A stretch of 64,000 nucleotides of DNA, from contig JAFEBV010000013.1 of the NCBI GenBank assembly GCA_018242485.1, forward strand, positions 62,001 through 126,000, written 5' to 3'. Below, piece after piece: positions 1 to 64,000 of this stretch. Numbering within the stretch: the stretch's first letter is position 1; the number at the start of each line of letters is the position of its first letter. The notes beneath the pieces were generated by a model that ran no database searches, was not told the DNA's origin, and was given only the letters and a program-made list of their open reading frames with translations. The translations under genes were made by a program, and so were the position numbers. Origin of the DNA: Pseudomonadota bacterium. Lineage in GTDB: Bacteria > Pseudomonadota > Gammaproteobacteria > Xanthomonadales > Xanthomonadaceae.

Positions 1-33
1 GTTCGGGAAGGGCTGAAAAACGAGGATCACGTG

Positions 34-753
34 ATGCGAACGACGCGATTCATGGCGCTGATGCTGCTGGCGGCGCTGTGGTTGAGCTTGACCGGTTGCA
101 TGAGCGGGCCGGCGCTGGTAAGGAGCAATCCCAACCTGCTCGTCCAGAATCAGGGCCTGCCGGTTCCGGATTTGAACAAGGATTTCGCTCCGACGGACGA
201 TTACCGCATTGGTGTGCAAGATCTGCTGACGGTTACCGTCTTTGGCGTGACCGACTTGACCCAGGACGTACGCGTGGACGCCATGGGCAAGATCACTCTG
301 CCGCTGATCGGCAGCGTGCAGGCGGGTGGGCGCACGCCTCTGGAACTGTCGGGCGACATCGCCGCGAAATTGACGAAGGGCTACCTGCAGAATCCGCAGG
401 TGACCGTCTTCGTCAAGTCGTACGACAGCCAGCAGGTCACGGTGTCCGGCGTGGTGAAGAAGCCCGGCGTGTACCCCATGACCGGCCCTACCACGTTGCT
501 GCAGGCGATCGCCAACGCGCAGGGGCTGGACGATCTGGCCGACCATCGCGGCGTGGTGGTCTTCCGCACGATCAAGGGCCAGCGCATGGCCGCGGTGTAC
601 GACATCGATGCCATCGGACGTGGCGCGGTCGACGACCCCCCCCTGTACAGCCACGACATCGTCGTGGTCGCCCTTTCGAAATCGAAGGATCGCCTCAGAA
701 CCTTCATCCAGACCGCGCCATCGCTGGGATTGTTCCGGCTGATCTACCCTTGA
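34..753 (+). CDS. wza: Polysaccharide export lipoprotein, Wza/GumB family
   Basis: This is the outer-membrane export channel subunit of a Wzx/Wzy polysaccharide system. The protein of 239 residues begins with a lipoprotein signal whose lipobox ends in LTGC (Cys22). The middle, from about residue 55, is a poly-export (PES) domain (YRIGVQDLLTVTVFGV), followed by a SLBB-type region (VTVSGVVKKPGVYPMTGPTTLLQAI). It is shorter than E. coli Wza and close to GumB in size. I chose ATG 34 over GTG 31 because GAGGA at 22-26 lies 7 bases upstream. A run of eight C (636-643) lies in the coding sequence. The BY-kinase gene follows after 14 bases, so the two probably form one operon. Confidence 0.93.
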   Translation: MRTTRFMALMLLAALWLSLTGCMSGPALVRSNPNLLVQNQGLPVPDLNKDFAPTDDYRIGVQDLLTVTVFGVTDLTQDVRVDAMGKITLPLIGSVQAGGRTPLELSGDIAAKLTKGYLQNPQVTVFVKSYDSQQVTVSGVVKKPGVYPMTGPTTLLQAIANAQGLDDLADHRGVVVFRTIKGQRMAAVYDIDAIGRGAVDDPPLYSHDIVVVALSKSKDRLRTFIQTAPSLGLFRLIYP

Positions 754-767
754 GGAATTCCTAAGTC

Positions 768-3071
768 ATGCAGCAAGACCACCTGATCGGCGACGGCCGC
801 GATCGCGACGCCAGTTTCCCGGCGCAGCCGCAGTTGGGCGCCTTGACACCTGCGATGGCCGGGTCGGATCGGCTGTTGCCGATCGTGCGCGAAGACGACG
901 ACCGCAACTGGGATGCGGGCGAGATCGATCTTCGCCACCTCCTCGACGTATTGCTCAAACGCAAGTGGACCATCATCGCCACCTTCGGGATCGTGGTGTT
1001 GGCGGCCCTGCTGATCACCCTGTTGATGACGCCCATCTACCGTGCCAGCACGACGATCCAGATCGATCGCGACGCCATGCAGGTGATCCAGGTGCAGGGT
1101 GTGAACGACAACAACAACAACATCGCGGTCAACGACGACGCCTACTACAAGACCCAGTATCAGTTGCTGCAAAGCGTCGCCTTGGCGCGCCGGGTGTCGG
1201 CGAGCCTGCATCTGGCGGACGACCCCGACTACCAGCGGCTGGGCGACGCCTCGCCGGTCTTGCGCTTGTCGTCGATGCTTTCCCCGGCCGGGAAATCCGG
1301 GCGCAACGGGACGCAGTCCGACGCCAATTCCGAGGCGCTCGATCTGTTCATGCAGAAGAACCTGTCCGTCGATCCGGTGCGCGACACCCACCTGGTGACG
1401 ATCAATTTCGACAGCCCCAATCCGTCCCTGTCGGCGAAGATCGCGAATTCGTTCGCCAATACCTTCATCGCGGCCAACCTCGAGCACAGTTACAACTCGA
1501 CGGCGTACGCCCGGCAATACCTGGAAGGACGCCTCGCCGAGCTCAAGAAGAAACTGGCCGATTCCAAGCAGCACCTCATTACGCTGGCGACCACGCAGAA
1601 GCTGTTCCTCGACGCCACCGGCGCGCCCACGTTGAGCAACACCAACCTCGACGCCCTCACCCAGGCGCTGGTGGTGGCGCAGGATGCGCGTACCAAGGCC
1701 GAGGCGCGCTGGAAGTTCGCGCAGGCGCTGCCGGATGCCGCGCTGCCGGGTGACGAGGTGGTCAATTCCGCGATATTCAACCTGCGCCAGCAGCGCGCCA
1801 CGCTGGTGGCCGACTACCAGCTCAAGCTCAAGACGTTCAAGCCCGGTTACCCGCTGATGGAGGCGGAAAAGAGCCAGATCGACGCGCTGGACAAGCAGAT
1901 CACGTCGGAATACTCGGGCATCCGCTCGTCGATGCGCGCCGAATACGAGGCCGCGCTCGCGCACGAGAAGATGGCCAAGCAGCAACTGGAGGCCGAGAAG
2001 AGCGATGCGCTCGCCCAGCAGAGCCGGAGCATCGAATACAGCGTCGCCCTGCAGGACGTGCAGACCAACCAACAGCTCTACAACGACATGCTGGAGCGCT
2101 ACAAGGAAATCGGTATCGCCGGCGGCATCACCAGCAACAACATGAGCGTGGTGGACACCGCCGACGTGCCGACCAAGGTGTTCCGCCCGCGCCTGCTGCT
2201 CAACCTGCTCGTCGCCTCATTCCTCGGGCTGGGGCTGGGCATCGGTCTGGCCCTGTCGCTGGATTACTTCGACGACACGATCAAGTCGCCCGCCGACATC
2301 GAGAAGCTGCTCGGCCTGGCCGTGCTGGGCATCATTCCGCGCCTGAAGGACACCTCGCCGAAGGAGGCCTTGCAGGATCTGCGCTCGGCCTTCGCCGAGG
2401 CGTTCCGTTCCGTGCGCACCGCCTTGCAGTTCTCCACCAATGCCGGTGTGCCCAAGAGTCTGGTGGTCACCAGCGCCACGCCGGCGGAGGGCAAGTCGAC
2501 GACAGCGCTGACCATCGCGCTCAATTTCATGCAGTTGGGCAAGAGCGTGCTGCTCATCGACGCCGATATGCGCAATCCGTCGCAGCACCGGACGCTGGAG
2601 CTTTCCAACGAAAAGGGGTTGTCGTCCTTTCTGTCGGGAGTGGACAAGCCGAGCGACGTGATCCAGGTGCTGCCCGATTCCGGCCTGCATGTGATCACCT
2701 CCGGCCCGCTGCCGCCCAACCCGGCCGAACTGCTGGCTGGGCCGAAGCTGCTGTCGATGCTGACGGTGGCCGCGGCCAAGTACGACCAGATCATCATCGA
2801 CGCCCCGCCCACCCTGGGGATCGCCGACGCGCTGATCATCGCCCACGTCGCCGCCGGAACCATGGTGGTGGTCGCTGCCGGCACCGCGCGGCGCGCGGTC
2901 GTGAGGGATTCGATCAAGCGCTTGATGACGGCGCGAGCCCGCCTGATCGGTGCGGTGCTCAACAAGTTCGATCCGAAAATGGCCGGCTACGGTTACAGCT
3001 ACGGATACGGCTACGGTGCCTATTCCTACTACGCATACGGCAACGATCGGGCGCGCCTGACCAAGCAATGA
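768..3071 (+). CDS. wzc: Polysaccharide copolymerase and BY-kinase, Wzc/GumC-like
   Basis: This inner-membrane protein of 767 residues controls chain length and export through cycles of tyrosine autophosphorylation. It has an N-terminal cytoplasmic stretch, a first membrane helix around residues 68-86, a long periplasmic Wzz-type coiled-coil region, a second helix around 480-500, and a C-terminal kinase. The kinase has Walker A (AEGKSTT, about residues 570-576), Walker A' (LLIDADMRNP) and Walker B (IIIDAPPT). The last 25 residues hold a tyrosine cluster with a YGYGYGAYSYYAYG core, the expected phosphorylation tail. The usual partner phosphatase (Wzb) is not in the window. The stop overlaps the next start as ATGA, implying translational coupling. 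Confidence 0.93.
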   Translation: MQQDHLIGDGRDRDASFPAQPQLGALTPAMAGSDRLLPIVREDDDRNWDAGEIDLRHLLDVLLKRKWTIIATFGIVVLAALLITLLMTPIYRASTTIQIDRDAMQVIQVQGVNDNNNNIAVNDDAYYKTQYQLLQSVALARRVSASLHLADDPDYQRLGDASPVLRLSSMLSPAGKSGRNGTQSDANSEALDLFMQKNLSVDPVRDTHLVTINFDSPNPSLSAKIANSFANTFIAANLEHSYNSTAYARQYLEGRLAELKKKLADSKQHLITLATTQKLFLDATGAPTLSNTNLDALTQALVVAQDARTKAEARWKFAQALPDAALPGDEVVNSAIFNLRQQRATLVADYQLKLKTFKPGYPLMEAEKSQIDALDKQITSEYSGIRSSMRAEYEAALAHEKMAKQQLEAEKSDALAQQSRSIEYSVALQDVQTNQQLYNDMLERYKEIGIAGGITSNNMSVVDTADVPTKVFRPRLLLNLLVASFLGLGLGIGLALSLDYFDDTIKSPADIEKLLGLAVLGIIPRLKDTSPKEALQDLRSAFAEAFRSVRTALQFSTNAGVPKSLVVTSATPAEGKSTTALTIALNFMQLGKSVLLIDADMRNPSQHRTLELSNEKGLSSFLSGVDKPSDVIQVLPDSGLHVITSGPLPPNPAELLAGPKLLSMLTVAAAKYDQIIIDAPPTLGIADALIIAHVAAGTMVVVAAGTARRAVVRDSIKRLMTARARLIGAVLNKFDPKMAGYGYSYGYGYGAYSYYAYGNDRARLTKQ

Positions 3072-4723
3072 ACGGTGGCGACGCCACCGACGCGCTGGAA
3101 CAGGCGCTCGCCCTGCACGCCGCGCCGACTCGTGCCTCGTTGGCGCGGGCGCGAGCGCTGCCCGCGAACGTGCTATGGCTGATCCGCATCGCCGCCGGCG
3201 ACGCGGCGCGCATCGACGCCGCGGCGCGCCGTACCGGCAAATCGGCGGAGGTGGTGACGGACGCCTCGCGCCTGTATTTGCAACACATCCTGTTCGCCGA
3301 GTCCGCGGACAGCTACCGGACGCTCGGGGTGCGCGCGGACGACGACGACGAAACCATACGCACGCATTATCGCAGCCTGGTGAGTTGGCTGCACCCCGAT
3401 CGGAATGCCGATCAGTGGGACGCGGTCTTCGCCGAGCGCGTCAACCGGGCGTGGAAGACGATCAATACCAGCGAGCGCAGGGTGCAGTACGATGCTTGGC
3501 TGCGCCAGCAGGCGACTCCCGTGCCGGCGGGTGGCGTGCGGCTGGGCGTGCGTGGCGTAGCGGTGAACATCGATGCGCGTGAACTCCGGTTGCGCGCGGC
3601 AGGGCGCGGGTGGCGCTGGGTGCCGGCAACGTTGCTGGCGATGTTGAGCGTGGCAACCCTGGCGGTACTGTGGGCACTGAACGGGCCGAGGCAGGGCGCG
3701 CCAGGTTCCGGCGAAACCACGCCGGCATCCTCGGACACGGCATCGAAGGCCGTCGCCGACTCGGCCATCGTCGCTTCCGGCGCCGTCGCATCGCAATCGC
3801 GGGACGAGGCAAGCGTGGGCGAAGCTGCCGCCGCGCCGCCGGCGGCCGCGCCATCCGCGGATACGGTCTTGCCGGTCGCGACAGAACAGGCCACAGCAGG
3901 TAGCGATGACGCCATGGCATCGCCTGGCCAGACGAATACGCTGCCATCGGCGGTGCAAGCAGGCGGTGCGGCGGACGAGAGTCCTGCGCCGGCGACTGTC
4001 CAGATGCAGGTCCATCCGGCGATGGTTCCGGGGATTCGTCAACCAGACGTTCGCCAATCGTCAAGAGTAGGCTCGCCATTTCAGGCCGCAGTCAAACCGG
4101 TGGCGGCCGGCAAGGTCGCGCCGGACGAAGCCGCTGGTCGCCGCACGGAACTGGCGGCGGCGCAGTCGCCGCACGGCCGGATCGGCGCGGTTCCTCCAAC
4201 TGTTGCGTCGCCGGTTGTCAAGGATGCGGCGCGCACGGTGGCCGTTGCCGATGCGAACCGTCTCCGACGCGCAGCGCCGATAACGGCAACCGGCGAACCG
4301 GCACGCCCGACCGAAGTCGCGAGGCCGGTGCAGACGAGCCGGCGTGCCGATCCCGGTTCTTCGCCGATGGATGGAGCCATCGCCGTCACCCGAACTTTCG
4401 TCGCGGCCTATGCGGCGGGCGACCTGCACGGTTTGATGCGCCTGTTCACGCCCACGGCATCCAACGATCGCGGCGGTATCGACGCCATCGAACAGGACTA
4501 CGCGGGCTTCTTCCGGCAATCGCGCTATCGTTCCCTGCATTGGCAGCCGATTACGTGGGCCGTCAACGCCGACCGTGCCGTCGGCACCGGCCCGTTCGTC
4601 GCCCGGATCGCAGGGCAGGGCGACTGGATGGCGCACGACGTGCACGGCTGGATGCGGATGGAAGTCGTGCGCTACGAGGGCGAATGGAAGATCCAGCACC
4701 TGCAGCACGGAAACGCCGAATGA
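3068..4723 (+). CDS. J-domain membrane protein with NTF2-like C-terminal domain
   Basis: This protein of 551 residues starts in the ATGA overlap with the kinase gene. Residues about 80-145 form a J domain with the HPD motif at 109-111, expected to stimulate an Hsp70 ATPase. A single membrane helix follows near residues 180-203 (WVPATLLAMLSVATLAVLWAL). The next 230 residues are low-complexity Ala/Pro/Ser/Thr sequence, a probable periplasmic linker. The last 110 residues resemble a SnoaL/NTF2-like fold. The J domain would be cytoplasmic and the NTF2-like domain periplasmic. Its exact role is unknown. Coupling to the kinase gene implies a function in assembly or export of the polysaccharide. Confidence 0.85.
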   Translation: MNGGDATDALEQALALHAAPTRASLARARALPANVLWLIRIAAGDAARIDAAARRTGKSAEVVTDASRLYLQHILFAESADSYRTLGVRADDDDETIRTHYRSLVSWLHPDRNADQWDAVFAERVNRAWKTINTSERRVQYDAWLRQQATPVPAGGVRLGVRGVAVNIDARELRLRAAGRGWRWVPATLLAMLSVATLAVLWALNGPRQGAPGSGETTPASSDTASKAVADSAIVASGAVASQSRDEASVGEAAAAPPAAAPSADTVLPVATEQATAGSDDAMASPGQTNTLPSAVQAGGAADESPAPATVQMQVHPAMVPGIRQPDVRQSSRVGSPFQAAVKPVAAGKVAPDEAAGRRTELAAAQSPHGRIGAVPPTVASPVVKDAARTVAVADANRLRRAAPITATGEPARPTEVARPVQTSRRADPGSSPMDGAIAVTRTFVAAYAAGDLHGLMRLFTPTASNDRGGIDAIEQDYAGFFRQSRYRSLHWQPITWAVNADRAVGTGPFVARIAGQGDWMAHDVHGWMRMEVVRYEGEWKIQHLQHGNAE

Positions 4724-6258
4724 CCACCACGACCGAAACGACCGAACCCAGCGGCGCACCCGCCCCGAATGCATCCGTATCCGGCTCGCCTTCGTCACGG
4801 CGACGCTCACGCCGGCGTGGGGAGGCATCCGCGTCGCTGCCGCCACGGCCCGCCTTGACGGCTGCGGACTGGGTGCTGATCCTTTGCCTTGGGGTGGCGG
4901 CGGCATGGCTTGGCTGGCGTGTGCTCACGCTCGGCATGGCCGATTCCAATCTGGCCAGCGAGGATCCGGAAAGCGCGCTGGCATGGCGTCCCGAGCATCC
5001 CGCCGCGCTGGTGGCGGCCGCCAACAACGATTTCGCCAGTCACCACTACGACGATTCGCGCGATCTGGCCCGCAAAGCATTGTCGGACTATCCGCTTCTG
5101 GGTACGGCATACAGCCAACTGGGCCAGTATTACGACTTCTTCCACCACGAAGACGAGGCCCTGCGTTTCTTCGCGATCGCCAGCCGCCTCGCGCCGCGCG
5201 ACGTGCCCGCGCGGATGTACATGAGCAATCACGACATGCGCATCGGCAAGGTGGATGCGGCCTTCGACAACATCGACATGGTGTTGCGCATGTATCCGGA
5301 TCTGCTGGCGAACGTTCTGCCGTCGCTGGTGCAAGCTTCCAAGTACCCGCCCGCACAGGCGCAACTGGGACGGCTGTTGCGCAATCGGCCATTGTGGCGC
5401 GTGGCGTTCCTGTCCCTGCTGGCATCGTCCGGCAGCGATCCGCTGGCCATCGACAACATTTTCGGACTGCGCGGTAGCGACGATCCGTTGCCGGCGAAGC
5501 CGCCGCGTTGGGGAATCGCAGCGAGCGATCCGTCCGACGACCGGCCGACCGGTTTCACCGAGGTGGATCTGCTGATCAATCGTCAGGTCGCCGACGGCCG
5601 CTGGCAGGTTGCGCGCGACACCTGGCTGAACAGCCTGAACAAGGGGCAGCGCGCGGTAGTCGAGCTGTTGTACGACGGCAATTTCGTGTTCCGGCCGGAT
5701 ACCCATCGCATCGCGTGGCTGGGCATCTCCAGCAAGGGCTTCGGCTGGCAGTTGCCCGACGACGGCGCCGGTTACGACGCAACCATCGGGCCGCGGACGC
5801 GGGGGGCGACGCAGAATTCGTTGCAAGTGATTTTCAATGGACTGCCGGTCAGCTACAGTCCGGTGCAGCAGTTGCTCGTCCTGCCGCCCGGCCATTACCG
5901 CGTGACCGGGATGGGGCAGGCGGGCGGCATGACCAACGAGGTCGGCTTGCAGTGGGTGGTCGCCTGCGCCCAGGACTACAAGCAGATGTTCCTCCAGGAG
6001 CCGGAAATCATCCTCGCCCATTCGACGCCATTCAAGGGCGACATCCCATACGGCCCGTTCGCGTTCGAGTTCGACGTACCCGCCGCGGGAGGAACGGTCG
6101 TGCAGGACGGTACGCCGACGCTGGTGCTGAAGGGGTGCCCCGCGCAGTGGCTCCGGCTGGATCTGGGCGACGGGCTCTACAAGGGCATCCCGCTCCAGGG
6201 TGGGGTGTTGTTCGATCATCTGGCCGTCGAGCACGCGGCTGAACACGCGAATAAATAA
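4720..6258 (+). CDS. TPR membrane protein of the polysaccharide locus
   Basis: This protein of 512 residues begins at the ATGA overlap with the J-domain gene; longer in-frame starts upstream would lie inside that gene. Residues 1-45 are a Thr/Ser/Arg-rich cytoplasmic tail, followed by one membrane helix (about 50-70). Residues about 85-230 show TPR-like helical pairs (for example the stretch around SQLGQYYDFFHHEDEALRFF). The C-terminal 250 residues look beta-rich, with a jelly-roll character (LLVLPPGHYRVTGMG, LQWVVACA), which might bind carbohydrate. I infer a periplasmic scaffold for polysaccharide assembly. No exact family name is claimed. No gene follows for 77 bases. Confidence 0.8.
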   Translation: MTTTTETTEPSGAPAPNASVSGSPSSRRRSRRRGEASASLPPRPALTAADWVLILCLGVAAAWLGWRVLTLGMADSNLASEDPESALAWRPEHPAALVAAANNDFASHHYDDSRDLARKALSDYPLLGTAYSQLGQYYDFFHHEDEALRFFAIASRLAPRDVPARMYMSNHDMRIGKVDAAFDNIDMVLRMYPDLLANVLPSLVQASKYPPAQAQLGRLLRNRPLWRVAFLSLLASSGSDPLAIDNIFGLRGSDDPLPAKPPRWGIAASDPSDDRPTGFTEVDLLINRQVADGRWQVARDTWLNSLNKGQRAVVELLYDGNFVFRPDTHRIAWLGISSKGFGWQLPDDGAGYDATIGPRTRGATQNSLQVIFNGLPVSYSPVQQLLVLPPGHYRVTGMGQAGGMTNEVGLQWVVACAQDYKQMFLQEPEIILAHSTPFKGDIPYGPFAFEFDVPAAGGTVVQDGTPTLVLKGCPAQWLRLDLGDGLYKGIPLQGGVLFDHLAVEHAAEHANK

Positions 6259-6335
6259 TGGGCACAGCAGGCTTGTAATCGTGAAATGGCAGTGCTAGGA
6301 TCGCTCGCAGTCCGCCAACCAAGCAGGGGAACACC

Positions 6336-6704
6336 ATGAAAGTCTTCTTGATCGCCGCTCTGGCCTCCGTACTCGCGGCTGGCAATGCGATGGCAGCCAA
6401 TGCGTCTTCCTCGACTGCCCCGGCGGGTTCGTTGAATGAAGCCAATACCTTCTCGATCGGTGCCGGTTCTGCCGCACAACATGCGGCCAAGCCCACGCTC
6501 TACGCGCAGGCAGTTGGCTCGCAGAGTTGCCATGACGATCAGGGCAAGGTCGTACCTTGCAGCGGCACCCAGAATTCGGGTGGCGGCAGCGGCGTGTCGC
6601 CGGGCCTCGTCACCGGTTTGGCCGTCATCGCCGGCATCGGAATTGCCATCGGCATGTCCGGAAATGATCATAAAACGGACAATCATACGCTGAGCCGCCC
6701 CTGA
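6336..6704 (+). CDS. Small secreted protein with a Gly-rich hydrophobic segment
   Basis: I do not recognise this protein of 122 residues. It has a clear Sec signal peptide (MKVFLIAALASVLAAGNAMA), a Ser/Ala-rich middle with two cysteines, and one C-terminal hydrophobic stretch rich in Gly and Ile (LVTGLAVIAGIGIAIGMSG). AGGGGA at 6325-6330 is a strong ribosome binding site for ATG 6336. A strong terminator follows directly, so it is probably the last gene of the export operon or a separate short transcript. Similar short proteins with a single C-terminal glycine-zipper helix are common in exopolysaccharide loci, but the function cannot be inferred. Confidence 0.75.
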   Translation: MKVFLIAALASVLAAGNAMAANASSSTAPAGSLNEANTFSIGAGSAAQHAAKPTLYAQAVGSQSCHDDQGKVVPCSGTQNSGGGSGVSPGLVTGLAVIAGIGIAIGMSGNDHKTDNHTLSRP

Positions 6705-6723
6705 GGCTAGTGCGATCACGACG

Positions 6724-6750
6724 AAAAGGCCGCGCTTGGCGCGGCCTTTT
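6724..6750 (+). terminator. Intrinsic terminator after the small secreted protein gene
   Basis: AAAAGGCCGCGC (6724-6735) pairs perfectly with GCGCGGCCTTTT (6739-6750) around a three-base loop. The arm ends in a short T run. It should end transcripts from the export genes before the ligase-like gene. Confidence 0.85.
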
Positions 6751-6789
6751 CGTTTGTGAGGGTTGGGATTCCCGAGTTCGGCAGACCAC

Positions 6790-8370
6790 ATGACACGATC
6801 ACGGCACCATCGACACGGAAACGGGCGCATGGCGCCCTTGGCTTCGTTCTGGAACGATCCGGACGGGATTTCCCCGCCGGTTTTTCTGCTGGCTGCCGCC
6901 GTCGCGATCGGCGCGTTGCTGCTCGGCGGGGGCGCGGGATGGCTGGGCGATACGGTCGTGCAATTGCTGTCGCTGCCTCTGTTCGTGCTGTCCGGGCTGG
7001 AATGGCGTCGTCAGGCGTGGAAGGCGGGCGACTGGATGTTGCTGGCCTTGATCGGCGGCGTGCTTTTGCTTGGCGCGTTGCAGCTCATGCCGATCTCAGC
7101 CGATGTGTGGGCGCGCTTGCCGGGACGCGCCGAACTGCTTGCCGACCTGCACGCGGCGGGGCTGCGGCCGGTCACGTATTCGCTGAGCCTCAACCCCGTC
7201 GCCACGGAGCGATCCTTGCTGTGGCTGCTGCCGGCCGTGGCCATGCTGCTCGCCACCCGCTGGATGTCGTGGCGGCAAACGCGTGTCCTGTTGATCGTTC
7301 TGTTCGCAACGATCATCTTCCTGCTGGGCTTCGGCGTGATGAGCAAGACGGCGACGAATTCCGATGTCCTTGCGACCGTCAGGGAGTCGGTCGCACAAAC
7401 GAATCTGGCGCTCAATTCGATCAGCGATCCGAACGCATCCGCGCCTGCCGCACCGGTGGATTCGGGATTCGCCGTGTACTCGAACCGCAACCATTTCGCG
7501 ACCTTGCTCGCCATGACGATCCCGCTGGCGCTGGGAGCTGCGCTGGCCGTCTGGCGGCGTAGCGACAGGGACAAGAAAAACGCCTTCGCGACGCAGAGCC
7601 TGATGTTCGTGCTGGTGTTGATCGGCTTGCTGATCGGGGTCGTCGAAACCAAATCCCGCTCCGGATTCGTGCTGGGGCCCGCGGCGCTCGCGGCCGGCCT
7701 GTTGATGTTTCCGCGCATGGGCCTGAGCCGGAAGCTCACTTGGCTAGCCGTGGGGGGCGTGCTGGCCATCGTCGCCATCGCCGTGATCCTGGTCGGCTCG
7801 GGCACGCTGGATCGGTTCTTTACCGAAAGCGCGGATCTCGACCTGCGCTGGGGTATCCATGCGACAACGCTGGACGCAGCCCGGCATTTCGGCGTGCTGG
7901 GTTCGGGGCTGGGCACGTTCGTGGAAGCCTACCAGCAGGTCGTTCCGCACGAGGGGTACCTAGCCGCGTACGTGAACCATGCCCATGGCGACTACCATGA
8001 ACTCTGGCTCGAAACGGGTTGGCCTGGTGCCGCACTGTTGATCGCCTTCCTCGGGTGGTACCTGCAAGCGAGCTTCAAGGCGTGGACGCGAAAAAGCACC
8101 GATGCGCCGGTGGTGCTGGCGCGCGCGGCATCGATCGCCATCCTGGTCGTGCTGGCGCACAGCTACCTCGAATACCCGCTGCGCAAGACGGCCATCCTCG
8201 CACTCATGGGCGTGGTCTGCGGGTTGCTGCAAGCGGGGGCACAACGCAACGACAAGCAGCGGACGGCTTTGCCGTCACCGTCAGTTCGTGGGCAACGCGA
8301 GGCGGCCAGCGACGCTGCTTCGCATGCGTCAGGTACCGACGCACCCGACCCGATTTCCATTACCCATTGA
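6790..8370 (+). CDS. O-antigen ligase/polymerase-like membrane protein
   Basis: This multispanning membrane protein of 526 residues has the signature of the Wzy_C/WaaL family. It has about ten hydrophobic helices, an SRSGF motif after a cluster of helices, and a large periplasmic loop with the pattern GSGLGTFVEAYQQ ... NHAHGDYHELWLETGWPG. Proteins of this family either join polymers to a lipid acceptor or polymerise repeat units. A better Wzy candidate lies at 15833-17206, so this one may be the ligase or a second polymerase. The start is uncertain: ATG 6790 is used, ATG 6829 is possible, and neither has a strong ribosome binding site. Confidence 0.85.
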   Translation: MTRSRHHRHGNGRMAPLASFWNDPDGISPPVFLLAAAVAIGALLLGGGAGWLGDTVVQLLSLPLFVLSGLEWRRQAWKAGDWMLLALIGGVLLLGALQLMPISADVWARLPGRAELLADLHAAGLRPVTYSLSLNPVATERSLLWLLPAVAMLLATRWMSWRQTRVLLIVLFATIIFLLGFGVMSKTATNSDVLATVRESVAQTNLALNSISDPNASAPAAPVDSGFAVYSNRNHFATLLAMTIPLALGAALAVWRRSDRDKKNAFATQSLMFVLVLIGLLIGVVETKSRSGFVLGPAALAAGLLMFPRMGLSRKLTWLAVGGVLAIVAIAVILVGSGTLDRFFTESADLDLRWGIHATTLDAARHFGVLGSGLGTFVEAYQQVVPHEGYLAAYVNHAHGDYHELWLETGWPGAALLIAFLGWYLQASFKAWTRKSTDAPVVLARAASIAILVVLAHSYLEYPLRKTAILALMGVVCGLLQAGAQRNDKQRTALPSPSVRGQREAASDAASHASGTDAPDPISITH

Positions 8371-8377
8371 TCGTCCG

Positions 8378-9388
8378 ATGCGGATCCTGGTGACCGGCAC
8401 CGCCGGCTTCATTGGTTCGACGCTCGCCATCCGCCTGCTCGAACGCGGCGACGAGGTGGTCGGTATCGACAACCTCAACGACTACTACGACGTGAACCTC
8501 AAGCGCGCGCGGCTGGCGCGCTTTGCCGAGCATCCGCGCTACACGCACATCGTCGCGGATCTCGCCGACCGCGCCGCCGTCGAAGCCGTGTTCGCGACAT
8601 ACAGGCCGCGGCGGGTGGTGAACCTCGCCGCGCAGGCAGGCGTGCGCTACGCCGCGCAGAACCCGCATGTGTACGTGCAGAGCAACGTGGTCGGATTCCT
8701 GCACATCCTCGAGGGCTGCCGCCACCACGGCGTCGAGCATCTCGTGTTCGCTTCCACCAGTTCGGTGTACGGCGCGAACACAAAGATGCCGTTCTCCGAA
8801 CACCAGTCCACCGAGCACCCGCTGACCCTGTACGCGGCCAGCAAAAAGGCCAACGAGATGATGGCGCACAGCTACGCCCATCTCTACGGCATCCCGTGCA
8901 CCGGGCTGCGCTTCTTCACCGTGTACGGGCCGTGGGGCAGGCCGGACATGTCGCCGATGCTGTTCGCGCGGGCCATCCGCTCATGCGAGCCGATCAAGGT
9001 GTTCAATCACGGCCGCCACAAGCGCAGTTTCACCTACATCGACGACATCGTCGAAGGCATCGTGCGGACGCTCGACATGCCATCGACAAGGAACCCCGCA
9101 TGGGATTCGGCGCGACCGGATCCGGCGAGCAGCAGCGCGCCGTATCGCATCTACAACATCGGCCACGAACGGCCCGTGGAATTGCTGCGCTTCATCGAAC
9201 TGTTGGAGCACGCTTTCGGCCGCAAGGCGCGGATGGAAATGCTGCCGTTGCAGCCCGGCGACGTGCCCGATACGGAAGCGGATGTGTCCGAATTGATCCG
9301 AGCCGTGGATTGCGAGCCGTGCATTTCCATCGAAGAAGGCGTGGAGCGATTCGCACGCTGGTACGATGACCACTTCCCATTGCCATGA
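8378..9388 (+). CDS. UDP-glucuronate 4-epimerase-like NAD-dependent epimerase
   Basis: This extended short-chain dehydrogenase/epimerase has 336 residues. It has the NAD motif TGTAGFIGS near the start, the catalytic TSSVYG region and YAASKK (YxxxK). The stretch NLNDYYDVNLKRARL and the sequence FFTVYGPWGRPDM are typical of the UDP-GlcA 4-epimerase (CapI/LspL) branch, which makes UDP-galacturonic acid. A UDP-glucose dehydrogenase that would supply the substrate is not in the window. It starts 7 bases after the ligase-like gene and is probably in the same transcript. Substrate assignment is inferred from family resemblance. Confidence 0.87.
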   Translation: MRILVTGTAGFIGSTLAIRLLERGDEVVGIDNLNDYYDVNLKRARLARFAEHPRYTHIVADLADRAAVEAVFATYRPRRVVNLAAQAGVRYAAQNPHVYVQSNVVGFLHILEGCRHHGVEHLVFASTSSVYGANTKMPFSEHQSTEHPLTLYAASKKANEMMAHSYAHLYGIPCTGLRFFTVYGPWGRPDMSPMLFARAIRSCEPIKVFNHGRHKRSFTYIDDIVEGIVRTLDMPSTRNPAWDSARPDPASSSAPYRIYNIGHERPVELLRFIELLEHAFGRKARMEMLPLQPGDVPDTEADVSELIRAVDCEPCISIEEGVERFARWYDDHFPLP

Positions 9389-9407
9389 CGCCAATCAAGG
9401 AACCTGG

Positions 9408-12257
<2,850 letters not shown>

Positions 12258-12283
12258 AAGAAGGATTCATTCGGAGTCATTTC

Positions 12284-12613
12284 ATGGAAATCGAGGCTGT
12301 GTACGACGATGGCCGGCTGGAATTCAAGAGGTCAGTTACGCTCAAACACCGGCGTTTCAAGGTAGTGGTGTCTGTCCCTGATGACGAGGTGATCGGGTCA
12401 AGCGGATTGGAAAGCAAGACCGATGAACTCACCTTGGAGCTGTCCGCTCCGATGCGCGACAAGGCACAGGCCGAATTGGAACGGTATCGCGCCCTGCTGG
12501 ATGCGCCGTTGCCTGCCGAAGCGGCAAGCCACATGCCCCAGGAGTATGACGATCGCCTTGAAGCGATCGCCTGGCGCGCGACGTTGCGCCACGCACAGGG
12601 GCGGCCCGAGTGA
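12284..12613 (+). CDS. Small antitoxin-like protein upstream of a PIN module
   Basis: This protein of 109 residues opens with MEIEAVYDDGRLEF, which resembles the beta-strand start of DUF104/AF2212-type antitoxins that pair with PIN toxins. The rest is charged and helical, including an RDKAQAELERYRALL helix. GGAG at 12273-12276 lies 7 bases before the ATG. The stop overlaps the next start as TGATG, the coupling typical of antitoxin-toxin pairs. The toxin-like PIN domain follows in the next gene. Family assignment is tentative; the gene order and coupling are the stronger evidence. It lies inside the wbpABDE pathway operon, so it is probably an acquired addition. Confidence 0.65.
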   Translation: MEIEAVYDDGRLEFKRSVTLKHRRFKVVVSVPDDEVIGSSGLESKTDELTLELSAPMRDKAQAELERYRALLDAPLPAEAASHMPQEYDDRLEAIAWRATLRHAQGRPE

Positions 12614-14154
12614 TGGATCTGCTGATCGACGTGAATATCGTCCTCGACGTATGCGCGCAACGCGCGCCGTGGGCGCTGGTTTCAGCCGCCGCCCTCGAAC
12701 AGTGCCGTGAAGCCGGTGGTCGGCTGTGGTTGTACGCAGGAAGCGTGCAGACACTGGAATACAGCCTGGCATCCGAGTTGCGACGGATGTACGCAGAGCA
12801 TAGTGTTGCGAAATCTACTGGCGAGATCGCAAGGCGCGCCCGGCTGATGCTTCGCCTGTTCGCCAGCGACAAGCACTGGTTGGCAGCGCTGGCGGATGAA
12901 GGTGCCGTTTTCGCCAGTCCCGACCCGGAAGACGAACAACTGGTTCGCGCACTTGCGCGCTTCGCGCCGGGCACAATCCGGCTGCTGACGCGCGATGCAG
13001 CCCTGTGCGCACGCTACCCGGATCTGACGATCACGCCGCAAGCGGTTCTTCAGGCACCGGCCACGTCCAAACCGATGGATTTCGTCGATTTGGCCGCTCA
13101 GCAGGATCGCCTGCGCCCGCAACTCGAGACGGCGATCCACCGGGTGCTCCACCATGGCCAATACATCCTCGGACCGGAAGGGGCGCGGCTCGAGGAAAGA
13201 CTCGCCGCCTATTGCGGTGCCAGGCACTGCATCACCGTCGCCAATGGCACCGATGCCCTGCAGATCGCCTTGATGGCGTTGGGTGTCGGCCCGGGCGACG
13301 AAGTGATCACCCCCGGGTTCACCTACATCGCCACGGCCGAGGCGGCTGCGGTGCTGGGCGCCAAGCCGGTCTACGTGGACATCGATCCGCGCACTTACAA
13401 TCTCGATCCGACCTTGCTGGAAGCGGCCATCACGCCGCGCACCAAGGCGATCATCCCGGTTTCGCTGTACGGCCAGTGCGCGGACTACGACGCCATCAAC
13501 GCGATCGCCGCCAAACACCGCATACCCGTCATCGAGGATGCCGCGCAGAGCTTCGGTGCCACCTACAAGGGCCGCAAGAGCTGCAACCTCACGACCATCG
13601 CCACCACCAGCTTTTTTCCCAGCAAGCCGCTGGGCTGTTACGGTGACGGCGGGGCGGTCTTTACCAGCGACGACGAGTTGGCGAAAGCGATGCGGCAGAT
13701 CGCGCGGCATGGGCAGGAAAAACGCTACTACCATGTCCGCGTCGGCATGAACAGCCGGCTGGATACGCTGCAGGCGGCGATCCTGTTGCCGAAGCTGGAA
13801 ATTCTGGATGATGAACTGCAAGCGCGGCAGCACGTGGCGGGCGAATATACGCGTCAGCTTGGCCAGGTCGGTATCGAGCCGCCGCATGTGGAAACGCACA
13901 ACTCCAGCGCTTGGGCGCAATACACGCTGCGTGTGAAGGACAGGGCGAGGGTGCAGCAGGCATTGAAGGATGCTGGCATCCCCACTGCCATCCATTATCC
14001 GCTGCCGCTGAACAGGCAACCCGCGGTGGCAAATGCCTTGGCGAAGCTACCGCACGGCGATCTGGCGGCGGAGCAGGTCATCAGCCTGCCGATGCATGCG
14101 TATTCGGCTGCGGCGGACAGCGCATTGATCGCCACAACGTTGTCGTGTGTCTAG
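12613..14154 (+). CDS. wbpE: PIN-domain/WbpE fusion: PIN module joined to sugar 3-aminotransferase
   Basis: One uninterrupted frame of 513 residues holds two modules. Residues 1-146 form a PIN ribonuclease domain with acidic residues in the expected places (D6, D12, E49, D104/E106/D107, D128) and N8. Residues 155-513, starting MDFVDLAAQQ, match WbpE, the PLP- and glutamate-dependent 3-aminotransferase for UDP-3-keto-GlcNAcA. The Schiff-base lysine is K338 in SKPLGCYGDGG. The linker is only about eight residues. ATG 12613 overlaps the upstream stop by one base. An internal ATG at 13075 could start free WbpE, but no ribosome binding site precedes it. Either a real fusion or loss of the toxin stop codon explains this. 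Confidence 0.88.
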   Translation: MDLLIDVNIVLDVCAQRAPWALVSAAALEQCREAGGRLWLYAGSVQTLEYSLASELRRMYAEHSVAKSTGEIARRARLMLRLFASDKHWLAALADEGAVFASPDPEDEQLVRALARFAPGTIRLLTRDAALCARYPDLTITPQAVLQAPATSKPMDFVDLAAQQDRLRPQLETAIHRVLHHGQYILGPEGARLEERLAAYCGARHCITVANGTDALQIALMALGVGPGDEVITPGFTYIATAEAAAVLGAKPVYVDIDPRTYNLDPTLLEAAITPRTKAIIPVSLYGQCADYDAINAIAAKHRIPVIEDAAQSFGATYKGRKSCNLTTIATTSFFPSKPLGCYGDGGAVFTSDDELAKAMRQIARHGQEKRYYHVRVGMNSRLDTLQAAILLPKLEILDDELQARQHVAGEYTRQLGQVGIEPPHVETHNSSAWAQYTLRVKDRARVQQALKDAGIPTAIHYPLPLNRQPAVANALAKLPHGDLAAEQVISLPMHAYSAAADSALIATTLSCV

Positions 14155-14157
14155 TCG

Positions 14158-15546
14158 ATGCCGATCGCTCGCCTGAAGCATATCGTTCGGTCACGGCTGG
14201 GAGAGCGGGGTAGCATTGTCCATTCCGTTGGAACGCTGGTGGGAGGCACAGCGTTCGCGCAAGGATTGACGGTTCTCGCGCTACCTGTGTTGGCGCGCCT
14301 GTACACCCCCGCCGATTTTAGCTTGCTGGCGGTATTTACGTCGTTGCTCAGTATTCTGAGCGTCGTGGCCTGTCTGCGCCTGGAGATTGCCATCCCCTTG
14401 CCGGCGTGCGACGAGGATGCGGCCAACCTGTTGGTGCTGGCGTTGGCAAGCGGATTCGGGTTGTCGGCGTTGGTCGGGCTGGCTATCCTATTTGCTCATG
14501 CTAGGATTGTGCATGCGCTGCATGTGCCGGCATTCGCGCCGTATCTGTGGTTGGTGCCGATCGGGATGTGGGTGGCGAGCGCCTACGCCGCAGTACAGTT
14601 CTGGTCCACGCGCAAGAAGAAATTCACACGCATTGCACGCACACGCATGACGCAGGCTTTTGGGGGCGTCGGGATACAGGCCGGTACGGGAATGTTTGGA
14701 GGAGGGCCTTTCGGACTCCTGTGCGGGTATCTGGTCAGTAGCGGTGCCGGCTTCGTCGGGTTGGCGCGGGATGCGTGGCTGCACGACCGCAACGCGTTGC
14801 TCTCTGTAACCCCGGGATCCTTGCGCAGGGTGCTGGGCGACCACTCGCGGTTTCCGACCTATTCCACCCTGGAGGCGCTCGCAAACACGGCTGGTATGCA
14901 ACTACCGGTCATCATCATCGCGGCCGTGGCGGCGGGACCAGAAGCCGGTTTCCTGCTGCTTGCAACTCGAATCATGGCTGCGCCGATGTCGCTTGTGGGC
15001 AGTTCGATGGCGCAGGTGTACCTAGCGCACGCGCCCGAGGAAATGCGTAACGGGCGCTTGGGCGCATTCACAGCTCGCATCTTCGCCGGACTGTTGAAAA
15101 CTGGTGTGGGCCCGTTGCTGTTCGCTGGAATCGTGGCGGGCCCTCTGGCAGGTATCGTATTTGGTGAGCGATGGGTGCGGGCCGGAGAACTGGTGGCATG
15201 GATGACCCCATGGTTCATCCTGCAATTCCTGTCCTCGCCGGTATCCATGGTGATGTACGTCGCCCAGCGCCAGCGTTTCATGATGGCTATACAATGGCTG
15301 GGGCTGGCGATGCGGATCGGATCCATCGGGATCGCCATCAGGCTGGCGCCGACTTGCCTGGCCGAATTCTACGCGCTTTCGGGCGTTTTGTTTTACGCGT
15401 TCTGCTGTCTCGCCTATTACCGCGTTGCCGAGGTACGGTGGTCGCAGACTTATATGGCAATCAGGACTGCGTTTCTGCCGTTGTTCGTATGGTTAATATT
15501 TGGCATGGGATTGCGATTGTTGGTTTTGAGCTTGACGAAATTGTGA
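14158..15546 (+). CDS. wzx: Wzx-type oligosaccharide flippase
   Basis: This integral membrane protein of 462 residues should flip the lipid-linked repeat unit across the inner membrane. It has twelve or more predicted hydrophobic helices and the N-terminal pattern GGTAFAQGLTVLALPVLARLYTPADFSLLAVF, typical of the polysaccharide transport (MOP) family, along with the charged loop RTRMTQAFGGVGIQ. It begins 4 bases after the wbpE stop and belongs to the same operon. GC content falls sharply right after it. Confidence 0.88.
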   Translation: MPIARLKHIVRSRLGERGSIVHSVGTLVGGTAFAQGLTVLALPVLARLYTPADFSLLAVFTSLLSILSVVACLRLEIAIPLPACDEDAANLLVLALASGFGLSALVGLAILFAHARIVHALHVPAFAPYLWLVPIGMWVASAYAAVQFWSTRKKKFTRIARTRMTQAFGGVGIQAGTGMFGGGPFGLLCGYLVSSGAGFVGLARDAWLHDRNALLSVTPGSLRRVLGDHSRFPTYSTLEALANTAGMQLPVIIIAAVAAGPEAGFLLLATRIMAAPMSLVGSSMAQVYLAHAPEEMRNGRLGAFTARIFAGLLKTGVGPLLFAGIVAGPLAGIVFGERWVRAGELVAWMTPWFILQFLSSPVSMVMYVAQRQRFMMAIQWLGLAMRIGSIGIAIRLAPTCLAEFYALSGVLFYAFCCLAYYRVAEVRWSQTYMAIRTAFLPLFVWLIFGMGLRLLVLSLTKL

Positions 15547-15832
15547 TGAGAAAAATTGATAATTGATAATGGGTTTCGTACTTGAAATATCCAAAAAGTC
15601 GACTTCTGTCTAAGTCGATATTGTATTTTTGTGATATGGATATTCCATCATCCCGTCACGATCTCGTCGATGCGTCTGATGTAAATTTAAGCGTAGAAGT
15701 TTATTGCAGTTCGAAATGAGTTATCCATAATTGTCTGTTGATGCCGTTGTCAAGTAGTATCGTAAATAGAAAAACGAAAAAAAAGACTAATTTCCTTGAT
15801 GAGGAATGATAAGTGAAAATGCAGGTGTTTAA
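15547..15832. other. AT-rich intergenic stretch
   Basis: These 286 bases are markedly richer in A and T than the preceding genes and mark the left border of a low-GC block. No convincing gene is present. A local promoter for the Wzy gene is likely here, but I cannot pin one down with confidence. Confidence 0.6.
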
Positions 15833-17206
15833 GTGTTCTCTCTAATCGCCAAGTCCAGGTTAAGTATCATGCTGACTGCCGCAGGGTTAGCGCTGGCATT
15901 CTATTTTTCATATGTAGAATTTTTGAGTGTCAAGTGGAAATATTATGGCTTTACATATAGTCCGATTACGGCTCCGGAATTAACATTAATGGTTGGTTTG
16001 ATTATTGTGGGTTCGCTTGTGGTGCCGAAGCGCATAGATTCCCCCGGTGCACTGGTTGTAGTATCCATGTTTTTGGTGGTATATATCCCAACGATAATGG
16101 TTACATTATGCTTGGATGAGAATCGGATATCTGAATATGGGTATGATCTTTTCGCTATGGGGCTGGCTTTCGTGGTCATGTGTGAGGCAGTTAGGCGATC
16201 CGCTTTTGGCAAATCTACTGATTCGTTCAAAAATGGGCCCATGTCGATGGGATCAAAATTGCAAAGTATATTAATCATTAGCTGGGTAATATGCTGCGTA
16301 GCATTGCTGTTGGAGTATCACTCTAAGATGAGACTTGTAGGTCTTGATGAAATGTATTTTCAGCGTGAGGTGGGCTCCAGTGTCGGAAATTTGTTTGGAT
16401 ATATACAGGCATATTTTGGAAAACTGTTGAGCCCAACATTGATTACTGTTGGGCTGTTGCAGAAGAAGTTTCGGATTGGTTTTATATTCATGGGTAGTGT
16501 CGGATGCTTTATCATGTACTTGATTGCAGCTGAAAAGACAGAAATATTCTTGCCGTTTGCGCTAGTTTTGATGCATTTTCTTTTGGCATCCCAAATGAAA
16601 TTCTTGCGTTCTACCAGTTTTTTGGCTCTTATGTTATCTGTCATAGTCTTGTTTGCCACGATTGCGGCTCCTATGGGGAGCGTCGGTGTTAAAGTCGCAG
16701 ACCTGGTTTCCATGAGGGCGCTTGGCTTGCCGGGGCTTACATTATCCCAATACGAAACAGTCTTCGGTACGGATGGTTATACTTGGTGGAGTCATGTCAA
16801 GGGCATAAGCTTGTTGATAAAAGTGCCGTCAACATACGTGAAAGATGAAAACTGGCCTAATTTGGGTCATATGGTTGGTGATCGGTTTTATCATCATGCT
16901 GAGGTCAATGCCAACGCAAACATGTTTGCTTCGGACGGGGTTGCGGCGGCAAGTTGGCTGGGGATTTTGATTATCGGGTTTGTCGCGGCACAGTGGTTGT
17001 TTATTTTAAACAAATACAGTCGTAATTGGGACTCGAGGTTTGCGATCATGGCTATTTTCCCGGTCGCTCTTTTGTTGCTTAACGGTAGTCTCTTTACCGT
17101 TTTAGTGTCCTTTGGTGGTGTGCTGTGGTTGATCGTATTCAAATTATTTGCTAAGCCCTCTGTTCGGCAGGCCGGTTTCGATCAATCGCCTTCATGGCTA
17201 CGCTAA
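15833..17206 (+). CDS. wzy: Wzy-like polysaccharide polymerase
   Basis: This membrane protein of 457 residues has about ten to twelve hydrophobic helices and a large extracytoplasmic loop around residues 280-375 (region from SMRALGLPGLT to FASDGVAAASWLG). The loop sequence WPNLGHMVGDRFYHHAEVNANANMFASDG resembles Wzy polymerase loops that carry conserved His/Asn/Asp residues. Wzy proteins are poorly conserved, so the call depends on topology, loop features and locus. The only in-frame start near the 5' end is GTG 15833; a nearby ATG at 15819 is out of frame and soon stops. Codon use is AT-rich, unlike wzx, which suggests acquisition as part of a variable cassette. Confidence 0.78.
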   Translation: MFSLIAKSRLSIMLTAAGLALAFYFSYVEFLSVKWKYYGFTYSPITAPELTLMVGLIIVGSLVVPKRIDSPGALVVVSMFLVVYIPTIMVTLCLDENRISEYGYDLFAMGLAFVVMCEAVRRSAFGKSTDSFKNGPMSMGSKLQSILIISWVICCVALLLEYHSKMRLVGLDEMYFQREVGSSVGNLFGYIQAYFGKLLSPTLITVGLLQKKFRIGFIFMGSVGCFIMYLIAAEKTEIFLPFALVLMHFLLASQMKFLRSTSFLALMLSVIVLFATIAAPMGSVGVKVADLVSMRALGLPGLTLSQYETVFGTDGYTWWSHVKGISLLIKVPSTYVKDENWPNLGHMVGDRFYHHAEVNANANMFASDGVAAASWLGILIIGFVAAQWLFILNKYSRNWDSRFAIMAIFPVALLLLNGSLFTVLVSFGGVLWLIVFKLFAKPSVRQAGFDQSPSWLR

Positions 17207-17536
17207 TTTGGGAATTTGTAATCTTTACTAATGAATTGCATTTAGAGAAGTAAATTCTGGGTAACGTTGTTCTTCTGTTGTACTGCAAACCATAAGACGA
17301 TCTGAAACGCAAGCATGCCTTTAATCTAAACCGATTCCGCGCCACACCCTTACGCGCCTCGTGCGGTGTGGCCAGGAAATGTTTTGTTTCATGTCTTCGG
17401 AGTTCACTATATGCTTTTCAATAAAGTGCAAATTTGGGTTTTAATCAAAATCGGCCGAGCTTTCAAATCCTACGCTACTCCATCATCAATTTTGGTTCTG
17501 TGAAGCTGCTTAACAAAAAAATTGCGGAGTGAGCTA
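17207..17536. other. AT-rich intergenic stretch with a hairpin
   Basis: These 330 bases hold no supported gene. One clear structure is an 8-base inverted repeat, GCCACACC (17341-17348) with GGTGTGGC (17365-17372), around a 16-base loop. No T run follows, so it is not an obvious terminator. It may be debris of a lost gene or a structured leader. Confidence 0.5.
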
Positions 17537-18712
17537 ATGAGGATTGTGTATGTTGTCGAGACTTATACGGAAGATCTCGGGTATATTGACAACGTATTGC
17601 CATTTGCTCTTGCCAAAAAAGGGCATGAAATTCATTTGTTGACATGCGGCTTGCCGCCCTATTACCAATTTTCAGCTGGGCATTTCGGTCACTTGGCTGT
17701 TGTTAGGCGGGAAAAAGAAATTGAAAGGCGTGACGGTGTAATCATTCATACTCTGAAATTTCGCCCCTTTGGTAGTCGGTTATTGATGCGAGGATTGGTA
17801 AGGCAGTTATGTAATATTCGACCTGATGCAGTAATAGTTCGTAGTCTTGCTTCACCAATGCTTTTGCAGGTAATTGCAGCGAAGTTGAGAATTGGTTTTC
17901 GATTATTTACATCATCTGGGCAGTCATATTCGGCGATGCCAGAAAATATTCGAAATGGGAAGTGGTATGAGCGCCAAGTAATTATTAGTTTCTTTTCCAG
18001 GTATCTCATTGGTGCATTTTGCAGTTTATTCGTTAATAAATGCATTGCTTCGCTCGAAGATGGCGCTCGTGCGTGCCGGGAGTTCTATGGTATAACTTCG
18101 ACCAAGTTGTGTGTGATTTCCCTCGGTGTAGATACCAAAATCTTTTTTCCTGCCACGAGTGACAGTCTTCAAGCTGAAAGGGAACGGCTCAGAAATAAAT
18201 TAGGGATTACAAATTCCCATGTGTTGTGCATCTGGACCGGTCGAATGACGGCCGAGAAAGGGCTCGCTCTCCTTGCCCAAGCGATAGATGAACTTGTTGC
18301 GGCGGGGTATCCTTTTATGGCACTCTTTATTGGCAGTGGGCCTGAGAGAGAATTGTTGCGAAATTATGGTAATAGCTTGGTGCTCGACTTCATGAAGTGG
18401 AAGGATCTTGCACCATACTATCGCGCTTCTGATGTTGCAGTATGGCCGAGGAGTATTAGCACAAGTTCATTGGACGCTTCTGCATCTGGCCTGCCTGTTA
18501 TCATGAGCTCTTCTGAACCGGCCAAAGAAAGGTGGGAAGGTATAGGCGCCTCTTATAAAGATGGCGATATTCTATCGTTGAAGTCTGTCCTTTTAGAGTA
18601 TTTGGATGCTGCCAAAAGGGCTTCGGATTCAGCAGCGGCTGTAAGTAGAATGCGGTCGCTATACAGTTGGAACGTAATAGCGGAATCATATCTGAATATA
18701 ATACAAGGCTAG
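17537..18712 (+). CDS. GT4-family glycosyltransferase
   Basis: This cytoplasmic, probably membrane-associated glycosyltransferase of 391 residues has a GT-B fold. It shows a typical N-terminal nucleotide-sugar glycosyltransferase start (MRIVYVVETYTEDLGYI), the linker region IWTGRMTAEKGLALLAQAI and the C-terminal donor-site region around SSLDASASGLPVIMSS. The acceptor and donor sugars cannot be read from sequence. GGAG (17526-17529) lies 7 bases before ATG 17537; a TTG five codons upstream is rejected. The gene is AT-rich like wzy and probably came with it. It should add one sugar of the repeat unit. Confidence 0.87.
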   Translation: MRIVYVVETYTEDLGYIDNVLPFALAKKGHEIHLLTCGLPPYYQFSAGHFGHLAVVRREKEIERRDGVIIHTLKFRPFGSRLLMRGLVRQLCNIRPDAVIVRSLASPMLLQVIAAKLRIGFRLFTSSGQSYSAMPENIRNGKWYERQVIISFFSRYLIGAFCSLFVNKCIASLEDGARACREFYGITSTKLCVISLGVDTKIFFPATSDSLQAERERLRNKLGITNSHVLCIWTGRMTAEKGLALLAQAIDELVAAGYPFMALFIGSGPERELLRNYGNSLVLDFMKWKDLAPYYRASDVAVWPRSISTSSLDASASGLPVIMSSSEPAKERWEGIGASYKDGDILSLKSVLLEYLDAAKRASDSAAAVSRMRSLYSWNVIAESYLNIIQG

Positions 18713-19064
18713 TCTGGCATGGTCACTCCAGTTTTACCAACTATCAATGTCTTCAGTAATAAATGACCTAAGCGAGTCGATGTGCTAATTGCGATTGCAG
18801 CAACATTTTCTTTCCTAGACTAACAACGACTGTTCCGAGATGCATTTTTGAATGCGCTCAGTGGATGCGTTCTCTTCAGCGTTACGGGAGCGTCGATATC
18901 AAAGAGGCGATCTGTCCATGTGTTTGACGAAATCAGCTCTCTAATTTTAATCGTAGATTTGCGGTCATGCCATTGGTTTTTCGCCATGCGATACCACCTT
19001 TCATTGTAATAAGCAATTTATTTTGTGGTACTACGCCAATGCGAAACTTGATATTGTCAGTGTC
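18713..19064. other. AT-rich intergenic stretch
   Basis: These 352 bases separate the glycosyltransferase and acetyltransferase genes. The only candidate inside is a 55-codon frame on the minus strand, described separately. No terminator with a T run or clear promoter was found. Confidence 0.5.
18820..18987 (-). CDS. Possible small protein of 55 residues, unknown
   Basis: A minus-strand frame starts at ATG 18987 with a good ribosome binding site (AAAGGTGG, about 6 bases upstream) and runs 55 codons to TAG. The product is basic and hydrophilic (MAKNQWHDRKSTIKIRELIS at the start) and resembles nothing I recognise. It could be a relict of a larger gene in this decayed AT-rich stretch, or chance. 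It opposes all neighbours. Confidence 0.3.
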   Translation of the reverse strand: MAKNQWHDRKSTIKIRELISSNTWTDRLFDIDAPVTLKRTHPLSAFKNASRNSRC

Positions 19065-19631
19065 ATGATTAATCAATCACGGAAATGGCCTGGTTTCAGA
19101 ATGTGGTTGCGCAATCTGAAGATGCGCTTTGTGCGCAGGCGTTATAGTTTGAAGCACGTGCATCCGACATTTTATTTGGCTGGGAGATCTTCACTTTCGC
19201 CTGACCTGTATGCCGGAGCATATAGTTTCATCGGCGAAAATTGCCGGATTTATCCCAAGGTGTCGATTGGCGCATACACAATGCTTGCACCCGAGGTTTC
19301 GATTGTCGGAGCGGATCATCGTTTTGATCTTGCTGGGGTTCCCATGATATTTGCTGGTAGACCAGGTTTACCAAATACTGTTATTGAGGAAGACGTGTGG
19401 ATTGGTTTTCGGTCGACTATCATGTGTGGTGTAACAATTGGACGTGGTGCTATTATCGCAGCTAATTCCGTGGTAACAAAGAACGTTCCTCCATACGAAG
19501 TGTATGGTGGTGTTCCCGCAAGAAAATTGAAGGATCGATTCCCTGATTCAAGCATGATGAAAACGCATGATGACATGTTGGCGGGCCCAATTTATGTGGG
19601 AAAGTTTTGTGATTCAATGGAGACGTCGTGA
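19065..19631 (+). CDS. Hexapeptide-repeat acetyltransferase, WbbJ-like
   Basis: This left-handed beta-helix acyltransferase of about 188 residues probably adds an O-acetyl (or other acyl) group to a sugar of the repeat unit. The hexapeptide section runs through AYSFIGENCRIYPKVSIGAY and ends with the standard WIGFRSTIMCGVTIGRGAIIAANSVVTKNVPPYEVYGGVPARK. The presumed catalytic histidine is in VGADHRFD. The start is uncertain: ATG 19065 is used; a TTG at 19023 and ATG 19101 are alternatives, and no start has a strong ribosome binding site. AT-rich like its neighbours to the left. Confidence 0.83.
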   Translation: MINQSRKWPGFRMWLRNLKMRFVRRRYSLKHVHPTFYLAGRSSLSPDLYAGAYSFIGENCRIYPKVSIGAYTMLAPEVSIVGADHRFDLAGVPMIFAGRPGLPNTVIEEDVWIGFRSTIMCGVTIGRGAIIAANSVVTKNVPPYEVYGGVPARKLKDRFPDSSMMKTHDDMLAGPIYVGKFCDSMETS

Positions 19632-19767
19632 GATGTGATTCCACTTTTCTCAATGATAGTTTCGTGAAGTTCGTATAAGTATGATTTCATGTCGGCTATG
19701 GGTGTGGCGATTTCAAATAGTCCGGTACTATGCGTAGTCATCAATCAGGTAAAAGGAAGCGTGTCAC

Positions 19768-20802
19768 ATGTTCAAAGACAAGATCTTGATGATCACCGGT
19801 GGTACCGGCTCGTTCGGGAACGCCGTGCTTCGTCGCTTTCTGGAGACGGATATCGGCGAGATACGGATTCTCAGCCGCGACGAGAAGAAACAGGACGATA
19901 TACGCAAGCGTTATGCCAGCGACAAGCTCAAATTGCATATCGGTGACGTGCGTGATCCGTCGTCGGTGACCAGCGTGATGCGGGGTGTCGACTTAGTTTT
20001 CGGCGCAGCTGCGCTCAAACAGGTGCCATCCTGCGAATTTCATCCGATGGAGGCGGTCAAGACCAACGTGATCGGCACCGAGAACGTGGTCGAGGCAGCT
20101 ATCCAGTGCGGGGTGCGCAAGGTGATCTGCTTAAGCACCGACAAGGCGGTGTATCCCATCAATGCCATGGGTATCTCCAAAGCGATGATGGAGAAGGTGT
20201 TCGTGGCCAAGTCACGCACCGTCGACCCGGCGTGTACCACCATCTGCGGCACGCGCTACGGCAACGTGATGGCATCCCGTGGTTCGGTCATTCCGCTGTT
20301 CGTCAACCAGATCAAGGCTGGCATACCTATCACCATCACCGACCCGGCTATGACTCGGTTCATGATGACACTGGACGATGCCGTCGACCTCGTACTCTAT
20401 GCTTTCGAACATGGCAACAGCGGCGAGATTTTCGTGCAGAAGGCCCCTGCCGCCACGATGCAGACGCTGGCCAAGGCCCTCACTGAATTGCTCGGCAAGC
20501 CGGAATACCCGATCCGGGTCATCGGCACGCGTCACGGCGAAAAGAAACACGAAACCCTGCTCAGTCGTGAGGAGATGGCCCATGCGGAAGACCTGTCCGG
20601 CTACTTCCGGGTGCGTCCGGATTTGCGTGATCTGAACTATGGCAAGTTCATGGAGCAGGGAGAGAAGCGCATCAGTGAGGCGCACGACTACACATCTGCC
20701 AATACCGACCGGCTGGACGTGGAGGGTATGAAGCAATTGTTGCTGAAACTGGATTTCATCCGCGACCTCGTCGCCGGCCGTCCGGCCGTGCCGGTGGATT
20801 GA
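19768..20802 (+). CDS. fnlA: UDP-GlcNAc 4,6-dehydratase/epimerase, FnlA family
   Basis: This enzyme of 344 residues is the first of the UDP-L-FucNAc pathway, converting UDP-GlcNAc by 4,6-dehydration and epimerisation. It has the SDR cofactor motif TGGTGSFG (10-17). As in other FnlA/WbjB/CapE proteins, the catalytic YxxxK is replaced by MxxxK in INAMGISKAMMEK. AAGGA (19753-19757) precedes the ATG by 10 bases. GC content returns to the high genomic level here, so it marks the right border of the AT-rich block. fnlB follows after one base. Confidence 0.95.
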   Translation: MFKDKILMITGGTGSFGNAVLRRFLETDIGEIRILSRDEKKQDDIRKRYASDKLKLHIGDVRDPSSVTSVMRGVDLVFGAAALKQVPSCEFHPMEAVKTNVIGTENVVEAAIQCGVRKVICLSTDKAVYPINAMGISKAMMEKVFVAKSRTVDPACTTICGTRYGNVMASRGSVIPLFVNQIKAGIPITITDPAMTRFMMTLDDAVDLVLYAFEHGNSGEIFVQKAPAATMQTLAKALTELLGKPEYPIRVIGTRHGEKKHETLLSREEMAHAEDLSGYFRVRPDLRDLNYGKFMEQGEKRISEAHDYTSANTDRLDVEGMKQLLLKLDFIRDLVAGRPAVPVD

Positions 20803-20803
20803 G

Positions 20804-21910
20804 ATGAAGATCCTCATCACCGGTGCCGACGGTTTCATCGGCAGGAACTTGCGCGTGGCCTTGGGCGAGCGCGGAGGATACGAAGTGCTGCCCGTCACGC
20901 GTGCGACCAGCGAAGCTGAATTTCGGTTATTTGCCGCACAGGCGGATGCCGTCATCCACTTGGCGGGTGTGAATCGGCCTCAGGATCCGGCCGATTTCGT
21001 CGCGGGCAATGTAGATTTTACGGCCGCGTTGTGCGAGGCGCTGGCTGTTACAGGCCGCCCCATTCCAGTGGCGTTCGCCTCATCCATTCAAGCCAATCGA
21101 GACAGCCCATACGGCATCAGCAAGCGTGCTGCAGAAGGCCATTTGCGGCATTACGGGGAGCGCAGCGGTGCGCCGGTTTGGCTGTATCGGCTGGCCAACG
21201 TGTTCGGTAAATGGAGCCGTCCGGAGTACAACTCGGCAGTTGCCACCTTTTGCAATAACATTGCGCGTGGCTTGCCGATTCGCATCGATGATGCCACGGC
21301 ACAAATTCGTTTGGTCTATGTCGATGATGTCGTTGCCGAGTTGATCCGTTTCCTGGGAGTGCCTGGTCAAGGTGTGCTGCAGTCCGAGATCGAACCGGTG
21401 TATACGACCACGGTAGGTGAGCTGGCGCGCCAGATCGAGGCATTCAAGAATGTACGTAGTAGCCTGACGACTGAGCGCGTGGGCGCCGGTCTGGTACGTG
21501 CCCTGTACGCAACCTATGTCAGTTTCCTGCCGCCGGAGGCCTTCAGCTATGGCGTGCCGAAATACGGCGATGCCCGTGGCGTATTCGTGGAAATGCTGAA
21601 GACGCCAGACTGCGGGCAGTTCTCTTTTTTCACCGCTCACCCTGGTATCACTCGCGGCGGTCACTACCACCACACCAAGACCGAGAAGTTTCTGGTGATC
21701 AAGGGCAGGGCGCGCTACCGCTTCCGCCACTTGATCACCGACGAGACCTACGAAGTCGAGAGTTGCGGCAAGGAGCCACTGGTGGTCGAGACCATACCCG
21801 GCTGGGCGCACGACATCACCAACATCGGCGATGATGATCTGGTGGTGATGTTGTGGGCAAATGAAATCTTCGACCGGCAGAAACCGGATACAGTGGCGAC
21901 CAGGGTTTGA
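20804..21910 (+). CDS. fnlB: UDP-2-acetamido-2,6-dideoxy-hexulose reductase, FnlB family
   Basis: This protein of 368 residues carries out the second step to UDP-L-FucNAc: C3 epimerisation/reduction to UDP-L-PneNAc (talose form). The N-terminal half is an NAD(P)-binding SDR domain (TGADGFIGRN), with the SPYGISKRAAE catalytic region. The C-terminal third is a cupin (GGHYHHTKTEKFLVIKGRARYRF), as in other FnlB/WbjC proteins. It is one base from fnlA and in the same operon. fnlC normally follows directly; here a methyltransferase gene and about 600 decayed bases intervene. Confidence 0.94.
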   Translation: MKILITGADGFIGRNLRVALGERGGYEVLPVTRATSEAEFRLFAAQADAVIHLAGVNRPQDPADFVAGNVDFTAALCEALAVTGRPIPVAFASSIQANRDSPYGISKRAAEGHLRHYGERSGAPVWLYRLANVFGKWSRPEYNSAVATFCNNIARGLPIRIDDATAQIRLVYVDDVVAELIRFLGVPGQGVLQSEIEPVYTTTVGELARQIEAFKNVRSSLTTERVGAGLVRALYATYVSFLPPEAFSYGVPKYGDARGVFVEMLKTPDCGQFSFFTAHPGITRGGHYHHTKTEKFLVIKGRARYRFRHLITDETYEVESCGKEPLVVETIPGWAHDITNIGDDDLVVMLWANEIFDRQKPDTVATRV

Positions 21911-21978
21911 CGTCAGTTTGTAATCGGATCTTGGCAAATCGGATGTTGTTCGAGAATGAGTATGAAACGGGGGGGCAA

Positions 21979-22707
21979 ATGGCAGAGGTAACAGGACAGC
22001 GCAGTCTCGATCAGGAACGCATCGCGAATTTTTATCATGATCTTTTCGTGAAGGCCCAAGCTGAAGATTTCACGAAGATTTGCGCTCCGGGACTGGATCG
22101 TACGAAAGTCGTTGTCGATGTAGGGGGGGGGTGCGGTTTTTTCGCTGCGGCAATCGCGCGCGACCTAGCACTTCCGGTGCGTGTCGTGGATGCCGATCCC
22201 GTATCCGTCGAAGCGGCGAAACAGGTCGGTGTCGATGCCATCGTTGGCGATGCATTGCAGTGGCAGCCCATGGGTGATGAATCATCGGCATGTTTCAATC
22301 TCATACTCCATCACTTGGTGGGCGGTGGTGAGGATGAGACAACCCGCCTGCAGATGCGTGCATTGGAACGTTGGAAAGGACGCGCCGTTCGCTTGTTCAT
22401 CAACGAATACATCTACGATTCATGGTTGACCGAGGCATCGGGTCGCCTGATTTACGGGATAACTGCGAGTTCTCTGCTCTCGTCTCTCGCCGGTTTCGTG
22501 TCTCGATTCGTGCCGTCCCTGCGGGCGAATACGTTCGGTGTAGGGGTGCGGTTCCGTGGTGAACACGAGTGGCGGAGTCTGTTCGAGAAACACGGCTGGC
22601 GCGTGGCGGAATACAGCCGCGGCATGGAGGAATTTATTTCGCTTCCGCGGCGGCTGTTGCTGATCCGGAGTTGCCGACGGGACAGTTTCGTGTTGGTCGA
22701 AGCGTGA
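21979..22707 (+). CDS. SAM-dependent methyltransferase with G9 tract
   Basis: This protein of about 242 residues has a class I methyltransferase fold with motif I VVVDVGGGCGFF, an acidic end of strand 2 (VRVVDADP) and a C-terminal half that lacks easy family marks. Its target is unknown; the locus suggests a sugar of the repeat unit. The start is uncertain: ATG 21979 lies behind a G7 run (21969-21975), and ATG 21943 is possible. Nine G (22123-22131) encode the three glycines of motif I, so a one-base slip would abolish the enzyme. It interrupts the usual fnlA-fnlB-fnlC order. Confidence 0.75.
   Translation: MAEVTGQRSLDQERIANFYHDLFVKAQAEDFTKICAPGLDRTKVVVDVGGGCGFFAAAIARDLALPVRVVDADPVSVEAAKQVGVDAIVGDALQWQPMGDESSACFNLILHHLVGGGEDETTRLQMRALERWKGRAVRLFINEYIYDSWLTEASGRLIYGITASSLLSSLAGFVSRFVPSLRANTFGVGVRFRGEHEWRSLFEKHGWRVAEYSRGMEEFISLPRRLLLIRSCRRDSFVLVEA
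22123..22131. repeat. G9 homopolymer in methyltransferase motif I
   Basis: Nine consecutive G form codons GGG GGG GGG of the SAM-binding glycine loop. Tracts of this length are prone to slipped-strand change, so it could switch the gene on and off. Confidence 0.7.
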
Positions 22708-23302
22708 TGATTGACCGTGGCAATGGGAGGCTAGCATGCGTCAGTCAGGTGGCGACGAACGATGGTGATGCCATCGGTGCGCGTGCGCAAGTTGCGTGGC
22801 GCGATGCCCTATGATTTCAAGAACAACCGTGAAGAGCTTTACGTGCGTGACTGAGAAGGCATTCTTCGACAACATTATCCTTGCTCTACATATTGTCTCG
22901 GGACATGGATTGGGTTGATCGCGTGGAAAACTTGCTGGCTAGCGGCGGCGCCATCGGCGTTCAAGTGCTGAACGTACTGTCCCTCACTGGCCGGTGCAAA
23001 TTCCATCTGAACAGGGACGACAACGACCAATCCCTCGTGCCGATGCGCGCGCTGTGCCAGATCCGGCGGTTGACCGAAGTCACTTTCGATCCGGGTCGGC
23101 AACGAACTGAACGTTGCCGGTTTTCGCGTATACAACGCCATAAATGTGACAGTTGCCCTGTTGGCAGGCGTGGATGCACTGTAAGCGAAGACTTGCACGA
23201 CGGCTTGCTGGTCGAGAAGCGGCTGTGCATCTGTAACCCGTACCCGGCGCTCTTGGTGCAGGGGTAATCCTCAGGAAGCATGACCATGATGGAAACCGCC
23301 GC
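22708..23302. other. Probable decayed gene remnants between methyltransferase and fnlC
   Basis: No full-length gene is supported in these 595 bases. A 30-codon frame at 22762-22854 (start MVMPSVRVRKLRGAMPYDFK) looks protein-like and may be the 3' end of a lost gene. A second protein-like stretch in another frame ends near 23190 (RVGNELNVAGFRVYNAINVT). Longer frames on both strands (22881-23267 plus, 22875-23198 minus) lack family resemblance. GC content is intermediate. The simplest reading is a former sugar-modification or transferase gene that has broken down. Confidence 0.45.
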
Positions 23303-24436
23303 ATGACCCGCAAGTTGAAAGTCGCCACGATCGTCGGCACCCGCCCGGAGATCATCCGCCTGTCGCGGGTGATTCCCGTATTGGACGCACATTGCGACCA
23401 CATGTTGGTGCATACCGGCCAGAACTATGACTATGAGCTCAATGGCATCTTTTTCGATGATCTCGGCATCCGCAAGCCGGATCGATTTCTCGAAGCTGCC
23501 GGTGCGAGTGGAGCCGAAACCATCGGCAAGGTGATCATCGCCACCGATGCTGCATTAGCGGAAATTCGGCCGGATGCGGTGCTGGTGCTGGGCGATACCA
23601 ACAGTTGCCTGGCGGTGATCCCGGCCAAGCGCCGCAAGATCCCCACCTTCCATATGGAGGCGGGTAACCGCTGCTTCGACATGCGCGTTCCAGAGGAAAT
23701 CAACCGTCGCATCGTCGACCACACAGCCGACATCAACCTGACTTACAGCGACATTGCTCGCGAGTACCTGCTGGCTGAGGGACTGCCGGCGGATCGGGTG
23801 ATCAAGACCGGCAGCCCTATGTACGAGGTGTTGACGCACTACGCTTCGAAGATCGCGACATCCGATGCATTGCAGCGTCTCGAGTTGCAGTTGGGGCGCT
23901 ACTTCGTGGTCAGCGCGCACCGTGAGGAGAACATCGACTCCGACGCGAACTTCGCCGGACTCGTGGAAACGCTGAATGCCGTTGCCAACGCATACGATAT
24001 GCCGGTCGTGGTTTCCACCCATCCGCGCACGCGCCAGCGCATTGACGCGATCGGGGTTTCGCTCGACGAACGAATCCGGTTGCTCAAGCCCTTGGGCTTT
24101 AGCGATTACGTGCGGTTGCAAAAGGATGCCCAGGCGGTGCTCTCGGACAGCGGTACCATCAACGAGGAAGCATCCATCCTCAATCTTCGCGCGCTCAACC
24201 TGCGCGATGCTCACGAGCGGCCGGAAGGGATGGAGGAGGCGGTGGTGATGATGGTGGGCACGAATATGGAACGGGTGATGCAGGGCTTGGCGATCCTCGA
24301 ATCGCAGCCATCTGGCAACGAACGTTTGCTGCGGCAGGTGGCGGATTATTCGATGCCGAACGTCTCGGAGAAAGTCGTCCGCATCATCCACAGTTATGTG
24401 GACTACGTGAACCGGGTAGTCTGGAAGCGCTACTGA
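23303..24436 (+). CDS. fnlC: UDP-L-PneNAc 2-epimerase, FnlC/WbjD family
   Basis: This enzyme of 377 residues catalyses the last step to UDP-L-FucNAc by C2 epimerisation. The fold is the UDP-GlcNAc 2-epimerase type: TIVGTRPEIIRLSRVIPVL at the start, HTGQNYDYELN, HMEAGNRCFDMRVPEEINR, VSAHREENID and the uridine-binding SDSGTINEEAS region. These details match FnlC rather than WecB or WbpI. GGAAA (23291-23295) lies 7 bases before the ATG. Its stop overlaps the next start as TGATG. Confidence 0.94.
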   Translation: MTRKLKVATIVGTRPEIIRLSRVIPVLDAHCDHMLVHTGQNYDYELNGIFFDDLGIRKPDRFLEAAGASGAETIGKVIIATDAALAEIRPDAVLVLGDTNSCLAVIPAKRRKIPTFHMEAGNRCFDMRVPEEINRRIVDHTADINLTYSDIAREYLLAEGLPADRVIKTGSPMYEVLTHYASKIATSDALQRLELQLGRYFVVSAHREENIDSDANFAGLVETLNAVANAYDMPVVVSTHPRTRQRIDAIGVSLDERIRLLKPLGFSDYVRLQKDAQAVLSDSGTINEEASILNLRALNLRDAHERPEGMEEAVVMMVGTNMERVMQGLAILESQPSGNERLLRQVADYSMPNVSEKVVRIIHSYVDYVNRVVWKRY

Positions 24437-25653
24437 TGCGATTGTTGCTGGTTGCCGATACCTATCCTCCGGCACGGATTTCGGGTGCATTGCAGATGCG
24501 TGACCTCGCCCATGCTCTGGCGGTGCTGGGGCACCGTCCGCTGGTGCTGGTGCCGACGGCTTCGCACGATGCGCAGCCTGGGTTGGCTGAGGAATACGAT
24601 GTGCAGGTGTTGCGGGTGCGGGCGCCACGTACCAAGGACGTGGGACTGATCCGGCGCACCGCTGCAGAACTCGTGCTGCCTTGGGTGTTGCTGCGTGGCT
24701 TGCATCGCAGTCCGTTGCGCGGCGAATGCTGGGACGGTATCGTCTGGTATTCGCCGACGATCTTTCTCGGGCCGCTGGTACGCACGCTCAAGCGCAGGCA
24801 TGGGTGCCGTACCTACTTGATTCTGCGCGATCTGTTCCCGGACTGGGCGGTGGATGCTGGGGTGATGCGCAAGGGATTGATCTATCGCTGGTTCAAGGTA
24901 ATTGAACGCTTCCAGTATCGACAGGCGGACACGATCGGTGTGCAGACGCCTTCGAACTCACCATTGGTCTCACGCGATGCGCCGCCTGCTGCGCGGATGG
25001 AAGTGCTGCACAACTGGCTGGCACCGACGCCACTACCGGCGGAAGCAGATCAGCTCCCATCTCTGTCTAAACTGCAAGGGCGCACTATTTTCGTCTACGC
25101 CGGGAACATGGGCATCGCCCAGGACATGGATGCATTCGTGGCGCTGGCACGGCGGATGCGTTCGCGCGATGACGTGGGATTCTTGTTCGTGGGCCGCGGC
25201 AGCGAGAGCGTACGTTTGAAGGAACTGGTGAACGACGAAGGTTTCGAGAATCTTCTCGTGATCAAAGAAATCGATCCGATGTTGTTGCCCGCATTGCTGG
25301 CGCATTGCCATGTGGGCATCGTCGCTCTTCATCCGGGGCACCGGACGCACAACATTCCAGGCAAGCTGCTTACCTATCTGCGCGCCGGATTGCCGGTGCT
25401 GGCGCGGGTCAACCCTGACAACGACTTGGTGAATCTCGTGCCCGAGGAGGATATCGGCTGCGTTGTACCCGGCAACGATCCGGATCTGTTGGAACGACAA
25501 GCAACGCGTCTGGCTGACGACCCGGTGTTGCGCAAACGCATGGGGCATGCTGGAATCGCGCTGGCACAGCGCATGTTTTCACCGGCGAGCGCGGCTGAAC
25601 AAATTGCGGCGTCGTTCGCTATATCCAGAGTACGAATGTACCACCAACGATGA
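24436..25653 (+). CDS. GT4-family glycosyltransferase, WbuB/WbjE-like (probable L-FucNAc transferase)
   Basis: This glycosyltransferase of 405 residues begins one base inside the fnlC stop. It has the N-terminal MRLLLVADTYPPARISGALQMRDLA and a C-terminal donor-site region (GIVALHPGHRTHNIPGKLLTYLRAGLPVLA). WbuB of E. coli O26 and WbjE of P. aeruginosa O11 follow fnlC in the same order and transfer L-FucNAc, so the same role is inferred. The protein lacks obvious membrane helices and would act on the cytoplasmic face. A G7 run (25657-25663) lies just after the stop. Confidence 0.85.
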   Translation: MRLLLVADTYPPARISGALQMRDLAHALAVLGHRPLVLVPTASHDAQPGLAEEYDVQVLRVRAPRTKDVGLIRRTAAELVLPWVLLRGLHRSPLRGECWDGIVWYSPTIFLGPLVRTLKRRHGCRTYLILRDLFPDWAVDAGVMRKGLIYRWFKVIERFQYRQADTIGVQTPSNSPLVSRDAPPAARMEVLHNWLAPTPLPAEADQLPSLSKLQGRTIFVYAGNMGIAQDMDAFVALARRMRSRDDVGFLFVGRGSESVRLKELVNDEGFENLLVIKEIDPMLLPALLAHCHVGIVALHPGHRTHNIPGKLLTYLRAGLPVLARVNPDNDLVNLVPEEDIGCVVPGNDPDLLERQATRLADDPVLRKRMGHAGIALAQRMFSPASAAEQIAASFAISRVRMYHQR

Positions 25654-25749
25654 GGTGGGGGGGCGACATGAGTTTTCAGGTTGCGCATGCGGCCATTTTC
25701 TCTTCGTATCGTGGATGCTCGCTCTCAAATGTACAGGTGTTACGACTCT

Positions 25750-27684
25750 TCAATTGGCTTTGAAACTGTACAGGTGTGACTTGCTGGCGAAATAAAGACT
25801 GCCATCCAGATAGGCGCCGCCGGCTGTGATAGTCACCGGTGAATTAGCGACTAAATCAATGTGATTCGTATGCTGGTTGATGCGTCCGATCTTGTTCCTG
25901 AAAAGCACGTAAATTGTTCCGTTGCGACTCTTTACGAAAGTTCGCGGCCCTTGGGCCATAGCGATGTTGCCGAATTCCATGGTTGAATTTCTTTGAAATA
26001 TTACGGTCTTTGATTTCGGATCGAATGCAAAAAATGTTCTCAAATCCGCAAACCCATAGATAAGGCCGTTGTCGGCAAGCACCAGATCATCGATTGTGTG
26101 CACGCCTGGAAACGAATGCCTGAATTCCACTTTTTTGTTGACTATATCGAGAACGAAAAGCTCTGCGGCTCCTGCTTTTCGTATTCCGCCAGATCCAGGG
26201 TCGGTCGTGGTTCCGAAGAGTATTCTTTGATTGCCTAGATCAACCATGGCCATGATGGATTGATCCACAGCCAATTGTGTGTCCTTTAACAAATCTGCAG
26301 TTGTCGTAGTTGTATCCCAGACAAGTAAACCGCCACCGGTATATCCATAACCGGGTGTGCCTGCCATTAGGATCTTGCTGCTGCCCGTCAACACAAGAAC
26401 ACTGGATGGTCGGTTGATCGTGGGTGCGTTTTGTGACAAAAGTATGGGATTTGATTGGCTGGAACCGGCAAGTGTCGCCACATAGGCTTTGCGCGGGTTC
26501 CATTCCAGTAGTTGGCCGTATGGATACGCTGCAAAGTACAGATATTTATTATCTGCCCGCAATGCATTGAATTGCCCTATTGCCGGGAAATTTTCAATTC
26601 CATTGCTGCGAGGGTTGAATATGGCGAATTTCATCGGGAAAGCAGTGGAGACATAAATTTTATCGTCGGGGCCGGCTGCTACGCCCATGACAACTGCGCC
26701 ATCTGTAGTATAATCAAAGCTGCGGTTTATGGTTTCTCCGGTTTTCTGTTGTATTTGCAAATACCTGTCGATGAGATTGAATGTTCGAAGCACGCTGCCA
26801 TCCGGGAAGCGATCATAGTGCAAGTCTTGAGTGCCTGCAATGATGTTGGCGGGTGGGGGGGGGGTGTTGATTCGTATCATGTTTCCGTCATAGAGTTTGA
26901 AGTTTCCCTGTCCCGAGTTGAACTTGGCATAAACGTTTTTGTCTGCGCCTTTGTACACTTGAATGATTCCAGAGCTCCGATAATTATCACTAAGTAGAGG
27001 TTTCCGTTCCCCTGAATATGGATTGAATGCCATGATCTGCATCTTGGCCGAGCCGATGCTGATATAAATCCATCCTGCACTATCTGATGCAATGTATCTT
27101 GGGAATTGTGCCCAATCTTGTTTGTATGGCGTTCCGTATTCCTTTAGAGATTTTTCATGGGGGGAATAAGCAACCAGATTGCCATTCGGATATGATGCCG
27201 CCCAAATTATTCCATGCGAATCCTCTGTAAACGACATCGCCGCTTTGGGAAATGTTTTCCCAATAAAAGTGAATGCTTTTTTCAGCGGATCGAATTCGAT
27301 GAAATAGCTATCGAAATAGGTGTAGAGCTTATTGTCGCTAGAAAGAATCGACGCGTAGGGCGCATCTCCCCATGAGTTGACAAACGGGATCGGAATTTGC
27401 TCATGGGTGCCTGTTGTAACGTCGATGTACAACAAGGCATAACAGCCGCGATGATCGAATAACCAACTTAGCACCACCTTGTGCCCATCGACACCAGTGG
27501 TAGCAACAGTGCCCCGGCTAGCGGCTATGTTGGTGATGACGCCGTGGTCGATGAAACTGGTTCGCATATCAATATGCGGAAATGATCGGGGCTCATTATC
27601 AGATGTGCAGGCAGCGAGCATCTGGCAGAGTGCGAATGTAAAAAAGAGCTGTTTAATTATTGTGCAATTTATAAATTTGTTCAT
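25750..27684 (-). CDS. Beta-propeller-like lipoprotein, unknown function
   Basis: This protein of 644 residues has a lipoprotein signal with MLAAC (Cys26). The rest is made of repeated short beta units resembling NHL/streptogramin-lyase type propellers (for example GVAAGPDDKIYVSTAFPMKF, DLVLADNGLIYGFADLRTFF, MAQGPRTFVKSRNGTIYVLF). The substrate is unknown; an envelope-bound sugar-binding or lyase role is possible. It faces the polysaccharide genes, is AT-rich and probably foreign. A C10 run on the coding strand (G10 at 26855-26864) encodes four prolines near residue 275 and could cause frameshifts. Confidence 0.72.
   Translation of the reverse strand: MNKFINCTIIKQLFFTFALCQMLAACTSDNEPRSFPHIDMRTSFIDHGVITNIAASRGTVATTGVDGHKVVLSWLFDHRGCYALLYIDVTTGTHEQIPIPFVNSWGDAPYASILSSDNKLYTYFDSYFIEFDPLKKAFTFIGKTFPKAAMSFTEDSHGIIWAASYPNGNLVAYSPHEKSLKEYGTPYKQDWAQFPRYIASDSAGWIYISIGSAKMQIMAFNPYSGERKPLLSDNYRSSGIIQVYKGADKNVYAKFNSGQGNFKLYDGNMIRINTPPPPANIIAGTQDLHYDRFPDGSVLRTFNLIDRYLQIQQKTGETINRSFDYTTDGAVVMGVAAGPDDKIYVSTAFPMKFAIFNPRSNGIENFPAIGQFNALRADNKYLYFAAYPYGQLLEWNPRKAYVATLAGSSQSNPILLSQNAPTINRPSSVLVLTGSSKILMAGTPGYGYTGGGLLVWDTTTTTADLLKDTQLAVDQSIMAMVDLGNQRILFGTTTDPGSGGIRKAGAAELFVLDIVNKKVEFRHSFPGVHTIDDLVLADNGLIYGFADLRTFFAFDPKSKTVIFQRNSTMEFGNIAMAQGPRTFVKSRNGTIYVLFRNKIGRINQHTNHIDLVANSPVTITAGGAYLDGSLYFASKSHLYSFKAN
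26855..26864. repeat. G10/C10 homopolymer in the propeller lipoprotein gene
   Basis: Ten G on the plus strand, so ten C in the coding strand, encode TPPPPAN. Length changes here would shift the frame and truncate the lipoprotein to less than half. Confidence 0.7.
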
Positions 27685-27748
27685 TCGGCAAGCAAGCTGG
27701 TAAATGTGGAGTGGTCTCTGCTGTTTTAGTCGATGAGATGATCAGCCT

Positions 27749-29131
<1,383 letters not shown>

Positions 29132-29297
29132 GCGGTCTGTGCCGAGAAGCCGAAGCGCCTTGCGCGCCAAGTGCGGAATGATCGTTAGTGTATCCGCAGG
29201 CGACCGACTTGCGCGGTGGCGCCTGCGGTATCGTTTACCCCATCGTTCCGGAGGTTCGGTAGAATGACCGCCCCGCCATAGGGGTTCCGGATTCGAC

Positions 29298-30446
29298 GTG
29301 TTCGCCCAAATCCAGCCGACCATCCTCGAATCCGGCCGCCTGCTGCTGAGCGACGGCGCGCTGTGCGCGATGACGGCGGCAGCGACGTTCGCGACCACCT
29401 GTGCGTTGCAGCCCGCCGCGCGCAGGCTGGGCTTGCTCGACCGGCCGGCCGGACGCAAGGATCATGCGCACCCGACCCCCACCACCGGTGGCATCGCCAT
29501 CTGGTTCGGTCTGTTGCTCGGGCTTTCGTTGCTGGGGCGTTGGGATATTGTGGAGTTGGGGTACGCGACGGCGGCTTCGCTGCTGGTGCTGATCGGCATC
29601 CTGGACGACCGGTACGATCTGCGCTGGTGGTTGCGCATCGGCGTGCAATGCCTGGCCGTGGGTCTGGTGTACTACAGCGGCGTTTCGGTGGAACACGTGG
29701 GCGAACTGTTCGGTACCCAACAGACCCTCGGGCTGGGCGCATGGCAATTGCCGGTGACCATGATCGCCACGGTCGGCGTGATCAACGCGATCAACATGTT
29801 TGATGGCGTGGATGGCTTGGCCGGCGGCATCGTGATCGCGACGTTCGTGATGTTCGGCGCCGCTGCCGTGTATTCGGGCAACGACATCCTCGCCGGGAAA
29901 TTGCTCGTCTTCACCGGCGCGGTCATCGGCTTCTGGGTGTTGAACATGCGCTTTCCGTGGCAGGGCAGGGCGCGGGTGTTCATGGGCAATGCCGGCAGCG
30001 CGCTGCTGGGTTTCACTATTGCGTGGATCTCGTTCCGTCTGACCCAGAACCGCGCGCACCCGGTGACGCCGATCCTTGCGCCGTGGCTGGTGGCCACACC
30101 GGTGATCGACTGCGTGGTGTTGATCGGACGGCGATTGCTGCACCGCCAGTCGCCGTTCCATGCCGATCGCAACCACATGCACCATCTGATGCTCGACGGC
30201 GGGTTCTCGCCGCCGCGGCTGGTGCTGACGCTAATGGCGGTCAATCTGTTGCTGGGGCTGGCGGCGAGCGTGGCGCTGATCCTGGAAGTTCCGCAGCCGG
30301 TGTTGGTACTGGCATTCGTCGCGCTGTGCCTGGTGTGGCTCTGGCTCACCGCGCGGCGCGAGCGCGCGGTGGCATTCTTCGCGTGGCTGCGGCATCCGTT
30401 GCGACGCCTGCGTGGGGACGCAGGCTCGGCCGTCGGCGCTGGCTGA
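29298..30446 (+). CDS. wecA: WecA-like undecaprenyl-phosphate GlcNAc-1-phosphate transferase
   Basis: This multispanning membrane enzyme of 382 residues transfers a HexNAc-1-phosphate from UDP-sugar to undecaprenyl phosphate, starting repeat-unit assembly. Family motifs are present: GRKDHAHPTPTTGG near the start, ILDDRYDL (the DD pair), NAINMFDGVDGLAGG, and the cytoplasmic HADRNHMHH (HIHH-type) loop. The start is GTG 29298. It is separated from the rest of the locus by the propeller lipoprotein and the FAD oxidase. WbpL-like activity with UDP-FucNAc cannot be excluded. Confidence 0.92.
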   Translation: MFAQIQPTILESGRLLLSDGALCAMTAAATFATTCALQPAARRLGLLDRPAGRKDHAHPTPTTGGIAIWFGLLLGLSLLGRWDIVELGYATAASLLVLIGILDDRYDLRWWLRIGVQCLAVGLVYYSGVSVEHVGELFGTQQTLGLGAWQLPVTMIATVGVINAINMFDGVDGLAGGIVIATFVMFGAAAVYSGNDILAGKLLVFTGAVIGFWVLNMRFPWQGRARVFMGNAGSALLGFTIAWISFRLTQNRAHPVTPILAPWLVATPVIDCVVLIGRRLLHRQSPFHADRNHMHHLMLDGGFSPPRLVLTLMAVNLLLGLAASVALILEVPQPVLVLAFVALCLVWLWLTARRERAVAFFAWLRHPLRRLRGDAGSAVGAG

Positions 30447-30563
30447 CGTCAGGAGTGCGGGTTTCGTCGCAGGGCGATCCGCCGTACCGTCCGGTTGGCA
30501 ACGTGAGACGCGACGGTCAAGACGCGGTCGTATGCGCCATCAGCCGCCATTCGGCGCCGCGCC

Positions 30564-32642
30564 TCACCAGATCCGCACCCGATCGGCCGGCGCGACGTAG
30601 AGCTTCTGCCCGTCTTTGACCTCGAACGCCGCGTACCACGCATCGATGTTGCGCACCACGCCATCGACGCGGAATTGGCGCGGTGAATGCGGGTCGCTGG
30701 CGACCTGGCGGCGGATCGCGTCCTCGCGCAGCTTGCCGCGCCACGCCTGCGCCCAGCCGAGGAACACGCGCTGCTCGCCGGTGAATCCGTCGAGCACCGG
30801 CGCGGGTTGGCCGTGCAGCGAGGCGTGGTAGGCGTCCAGCGCCAGCGTCAGGCCGCCGAGGTCGGCAATGTTCTCGCCCATCGTCAGCTTGCCGTTGATG
30901 TGTACACCCGGCAGCGGCTGGAAGGCCGAATACTGATTGCCCAGCCGGTCGGCGCGGGCGTCGAACTGCTTGGCGTCGGCGGCGCTCCACCAGTCGCGCA
31001 GCGCGCCGCTGGCGTCGATCTTGCGGCCCTCGTCGTCGAAGCCGTGGGTCAGCTCGTGGCCGATCACCGCGCCGATGGCGCCGTAGTTGATCGCGTCGTC
31101 CGCGTTCGGGTCGAAGATCGGCGGTTGCAGGATGCCGGCGGGGAACACGATGTCGCGCAGCGAGCCGTTGTAGGCGTCGTTGGTTTGCGGAGTCATCGAC
31201 CAGTCGCTGCGATCCACCGGGCCGGGCAGGCGGGCGACATGGAACGCCCAGTCGGCAGCGCCGGCACGCACCACGTTGCCGAGCAGGTCGTCGTCGCGGA
31301 TCGTCACCTTCGAGTAATCGCGCGGATGATCCGGATAGCCGACCTTGATGGTGTAGGTGTCGAGTTTCTTCAGCGCCTGCGCGCGGGTGGCGTCGCCCAT
31401 CCAGTCCAGATGCTCGATGCGCGCGCGGTACGCCGCCTTGACGTTGGCGACCAGCGCTTCGATCTTCAGCTTGGATGCGGGCGGGAAATACTGCGCGGTG
31501 TAGAGCTGGCCGACCGCCCAGTTCAGGTTGCCGAAGCAATCCACGCGGTCGCCATTGCAGTCGCCGCCGGACACCGCGTGCACGCCGCGCTTCCAGCGCA
31601 CGGCCTGCTCGGGCTGGCCGGAGAGAGTCTTCTCGTGCAGGTCGAACCACGCATCCGCATAGGGTTTGGACAGGTAGAACGCGGCGGCATCGAGGATGTG
31701 CGCGGCCTGCCACGCCTTGAGGGTGTCGATGGGCGTGGCCGTGTAGATCGCGGCAAGTTTCGGGAAGGCGGACTTCTCGCCGACCACGATACGCCGCACG
31801 TTGCCGACGCCGGCTTCATCCAGATAACGATGCCACGCGAAGCCGGGCGCGAGTTTCGCCAGTTCGGCGATCGTCATCGGGTTGTAGATCGCATTCGGAT
31901 CGCGCTGCTGCACGTTCGTCCAGCTCGCCTGCGCGATCTGCGTTTCGAAGGCCACCACCGCCTTCGCGGCAGCCTGTGGATCCTTCCAGCCTGCCATCGC
32001 CAGCAGCTTGCCCAGATAGGCCTCGTAGGCGGCCTTCTGCGCGGCGAACTCGGGCTTGAGGTAGTAATCGCGATCCGGCAGGCCCAGCCCGGCTTGGCCG
32101 ACGTACAAGGCGTAGCGCGAGGGATCCTTCAGGTCGGTGTCGATGCCGATACCGAACAGCGCGCTTTCCAGATCGCGGTTGCTGCGCCCCATCAACGCAG
32201 CGAGGTCGTCGCGGTTCCGCGCATTGCGCACGGCGGCCAGTTGCGGTTCGACAGGTTTGGCACCCAGCGCCTGAATGCGGGCATCGTCCATGAAGGATTT
32301 GTAGAACGCGCCGACCTTGCCCTCCAGCGTGGTCGGTTCGTGCGCGACGTGCGCCGAGGCGACATCCATGATCGTGTGCAGGCGCTGCTCGATGGTATCG
32401 GTCATCGCCAGTCGCAACGACACCGCCGGCTTGTCGGCGGGTATTGGAGTCTGGTCGAGCCAGTGGCCGTTGGCGTAACGGAAAAAATCGTCGCCGGGCT
32501 TGATCGACGTATCCCTGCCGGCGGTGTCGAAGCCCCAGCTTCCATACTGCGGCTTGCCGGCGGTGTTGCCGTTATCCGCGGCATGGGCGCTGCCGACGAG
32601 CAGGGCAGTGGTGCACAGCGTGGCGAGCAGGCGAGCGTTCAT
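30564..32642 (-). CDS. M13-family zinc metallopeptidase (PepO/neprilysin-like)
   Basis: This protein of 692 residues is a secreted or periplasmic endopeptidase. It has a Sec signal peptide (MNARLLATLCTTALLVGSAHA), the M13 N-terminal helical domain and the catalytic domain with HELTH (in VIGHELTHGFDDEG, near residue 525) and the glutamate in GENIADLGG. The C-terminal tryptophan (VRIW) is characteristic of the family. ATG 32642 is chosen because the signal peptide begins there. It ends convergent to wecA with 117 bases between. Confidence 0.93.
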   Translation of the reverse strand: MNARLLATLCTTALLVGSAHAADNGNTAGKPQYGSWGFDTAGRDTSIKPGDDFFRYANGHWLDQTPIPADKPAVSLRLAMTDTIEQRLHTIMDVASAHVAHEPTTLEGKVGAFYKSFMDDARIQALGAKPVEPQLAAVRNARNRDDLAALMGRSNRDLESALFGIGIDTDLKDPSRYALYVGQAGLGLPDRDYYLKPEFAAQKAAYEAYLGKLLAMAGWKDPQAAAKAVVAFETQIAQASWTNVQQRDPNAIYNPMTIAELAKLAPGFAWHRYLDEAGVGNVRRIVVGEKSAFPKLAAIYTATPIDTLKAWQAAHILDAAAFYLSKPYADAWFDLHEKTLSGQPEQAVRWKRGVHAVSGGDCNGDRVDCFGNLNWAVGQLYTAQYFPPASKLKIEALVANVKAAYRARIEHLDWMGDATRAQALKKLDTYTIKVGYPDHPRDYSKVTIRDDDLLGNVVRAGAADWAFHVARLPGPVDRSDWSMTPQTNDAYNGSLRDIVFPAGILQPPIFDPNADDAINYGAIGAVIGHELTHGFDDEGRKIDASGALRDWWSAADAKQFDARADRLGNQYSAFQPLPGVHINGKLTMGENIADLGGLTLALDAYHASLHGQPAPVLDGFTGEQRVFLGWAQAWRGKLREDAIRRQVASDPHSPRQFRVDGVVRNIDAWYAAFEVKDGQKLYVAPADRVRIW

Positions 32643-32734
32643 GGGCGACTCCGCGGCAGGGCAGAGCGCATCCTCGCACATCGGCTGCAAACTGCATCCA
32701 ACGGACAGTCGGATAGTGTTCGTCATCGCAGCGC

Positions 32735-32840
32735 AAGCTGGGATCCAGCGACTCTAAAACCTGTAGAACGAAAAGACACTGGATGACCAGTCATTCGGCT
32801 GTTGGAAACCCTGCGTTCGCAGGAATGACGAGCAAACAGG
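32735..32840. repeat. Dispersed intergenic repeat, inverted 'TGGGATCCAG...GGAATGACG' type
   Basis: The stretch has the inverted arrangement of a common repeat: AAGCTGGGATCCAGCGACT at 32738-32756 and, further on, GTCATTCGG and CCTGCGTTCGCAGGAATGACG-like sequence (about 32791-32830). CCTGCGTTCGCAGG forms a 5-base hairpin. It lies between the M13 peptidase and the MATE gene and has no coding signs. Confidence 0.55.
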
Positions 32841-32898
32841 CGGTTGACTTGGCCGCGGAGCGACCGTGTCGAATCGGATTCCGGCAGCCGGATCGTAT

Positions 32899-34263
32899 CT
32901 ACGCTACGCCCGCCGCAGGCGCCATCACCAGCCGTTTCCGCAACTGCCCGCGCAGCAGCCACAGGCTGGTGATGGCCTGCAAGGTGACGGTGGCTACCGA
33001 CAGATGCCACAGGTCGTGCAACTGGAAACCCGGATGGGTGGACAGCAGCAGGCCGGGGATGGCGAAGGTGAGCAATCGCGAGGCGCTGCTGAGCAGCGAG
33101 GGCACGGTGTTGCCCAGCGCCTGAAAGATGCCCGAGCAAGTGAAGATCAATCCCTGCGCGATGAAGTTCCACGAGATGATGCGCAGGAATTCCGCGGCCA
33201 CTGCCAGCGAATCGGCATCGTTGCCGTGGCCGAACGGCCGCACCAGCACGTCCGGTCGCCACTGGCACAACAACGTGAGCAGCAACATCACCGCGCTGCT
33301 CGCCAGTGCGGCGTGACGGAAGGTGGCGCGCACGCGGTCGTGCTGGCGCGCGCCCATGTTCTGCCCGGCGATCGGCGCGACCGCGAAGGCGATGGCCATC
33401 GCCGGCAGGAACACCGCCTGCATCACCCGCGAGCCGATCCCGTAGCCGGCCTGCGCGGGTGCGCCGAAGTGGCGGATGATGAAATACACGGTGACGATCA
33501 GCACGAACATCAACGCGAACTCGCCGCCCGCCGGCAGGCCGATGGCGAGGATGCGTTTCCACACCGGCGGATGTGCCCGCATCTGCGCGGGATGGAAGCC
33601 GACATAGGTTTCCAGCCGCAGGAAGTACCACGTCAGCAGCGCCACGCCGCAAACCATCGCCAGACTGGTCGCCAGCCCCGCGCCCATCACCCCGAGCGGA
33701 TGCCCGGTGCCCCAGCCGGCGATCAGGATCGGCGCGAGGATGGCGTTGATAACCACCGTGGCCATTTGCACCACCATGCCCGGCATGGCCAGACCGGTGC
33801 CGCGCAGGGCCGAGCCCATCGTCACCACCGCGAATTGCAGAGCCATGCCCGGCAGGAACCAGATCAGGTAAGTCGCTCCGGCTTGCGCGGTCGCCGCGTC
33901 GGCGCTCAGGGCGCGTGTGTACGCGCCGGACAATCCGTAGCCGAGGGCGAGGGTGAGCCCGGCGCACGCCGCCGCGAGCAGCAGGCTCTGGTTGAACACG
34001 AGGTTGGCGTCGGCCTGATCCTTGCGCCCGGCCGCCTGCGCGATCAGGGTGGTGGTGCCGATGCCCAGCACCTGGGTCAGCGCCATCACGAGGAACGACA
34101 CGTTGCCGGCTGCGCTCACGCCGGCGATGGCGGTATCGCCGATGCGGCTGACGAAATACAGATCGACCAGCAGGTAGAGGGTCTGGAACAGCATGCCCAT
34201 CGCGATCGGCATGGCCATGCGCGCCAGATGCCCGGGGATGGAGCCGGTGGTGAGATCCTGCAT
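32899..34263 (-). CDS. MATE-family multidrug/cation efflux protein
   Basis: This exporter of 454 residues has twelve hydrophobic helices and the NorM-type opening MQDLTTGSIPGHLARMAMPI. Further family sequence is TTTLIAQAAGRKD and, in the second half, IAGQNMGARQHDRV. It should pump drugs or dyes out with Na+ or H+ coupling. ATG 34263 is preferred over an upstream in-frame ATG (34311) because it fits the family start. It is divergent from the lytic transglycosylase gene by 122 bases. Nothing links it to its neighbours. Confidence 0.92.
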   Translation of the reverse strand: MQDLTTGSIPGHLARMAMPIAMGMLFQTLYLLVDLYFVSRIGDTAIAGVSAAGNVSFLVMALTQVLGIGTTTLIAQAAGRKDQADANLVFNQSLLLAAACAGLTLALGYGLSGAYTRALSADAATAQAGATYLIWFLPGMALQFAVVTMGSALRGTGLAMPGMVVQMATVVINAILAPILIAGWGTGHPLGVMGAGLATSLAMVCGVALLTWYFLRLETYVGFHPAQMRAHPPVWKRILAIGLPAGGEFALMFVLIVTVYFIIRHFGAPAQAGYGIGSRVMQAVFLPAMAIAFAVAPIAGQNMGARQHDRVRATFRHAALASSAVMLLLTLLCQWRPDVLVRPFGHGNDADSLAVAAEFLRIISWNFIAQGLIFTCSGIFQALGNTVPSLLSSASRLLTFAIPGLLLSTHPGFQLHDLWHLSVATVTLQAITSLWLLRGQLRKRLVMAPAAGVA

Positions 34264-34385
34264 GGCGTGCGTCCGCTTCGGAATCGGCGCACGGTAAAGA
34301 CATTCCCGCAACCGCGCCAGTGACGGGCGTCACCCCATGACCTTCGGCGCAGGCGCGGCCGGGGCCGGGTGGTTAGGATGGGTGC

Positions 34386-35183
34386 ATGGCCGACATCACC
34401 CGCAGCCGAATCGCGCTTGCGCTGGCACTGGCGACGACACTGGTCTGCGCCCAGCCGGCGTCCGCGCGCACGGTGTATCGCTGCCTGCGCGATGGCACGA
34501 CCAGCCTGTCCACCGCGCCCGAGCCGGGTTCGCGCTGCACCGCGCAGACCGTCGCCGACGATGCGGCCAAACTGCCCAATCTGTGGGGCGTGAACGGCGT
34601 GCAGAGCGGGGCGATCTACGCGCGCATGCAGGACGGCGCGATGGTGTACGGCACCCGCGAGCTGCCCGGTTCCACCCGGCTGATGGCCTTCAGCGTGACC
34701 CCGCCGGATTCGCCCGCGCATGCGGGGCTGGGCGATGTCGGCGCCCCGCAAGTGGCCGTGCAGGCGGCGACCTTCAGCGCCGCCGCGCGCGCCAACGGCA
34801 TCGACGATGCGTGGCTGCGCGCCATCGCGCACGCCGAAAGCGGCATGCGTGCCGACGCGGTGTCGCCCAAGGGCGCGCAGGGGATGATGCAGTTGATGCC
34901 GCAGACCGCCGCCACCTACCGCGTGCTCGATCCTTTCTCGGCCACGCAATCCATCCGTGGCGGTGCGCGCTATCTCGGCGATCTGTTGCGCCGTTTCCAC
35001 GGCGACCGCCGCCTCGCTGCGGCGGCCTACAACGCCGGCGCCGGCGCGGTGGATCGCTATGGTGGCGTGCCGCCCTACGCGGAGACGCAGGCCTATGTGG
35101 ACAAGGTCGATGCCCTGTATCTGCGCTATCGGCAGGCGCTGGGGAGTGCGAACGTGGGGCAGGTCGCGCACGCGCGATCCTGA
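34386..35183 (+). CDS. Periplasmic lytic transglycosylase (SLT family)
   Basis: This protein of 265 residues has a signal peptide (through about residue 27) and a C-terminal transglycosylase domain. The catalytic glutamate is in IAHAESGMRA (about residue 151), followed by GAQGMMQLMPQTA and AAAYNAGAGAVDRYGG, the standard motifs. The 100 residues between form a small DUF4124-like domain (RTVYRCLRDGTTSLSTAPEPG). It cleaves peptidoglycan glycan strands, giving anhydro-muropeptides. The next genes are on the opposite strand. Confidence 0.93.
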   Translation: MADITRSRIALALALATTLVCAQPASARTVYRCLRDGTTSLSTAPEPGSRCTAQTVADDAAKLPNLWGVNGVQSGAIYARMQDGAMVYGTRELPGSTRLMAFSVTPPDSPAHAGLGDVGAPQVAVQAATFSAAARANGIDDAWLRAIAHAESGMRADAVSPKGAQGMMQLMPQTAATYRVLDPFSATQSIRGGARYLGDLLRRFHGDRRLAAAAYNAGAGAVDRYGGVPPYAETQAYVDKVDALYLRYRQALGSANVGQVAHARS

Positions 35184-35201
35184 TGCGGGGCATAAGGCGC
35201 T

Positions 35202-35492
35202 TCAGACGCCGCCTGCTCGATCCTCGTAATGGTGCCAAACCCGCAACTCCACCAGCGTGTTGCCGTGTACCGCATAGCGGACGATGTACTTGCCGACCAC
35301 CAGATCGCGCAGGGATTCGTGCGCGGCCGGGTTTTCGACGACGCGTCCCAGATGCGGAAATTCACCGAGACGACCGATCTGCTCCAGCAACTTCGCCGCG
35401 ACCCGGGCTGCGGCCATCGGGTCGTGCAAGGCGATGAACTCACGCAGGCGCCGCAGATCCGCCACGGCCTCGACGGAATAGGCCAGATTCAC
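35202..35492 (-). CDS. RelE/ParE-family toxin
   Basis: This protein of 96 residues has the ParE pattern: a helical hairpin (LRRLREFIALHDPMAAARVAAKLLEQIGRL) followed by a beta sheet (LRDLVVGKYIVRYAVHGNTLVELRVWHHYED). It starts at GTG 35492, overlapping the antitoxin stop as GTGA. RelE/ParE toxins inhibit gyrase or cut mRNA; the lack of the RelE catalytic set favours the ParE mode. It is the second gene of a two-gene toxin-antitoxin operon. Confidence 0.9.
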   Translation of the reverse strand: MNLAYSVEAVADLRRLREFIALHDPMAAARVAAKLLEQIGRLGEFPHLGRVVENPAAHESLRDLVVGKYIVRYAVHGNTLVELRVWHHYEDRAGGV

Positions 35493-35761
35493 TCGTCCGC
35501 CACGGGCGGCGGAAGTTCGTCGGGGCTGCCCCACGACGCAAGCCAGGCGTGGACGGCGTGGCCGGAAACGATCTTTCCACCAGCGACCGATCCCATGGCC
35601 GCCAAGGTGTCGGCCCAGCGCGATTGTTCGGTTTCCTGTCGAGCCACGTACTCGCGGATGGCTTCGTTCACCAGCCAGTTCCGGCTGCGCTTGAGTTTGT
35701 CGGCCATGGATTGCAGGCCGCTCTCGACCTCGGGTTGCAAGCGGATGGTGGTGACGCTCAT
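35489..35761 (-). CDS. Ribbon-helix-helix antitoxin
   Basis: This protein of 90 residues has an N-terminal CopG/RHH DNA-binding domain (MSVTTIRLQPEVESGLQSMA, then KRSRNWLVNEAIREYV) and a C-terminal tail that would wrap the toxin. It should neutralise the adjacent ParE-like toxin and repress the operon. ATG 35761 is chosen because it begins the RHH strand. A perfect palindrome lies 26 bases upstream and is probably its operator. Confidence 0.9.
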   Translation of the reverse strand: MSVTTIRLQPEVESGLQSMADKLKRSRNWLVNEAIREYVARQETEQSRWADTLAAMGSVAGGKIVSGHAVHAWLASWGSPDELPPPVADE

Positions 35762-35786
35762 GGGGCAAGACTCGAAACGATATGAC

Positions 35787-35805
35787 TGCAATGTATTACA
35801 TTGCA
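35787..35805. promoter_or_regulatory. Perfect 19-base palindrome, probable antitoxin operator
   Basis: TGCAATGTATTACATTGCA has two 9-base arms around a central T. It lies just before the RHH antitoxin gene and matches the kind of site such antitoxins bind as tandem dimers. A third half-site (TGCAATG, 35814-35820) follows. Confidence 0.72.
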
Positions 35806-35842
35806 TTCTGATCTGCAATGGCGCAGGTAAACACAGCGCAGG

Positions 35843-36514
35843 TCAGCGATGGACCTTGCCACGCTTCGTCGGCTTGGCCGGCGTACTGCGACCGCCCGGC
35901 TGCGCGAAAGGATCGGCGCCGGTGGCGAGGTAATCGCCAGCGCGTGGCGGCGCTACCGAATGCACGCTGCGGGTGGGCTTGACGTGGTAGGGGATGGCGC
36001 AATGCCATTCGCCGCCGAGGTTTTTCCAGCACAGGCCGGTGCGGCGGAAATACTCCTCGTAATGGCAGGCATGGCCGGGGTTGGCCATTCCTTCGGCGCT
36101 GGTCTTGCGTCCGCACTGGTAGAGACGGAAGTCGCCGTTGATCGGATACACCGGCAGCGTGGGGTCGGCGTGAAGGGCGTAGGTATCGGTCTTCGGATCC
36201 AGCGCGCGACCCTTGGCGTCCACGCTCAGGCGCAGCTCATTGACCAGAACCATGGTGGCGCCGAGATCGCCGACTTTTTCGGTGTCGCACAGGAAGTAGC
36301 GATTCGCCTGCGCCTGCGAAAGTGCGCCCTTGGCCGGATCGTAGCGCAGCAGGCACACTGCCGGATCGCGGCTGCCGAAGTCGTCGCCGATGCCGGCTCT
36401 GACAGCCAGGGACGGCAACGCGGCGAGCGCTAGACTTGCACCGAGCATGCGCATCCATCCCCTGCGCCGGGGTGATTTCGTCTTGATTCTCGTACGGGGG
36501 CTGCCGTGCTGCAT
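35843..36514 (-). CDS. Secreted protein of unknown function
   Basis: I do not recognise this protein of 223 residues. It has a basic start, a run of arginines (SPRRRGWMRMLGASLALAAL) and a hydrophobic signal segment ending near LAVRA. The mature part has about six cysteines (VCLLRYD, YFLCDT, YQCGRK, HACHYEE, LCWKNLGGEWHCA), which may form disulfides. The C-terminal 40 residues are Pro/Gly/Lys-rich. ATG 36514 is the longest start; ATG at codon 21 or 23 also fits a signal peptide. Twin-arginine export is not proven. Confidence 0.65.
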   Translation of the reverse strand: MQHGSPRTRIKTKSPRRRGWMRMLGASLALAALPSLAVRAGIGDDFGSRDPAVCLLRYDPAKGALSQAQANRYFLCDTEKVGDLGATMVLVNELRLSVDAKGRALDPKTDTYALHADPTLPVYPINGDFRLYQCGRKTSAEGMANPGHACHYEEYFRRTGLCWKNLGGEWHCAIPYHVKPTRSVHSVAPPRAGDYLATGADPFAQPGGRSTPAKPTKRGKVHR

Positions 36515-36561
36515 GGAATCGAGGCTAGCGCCTTGTTGCCGGATCGTTCAAGCCGCAGGTC

Positions 36562-36768
36562 TCAGATCCCGAGAAACTCGAGGATCGGCTGGGTGGCTTC
36601 GCCGGCCGGAGTGAACACCGAACGCGATTCGGTGCCGTCGGTGAAGCGGATTTCCGCGCCTGTATCGTGGAAACTCTTGCGGTTGCCGGGGCGGATCCAC
36701 ATGATCCATGCCGGATTGATGTACTGCATGTCGCCGTCCAGATCGACGATCTTCAGATAGGTGCTCAT
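36562..36768 (-). CDS. Small conserved-looking protein of 68 residues
   Basis: This short soluble protein (starting MSTYLKIVDLDGDMQYINPA) has a good ribosome binding site (GGAGAA) before ATG 36768. It is beta-rich, without signal peptide or membrane segment. No family is recognised. It lies between the secreted protein gene and smpB, all on the minus strand, without tight spacing. Confidence 0.6.
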   Translation of the reverse strand: MSTYLKIVDLDGDMQYINPAWIMWIRPGNRKSFHDTGAEIRFTDGTESRSVFTPAGEATQPILEFLGI

Positions 36769-36930
36769 CGGCGTTCTCCGCGTCATGGGTGGCGGGGTGC
36801 CGGGCTGGCTGCCCGACGAAAGGCGCATGGTACGACGGGAAGTGCTGCGTGCGTGACCGATCCTGCGTCATCGGGCGGTTGCGATGGGTTGCTGCAAGGC
36901 GGCGGCCATCGCACGGTTGCCGGTTCGAGC

Positions 36931-37443
36931 TCACGAGTCCTTGTTGTGCCGATGCATGATCCGCTGCTTGTCGCGCGCCCAGTCGCGATCCTTGATGGCG
37001 GCACGCTTGTCGTGTGCCTGCTTGCCTTTCGCCAGCGCGATCTCGAGCTTGACCTTGCCGTGCTTCCAGTACATCGCCAGCGGCACCAGCGTGTAACCCT
37101 CGCGCTCGACCGCGCCGATCAGACGGACGATTTCGTGCCGGTGCAGCAACAGCTTGCGGGTGCGGCGGTCGTTGGCGAGCACATGGGTGGACGCGGTGAT
37201 CAGCGGCGCGATCTGCGCGCCGATCAGGACGATCTCGCCGCCAATCACCATCGCGTAGCTGTCGGTGAAGGCGATGTGGCCGGCGCGCAGGGCTTTCACT
37301 TCCCAGCCCTGCAGGGCGATGCCGGCTTCGTAGCGATCCTCGATCGCATAATCGTGACGGGCGCGCTTGTTGAGCGCGATGGTTTTGGGCGCGGCGTCCT
37401 TCTTCGCGCTTCCGGTATTCTTGCGGGGGCTGGTGTTGGCCAT
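36931..37443 (-). CDS. smpB: SsrA-binding protein SmpB
   Basis: This protein of 170 residues binds tmRNA and brings it to stalled ribosomes in trans-translation. Family sequence is clear: [34 protein letters not shown], then [47 protein letters not shown], and the basic C-terminal tail [15 protein letters not shown] 37443 gives a Lys-rich family N-terminus. It is divergent from ratA by 89 bases, an arrangement common in Gammaproteobacteria. No tmRNA gene was seen nearby. Confidence 0.96.
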
Positions 37444-37532
37444 GCGCGTATTGTCGCCCATGCGCGCGATCCCTGGCAGGGCGATCCTTCCAGCCTCATC
37501 CGCTTTCATCTCATTCCAGGCCACGCAAGGGC

Positions 37533-37970
37533 ATGACCACGATCCACCGCAGCGCCCTCGTCGCGCAACCGCCGTCCAAATTGTACGAACTGGTCAACGA
37601 CGTGGCGGCTTATCCGCGGCGCTTCGACTGGTGCACCGACAGCGCCGTGCTGGAACGCTCCGCGCGGCGCATGTTGGCGCGGCTGGACGTGCGCGTGGCC
37701 GGCATGGCGGTGAGCTTCACCACCCGCAATGCGCTTACTCCGGTGTCGCGCATCGAACTGGAGTTGGCCGAAGGGCCGTTCCAGAAGTTCGGCGGGGCAT
37801 GGACGTTCGACGCGCTGGGCGATGCCGGTTGCCGGGTCGGTCTGCGGCTGGATTTCGAGCTTGCCGGCAAGCTGCTGGGGTCGGCGCTGGCGCTGGGCTT
37901 CGCCGGTTTCGCGGATCGCCTCGTGGACGATTTCTGCAAGGTGGCGCGGCGTGAGGTGGGCGATGGCTGA
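37533..37970 (+). CDS. ratA: RatA/COQ10-like START-domain protein
   Basis: This protein of 145 residues is a small START-fold protein. In E. coli it was described as a ribosome-association toxin; by family it probably supports ubiquinone function. The sequence [21 protein letters not shown] and [29 protein letters not shown] is typical. It overlaps rnfH by 8 bases, as in the conserved smpB-ratA-rnfH cluster. Confidence 0.92.
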
Positions 37971-38256
37971 GACGCCGTCGACGATCCGCGTGCAGGTGGT
38001 CTGCGCGTTGCCGGCACGCACGTGGCGGGTCGAGCTGACGCTACCGCGCGGGGCTACCGCCGCCGAGGCGCTGGCAGCCTCGAATCTGGCCGTGCAGGCG
38101 CCCGATTTCGATGCCTCGACGCTGGGTTACGCGGTCTTCGGCAAACCGATCAGCGCAGCCAGCGTGCTGCGCGAGGGTGATCGTCTCGAACTGCTACGGC
38201 CGTTGCGGATCGACCCCAAGCAGGCGCGCCGGCGGCGCGCCGGCGCCGGCGATTGA
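37963..38256 (+). CDS. rnfH: RnfH-family ubiquitin-like protein
   Basis: This protein of 97 residues has the UPF0125/RnfH beta-grasp pattern: RVQVVCALPARTWRVELTLPRGATAAEAL and GYAVFGKPISAASVLREGDRLELLRPLRIDPKQARRRRA. Its role is unknown; it may have a link to the Rnf complex. ATG 37963 lies inside the 3' end of ratA, so translation is probably coupled. The gene ends convergent to bamE with 12 bases between. Confidence 0.92.
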   Translation: MAETPSTIRVQVVCALPARTWRVELTLPRGATAAEALAASNLAVQAPDFDASTLGYAVFGKPISAASVLREGDRLELLRPLRIDPKQARRRRAGAGD

Positions 38257-38268
38257 ATGCCGGGCGAA

Positions 38269-38706
38269 TCAGTTGCCGCCGTCGCTGCTGCCGCTGCTGT
38301 CGCCACCGCCGCCGCCGTTTTTCTTCTTCTTGTCCTTGGGCAGGTTGCCGAAGCGGCCCATCTTCTTCGACAGCGCCTCGTCCTGCTCGGGGAAATACGA
38401 GCCGGTCATGCTGGTGAGGTTGTTGCCATCGAACACGAGGGTGAGCGTCTTGATGTCGGGCTTGCTCTGCCCGCGCCGATCCTGTTGGGTGGCGACGTAA
38501 TCCCAGCGCTGCGAATGGAAGGGGTCGGCGATCGACGGCGTGCCCAGCAGCGCAGCCACGTCCTGCTTGTTCATGCCGGGCTTGACCTGCTCGACGTTGC
38601 GGGCTTCCAACAGGTTCCCCTGATAGACCGGCGCGTGATAGACGATGGTGCTGCAGCCGGCGAGAACGAAGGGCGCGAGCGCAGTGAGGAGCCAGGGTTT
38701 CCGCAT
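38269..38706 (-). CDS. bamE: Outer-membrane assembly lipoprotein BamE
   Basis: This lipoprotein of 145 residues is part of the BAM machine, which inserts beta-barrel proteins. The lipobox is LAGC in MRKPWLLTALAPFVLAGCST. The BamE core is seen in LEARNVEQVKPGMNKQDVAALLGTPSIADPFHSQRWDYV. The last 25 residues are lysines, then glycines and serines, longer than in E. coli. ATG 38706 is chosen at the signal peptide. It is divergent from fur by 92 bases, as is common. Confidence 0.95.
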   Translation of the reverse strand: MRKPWLLTALAPFVLAGCSTIVYHAPVYQGNLLEARNVEQVKPGMNKQDVAALLGTPSIADPFHSQRWDYVATQQDRRGQSKPDIKTLTLVFDGNNLTSMTGSYFPEQDEALSKKMGRFGNLPKDKKKKNGGGGGDSSGSSDGGN

Positions 38707-38798
38707 GTCCGGTCGGTTCCGAAAGGAGAGGGCGCAGCGCGCGGATGATACACTAGACGGCCTGACCGCCACTCCCGGCGGACGCGCGCGGAGCGGGA

Positions 38799-39206
38799 AT
38801 GGAATCGCAGGATCTGCGCAAGCTCGGCCTCAAGGTCACCCATCCGCGGTTGCGGATCCTGGAGGTGCTGGGAACCGCCAGCCCGCGCCACCTCACGGCC
38901 GAGGACATCTATCGCCAGTTGCTCGAAGGCAGCGACGACATCGGCTTGGCGACGGTGTACCGCGTGCTGACCCAGTTCGAGGCCGCCGGCCTCGTGCTCA
39001 AGCACAACTTCGAGGGCGGCCATGCCGTCTACGAACTCGACCGCGGCGAGCACCACGACCACATGGTGGATCTGGACACTGGCAAGGTGATCGAATTTTC
39101 CAGTCCCGAGATCGAGCGTTTGCAACAACAGGTCGCCGCGCAGCATGGCTACCTCATCGAGGCGCACAGCCTGGTGCTGTATGTGCGGGCGAGGGGGAAG
39201 GGGTGA
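38799..39206 (+). CDS. fur: Ferric uptake regulator Fur
   Basis: This protein of 135 residues is an iron-responsive repressor. The winged-helix region is GLKVTHPRLRILEVLGTASPRHLTAEDIYRQLLE ... IGLATVYRVLTQFEAAGLV. Metal ligands are in HHDHMVDLDTGKVIEF. The CxxC zinc motif of E. coli Fur is absent, as in several other gammaproteobacterial Fur proteins. A possible extended -10 (TG-A-TACACT, 38746-38754) precedes it. A heptamer repeat array begins 6 bases after the stop. Confidence 0.95.
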   Translation: MESQDLRKLGLKVTHPRLRILEVLGTASPRHLTAEDIYRQLLEGSDDIGLATVYRVLTQFEAAGLVLKHNFEGGHAVYELDRGEHHDHMVDLDTGKVIEFSSPEIERLQQQVAAQHGYLIEAHSLVLYVRARGKG

Positions 39207-39211
39207 TGGGT

Positions 39212-39307
39212 GAATCGTGAATGGTGAATGGTGAATGGTGAATGGTGAATGGTGAATGGTGAATGGTGAATGGTGAATGGTAAAAGCCGGGTTTCACGAA
39301 TCACCAA

Positions 39308-39327
<20 letters not shown>
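39212..39327. repeat. GAATGGT heptamer array with inverted partner
   Basis: One GAATCGT (39212-39218) is followed by nine exact tandem GAATGGT copies (39219-39281). After a short spacer, inverted heptamer-like sequence (TCACGAATCACCAATCACG and similar) continues to 39327. It spans the gap between fur and recN and runs into the recN 3' end. The same motifs recur at 43408-43450 and 54792-54956. The perfect units suggest recent expansion by slippage. Confidence 0.9.
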
Positions 39328-40993
<1,666 letters not shown>

Positions 40994-41093
40994 GCGTCAT
41001 CCACGGCAATGCCGCGCGTTGGCGCTTTCACGCAAGTCGGAACCAGTGAATCCGTCCGGGAAGCATCGTCCGGGCGCGCGAGGATACCTGTCC

Positions 41094-41306
41094 TCATGCG
41101 GCGATATCGATGTATTCGACCTTGCTCGATGGCGGCGGCACGGGCAGGCCGTCTTCCCGCAAACCATCGACATGGAAAACGATGACTGCGCGCATTTCGC
41201 GTTCCACATCCGCCACGGTGGCACCCGTGGCCACGCAGCCGGGAAGATCCGGGACATAGGCCGAGTAGTTGTCCTCGGCGCGTTCGATGACGATGGCGTA
41301 GCGCAT
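41094..41306 (-). CDS. hicB: HicB-family antitoxin
   Basis: This protein of 70 residues has the degenerate RNase-H-like HicB fold: MRYAIVIERAEDNYSAYVPDLPGCVATGATVADVE, then FHVDGLREDGLPVPPPSSKVEYIDI. It lacks a C-terminal DNA-binding domain, so it is the short HicB type. It should neutralise HicA, whose gene lies just upstream with 2 bases between. Confidence 0.92.
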   Translation of the reverse strand: MRYAIVIERAEDNYSAYVPDLPGCVATGATVADVEREMRAVIVFHVDGLREDGLPVPPPSSKVEYIDIAA

Positions 41307-41308
41307 GA

Positions 41309-41503
41309 TTACCTCGCGTCTTTCAGGCCCGCTTGCTTGAGGATGCTGTTCAAGGTGCCGGGTGCCAGTTCGTCGCTGGGTTTCCCGGCGACGGTCACGC
41401 GCCCAGCCTTGTCCGCATGCCGGAACTGCCGGTGACTGCCGCGAGTGGCCACCAACACCCATCCGTTACCCTTGAGCAGCCGCAGCACGTCCTCGACCTT
41501 CAT
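41309..41503 (-). CDS. hicA: HicA-family mRNA-interferase toxin
   Basis: This protein of 64 residues has the dsRBD-like HicA fold with catalytic histidine H24 in RGSHRQFRH. HicA cleaves mRNA and tmRNA. It is the first gene of a hicAB operon between recN and hrcA. The start MKVEDVLRLLKGNGW fits the family. Confidence 0.93.
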   Translation of the reverse strand: MKVEDVLRLLKGNGWVLVATRGSHRQFRHADKAGRVTVAGKPSDELAPGTLNSILKQAGLKDAR

Positions 41504-41581
41504 GTGACGAGGATAACGCAGCCGGCGAATTTTGGTGCCACCACGCGCTCCACGCAGTCTTCAGCGCGATAATGGCGTGCC

Positions 41582-42631
41582 ATGACCCGCCCCATCGCCC
41601 ACCTCGACGCCCGCGCCCGCGGCCTGTTGCGCAGCCTGATCGCGCAGTACATCCGCGATGGCGAGCCGGTCGGCTCGCGCACGCTGGCGCGCTCCTCGGG
41701 GCTGGACGTGAGCCCGGCGACGATCCGCAACATCATGTCCGATCTGGAGGAGATCGGGCTGGTCGCCGCGCCGCATACCTCGGCCGGGCGGGTGCCGACC
41801 GCGCAGGGCTATCGGGTGTTCGTCGATTCGCTGCTGCAGGTGCAGCCGCTGGGCGATGGCGAACTGGCACAGTTGCGCGCGAGCGTCAATCCGGGCGCAG
41901 GCACGCAGGCGTTGCTGACCAATGCCTCGCAACTGCTGTCGGCGATGAGCCATTTCGTCGGTGTGGTGACGGTGCCGCGGCGCGAGCAGTTCGCCTTCAA
42001 GCACATCGACTTCGTGCCGATCGACGCACAGCGCGTGCTGGTGATCCTCGTGTTCACCGACAACGAGGTGCAGAACCGCATCATCGCCACCCGTCGCGCC
42101 TACACGCCGTCGGAGCTGGAGCAGACCGCGAACTACCTCAACGCGCATTTCGCCGGCCGCCCGCTGCGCGAGATCCACGCGACTCTCGTTCGCGAACTGC
42201 GCGATACCCGTTCGGCGATGGAGCGCGTGCTCGGCGCGGCGATGGAGGTGGCCGAGCACGCCTTCGATCCGGGCGAGGAAGACGTGCTGCTCGCCGGCCA
42301 GACCCGGCTGATGGGCGTGCAGGATCTGTCCGATGTGGAGCGCCTGCGCGAGTTGTTCGATGCCTTCGCGCGCAAGCGCGAGATCCTGCAACTGCTCGAG
42401 CGCTGCATCCACGCGCAGGGCGTGCGCATTTTCATCGGCGAGGAAACCGGGCTGGCCTCGCTGGACGCCTGCACCGTCGTCACCGCCCCATATGCAGCCG
42501 ACGGCAAGGTGCTGGGCGTGCTGGGGGTGATCGGGCCGACCCGGATGGCCTACGAGCGGGTGATCCCGATGGTGCAGGCCACCGCCGACCTGCTGGGTGC
42601 GGCCTTGAATCCCGGAGCGCCGCCCCCATAG
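41582..42631 (+). CDS. hrcA: Heat-inducible transcription repressor HrcA
   Basis: This protein of 349 residues represses heat-shock genes by binding CIRCE sites. It has the N-terminal winged helix (LLRSLIAQYIRDGEPVGSRTLARSSGLDVSPATIRNIMSDLEEIGL) and the dimer/insert region ending FIGEETGLASLDACTVVTAPY and GPTRMAYERVIPMVQATADLL. No CIRCE inverted repeat is visible before hrcA or grpE. Its 3' end carries a sigma-32-like promoter for grpE. GrpE follows without overlap. Confidence 0.94.
   Translation: MTRPIAHLDARARGLLRSLIAQYIRDGEPVGSRTLARSSGLDVSPATIRNIMSDLEEIGLVAAPHTSAGRVPTAQGYRVFVDSLLQVQPLGDGELAQLRASVNPGAGTQALLTNASQLLSAMSHFVGVVTVPRREQFAFKHIDFVPIDAQRVLVILVFTDNEVQNRIIATRRAYTPSELEQTANYLNAHFAGRPLREIHATLVRELRDTRSAMERVLGAAMEVAEHAFDPGEEDVLLAGQTRLMGVQDLSDVERLRELFDAFARKREILQLLERCIHAQGVRIFIGEETGLASLDACTVVTAPYAADGKVLGVLGVIGPTRMAYERVIPMVQATADLLGAALNPGAPPP
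42604..42631 (+). promoter_or_regulatory. Sigma-32-like heat-shock promoter for grpE
   Basis: CTTGAAT (42604-42610) and CCCCATAG (42624-42631) are separated by 13 bases, close to the consensus CTTGAAA-N11-16-CCCCATnT. It overlaps the last codons of hrcA and lies 25-130 bases before the candidate grpE starts. Seen in sequence; activity is inferred. Confidence 0.72.
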
Positions 42632-42760
42632 CCGGTTGCAGGGCCGGTCCCGGGGATGACAACGACCCCGCCGACCCGCTTGCCGACTCCAACTTTCGAG
42701 CAATCCATGACCTCCCTGTGGCGGCGATTCGCGTCGCCGCGATCCACCAAGGTATCCGAC

Positions 42761-43285
42761 ATGCAGGCCACCGATTCCCGTCCGGACGAAGAGTCGTCCG
42801 CCATCGATTCCGACCTCGAAGCCATCCTTGCCGAACGCGACGCCGCGCAGGCCGAACTGGCGCGGATGCGCGAGCAGTTCCTGCGCGAACACGCCGAGCT
42901 GGAAAACGCCCGCAAGCGGCAGGCGCGCGATCTGGAACAAAGCCGCAAGTTCGCCAACGAGCGATTGCTGGGCGCATTGCTGCCGGTGTTCGACAGCCTC
43001 GAAGCGGGCCTGGCCGCGCTCAAGGACGCCACCCCGCAGGTGCGCGAAGGGCTGGAACTGACCCTGCGGCAGTTGCTCAAGGTCGCATCCGACAACGGCA
43101 TGACGGTCGTCGATCCGCTGGGGCATGCGTTCAACCCCGAGCAGCATCAGGCCATCGCGGTGTTGCCGGCGGGCGCCGAGCACCAGCCCGACACCGTCGC
43201 GCAGGTGCACCAGAAGGGCTATCTGCTCAACGAGCGGCTGTTGCGCCCGGCGCTGGTGATCGTGGCCAAGGGCGAGCACGACTGA
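42761..43285 (+). CDS. grpE: Nucleotide exchange factor GrpE
   Basis: This protein of 174 residues releases ADP from DnaK. It has the long N-terminal coiled coil (EEERDAAQAEL-like to REHAELENARKRQARDLEQSRKFANERLLGALLPVFDSLEAGL) and the C-terminal beta domain (QHQAIAVLPAGAEHQPDTVAQVHQKGYLLNERLLRPALVIVA). ATG 42761 is preferred because AAGG lies 8 bases upstream and the length fits; in-frame ATG 42656 and 42707 would add 35 or 18 residues. It follows a sigma-32-like promoter. Confidence 0.92.
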   Translation: MQATDSRPDEESSAIDSDLEAILAERDAAQAELARMREQFLREHAELENARKRQARDLEQSRKFANERLLGALLPVFDSLEAGLAALKDATPQVREGLELTLRQLLKVASDNGMTVVDPLGHAFNPEQHQAIAVLPAGAEHQPDTVAQVHQKGYLLNERLLRPALVIVAKGEHD

Positions 43286-43407
43286 TCCCGTCATCCCGGC
43301 GCATGTCCGGGACGATGAACAAACAGTCAGGGCGCTTGAATCCAGCCACGCCACCCCCACACAACAGCCATCCACCATCGTACCGGCGGCCGGGCTTCGC
43401 AAACAGC

Positions 43408-43450
43408 CACGAATCACCAATCACTATTCACCAATCACGCATCACGCATC
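43408..43450. repeat. Heptamer-type repeat before dnaK
   Basis: Tandem heptamer-like units (CACGAATCACCAATCACTA, ATTCACCAATCACGCATCACG and similar) end just before the GGGAG ribosome binding site of dnaK. They are the reverse-strand form of the GAATGGT family seen after fur. Confidence 0.75.
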
Positions 43451-43462
43451 GGGAGAACACAC

Positions 43463-45388
<1,926 letters not shown>

Positions 45389-45410
45389 GCGGCATCATCG
45401 GGTGTTCCAA

Positions 45411-45542
45411 GCCCCTCTCCCATCGGGAGAGCGGTGGGGGTGAGGGAATGGCCTTGCAGGTTGCGATGGTCAGGATTGGCCGCTATAGGCAAGTGCATTC
45501 CCTCAACCGCCCTTCGGGCACCTTCTTCCCGAAGGGAGAAGG
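45411..45542. repeat. Inverted pair of dispersed palindromic repeats (CTCTCCC-type)
   Basis: CCCCTCTCCCATCGGGAGAGCGGTG runs from 45412 and its inverted relative, TTCCCTCAACCGCCCTTCGGGCACCTTCTTCCCGAAGGGAGAAGG-like sequence, from about 45499 to 45542. Each has a hairpin (CTCTCCC...GGGAGAG; CTTCCC GAAGGGAG). The same family lies at 51350-51450. It fills the gap between dnaK and the channel gene and could act as a transcription or mRNA-stability element. Confidence 0.7.
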
Positions 45543-45566
45543 ATCAACTTCCAGTCCGGAGGCAAG

Positions 45567-46148
45567 GTGGACAAAGGCAGGCTCGAAGCCTTCAGCGACG
45601 GCGTGATCGCGGTGATCCTCACCATCATGGTGCTGGAGATGCATGCTCCGCACGCGCCGAGCTGGCAGGCATTGGCCGCCGTCTGGCCGACCTTCCTGTG
45701 CTATGTGCTGAGTTTCATCTACGTCGGCATCTACTGGAACAACCATCACCACATGCTGCACGCGACCCGGCGCATCGACGGCAGCGTGCTGTGGGCCAAC
45801 CTGCACCTGCTGTTCTGGCTGTCGCTGGTGCCATTCGTGACCGCGTGGATGGGCGAAAACCACTTCGCCGCGTTGCCGACCGCGCTGTATGGCGGCGTGC
45901 TGCTGATGGCGGCCATCGCGTACTGGATTTTGCAGCAACGCATTTTGTGTGTGCGCGAACAAGACCCCATGCTGGCGCGTGCGATCGGCAGCGACTGGAA
46001 AGGCAAACTCTCGCCGCTGGCTTATCTGCTGGCCATCGCTGCCGTCGTGGTGAATCCGTGGGTCACTTACGCCATCTACGCGCTGGTCGCGCTGGCGTGG
46101 CTGGTGCCGGATCGACGCATCGAGTCGCGCGTGACGCAAGCCGATTGA
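45567..46148 (+). CDS. TMEM175/DUF1211-family membrane protein, potassium channel-like
   Basis: This membrane protein of 193 residues has about six helices and the FSDG signature at residues 9-12 (RLEAFSDGVIAVILTIMVLE), which marks the TMEM175 family, whose bacterial members conduct K+. HHHMLHATRRIDG in the first loop is also typical. GTG 45567 has GGAGG 4 bases upstream. The gene splits the usual dnaK-dnaJ pair; this may be coincidence or co-expression with heat shock. Confidence 0.88.
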   Translation: MDKGRLEAFSDGVIAVILTIMVLEMHAPHAPSWQALAAVWPTFLCYVLSFIYVGIYWNNHHHMLHATRRIDGSVLWANLHLLFWLSLVPFVTAWMGENHFAALPTALYGGVLLMAAIAYWILQQRILCVREQDPMLARAIGSDWKGKLSPLAYLLAIAAVVVNPWVTYAIYALVALAWLVPDRRIESRVTQAD

Positions 46149-46249
46149 ATTGAAGGACACCCTGAATAAATCAGCGTTGCCTGAAACCTGCGGTCGGGAC
46201 GACCATCTTTGAGCTTTCGCGGTCGAGGACGATCGCAAGAAGGAACAGT

Positions 46250-47377
46250 ATGAGCAAGCGCGACTACTACGAAGTCCTCGGTGTGGCGAAGAATGCCAAC
46301 GAAGAGGATATGAAGAAAGCCTACCGCCGGCTGGCGATGAAGTATCACCCGGATCGCAATCCGGGCGACGCCAAGGCCGAGGCCAGCTTCAAGGAATGCA
46401 AGGAAGCCTACGAAGTCCTGTCCGACCAGGCCAAGCGCAGTGCCTACGACCAGCGCGGGCACGCCGCTTTCGAGCACGGCTTCGGCGGGCCTGGCGCGGG
46501 GCCGGGGTTCGGCGACGTGGGCGACATCTTCGGCGATATCTTCGGCGACATCTTCGGCGGCGGCAGAGGACGTCAACAGCAGCGGCGCGGCAACGACCTG
46601 CGCTACGGGCTGGAACTCGACCTCGAGGAAGCCGTCTCCGGCATCGAGAAAAAAATCAACATCGGCACCCTCGTCGACTGCAAAGTCTGCACCGGAACGG
46701 GATCAGCCGACGGCAAGCTCGAAACCTGTTCGACCTGTCGCGGTCAGGGTCGCGTGCGCCTGCAGCAGGGCATCTTCTCGCTGCAACAGGCCTGCCCGAA
46801 CTGTGGCGGGCGCGGACGCATCGTCGCCAATCCCTGCAAGGCCTGCCACGGTGAAGGCCGTGCCGAGGACGTGAAGGTGTTGTCGGTGAAGATCCCCGCC
46901 GGTGTGGATACCGGCGACCGCATTCGCCTGCAGGGTGAAGGCGAGGCTGGCCCGGCCGGTTCGCCGTCCGGCGATCTGTACGTGGAAGTGCAGGTGCGCG
47001 AGCACGAGATCTTCAAGCGCGAAGGCGACGACCTGTACTGCGAGATCCCGATCCGCATTTCGCAGGCCGCGTTGGGCGATACCGTGCGCGTGCCCACCCT
47101 CAACGGCGAGGCGGAGATCAAGATTCCTGCCGAAACCCAGACCGGCAAGGTGTTCCGCCTGCGCGGCAAAGGCGTCAAATCCGTGCGTTCGCGCGCACCG
47201 GGCGACTTGCTGTGCCGCGCGGTGGTGGAAACCCCGGTCAACCTCACCGCGCGCCAGCGCGAATTGCTCGAACAATTCGAGGGCACCTTCCAGGGCGAGG
47301 ACGCGCGCCGGCATTCCCCGCGCAGCAGTACCTTCCTCGACGGCGTGAAGGCGTTCTGGGAGCGGATGACGGGCTGA
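46250..47377 (+). CDS. dnaJ: Co-chaperone DnaJ (Hsp40)
   Basis: This protein of 375 residues has the J domain with HPD at 33-35, a Gly/Phe-rich linker, and a zinc-binding domain with four CxxCxGxG repeats ([32 protein letters not shown]), so it is a full type I DnaJ. The C-terminal substrate domain follows. AAGGA precedes the ATG. It is convergent with the pilin-like lipoprotein gene across a repeat-rich gap. Confidence 0.96.
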
Positions 47378-47452
47378 GGCGGCAGGCAATCACGCTGCGC
47401 AAAACATCGTCAACCCCGCGCCACGATTCCCCCTCGATCAACCCCACCCCAA

Positions 47453-47476
47453 CCCTCCCCTGCAAGCAGGGGAGGG
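47453..47476. repeat. CCCTCCCCTGC palindrome at the head of the tandem array
   Basis: CCCTCCCCTGC (47453-47463) and GCAGGGGAGGG (47466-47476) form a perfect 11-base hairpin with loop AA. The same palindrome occurs at 59232-59255 and in degenerate form near 47691 and 59425. Confidence 0.82.
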
Positions 47477-47640
47477 AGACAGGCGGCGTGCTTCGACTCC
47501 TGCCAGCAGGGGAGGGAAACAGGTCGCGTGCTTAGACTCCTGCAAGCAGGGGATGGAAACAGGGCGCGTGCTTCGACGTCTGCAAGCAGAGGATGGAAAC
47601 AGGGCGCGTGCTTTGGCACCGCCGCAAGCAGGGGGACAGG
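47461..47640. repeat. 40-base tandem repeat, four full units and a partial
   Basis: Units begin TGCAAGCAGG (or TGCCAGCAGG) at 47461, 47501, 47541 and 47581, each exactly 40 bases, with a partial fifth unit from about 47622 (CGCAAGCAGGGGGACAGG). Shared blocks are GCAAGCAGGGGA, GGAAACAGG and CGCGTGCTT. Units differ at a few bases. It lies between convergent dnaJ and the pilin-like lipoprotein gene. Confidence 0.88.
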
Positions 47641-47757
47641 CCACACCCTTCAGCATACAGGACGAGGCTGGTGTCTTGGTTCGACTCCTCCCCTACTTGC
47701 AGGGGGGAGGCTGGGAGGGGTTGGCACCGCTCAGCGGCAACACCCGGGCGGCGCCGC

Positions 47758-49917
47758 TCAGCGGCAAGCGCCGGGTCGATATTTGACTGGGATGGTGGTT
47801 CCGGCTGCCGTATCGCAGCTCCAGCGCACCATACCCGCCTGCGGATCGGGCACGAATGACAGTACGCCACCACGGATCGCCGCATTGGCCCGGTTGCCAT
47901 AGACGACATTGATGCGGCCGTTGTCGATGGTCACGCTGCTGACGTAGTTGCCTTCGATGCTGGATGGCTGGGCTACACCGGCGGTGGCGTTGTCGGTGGG
48001 CATGCTTCCCTTGTTGGAGTAGTACTCGGCCACTGCAACCTTCGATCCTTCAGACAACATCGCGCCTTCGGACACCTGCGAGCGCACCACATAATCCTGA
48101 TACGCCGGAATGGCGATCGCGGCGAGGATCGACACCACCGCCACGGTGGTCATCGTGCCGCCTTGCCCGGAGACCACGCCTTCCAGCGGCGATTGCTCGT
48201 AATTCACCTGCACGGCCAGCCGCTGCGCGTTGGCCTGCACGGCGATGCCGGCGATGCCCTCGGTGGGCAGGCGGAGCTGCTTGGCGGTCGGCAGGGTGGT
48301 CAGGTCCACCGGCGCGCCCAGCGCGTTGCCCAGTGCGTCCAGCACGGCGAGATAGGTGTAGTACACCTGCCGGTTCATGTCGTGGGTGGTGGTGGTGTAG
48401 CCCAGCAGGGTCTGGCTGGCATCGAGCGATTGCCGCTTGCGCAACCAGTCGCCGATCGCTGTGTCGGGGCTGGAAGCCAATCGGTCGATCAGCGGTTGCG
48501 GCACGCGCGCCATCACCAGCCAGTCGCCCTCCTCGATCCAGTAGCGGTCGCTGCCGATGCGCGCATACAGCTTGATCCATGCGGCCGATTGCGTATCGGG
48601 TGAGCCCGGGATGAAGTTCGATTCCGGGATGGCGACGTGCAGATGGTGGATCTGTCCGCCGGCGAGCTTGCTCACCGTGTGGCGCCAGCCGAAGCGTTTC
48701 GACAGCTCGTCGATCCTGGCGTACAGCGCTTTGCGGTCGGAGATGCGGAAGGCGGTGAAATCGCCGTCGGCGTCGCCGAACAGCACCGCCTGTTTGCCGT
48801 ACAGGCCGGCGGTGCCTATCAGGTCGATGCCGAACTTTTCCTGCATTTTCGCGGCGATGCTGTCGTAACCGGCACGCGTGCCGGCACCGAAATCACGGTC
48901 GAGGTTGTCGTGGATGGCTTGCAGGTTGTCGCGGCCGGGGAGGGCCATCGTCGCAACCCACGCGGGTGCTCCGGATGTCTTCAGGTCGATGGCGGGGTTG
49001 TTCGTGGCCAGATAACCCAGCAGCCGTGCCTGCGGTGCGCGCACCTGCACCTGCAGGCGTCCGTGACCATCCACCGTGCCCCAGCCCAGTGCGATGGATT
49101 GCGCATTCTCGACCGCATCGCGCAACAGGCCATCGGCGGGCGCATCCGACATCCGCGCGGCGGCCTGCGTGTTGAGGTTCTTCAGGCTCATCCACGCGAA
49201 CAGGCCCTGCCCGGAGGCGTCGATCTCCTTTTCCGCATCCTGCATCGGGCTGGGGCGCGTGGTCTTGATCGCGGCCAGATCCTGTTGCAGCGTCATCGCC
49301 GAGGCGGTTGCGCCCAGCGACAGGAACAGCCGGTGCGTGGCAACGTCGAAATGCAGTGCGCCGAACTTCTGCAACGCCGCATCGCCGTTGGCGTCAATGG
49401 GCGCCTGCAGGATCGACGGGCCATTGCCGGTCAAAGCGGTGATGCGCGCGTTGAGCGCGGCCACGTCGGGGATGTCGAGCACGGTGGTGGCCAGCACGCG
49501 ACTGAACGGCGATACGCCGTCGGAACTGTCGATCGCGGCGACCTCGATCGGCCCGGATTGATCGCCGAGCAGGATGTTCAGCGCCGGCCCCGCGCCAGCC
49601 TGGGTGAGCACGGGATCGGTCTGCGCCGCCTTGCGCAGCGCGGCGATCAGCTTGACGTGCTGCTCGGCGGCCAAAGCCGCATCCAGCGGGCGGCCATCGG
49701 GCGCGGCCAGCGTGCCCCACAGCGAGGGGATGCGCAGGTAGGCGACGGTATGCTCGGGCAGGCGCTCGCGCAGCCACGCCGGTTGCGAGATCGCCGCATC
49801 GGCGCGGGCGATGGCGGCTTGATCCACGCTGGCGACGCGGCCTTGCTGCGAGCAGCCGGCGAGGACGACGAGGGCGGAAGTGGCGGCGGCCACCAGCAGG
49901 CGTTGGCGCAGTTTCAT
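47758..49917 (-). CDS. Lipoprotein with C-terminal type IV pilin domain lacking a prepilin leader
   Basis: This protein of 719 residues opens with MKLRQRLLVAAATSALVVLAGC, a lipobox ending at Cys22. Residues 30-585 form a long secreted region of unknown family, DUF3352-like at best. Residues 588-719 match mature type IV pilin: a hydrophobic helix (AVVSILAAIAIPAYQDYVVRSQV), the following alpha/beta region (EGSKVAVAEYYSNKG), and a C-terminal disulfide-type pair (Cys701, Cys718). The usual GF(x)4E leader site is absent. An internal ATG 48153 with AAGG 7 bases upstream could start a short pilin-like product of 131 residues. Function unknown. Confidence 0.8.
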   Translation of the reverse strand: MKLRQRLLVAAATSALVVLAGCSQQGRVASVDQAAIARADAAISQPAWLRERLPEHTVAYLRIPSLWGTLAAPDGRPLDAALAAEQHVKLIAALRKAAQTDPVLTQAGAGPALNILLGDQSGPIEVAAIDSSDGVSPFSRVLATTVLDIPDVAALNARITALTGNGPSILQAPIDANGDAALQKFGALHFDVATHRLFLSLGATASAMTLQQDLAAIKTTRPSPMQDAEKEIDASGQGLFAWMSLKNLNTQAAARMSDAPADGLLRDAVENAQSIALGWGTVDGHGRLQVQVRAPQARLLGYLATNNPAIDLKTSGAPAWVATMALPGRDNLQAIHDNLDRDFGAGTRAGYDSIAAKMQEKFGIDLIGTAGLYGKQAVLFGDADGDFTAFRISDRKALYARIDELSKRFGWRHTVSKLAGGQIHHLHVAIPESNFIPGSPDTQSAAWIKLYARIGSDRYWIEEGDWLVMARVPQPLIDRLASSPDTAIGDWLRKRQSLDASQTLLGYTTTTHDMNRQVYYTYLAVLDALGNALGAPVDLTTLPTAKQLRLPTEGIAGIAVQANAQRLAVQVNYEQSPLEGVVSGQGGTMTTVAVVSILAAIAIPAYQDYVVRSQVSEGAMLSEGSKVAVAEYYSNKGSMPTDNATAGVAQPSSIEGNYVSSVTIDNGRINVVYGNRANAAIRGGVLSFVPDPQAGMVRWSCDTAAGTTIPVKYRPGACR

Positions 49918-50105
49918 GGGCGGTTCCGGTAGGGTCGAGGCAAGCACAGTCGTAGCTTGCGGGAGAGGATCGGGGGTGGTGGATCGAGCGAAGCAAAGCG
50001 CGGATTCTACCGGACTGTTTTTTGGGCTGGCATCGCGCGCGTTTCGGCTCGGCTATCATGACAGGCTTCGGCCAGTCGGCCGCGTCACCGTCACGGAGTC
50101 CCGTC

Positions 50106-50621
50106 ATGTCCAGCCTCAAAGCCGTCTTCGCCACCTCCAAGGGCCCGATCCACGTCGAGCTGTATCCGGACAAGGCGCCGATCACCGTCGCCAATTTCGT
50201 CAACCTCGCTCGTCGTGGTTTTTACAACGGCCTGAGCTTCCACCGCGTGATTCCGGATTTCATGATCCAGGGCGGTTGCCCCGAAGGTAGCGGTCGCGGC
50301 GGCCCGGGTTACCGCTTCGAGGACGAGACCCGCAACGGCGTGCGTCACGAGCGCGGCGTGCTGTCGATGGCCAACGCCGGCCCGAACACCAACGGCAGCC
50401 AGTTCTTCATCACCCATGTGCCGACCGCGTGGCTTGACGGCAAGCACACCGTGTTCGGCAAGGTCGTCGGCGCGGACGATCAGAAAGTGGTGGATGCGAT
50501 CAAGGGCGGCGATGCAATCGAGAAGGTGACCATCGAGGGTGATGCCGATGCGGTGCTGGCCGCGCAAGCGGGCAAGGTGGCCGAGTGGAACAAGGTGCTC
50601 GACGCCAAGGCGCGGCCGTGA
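50106..50621 (+). CDS. ppiB: Peptidyl-prolyl cis-trans isomerase, cyclophilin type
   Basis: This cytoplasmic isomerase of 171 residues has the cyclophilin fold. The catalytic stretch is [16 protein letters not shown], followed by [41 protein letters not shown] 50106 has GGAG just upstream and gives the standard family N-terminus; longer frames are not supported. It faces the secreted-lipoprotein operon across a short gap. Confidence 0.95.
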
Positions 50622-50662
50622 GTTGGATCCTTCACTCTTTTGCTTGCCCCCATCCTGCCCTT

Positions 50663-50678
50663 CCCCCGCAAGCGGGGG
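50663..50678. terminator. Hairpin between convergent genes
   Basis: CCCCCGC (50663-50669) pairs with GCGGGGG (50672-50678) around AA. It lies between two convergent genes and could stop both transcripts, although no long T run follows. It also resembles the dispersed CCCTCCCC-type repeats. Confidence 0.55.
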
Positions 50679-50714
50679 ACGGAATGCTTCGTCGGGGCTT
50701 TGCCGTGGTTGGCT

Positions 50715-51470
50715 TCACTTGAACCGCACACCATCGAGCATCTTCATCACCGCCGCTGCATCGCGGTCGTAGTAATACTCGGCCGGGGCCTTCCATAGCA
50801 GCAGGTCGAGCTTGCCGTCGCGTTGCGCGGCGGCGACGGTGCCTTTGTAGATCAAACCCTCGGCACTGGTGGCGGTGAACTCGAAGCGCAGCCCGGGCAC
50901 GCCGCCGAAATCCCACGGGCGCAGGTTGCTGCTGGCGACGTTGAGCATGTTCTGGCGGATCATCGCCGCGACCACGATGTCGCGGATTTCCTCCGGGCGC
51001 ATGCCGCTGTGGAACCACGGTCCGTCCGGTCGCCGGCTGCGCTCGCGACCGAGCATGAATACATGCTGGCCATCGGCGATGCCGGAGAAGAGGCTCAGGC
51101 TGTTGAGCGCGGTGCCGTCGATGGTCCAGATTTCCTCGTGCTGCAATGGATTCTTGATCCGCGACCACGCCAGATCCGTATTCAGGCGCATGTCGTATAC
51201 ATCCACCGCGCCGGCCGCTTGCAGCACACCGCCTTGACTGGCGCAGGCGGTGAGCAGCACCAGCGCCAGCATCAGGAGGGCGAGGCGGATGGGGTGGATG
51301 AAGCCGGTGCGATGAATGTTGTCGAGGTTGCAGGTGAGTGTCGGTTCATCCCTCATCCGCCCTACGGGCACCTTCTCCCAGAGGGAGAAGGAAATGTCGC
51401 CTCTCCCTCCGGGAGAGGCCGACGCACCGCAGGTGCGGCGGGTGAGGGAATTTGGATGTACCTCGTTCAT
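50715..51470 (-). CDS. Envelope lipoprotein with a repeat-derived N-terminal extension
   Basis: From ATG 51470, which overlaps the upstream stop as ATGA, the frame runs 251 codons. The lipobox (LLTAC, Cys76) comes too late for a normal signal; residues 8-40 are encoded by a dispersed repeat inserted between the start and the signal. A later in-frame ATG (51356) would place the lipobox at Cys38. The mature part of about 175 residues (MRLNTDLAWSRIKNPLQHEE onward) is unrecognised. It is the last gene of a three-gene operon with an M48 peptidase and a secreted protein. Confidence 0.68.
   Translation of the reverse strand: MNEVHPNSLTRRTCGASASPGGRGDISFSLWEKVPVGRMRDEPTLTCNLDNIHRTGFIHPIRLALLMLALVLLTACASQGGVLQAAGAVDVYDMRLNTDLAWSRIKNPLQHEEIWTIDGTALNSLSLFSGIADGQHVFMLGRERSRRPDGPWFHSGMRPEEIRDIVVAAMIRQNMLNVASSNLRPWDFGGVPGLRFEFTATSAEGLIYKGTVAAAQRDGKLDLLLWKAPAEYYYDRDAAAVMKMLDGVRFK
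51350..51450. repeat. Dispersed CTCTCCC-type repeat inside a gene's 5' end
   Basis: The pattern CATCCGCCCTACGGGCACC ... CTCCCAGAGGGAGAAGG, then CTCTCCCTCCGGGAGAGG, then GGTGCGGCGGGTGAGGGAA matches the repeat at 45412-45542. Here it lies between the start codon and the signal peptide of the lipoprotein gene and keeps the frame open. Confidence 0.72.
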
Positions 51471-52627
51471 GGCTTCTCCATCTCCGCCAGATACTGTTCG
51501 ATGAAGGCGCGATCGTCGGCCTGCGGATCGAGTTGCAGGTAGTGCTTGAGCGCGTCGATCGCGGCGGCGCGCTGACCGCTCTGGCGCAGATCCAGCCCGT
51601 ATTCGCGCCATGCGGCGGAGGGTGCGCCGGGTTGCGCGATGGCGTCCCGATACAACGGACTGGCCCTGGCCGCATCGCCGTCGCCGTGGCGCTGGCGGTA
51701 GGCCTGACCGAGATAGAAATCGAATAAACCAACACTGTCCGCCGGCGCATCCGCGCGCAGGTCGGAGATCATCTGGATGGAGGTGTCGTAGGTGCGTCGC
51801 GCGAGTTCCTCATCCAGCCAGTGGGCGAGGAAGGGGCGCATCGCGGCGCGGTAGGCGTCGCGGCCGTCGTGCCAGCTTCCCGGCGGAATGGCAGCAGCCG
51901 CCGCGCGCACGTCTTCCAATCGTTCGGCGGTTTTCGGGTGACTGGCGAACACCGCGAAGGGTTTGGACGACTTGCTCGCCTTCTCCTCGGCCAGCATGCG
52001 CGTCCACAGGCGCACGCCGGCCTGCGGATCGTAGCCGTGGGCGACGGCGGTCTGGAAGCCGACACGATCGGCCTGCCGCTCGAAGTCGCGCGAGTATTGG
52101 AACAATCCGGCCATGCCGATCAATTGCGCCAGCCCGCCGACCAGGCCATTGCCGACGCCGATGGTGGCGAACACCGCGCTGGTGCGTTTGGCGTGATCCC
52201 AGAATTGCAGGCCGTGGCGCAGACGGTAGTGAGCGAACTCGTGGCCGAGCACGATCGCCAGCTCGGCCTCGTCGTGCATGCGCAGCAGCGCGCCGGTGAA
52301 CACCAGCACCATGCCGTTGGGCGCCATCTGCGCGTTGAATTCGGGCACATCGACGATGTACAGGCGCAGCGAACCGCAGTAATCGCCGGTCACCTTGCAC
52401 AACACGTCGTGCACGTAGGCGTTCAAGGCCGCATCGCGCACCCGCAGCGGCGAGACCTTGATGTCCTTCTCGGCCTGATCCATGCCGTACCACAGTTCGG
52501 CCTCGGTGCTGCCGGCGACGGGGTGTTCGCCGGCTTGCAGCGGCGGCGGTGTGTCGGCCATGGATGGCGCGGTGCAGGCCAGTGCCAGCGCGCATGCGAG
52601 CGCTGCCAGCCAAGGGCGACGTGGCAT
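51467..52627 (-). CDS. M48-family zinc metalloprotease with C-terminal TPR-like helices
   Basis: This protein of 386 residues has a signal peptide (MPRRPWLAALACALALACTA) and a BepA-like M48 domain with HEFAH at 129-133 and a third metal ligand in FERQADRVGFQ. C-terminal helical repeats (GQAYRQRHGDGDAARASPLYRDAI, DALKHYLQLDPQADD) resemble TPRs. BepA-like proteins degrade or help assemble outer-membrane proteins. It overlaps the upstream gene (TGATG) and the downstream gene (ATGA), so the three are translationally coupled. Confidence 0.92.
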   Translation of the reverse strand: MPRRPWLAALACALALACTAPSMADTPPPLQAGEHPVAGSTEAELWYGMDQAEKDIKVSPLRVRDAALNAYVHDVLCKVTGDYCGSLRLYIVDVPEFNAQMAPNGMVLVFTGALLRMHDEAELAIVLGHEFAHYRLRHGLQFWDHAKRTSAVFATIGVGNGLVGGLAQLIGMAGLFQYSRDFERQADRVGFQTAVAHGYDPQAGVRLWTRMLAEEKASKSSKPFAVFASHPKTAERLEDVRAAAAAIPPGSWHDGRDAYRAAMRPFLAHWLDEELARRTYDTSIQMISDLRADAPADSVGLFDFYLGQAYRQRHGDGDAARASPLYRDAIAQPGAPSAAWREYGLDLRQSGQRAAAIDALKHYLQLDPQADDRAFIEQYLAEMEKP

Positions 52628-53379
52628 CACAGCGGCAGTTCCTTGAGCATTTCCTCGACCGTGGATTTGGCGCCGGTAGCATCGCGCAGATCGCCGCTTT
52701 GCCGCTGCATCAGATGGAACCACACCACCTTGCCGCTGCGGAGATCCACCAATGTGGCCACGCCGATTTGGCGGCCGCCGCCGATGTCCATGAAGCCGCC
52801 CATCGCCGCGCCGGCGATCAGGCCGAGCACGCGCAGGGTCTTGCGGCCGTCGCTGGCGTAACTGTCGCGGATGTAGGTGAACAGCGCGTAGTCGGCACCG
52901 GTGGCATCGCGCAGTTCGGACACGCCCGGCCCCAGCGACCAGTCCAGCAGCGGCTTGCCGGTGGCCGGATCCTTCTTCGTCGCCAGCGCGCTGAAGGGCT
53001 GCGAATACTGCGCGATGCTCAGCGCGACGGCTTCGTTCAGGCGCAGGATCTGCCCGAGCCGCGAGGCCGGATCGAGATCCTCGGGCACGCTGAAATCGGG
53101 TTTGGATGCGGTGTGCCGCACATCGAGCAAGGCATGCACGGCCTGCGGATACAGCCGACGCGCCGCATCCGACCATTCCTTGCGCGGCTCCTGCAGGCCG
53201 CCGGCGGTGAGCAGGGACAGTTCGATGTCCGGCTGCACGATCACGATGCTGCCATCGACCTTCAGCGCATGCCCCTGCGCGTCGGTGGCGGTGCGCACCT
53301 GCGCGTCGGCCGGGGCGGGCGCGATCACGCATGCCATCAGCAAGCAGATGCACAGCAGCCCGATCCGGATTGGTTTCAT
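52627..53379 (-). CDS. Secreted protein of unknown function, first in M48 operon
   Basis: I do not recognise this protein of 250 residues. It has a signal peptide (MKPIRIGLLCICLLMACVIAPAPADA) and a mature domain with strands and helices (SIVIVQPDIELSLLTAGG; GADYALFTYIRDSYASDGRK) and a Gly-rich hydrophobic segment (LGLIAGAAMGGFMDIGGGRQIG). The latter and LVDLRSGKVVWFHLM resemble lipid-bound outer-membrane proteins of the YjgH/DUF type, but no family is claimed. It starts the three-gene operon. Confidence 0.68.
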   Translation of the reverse strand: MKPIRIGLLCICLLMACVIAPAPADAQVRTATDAQGHALKVDGSIVIVQPDIELSLLTAGGLQEPRKEWSDAARRLYPQAVHALLDVRHTASKPDFSVPEDLDPASRLGQILRLNEAVALSIAQYSQPFSALATKKDPATGKPLLDWSLGPGVSELRDATGADYALFTYIRDSYASDGRKTLRVLGLIAGAAMGGFMDIGGGRQIGVATLVDLRSGKVVWFHLMQRQSGDLRDATGAKSTVEEMLKELPL

Positions 53380-53587
53380 GTGTCTCCCGCAAGAGGTCGG
53401 TGCGATCCGTCGCGAAAAATATCGTGCAGGGCCTCTCGAGATTGGACAGGCCCGGTGGCGATGGTGCTATGCCGGAAGGTTTTGCGCCATCCCCCGCGCA
53501 GGGCGCATCCATGCGCACGGATGCTGCGGGCGCACATGCTAAAATGACAGTCTTTACGACTCCGCACCCATCCTTCGAGGTATCCCG

Positions 53588-54787
53588 ATGCTGAAACTCG
53601 CCGCGCGTGTTGGCCGCGCCAAGCCGAGCGCGATCATGGTCGTCGCCGAGAAGGCCAAGCGGCTCAAGGCCGAGGGCCGCGACATCGTCAGTTTCTCCAT
53701 CGGCGTGCCCAATTTCCTGCCCGGCCCGCATGTGTACGAGGCGGCGCGCAAGTCGCTCGACCACGACAGCGGCCAGTACGGCTCCAACCGCGGCGCCGAT
53801 GCGTTGCTGGACGCCTTCCTCGCGCACATGGCGCAGGTCGGCATGAGCGGCTACACGCGCAAGAACTGCGCGGTCGGCATCGGCGCCAAGGGCGTGCTCT
53901 ACAACCTGATGGAAGTGCTGCTCGACGAGGGCGACACCATTGCCTTCCCGACGCCGTACTGGACGAGTTATCTGGACATCGCCGAGATCCTCGGCGCGAA
54001 GATCCAGTTGCTGCCGTGCCCGCCCGAACAGGACTACAAGCTCACCCCCGCGCAGCTCGACGCGGCGCTGGCGCACAAGCCCAAGGTGTTCTTGTTCAAC
54101 AATCCGTCCAACCCGACCGGCATGGTCTATACGAAGGACGAGATCGCCGCGCTGGCCGAGGTGCTGGTGAAGCATCCGGACACCTGGATCATCACCGACG
54201 ACATCTACAACCGCATGGTGTTCGACGGCATCGGGTATCACAATTTCGTGATGGTGCGGCCCGAGCTGCGCGAGCGCGTGATCTTCATGGACTCGTGCTC
54301 GAAGACCTATGGCATGCCCGGCTGGCGCATCGGTTTCGTGGCTGCGCCGGAAGTCGTCGCCAACGCCGTGGTGACGATGAACTCCAACCACATCACCAAC
54401 CTGCCGGAGATCACCACCGCCGCCGCGCTGGCCGCGCTGAGCGGCCCGCAGGACGTGCCGCAGCAGAAGAATCGCGAGTTCCAGGAGCGCCGCGACCGCG
54501 TGATCGCCGCACTGCGCGCCATCCCCGGCGTGGTCTGCCCGAAGCCGCAGGGCGCGTTCTATGTGTTCCCGGATATTTCCTGCGCCTTCGGCAAAAAGCA
54601 TGGCGACACCCTCATCGCCAACGACGTGGATTTCTGCAACGCGCTGCTCGACGCCAAGGGCGTGGCCTGCGTGCCCGGCGTCGCCTTCGGCGAACCGCGC
54701 GCCCTGCGCATCAGCTACACATGCCCAGCGCACCAGCTCGACGACGGCCTGAAGCGCGTGCAGGAGTTTTTTGCGGAGTTGAAATGA
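53588..54787 (+). CDS. PLP-dependent aspartate-type aminotransferase (class I/II)
   Basis: This aminotransferase of 399 residues has the fold of AspC/AspB. The PLP lysine is in DSCSKTYGMPGWRIGF. Other marks are SIGVPNFLPGPHVYEA, NNPSNPTGMVYTKDE, TDDIYNRMVFDG and C-terminal RISYTCPA. It probably transaminates aspartate or an aromatic amino acid with 2-oxoglutarate. It is divergent from the M48 operon; an extended -10 (TG-C-TAAAAT at 53537-53545) is a candidate promoter. Malate dehydrogenase follows. Confidence 0.93.
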   Translation: MLKLAARVGRAKPSAIMVVAEKAKRLKAEGRDIVSFSIGVPNFLPGPHVYEAARKSLDHDSGQYGSNRGADALLDAFLAHMAQVGMSGYTRKNCAVGIGAKGVLYNLMEVLLDEGDTIAFPTPYWTSYLDIAEILGAKIQLLPCPPEQDYKLTPAQLDAALAHKPKVFLFNNPSNPTGMVYTKDEIAALAEVLVKHPDTWIITDDIYNRMVFDGIGYHNFVMVRPELRERVIFMDSCSKTYGMPGWRIGFVAAPEVVANAVVTMNSNHITNLPEITTAAALAALSGPQDVPQQKNREFQERRDRVIAALRAIPGVVCPKPQGAFYVFPDISCAFGKKHGDTLIANDVDFCNALLDAKGVACVPGVAFGEPRALRISYTCPAHQLDDGLKRVQEFFAELK

Positions 54788-54791
54788 AGCC

Positions 54792-54956
54792 GTGAATGGT
54801 GAGTCGTGAATCGTGAATCGGAAGAGCCAAGTCGCTCACTGAACCACTTGATTCGCGAATTCCATTCGCATTCTGCTCTTTCAGAAGCGGCGATCCCGGC
54901 GGCGTTCGCCTCGCATCCGCTTTCACGATTCACCATTCACGATTCACTATTCACGG
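54792..54956. repeat. Inverted heptamer-type repeats flanking a 100-base core, before mdh
   Basis: GTGAATGGTGAGTCGTGAA-type heptamers (54792-54820) and their inverted partners (CACGATTCACCATTCACG-type, 54922-54955) bracket a core of about 100 bases. The arms could pair. The right arm ends in GGAG, the ribosome binding site of mdh. This looks like a small mobile or structured element of the GAATGGT family. Confidence 0.72.
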
Positions 54957-54965
54957 AGCTCACCC

Positions 54966-55949
54966 ATGAAATCCCCCGTTCGCGTCGCCGTCACCGGTGC
55001 TGCTGGCCAGATCGGTTACGCCCTGCTGTTCCGCATCGCTGCCGGCGACATGCTCGGCCCCGACCAACCGGTGATCCTGCATCTGCTGGAAATCACGCCC
55101 GCGCTGGGCGCGTTGCAGGGCGTGTTGATGGAGCTCAACGACTGCGCATTCCCGACCCTGCACGGCGTGGTCGCCACCGACGATGCCAACGTGGCGTTCA
55201 AGGACGTGGACTACGCCCTGCTGGTCGGCGCGCGTCCGCGCGGCCCGGGCATGGAGCGCAAGGATCTGCTGGAAGCCAATGGCGCGATCTTCGGCCCGCA
55301 GGGCAGGGCGCTCAACGCCCACGCCAGGCGCGACGTGAAGGTGCTGGTGGTCGGCAACCCGGCCAACACCAATTCGCTGATCGCCCAGCGCAACGCGCCC
55401 GATCTGGATCCGCGCTGCTTCACCGCGATGGTGCGCCTGGACCACAACCGCGCGATCAGCCAGCTCGCCGAGAAGACCGGCGCGCTGACCACCGACATCC
55501 GCAAGGTGGTGATCTGGGGCAACCACAGCTCGACGCAGTACCCCGACCTGCACCACGCCACCGTGCGCGGTGCCGGCGCGATGGCGCAGATCGAACAGGA
55601 TTGGTACGCCACCAGCTTCATCCCGACCGTGCAGCAGCGCGGTGCGGCGATCATCAAGGCGCGCGGCGCGTCCTCCGCCGCATCGGCTGCTTCGGCGGCG
55701 ATCGACCACATGCGCTCGTGGGCGCTGGGTACCGCCGAGGGCGATTGGGTGTCGATGGGCGTGCCCTCGGACGGCAGCTACGGCATCGCCCCGGGCGTGA
55801 TCTACGGCTACCCCTGCGTCTGCAAGAATGGTGCGTACGAGATCGTGCAGGGGCTGGCGATCAACGAGTTCTCGCGCGCGCGCATGGATGCCACCGACAA
55901 GGAACTGCGCGAGGAACGTGCCGGCGTGGAGCATCTGTTCGCCCGCTGA
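54966..55949 (+). CDS. mdh: Malate dehydrogenase
   Basis: This enzyme of 327 residues interconverts malate and oxaloacetate in the TCA cycle, using NAD. The NAD motif is [24 protein letters not shown] and the catalytic NHSSTQYPD follow; [15 protein letters not shown] marks the cytosolic-type MDH branch. GGAG lies before ATG 54966, adjacent to a heptamer repeat. A terminator follows. Confidence 0.97.
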
Positions 55950-55976
55950 GGCTTGCGGCCACCGATGCAGGACGAA

Positions 55977-55998
55977 AAGGGCGGCTTCGGCCGCCCTT
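55977..55998 (+). terminator. Hairpin terminator after mdh
   Basis: AAGGGCGGC (55977-55985) pairs with GCCGCCCTT (55990-55998) around a TTCG loop. The run after it is G/T-rich rather than pure T, so efficiency may be moderate. Confidence 0.78.
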
Positions 55999-56162
55999 GG
56001 CGTTTCAGACGTGCCCGTGAAGCGTTCCCGCGCATTGGGGCGGCGTGCTTGCAGGAGTAAGCAGGGCGGTCGATTCCTGTTGATGGGTGGAGTATGTTCC
56101 GGGCTTTCGTTGCCCTCCCGCTGCGGTGGGCGTCAACCGGATTCCAATCCACGAGGGTCATG

Positions 56163-57074
56163 ATGAACACACATCCTTCTTGCTTGCGTCGCGGCTCGCC
56201 CTGTCTCGTATCGAAGATCGTACGCCGATGCTTGCCGATGGCCATCACGCTCGCCTGCATGACGGCACTGCTCGCCGCCTGCCATTCGGGTAACGAAGCC
56301 GCATCGTCACCGATCGCGAACTCGACAGCATCGACATCGTCGCCCTCCAGCGCACCTGCAGCATCCACGGCTCCCAGTGAAACAGCGAGCACGGGGATCG
56401 GGAAGACGCAGACGATCTCTCTGGTCGATACGACGATGGCCATGCACAAGGCCTTTTACATCACCGCGCCCGCCGGTTGGCGGGTGGAGGGGCGCGTCGT
56501 CGCCAATACGTGCGATGGATCGAAAGCGCCGGTGTTTCATGCCGTTTCATCCGATGGGCGGTATGAAGTCGAAAGACTGCCTGACTTCATTTCGAAAACG
56601 ACGGGCGGACGGCTTGCTCCGGGTTGCGATGCCCTTCCTGCCGGCCCCGACGTGTTGCAATTCCTGCAAGCGGCTGTTGGCAAACTGCGTCCGGGCTTGA
56701 AGGTCGTGGGAACGCTGCCGGTGGGCGCAGGTCTGCATCACGCCATGGAGGAACGCACGCACATGCTGTCCGGCAAGGCGGCGGCATCGGGCATGCAGGC
56801 GCAGAAGGTGTATGTGGACGCCGCAGCCGTGCGTGCCGTCGACACCAGTGGCCACGTGCTGGGCGTGAGCGCATTGATGAGCTGTGTATCGCCGCTCGCG
56901 CCAACGGCGGCTGCAACGCAAACGTGCAGCGCCGAGGTGATCGTGCAGCGCGTGCCAAGCGACACACCCGATGCCTTTGCTGTGCAGGCACCATTGCGTG
57001 AAGTGAAGGTGAGGCCAGATCCGCAGTGGCTGGCGGCTTACCGCCAACAGCAAAATTCGTCGTCGCAAAAATAA
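56163..57074 (+). CDS. Secreted lipoprotein of unknown function
   Basis: This protein of 303 residues has a long basic N-terminus and a lipobox LLAAC (Cys36). A Ser/Ala/Thr/Pro linker (about 40-78) precedes a folded domain with several cysteines (VVANTCDGSK, APGCDALPAG, LMSCVS, TCSAEVIV). The family is not recognised. ATG 56163 is chosen because GAGG lies 6 bases upstream; a second ATG is 3 bases before it. The TolB-like gene follows 33 bases later in the same direction. Confidence 0.65.
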   Translation: MNTHPSCLRRGSPCLVSKIVRRCLPMAITLACMTALLAACHSGNEAASSPIANSTASTSSPSSAPAASTAPSETASTGIGKTQTISLVDTTMAMHKAFYITAPAGWRVEGRVVANTCDGSKAPVFHAVSSDGRYEVERLPDFISKTTGGRLAPGCDALPAGPDVLQFLQAAVGKLRPGLKVVGTLPVGAGLHHAMEERTHMLSGKAAASGMQAQKVYVDAAAVRAVDTSGHVLGVSALMSCVSPLAPTAAATQTCSAEVIVQRVPSDTPDAFAVQAPLREVKVRPDPQWLAAYRQQQNSSSQK

Positions 57075-57107
57075 TCCATCAAGCAGTCGGCATGGGAACT
57101 GCGATTC

Positions 57108-59147
57108 ATGGAAGCATTCCTGCAACGTCTGAAGGAACGCAAACTGGTGCAGTGGGCGCTGGCCTACATCGCCGCCGCGTTCGCCTTGATCCAGGTGCTG
57201 GATGTCGTCGCCCAGCGCTTCGGCTGGCCGGATGCGCTCGAGCGCGTGTTGATTCTCGCGCTGGCGCTGGGCTTCCTCGTCACCCTCGTGGTCGCGTGGT
57301 ACCACGGCGAGAAGGGTGCGCAGAAAGTCAGCGGAACGGAGCTGCTGATTCTCGCGCTGCTGCTCGGCGTGGGCGGCGGGCTGTTGCTGCGGTTTGCGCG
57401 GCAGGATGCGGCGACCTCGCCGTCAGCGCAGACCCATGCGGACACGGCGACGTCGGCATCCTCGACGGCGGCGATCCCGGACAAATCCATTGCCGTGCTC
57501 CCATTCGAGAACCTGTCGGGCGACAAGGACAATGCCTACTTCGTGGCCGGCATGCAGGATCTGATCCTGACCAAGCTGGCCGATATCGGCGATCTCAAGG
57601 TGATCTCGCGCACCTCGACCGCGAAGTACGCAAGCCACCCGGGCGATCTGAAGACCATCGGCGAGCAACTTCGTGTTGCGACGATCCTCGAAGGCAGCGT
57701 GCAGAAGCAGGGCAATCAGGTGCTGATCAACGTGCAGTTGATCGACGCGAAAACCGATGTGCACCTGTGGGCGCAGGCCTATCCGCGCACGCTGGACAGC
57801 ATCTTCGGCGTTGAGGGCGAAGTCGCGCAGGCGGTGGCCGACGCGCTCAAGGCGAAATTGACCGGTGCGGAGCAACGAGCCGTCGCATCCAAAGGCACGG
57901 ACAACCCGGCGGCGCTGGATGCCTATCTGCGCGGACGGGCGTTGGACAATGCCGGCCTTTCGTATTTGTCCGTTGGGCGTGTGGTGGACTTTTATCAGCA
58001 GGCGGTACGCGAGGATCCGCACTACGTGCAGGCCTGGGCCGCGCTCGTCATCGCGATGAGCGGCAATTACATGAATGGCTACGATGCGCAGCGATCGACG
58101 GCGCAGGCGATCCGCGACGCGGCCGACACGGCGTTGCGCCTGCAGCCGGATGCGGCGGAAAGCCTGCAAGCGCAGGGCGCGTATTTCTATCGTGTGCAGC
58201 GCGACTATGCCGCCGCGCGCGCGTTCTACCTGCGGGCGCTGGACAAACAGCCCGGCAACGTCGACACCCTGTCCGAGCTGTTTTTCGTCGAGCGCCGCAT
58301 GGGCCTGTGGAATGCGGCGATCGCGCACTTCCACGCGGTGCTCACTCTCGATCCACGCAACTATGGACAAATCGCCCAAGGGGCCGCCGAAATTTTCTTT
58401 TACCTGCACCGTTACGACGAGGCGCGCGGCTATCTCATGCAGGCCTTGAAAGTGGCGCCCGACGATTCGGCGACCAACGCAATTCTGGCGAGCCTCGAGC
58501 TGTCCCTCGGCCAACTCGATGCCGCGGATGCGTGGCTGGTCAAGGTGCCAGCCGATTCTTCCGACTACTACGAGACTCTCGCTGTCACTCAGCAGTTGCT
58601 GTACCGACGGCGTTACCCGGATCTCGCCGCACGCGCGGCGCGCATTCTCGCGCGCGACGAATCGAACTGGAACGATGGGGATTTCGTCGCCTTGATCGCC
58701 GCGGCATGGGCCGAACGGTGGTCCGGACATTCCGATCGTGCGCGGCAGGATTTCGCGAAGCTGCGCCACGCGATCGATGTGCGCGGCGGGATCGGCAGCG
58801 CTGCCCAGATGAACAATTTTCAATGGCAGGCGCCGTTGATCTATGCGGGCCTTGGCGACTGGCAGCAGGCCGACGCCGTTGCCAGCCAGGCCGTCGGCTT
58901 CGCGCAGGGCGATACCGTCGAAACTGCCTTTGCCATGCAGGCGCAGGCCATCGTCTACGCACAACAGGGCGAACGCGACAAGGCGCTGGCGCTGTTGACG
59001 CGCTTGCTGGCGATGCCAGCCGGATCCACGCCGCCGCAACTCGCGCTCGATCCATTCTGGGATCCGCTGCGCAGCGATCCACGCTTCGTCGCCCTGAGCA
59101 AGCAACCCATCGTCGAGTATCGGATTCCGCCGACCGACGCGCGGTAG
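57108..59147 (+). CDS. Inner-membrane TolB-like/TPR protein
   Basis: This protein of 679 residues starts with two or three membrane helices (to about residue 105). A TolB-N/FlgO-like domain follows (DKSIAVLPFENLSGDKDNAYFVAGMQDLILTKLADIGDLKVISRTST), then DVHLWAQAYPRTLDSIFGVEGEVAQAVADAL, and at least six TPR-like helical pairs to the end. Such proteins often pair with adenylate-cyclase or two-component systems; here no such partner adjoins. Role unknown; assembly of envelope complexes is likely. Confidence 0.82.
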   Translation: MEAFLQRLKERKLVQWALAYIAAAFALIQVLDVVAQRFGWPDALERVLILALALGFLVTLVVAWYHGEKGAQKVSGTELLILALLLGVGGGLLLRFARQDAATSPSAQTHADTATSASSTAAIPDKSIAVLPFENLSGDKDNAYFVAGMQDLILTKLADIGDLKVISRTSTAKYASHPGDLKTIGEQLRVATILEGSVQKQGNQVLINVQLIDAKTDVHLWAQAYPRTLDSIFGVEGEVAQAVADALKAKLTGAEQRAVASKGTDNPAALDAYLRGRALDNAGLSYLSVGRVVDFYQQAVREDPHYVQAWAALVIAMSGNYMNGYDAQRSTAQAIRDAADTALRLQPDAAESLQAQGAYFYRVQRDYAAARAFYLRALDKQPGNVDTLSELFFVERRMGLWNAAIAHFHAVLTLDPRNYGQIAQGAAEIFFYLHRYDEARGYLMQALKVAPDDSATNAILASLELSLGQLDAADAWLVKVPADSSDYYETLAVTQQLLYRRRYPDLAARAARILARDESNWNDGDFVALIAAAWAERWSGHSDRARQDFAKLRHAIDVRGGIGSAAQMNNFQWQAPLIYAGLGDWQQADAVASQAVGFAQGDTVETAFAMQAQAIVYAQQGERDKALALLTRLLAMPAGSTPPQLALDPFWDPLRSDPRFVALSKQPIVEYRIPPTDAR

Positions 59148-59484
59148 GATTCGCTTGGTAGATTCATTCCCAGCGACACGGTGGGGAGGCTGGGAGTAGT
59201 TTTTGGGTACGTTGTCCGAACCCCACCCCAACCCTCCCCTGCACGCAGGGGAGGGAGACAAGCGGCGGTTTGCTCGCGAATGCCGCCAAACATCCGGCTT
59301 TGCAAGTCATTCTTCGGCGCACACGCTGCCACCAGCAGGTTGTAGGCGCGCCTCATCACCCTTTGACATGCAGGGTGAAGGAGACCGGCTTCGCGTCTTC
59401 TGATTTTGCAGCGTGCTTTGACCCCCCCTGCCTCAGCAGGGGAAGGATGGGAGGGGGTTGCGATCCGGGGCGAAAACGCTGTGA
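59148..59484. repeat. Repeat-rich gap with CCCTCCCC-type palindromes
   Basis: These 337 bases between convergent genes hold a perfect hairpin, CCCTCCCCTGC (59232-59242) with GCAGGGGAGGG (59245-59255), and an inverted-type relative near 59423-59457 (CCCCCCCTGCCTCAGCAGGGG). GGGAGACAAGCGGCGG after the first resembles unit 1 of the 40-base array at 47461. No coding evidence. Confidence 0.72.
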
Positions 59485-62400
59485 CTACTTCTCGATCCGC
59501 CAGTTGATCGACGCGCGGTTCTCCTTCGCCGATTCGATGCTCACATCGAAGCCCTTGCGCAGCAGGTATTTCAAGGTCAGCACCTCGCCGGTGCCGACCA
59601 GCGCCACGCCGTAGCTGACGAACAAGCGCGGCGAGAGGTATTTGCCGACGGTGAGCGCCTCGCCGCCGAGCGCGCGCGACTGGCTCACGCCGGCATCCAG
59701 CCCCAGGCGCGCGCCGATCTGCGCGGCGAGCAGGTTGCTGCCCACCGCCAGTGCCGTGGAGGCCGCGCCGATCTGCCGGCTCTCGTCGGCGTTGGCCGAT
59801 TGCAGCGGGCGACCGATGACGAGGTAGGCCAGCGCGTTGCTCGGTTCCATCGCCGGGGTGGACACGATCTGCGTCTGCGGGCGCAGGGCGGTGCCGCGCA
59901 CGCGCACGCCGACCGTGGTGTCGTCGTCGAATTCGCGCTGCGCAAGGATGTCCAGCGCGGGATCGTCGAAGCCGCCGCCGTTGTAGGTCAGCCGTCCGCG
60001 TTCGATGCTCAGTTGCTGGCCGTAGGCGCTGTAGCGACCGCTCACGTCGAGCGCGCCGATGGCGGTCGGTGCGGCGCCGGGCGGCTTGCGCACGCGCAAC
60101 TGGCCGCCGAGCTTGCCGTCCAGCCCGAAGCCCTTGAGCTGCACGTCGTCGCCCAGCGCCAGTTTCAAATCCACATCGACCTTGATCGGGCTGCTGCGGA
60201 GCTTTTCCGCCGGATCGAGCACGACCACGTCCGGCGACGGCGTCACCGCGCCGTCGAGGCGTTCCAGATCGAGTTTCGCGGTTGGCACCGCGACGCTGCC
60301 GCGCAGCGTGAGCGTGTCGGCGGCATAGCCCAGATGCAGATCGGGCGAGGCGATCGCCGAAAGTTCCGGCGTGTCGGCGATGCGTAGCGTATTGCCGCGG
60401 GCGGTGAGGGTGATCGGCGCGGAAAAGTCGTCCCAGCGCAGCCCGCCGGCGAGATCGAGCGTGCCATCGCCGGCACGCAACGCGCCGCTGATGGTGGCAG
60501 CACCGGAGTCGTCGGCGTCGATGGACACATGCCCATCCTTCAACGCGATGCCGAGCGCGGGCAACTCAGTCTGGAAATCGGTCAGGCGCAGGCTGCCGGA
60601 AATCTGCGGATGCGCGATGCTGCCGGCGAGCGTGAGCGTTCCGCCGAAGCGGCCCTTCGGCGCGGCGATGTCGGTGGAGAACAGTTCCAGCCAGCCGATG
60701 TCGCGCAGATCGAGGCTGAGTTGTCCCTGCATCGGCGATGCGGGGGAGATTCCGCTGGACAGTTCGCCCTGCACGCTGCCGCCTGCACTCAGTTCGGCGC
60801 TCACACTGGTTTGCACGCGCTCGCCATCCAGCCGCGCATCGGCGCGCAGTTGCGTGTAACCCAGCAGCGGCCGCTGCGCCTGCGATTGCACATGCAGTCC
60901 ACCCGAATCCGAGCGCAGTTGCGCGCTGCCATTGAAACCGCCGCGCGCACCCGGGGCGATGCTGGCATCCATATCGACGTTGCCGTAGGCGCGCGCATCG
61001 AAATCCGGGCTGGCGATCCACGGATCCAGCAAGGACAGCGGCAGGCCGTGCGCCTGCAAGTGGGCGCGGCGCGGCCAGTCGGCATCCATGCACACGGATG
61101 CGTCCGCCGCATGCAGGCAGGCCGATGCGAGGCGGATTCCACCGTTGTCGTCGCGGCGCAGGTTGGCGGGATCGCCCAGCGTCCACGCCGGGCCATGCGA
61201 GGGTGAAACGTGCAGGCTCTCGATGCGTGCGCTCCACGCATCGCGCTCGCGTTGTGCGCTGGCGGCAAGTTCGAGATTGCCCAGGGTGGTGAGGATGTGG
61301 CCGCTCACCCGCGGGCGCAATGTCGATCCGCCCCATTGCAGTTGCAGCGCGTGCACCGGGCCGATGCCGGCGATGCCGTCGGCCTGCATGTGCAGCGCGC
61401 CCTCGTTGCCATTCGCGCCGATGCGACCATCCAGCGACAGCCCCGACACGGCGTATTCGCGCCAGCGCAGGCCGCTGCCGGCGAGCTTCCCGGCGAGCGC
61501 GGGAAACGGCCATTCGCCTTGCGCGCCGAGTTGCCCTTCGATGCGGCCGCGGGCGTCCGGCAGCAGGTCGTCCAGTTGCAGCGGCGCGAAACGGGCGACC
61601 AGATCGAAGCTCGATCCCAGCGTTCCCTTGGCTTGCACACGGCTGCCGCCGACCCGCAGGTCGGCATCGACCTGTCCCTTGCCGGCACGCCAGTCCAGCG
61701 TGCCACCGCCACCGAGGCTGCGCCCGCGCAGGGTTCCGGACAGACCATCGAGCACGGCGCGCAGCGTCAACCCCGCCTGCGGATCGTTCGCGCCATCGCT
61801 TTGCAGATGCGCGCTGACGCGGCCCTCGAAACCCGGCGCGAAGTAGCCCGGATCGAAGCGATCGAGCTTGGCATCCAATCGCCACGCCGGATGCGGTGCC
61901 CATGCGACATGCCCGCTGGCGTGCATGGCGCCGGCCGACGTGGTTGCGTCGAAGCGCTGCAGGCTCGCCTGCGTGGCGTCGCCGTTGCCGGCGATCTGCA
62001 CGGTCGCTTTCTCGCCATCGCGGTGCAGATCCAGCGCGCCGGAGAGCGTCCACTCGGAGATCGCACCGGCGAACTTCAAATCACCACGGGCCTGCACCGG
62101 CGACGCCTGCGCATCGGCGCGCCAGCGCACGCCATCCAGCGTCACCCGTGCATCCACACGCGGCGCGACCGCGTTGAAGTCGGCGCGACCGCTGACCTGC
62201 GCGCGGCCATCGAGCAGGTTCAGGGTCAACGGGCTGGCATCGAGTACGCCATCGGCGTACGCAAGCTTCGACGGCGCGATGCCGATGCGCAGGCCCGCGT
62301 GTTCGACGCCGCCGTGCAGCGTCGCCGCCCCGCCGTGGCCGCTGGTGTCGAGGTCGAGATTCCACGGCGACGATGCCGTTGCGTCGGATTTTTCGGTCGA

Positions 62401-63252
62401 TGCCAGCGCAAGCAGGGCCTGCGAATCGAAGCGTTGCGCGTGCAGGGCCAGTGTCCAGTCCGGCACGCGGCGGCCATTGTCCAGCGTGAGATGAACGCAC
62501 ACCGGCTCGGGCGCGCGGCCGGCCAGCGACATCACGAAGTGATCGAGATCGCCACCGGCGACCAGGCGCAGGTGCGCGGATGCAGGCGCATCCCAAGTCG
62601 CTTGCACGCGCGTGGCGTATTGGCGACGCGCGTCGATGCGGCCATCGAGGACGAGGCGTCCGTGGTCGGTGCTGGCGGTCAGATGTTCGATGCGCAAGCG
62701 ACCCGGTGCCAGCAACAAACCGCCGCGCAGGCGCGCGATCGCCACCACCGGCGCACCCTCGCGGCTGATGCGCAGCGCGTGCAGGTGCGCGGTGCCGATG
62801 TCGATGGCGATGGGCACATCGAACTTCGGCAGCACGTCCGGCCAGCGTGGCGGCGGCTGCGGAGTGCGGTCGATGGGCAGGTCGAGCGTGGCCGCGTCCA
62901 CGTCCAGCGTGCCCAGCCGCAGGCGGCGGGCGAACAGGGCGGCCAGCGATGGGTCGAGCGTGACCCGCTGCGCACGGAAATCCACCCCGGCATGCCGCCA
63001 GCGCAGGTCGTACAGGATCAACGGGCCGGACAAGGTGCCATCGGCGCGCTGCCACGACAGCGCGTTCGCGGGCAGCAGGCGGGCGAAGAGGGCCAACCCC
63101 GCATCGCGACCGCTGGCGGTCAGCAGCAGCCATGCGCCGGTCGCGCTCGTCAGTAACAGCGCGATGAAGATGCCAATGAGACCGCGCCACAGCCAGCGCC
63201 GGCGGCATGGTTTGTTTTTCGACGCGACGGAAGTGTCCGCGCGCGTGCTCAT
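59485..63252 (-). CDS. tamB: Translocation and assembly module protein TamB
   Basis: This large protein of 1255 residues spans the envelope as a beta-taco conduit for lipids, anchored by one N-terminal helix (LIGIFIALLLTSATGAWLLL). The C-terminal DUF490 domain shows RGTALRPQTQIVSTPAMEPSNALAYLVIGRP and GEVLTLKYLLRKGFDVSIESAKENRASINW. ATG 63252 overlaps the tamA stop as ATGA, as is usual for tamAB. Longer frames on the same strand belong to tamA. Confidence 0.94.
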   Translation of the reverse strand: MSTRADTSVASKNKPCRRRWLWRGLIGIFIALLLTSATGAWLLLTASGRDAGLALFARLLPANALSWQRADGTLSGPLILYDLRWRHAGVDFRAQRVTLDPSLAALFARRLRLGTLDVDAATLDLPIDRTPQPPPRWPDVLPKFDVPIAIDIGTAHLHALRISREGAPVVAIARLRGGLLLAPGRLRIEHLTASTDHGRLVLDGRIDARRQYATRVQATWDAPASAHLRLVAGGDLDHFVMSLAGRAPEPVCVHLTLDNGRRVPDWTLALHAQRFDSQALLALASTEKSDATASSPWNLDLDTSGHGGAATLHGGVEHAGLRIGIAPSKLAYADGVLDASPLTLNLLDGRAQVSGRADFNAVAPRVDARVTLDGVRWRADAQASPVQARGDLKFAGAISEWTLSGALDLHRDGEKATVQIAGNGDATQASLQRFDATTSAGAMHASGHVAWAPHPAWRLDAKLDRFDPGYFAPGFEGRVSAHLQSDGANDPQAGLTLRAVLDGLSGTLRGRSLGGGGTLDWRAGKGQVDADLRVGGSRVQAKGTLGSSFDLVARFAPLQLDDLLPDARGRIEGQLGAQGEWPFPALAGKLAGSGLRWREYAVSGLSLDGRIGANGNEGALHMQADGIAGIGPVHALQLQWGGSTLRPRVSGHILTTLGNLELAASAQRERDAWSARIESLHVSPSHGPAWTLGDPANLRRDDNGGIRLASACLHAADASVCMDADWPRRAHLQAHGLPLSLLDPWIASPDFDARAYGNVDMDASIAPGARGGFNGSAQLRSDSGGLHVQSQAQRPLLGYTQLRADARLDGERVQTSVSAELSAGGSVQGELSSGISPASPMQGQLSLDLRDIGWLELFSTDIAAPKGRFGGTLTLAGSIAHPQISGSLRLTDFQTELPALGIALKDGHVSIDADDSGAATISGALRAGDGTLDLAGGLRWDDFSAPITLTARGNTLRIADTPELSAIASPDLHLGYAADTLTLRGSVAVPTAKLDLERLDGAVTPSPDVVVLDPAEKLRSSPIKVDVDLKLALGDDVQLKGFGLDGKLGGQLRVRKPPGAAPTAIGALDVSGRYSAYGQQLSIERGRLTYNGGGFDDPALDILAQREFDDDTTVGVRVRGTALRPQTQIVSTPAMEPSNALAYLVIGRPLQSANADESRQIGAASTALAVGSNLLAAQIGARLGLDAGVSQSRALGGEALTVGKYLSPRLFVSYGVALVGTGEVLTLKYLLRKGFDVSIESAKENRASINWRIEK

Positions 63253-64000
63253 AACTCGGCACCGAGGTTGATGTGCAGGTGCACCGGCGCGCGCGACTGG
63301 AAGCCGTGGGCGATGTCGATACGCACCGGCCCGACCGGCGAGCGCCAGCGCAGGCCGAAGCCGACGCCGAGGTTGGAGCGCGGGCGGTTGTCGAAGGCAT
63401 CGCCGTCGTCGGCGAATACCGCCGCGCCCCACGTCTGGGTGAAGCGATGCTCGAACTCGGCGCTGACGACGGCGAGGTTGCTCGCACCGATGTTGATGCC
63501 GTTCACGCGCGGGCCGATCTCCTGATAGCTGTAACCGCGCACGCTGGTATCGCCGCCGGCGAAGTAGCGCAGCGAGGGTGGCAACTCGGCGAAGTTGCCG
63601 GTGAAGACGTGGCCGAACTCGCCGCGCAGCAGCACGCGATTGCGCTCGCCCAGCGGGTGTATCCAGCTTGCGCGCGCGTGCAGTTGCAGGAAGTCCACGT
63701 CCGAACCGAGCGCGCTCGATCCGCCGCTGACATCCGCCGCCAGCGACCAGCCGCGCGTGGGATACAGCTTGTCGTCGGCGCGCGTGGTCTGCACCGACAG
63801 CGACGGAAAAACGAGTGTCGCGTAGCGATCGAACGCCGGATACAGCGCGTCCTGATAGCGCTCGCGCTGCACGTGAAATGCGGCGGTGAGGTTCCATCGA
63901 TCCAGTCGCCCGGTGCGGCTGCCGACCAGTTCGGCCAGCTGCGTGTGCCCGGCGTCGGTGATCTCGTCGCGGTAGTTGGTGGACAGGTCGTACCAGCCGT
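63249..64000 (-). CDS. tamA: Outer-membrane assembly protein TamA, 3' part
   Basis: This is the C-terminal part (about 250 residues) of an Omp85-family beta-barrel; the 5' end lies beyond the window. Seen are GWYDLSTNYRDE, the barrel strand YPTRGWSLAADVSGG, the L6-type RYFAGGDTSVRGYSYQEIGPR motif and the last strand GVGFGLRWRSPVGPVRIDIAHGFQ. RG in VRGYSY is the Omp85 signature. It makes a complex with TamB. Confidence 0.93.
   Translation of the reverse strand, partial: GWYDLSTNYRDEITDAGHTQLAELVGSRTGRLDRWNLTAAFHVQRERYQDALYPAFDRYATLVFPSLSVQTTRADDKLYPTRGWSLAADVSGGSSALGSDVDFLQLHARASWIHPLGERNRVLLRGEFGHVFTGNFAELPPSLRYFAGGDTSVRGYSYQEIGPRVNGINIGASNLAVVSAEFEHRFTQTWGAAVFADDGDAFDNRPRSNLGVGFGLRWRSPVGPVRIDIAHGFQSRAPVHLHINLGAEL

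Follow-up and report, generated by a model that had tools for sequence, protein, structure and literature searches.

The gene at 47758-49917 on the minus strand of the window, by which we mean the whole 64,000-nucleotide stretch analysed here, encodes a predicted lipoprotein of 719 residues that ends in a type IV pilin module and has no prepilin leader. On the evidence of its homologues, the lipoprotein-pilin fusion is real, old, conserved across families of the Gammaproteobacteria, and under selection. The explanation that we tentatively favour, with slightly more doubt than belief, is that the protein is a Sec-exported, lipid-anchored pilin mimic whose leaderless C-terminal module docks on the pilus machinery.

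Gene organization

The open reading frame, position and length given in the original prediction were right (719 aa, 47758-49917, minus strand). The gene and its parts are as follows.

47758-49917, minus strand: whole gene of the leaderless pilin-module lipoprotein (P0001; 719 aa), with the ATG at 49915-49917 and the stop at 47758-47760; full-length homologues are conserved
49852-49917, minus strand: predicted lipoprotein signal peptide with lipobox LAGC, residues 1-22, assigned from sequence; codon of the lipidation Cys22 at 49852-49854
48184-49785, minus strand: predicted N-terminal extracytoplasmic domain (N-domain), residues 45-578, alpha/beta; AlphaFold2 pLDDT mostly >90
48151-48183, minus strand: Gly/Ser-rich linker, residues 579-589, in place of the prepilin leader, F1 and E5; contains an internal ATG at 48151-48153 (= pilin M7)
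48010-48150, minus strand: pilin alpha-1 helix, residues 590-636, with its hydrophobic part at 590-606; best conserved segment
47761-48009, minus strand: pilin globular headpiece, residues 637-719 (PF00114), with C701 (47815-47817) and C718 (47764-47766)

An array of 40-nt repeats, each unit with a palindrome-like CCCCTGCAAGCAGGGG, lies at 47457-47705 of the window, between dnaJ and the lipoprotein-pilin gene.

A pilin tail without prepilin features

The tail of the protein matched the pilin family PF00114 over the full length of the model (residues 611-719 to model positions 1-108 of 108) with an E value of 4.4e-23 and a score of 82.7 bits, compared to a cut-off of 22, which is far above chance level. 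The register of a mature pilin was followed without gaps from M7 (= M589) onwards (MTTVAVVSILAAIAIPAYQDY vs MIVVAIIAILAAIAIPAYQDY). Mature position 5 is G587 and not Glu, position 1 is S583 and not Phe, and no cleavage motif stands before them. In an alignment of 52 full-length proteins, neither the leader motif (0/52) nor a Glu at position 5 (0/52) was found, while C701 and C718 were both present in every protein (52/52) and exactly three Cys occurred in 36/52. A C-terminal pilin match with a Cys pair and the absence of a prepilin leader, both claimed from the window alone, were thus borne out. Type IV pilins are described as being synthesised without exception as prepilins that carry a class III signal at the N-terminus (PMC10191384). 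The protein is therefore no type IV pilin by definition, and its tail is a pilin in fold only. The organism does make standard pilins, since its genome carries a pair of typical pilA genes, each with a complete leader (KGFTLIELM), on another contig.

Across the 52 proteins, mean conservation was 0.68 for alpha-1 residues 590-612, 0.45 for the N-domain, and 0.40 for the headpiece, which is highly divergent between families. Residues A600, A602, P604, and Y606 of alpha-1 were among the invariant ones. Within the window's genus, dN/dS ranged from 0.23 to 0.37 for the headpiece, from 0.14 to 0.33 for the helix, and from 0.22 to 0.38 for the N-domain. The low values of headpiece and helix indicate that the tail is under purifying selection.

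Lipoprotein signal and N-terminal domain

The N-terminal signal (MKLRQRLLVAAATSALVVLAGC) has the lipobox LAGC/S with Cys at +1, from which lipidation is predicted. The Cys22 column was Cys in 49/52 homologues, and the strict lipobox pattern was matched by 44/52. Four of the other eight had a near-lipobox Cys (L065, TVGC; L077, LCGC; L089, YSGC; L092, TAAC), and of the rest, L085 had a Sec-type signal without a lipobox, L095 was a borderline case, and L087 and L091 had uncertain start positions. The ~560 residues after the signal gave no significant sequence match in Pfam, NCBIfam or PDB, and hhalign detected no internal duplication of the N-domain. A viral fold library gave no match at E 0.001. 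The N-domain family thus appears to be unannotated in Pfam and NCBIfam.

Predicted structure and topology

An AlphaFold2 model built from 52 sequences had a pLDDT of 89 and a pTM of 0.79, with pLDDT <50 only at residues 21-26 (signal end) and 584-600 (linker and alpha-1 start); a model from only 5 sequences reached a pLDDT of 52 and was left out. The top Foldseek match in the PDB was gonococcal PilE (1ay2; E 2.3e-10, TMt 0.75). By this match and by PF00114, alpha-1 packed on a beta-sheet headpiece with a C-terminal Cys pair is present, the disulfide bond itself being predicted. A second match, for another part of the model, was TP0453 (3k8g-3k8j; E 2e-4 to 6e-3, TMt 0.41-0.49, rmsd 8-11), which was partial and no more than a lead; the Foldseek output came without the matched residues, and no part other than the N-domain is big enough for it.

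Given the predicted lipoprotein signal, the N-domain would be extracytoplasmic, and the invariance of both C-terminal Cys points to a headpiece that is outside as well. With the headpiece outside, alpha-1 should not be a stop-transfer helix, or it would have to be embedded in the membrane surface or in a partner, or be packed on the N-domain. Its 17-residue hydrophobic stretch has a mean hydropathy of 1.5-2.7 in homologues, which is enough to span a membrane, and is followed by a basic residue.

Distribution and origin of the fusion

With the N-domain alone as the probe, 4 of the family's 247 genomes gave a match, each of them from the window's genus, and a distant homologue (L012) was identified in a Rhodanobacteraceae MAG. 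An N-domain profile recovered 71 of 397 genomes of the order, representing 17 genera. A wider profile added 12 genomes outside the order, from 10 genera and 8 families; it gave 15 hits, from which two inside the order and one false match (G690, 1.3e-5) were left out. A phylum-wide draw yielded no match outside the class. Both parts do occur together elsewhere, which was the check proposed with the original prediction and makes the finding stronger than it was there.

The tails of ~64 ORFs were read (50 order loci, 12 class loci, L009, and L012, with some weaker or fragmentary order hits left out), and all but one showed the linker followed by a pilin-like, hydrophobic alpha-1 and then the headpiece. 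The exception is the closest relative, the sister species G025, whose protein has 86% identity to that of the window; in it, exactly 294 bp (98 codons) spanning the headpiece are missing in frame (locus L011, around 3508). Alpha-1 and the last Arg-stop remain, so that the protein ends in AEGAIR-stop, and a short shared sequence is found at the junction. The loss is either a natural deletion or an assembly fault.

No relatives with the two parts as separate genes were seen, and full-length homologues at 20-71% identity ruled out that the gene owes its form to a frameshift, to wrongly joined assembly pieces or to a gene fusion of recent date. A fusion of two genes, one of the readings offered before, hence holds for the deep past and fails as a recent event. 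The other reading, that an envelope protein has put the pilin fold to a fixed use, is supported by the class-wide fusion and by purifying selection on the module.

Internal start codon

The original prediction also raised the possibility of a separate, leaderless product of 131 residues from an internal ATG with a good ribosome binding site. Such an ATG is present in the window (48151-48153, with AAGG ~7 nt upstream), where it codes for pilin M7. Among the homologues, however, an ATG stood at the M7 position in 28/52 only, and a Shine-Dalgarno-like motif was rare there. The start site itself is therefore found in the window but is not conserved, and a conserved separate product would be unlikely from these sequences. 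That the internal start yields a separate pilin-like protein is by far the least probable of the explanations considered here, the Met being shared with ordinary pilins as M7.

Relationship to type IV pili

PilQ scored above the cut-off in 48 of 49 gene-bearing genomes, and the remaining checked genome contained a PilQ fragment. As PilQ was also above the cut-off in 305 of the 369 class genomes, this co-occurrence is weak evidence for a link, and since most piliated genomes are without the lipoprotein-pilin gene, the protein is not a core pilus part. Pilus genes were not seen as conserved neighbours in the gene neighbourhoods. The order-level neighbours were genes that we take, by recognition of their sequences, to be housekeeping genes, among them typA, ppi, and mdh. 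In G247, the sole PF00114 match was the fused protein (weak, 1.1e-4), though PilQ was present, and a major pilin was not found with PF00114.

In phylogenetic trees, the pilin module of the window's genus nested among the genus's own PilA proteins, where its neighbour was the module of a Zn-ribbon/RDD/pilin protein, with bootstrap values of 95-100. The N-domain of the same genus, unlike its pilin module, grouped with the wider family. AU tests did not reject a single origin of the module (p = 0.091 and 0.171 in the large tree; p = 0.40 and 0.07 in the small tree). These patterns are suggestive of a replacement of the tail from a host pilin gene in the window's genus, as if the tail were kept matched to the pilin.

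Comparison with known systems

The tail shares with type IVa major pilins (PF00114; Neisseria PilE, 1ay2) its sequence and fold, the register from M7 and the Cys pair. It differs from them in having no class III signal peptide, F1 or Glu5, and in its C-terminal position behind a Sec-exported lipoprotein domain. Modular pilins such as PilB and PilC of Streptococcus sanguinis likewise combine a functional domain, a short linker and a pilin module (PMC8179133). Those proteins open with a class III signal peptide and the pilin module, onto which the additional domain is grafted C-terminally (PMC8179133), whereas here the order is inverted and export follows the lipoprotein route. The protein thus represents a new, unannotated version of the known modular-pilin theme, and no description of such a lipoprotein-pilin protein was found in the open-access literature.

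PilC/PilY1 proteins are also extracytoplasmic, and they too combine an N-terminus that varies with a carrier module at the C-terminus (PMC8179133). Going by the description of PilY1, its carrier is a beta-propeller domain, which sets it apart from the pilin module found here. TP0453, a Treponema lipoprotein of the inner leaflet of the outer membrane (PMC7521688), is likewise a lipoprotein, and its fold may be similar to part of the N-domain, but identity is ~10% and TP0453 has no pilin tail, and the match may reflect shared topology only.

Outside the lipoprotein-pilin family, the nearest module (67% identity) was that of the Zn-ribbon/RDD/pilin protein in the window's own genome (L002:1483-2568), which is a leaderless pilin headpiece on another membrane protein. 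It differs in having a multi-pass anchor, and with its likely topology the pilin helix could traverse the membrane in the usual orientation.

Other leaderless pilin headpieces

The gene for that protein lies on the minus strand of contig C8 of the same genome, next to a second gene, L002:2601-3182 (minus strand). Both products open with the same Zn-ribbon (MFCMACGTQLPDGTRFCTACGASVG) and neither has a prepilin leader; one continues into RDD and a pilin headpiece, and the other into a membrane segment and a T2SSG (GspG) headpiece. A lipoprotein of ~150 aa is encoded at L030:1453-1896 (minus strand, contig C35 of the same genome), and in its mature form it consists of a pilin headpiece that lacks the hydrophobic alpha-1N (PF00114, ~1e-7). 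This small lipoprotein is kept in three species (L027 and L031 in sister species). A further protein, from G095 (L029:1201-1797, plus strand), has a Cys-rich Zn-ribbon-like N-terminus, then a membrane segment, and finally a pilin headpiece, and it is likewise leaderless.

Proposed function and alternative explanations

As an anchored mimic, the protein would be exported unfolded by Sec and then lipidated, and it would never be processed by the prepilin peptidase PilD. In pilins, charge neutralisation, the docking of subunits or both are ascribed to Glu5 and the free N-terminus (PMC10191384), and loss of the cleavage site would make both processing and filament assembly unlikely. The invariant Cys pair would form the usual pilin disulfide in the periplasm, so that tail and lipid anchor would share one side of the membrane, and hydrophobic alpha-1 would then be no ordinary membrane-spanning stop-transfer helix. 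The least certain step is that the exposed alpha-1 would serve as a docking surface for a partner that recognises pilins, such as the pilus core, minor pilins or the assembly platform. The protein may thereby tether, cap or modulate type IV pili instead of polymerising as a subunit. Several observations stand against this mechanism, including the lack of a conserved pilus neighbour, the many piliated genomes without the gene, AU p values of 0.07-0.40, and the G025 protein, which has no headpiece while its N-domain is kept at 86% identity. Moreover, a helix hydrophobic enough to span the membrane would put the tail in the cytoplasm. A more general form, in which Gammaproteobacterial mimics routed by Sec and the lipoprotein pathway all dock via alpha-1 and stay pilus-matched through occasional replacement of the tail from their own pilA, seems to us rather unlikely.

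We favour the anchored docking mimic over its main competitor, an ancient recruitment of the pilin fold to a role that has nothing to do with pili, which is unlikely in our judgement but stands ahead of the other alternatives. The protein would then be a lipoprotein for envelope maintenance or lipid handling, with alpha-1 as a second, membrane-touching attachment. The weak likeness of the N-domain to TP0453, the missing linkage to pilus genes, the divergence of headpieces between families (0.40) and the absence of the headpiece in G025 are all consistent with such a role. Yet TP0453 is matched only in part (TMt 0.41-0.49, with a large rmsd), PilQ or a fragment of it is encoded by all gene-bearing genomes that were checked, and alpha-1 retains the pilin-specific A, A, P, and Y, which a generic membrane helix would not need. 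It is improbable that the N-domain is cargo at the pilus tip, with the tail joining a minor-pilin tip complex in the manner of PilC/PilY1 or as a cap subunit without Glu5. Among type IV pilins, Glu5 is missing from tip caps only, PilC/PilY1 proteins combine variable N-termini with a C-terminal carrier module (PMC8179133, PMC10191384), and the N-domain does stand before a carrier-like pilin module; however, the lipidation Cys column (49/52) would tie the tip to the membrane, and a disordered linker replaces the first six residues of alpha-1. Marginally less probable again is that alpha-1 acts as a true stop-transfer helix, leaving the lipoprotein domain outside and the headpiece in the cytoplasm: the hydropathy of the 17 residues (1.5-2.7) and the basic residue after them would suit this arrangement, but the Cys pair in 52/52 proteins and the exact count of three Cys in 36/52 fit one lipid-bearing Cys plus a periplasmic disulfide.

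Significance

The protein places a faithful pilin fold at the opposite end of a lipoprotein, behind a different export route, and this arrangement is conserved over a bacterial class. If the anchored mimic does bind pili, pili would have a partner or regulator of a new kind. Otherwise, pilin headpieces would be general envelope domains, and caution would be needed in naming a protein 'pilin' from PF00114 alone.
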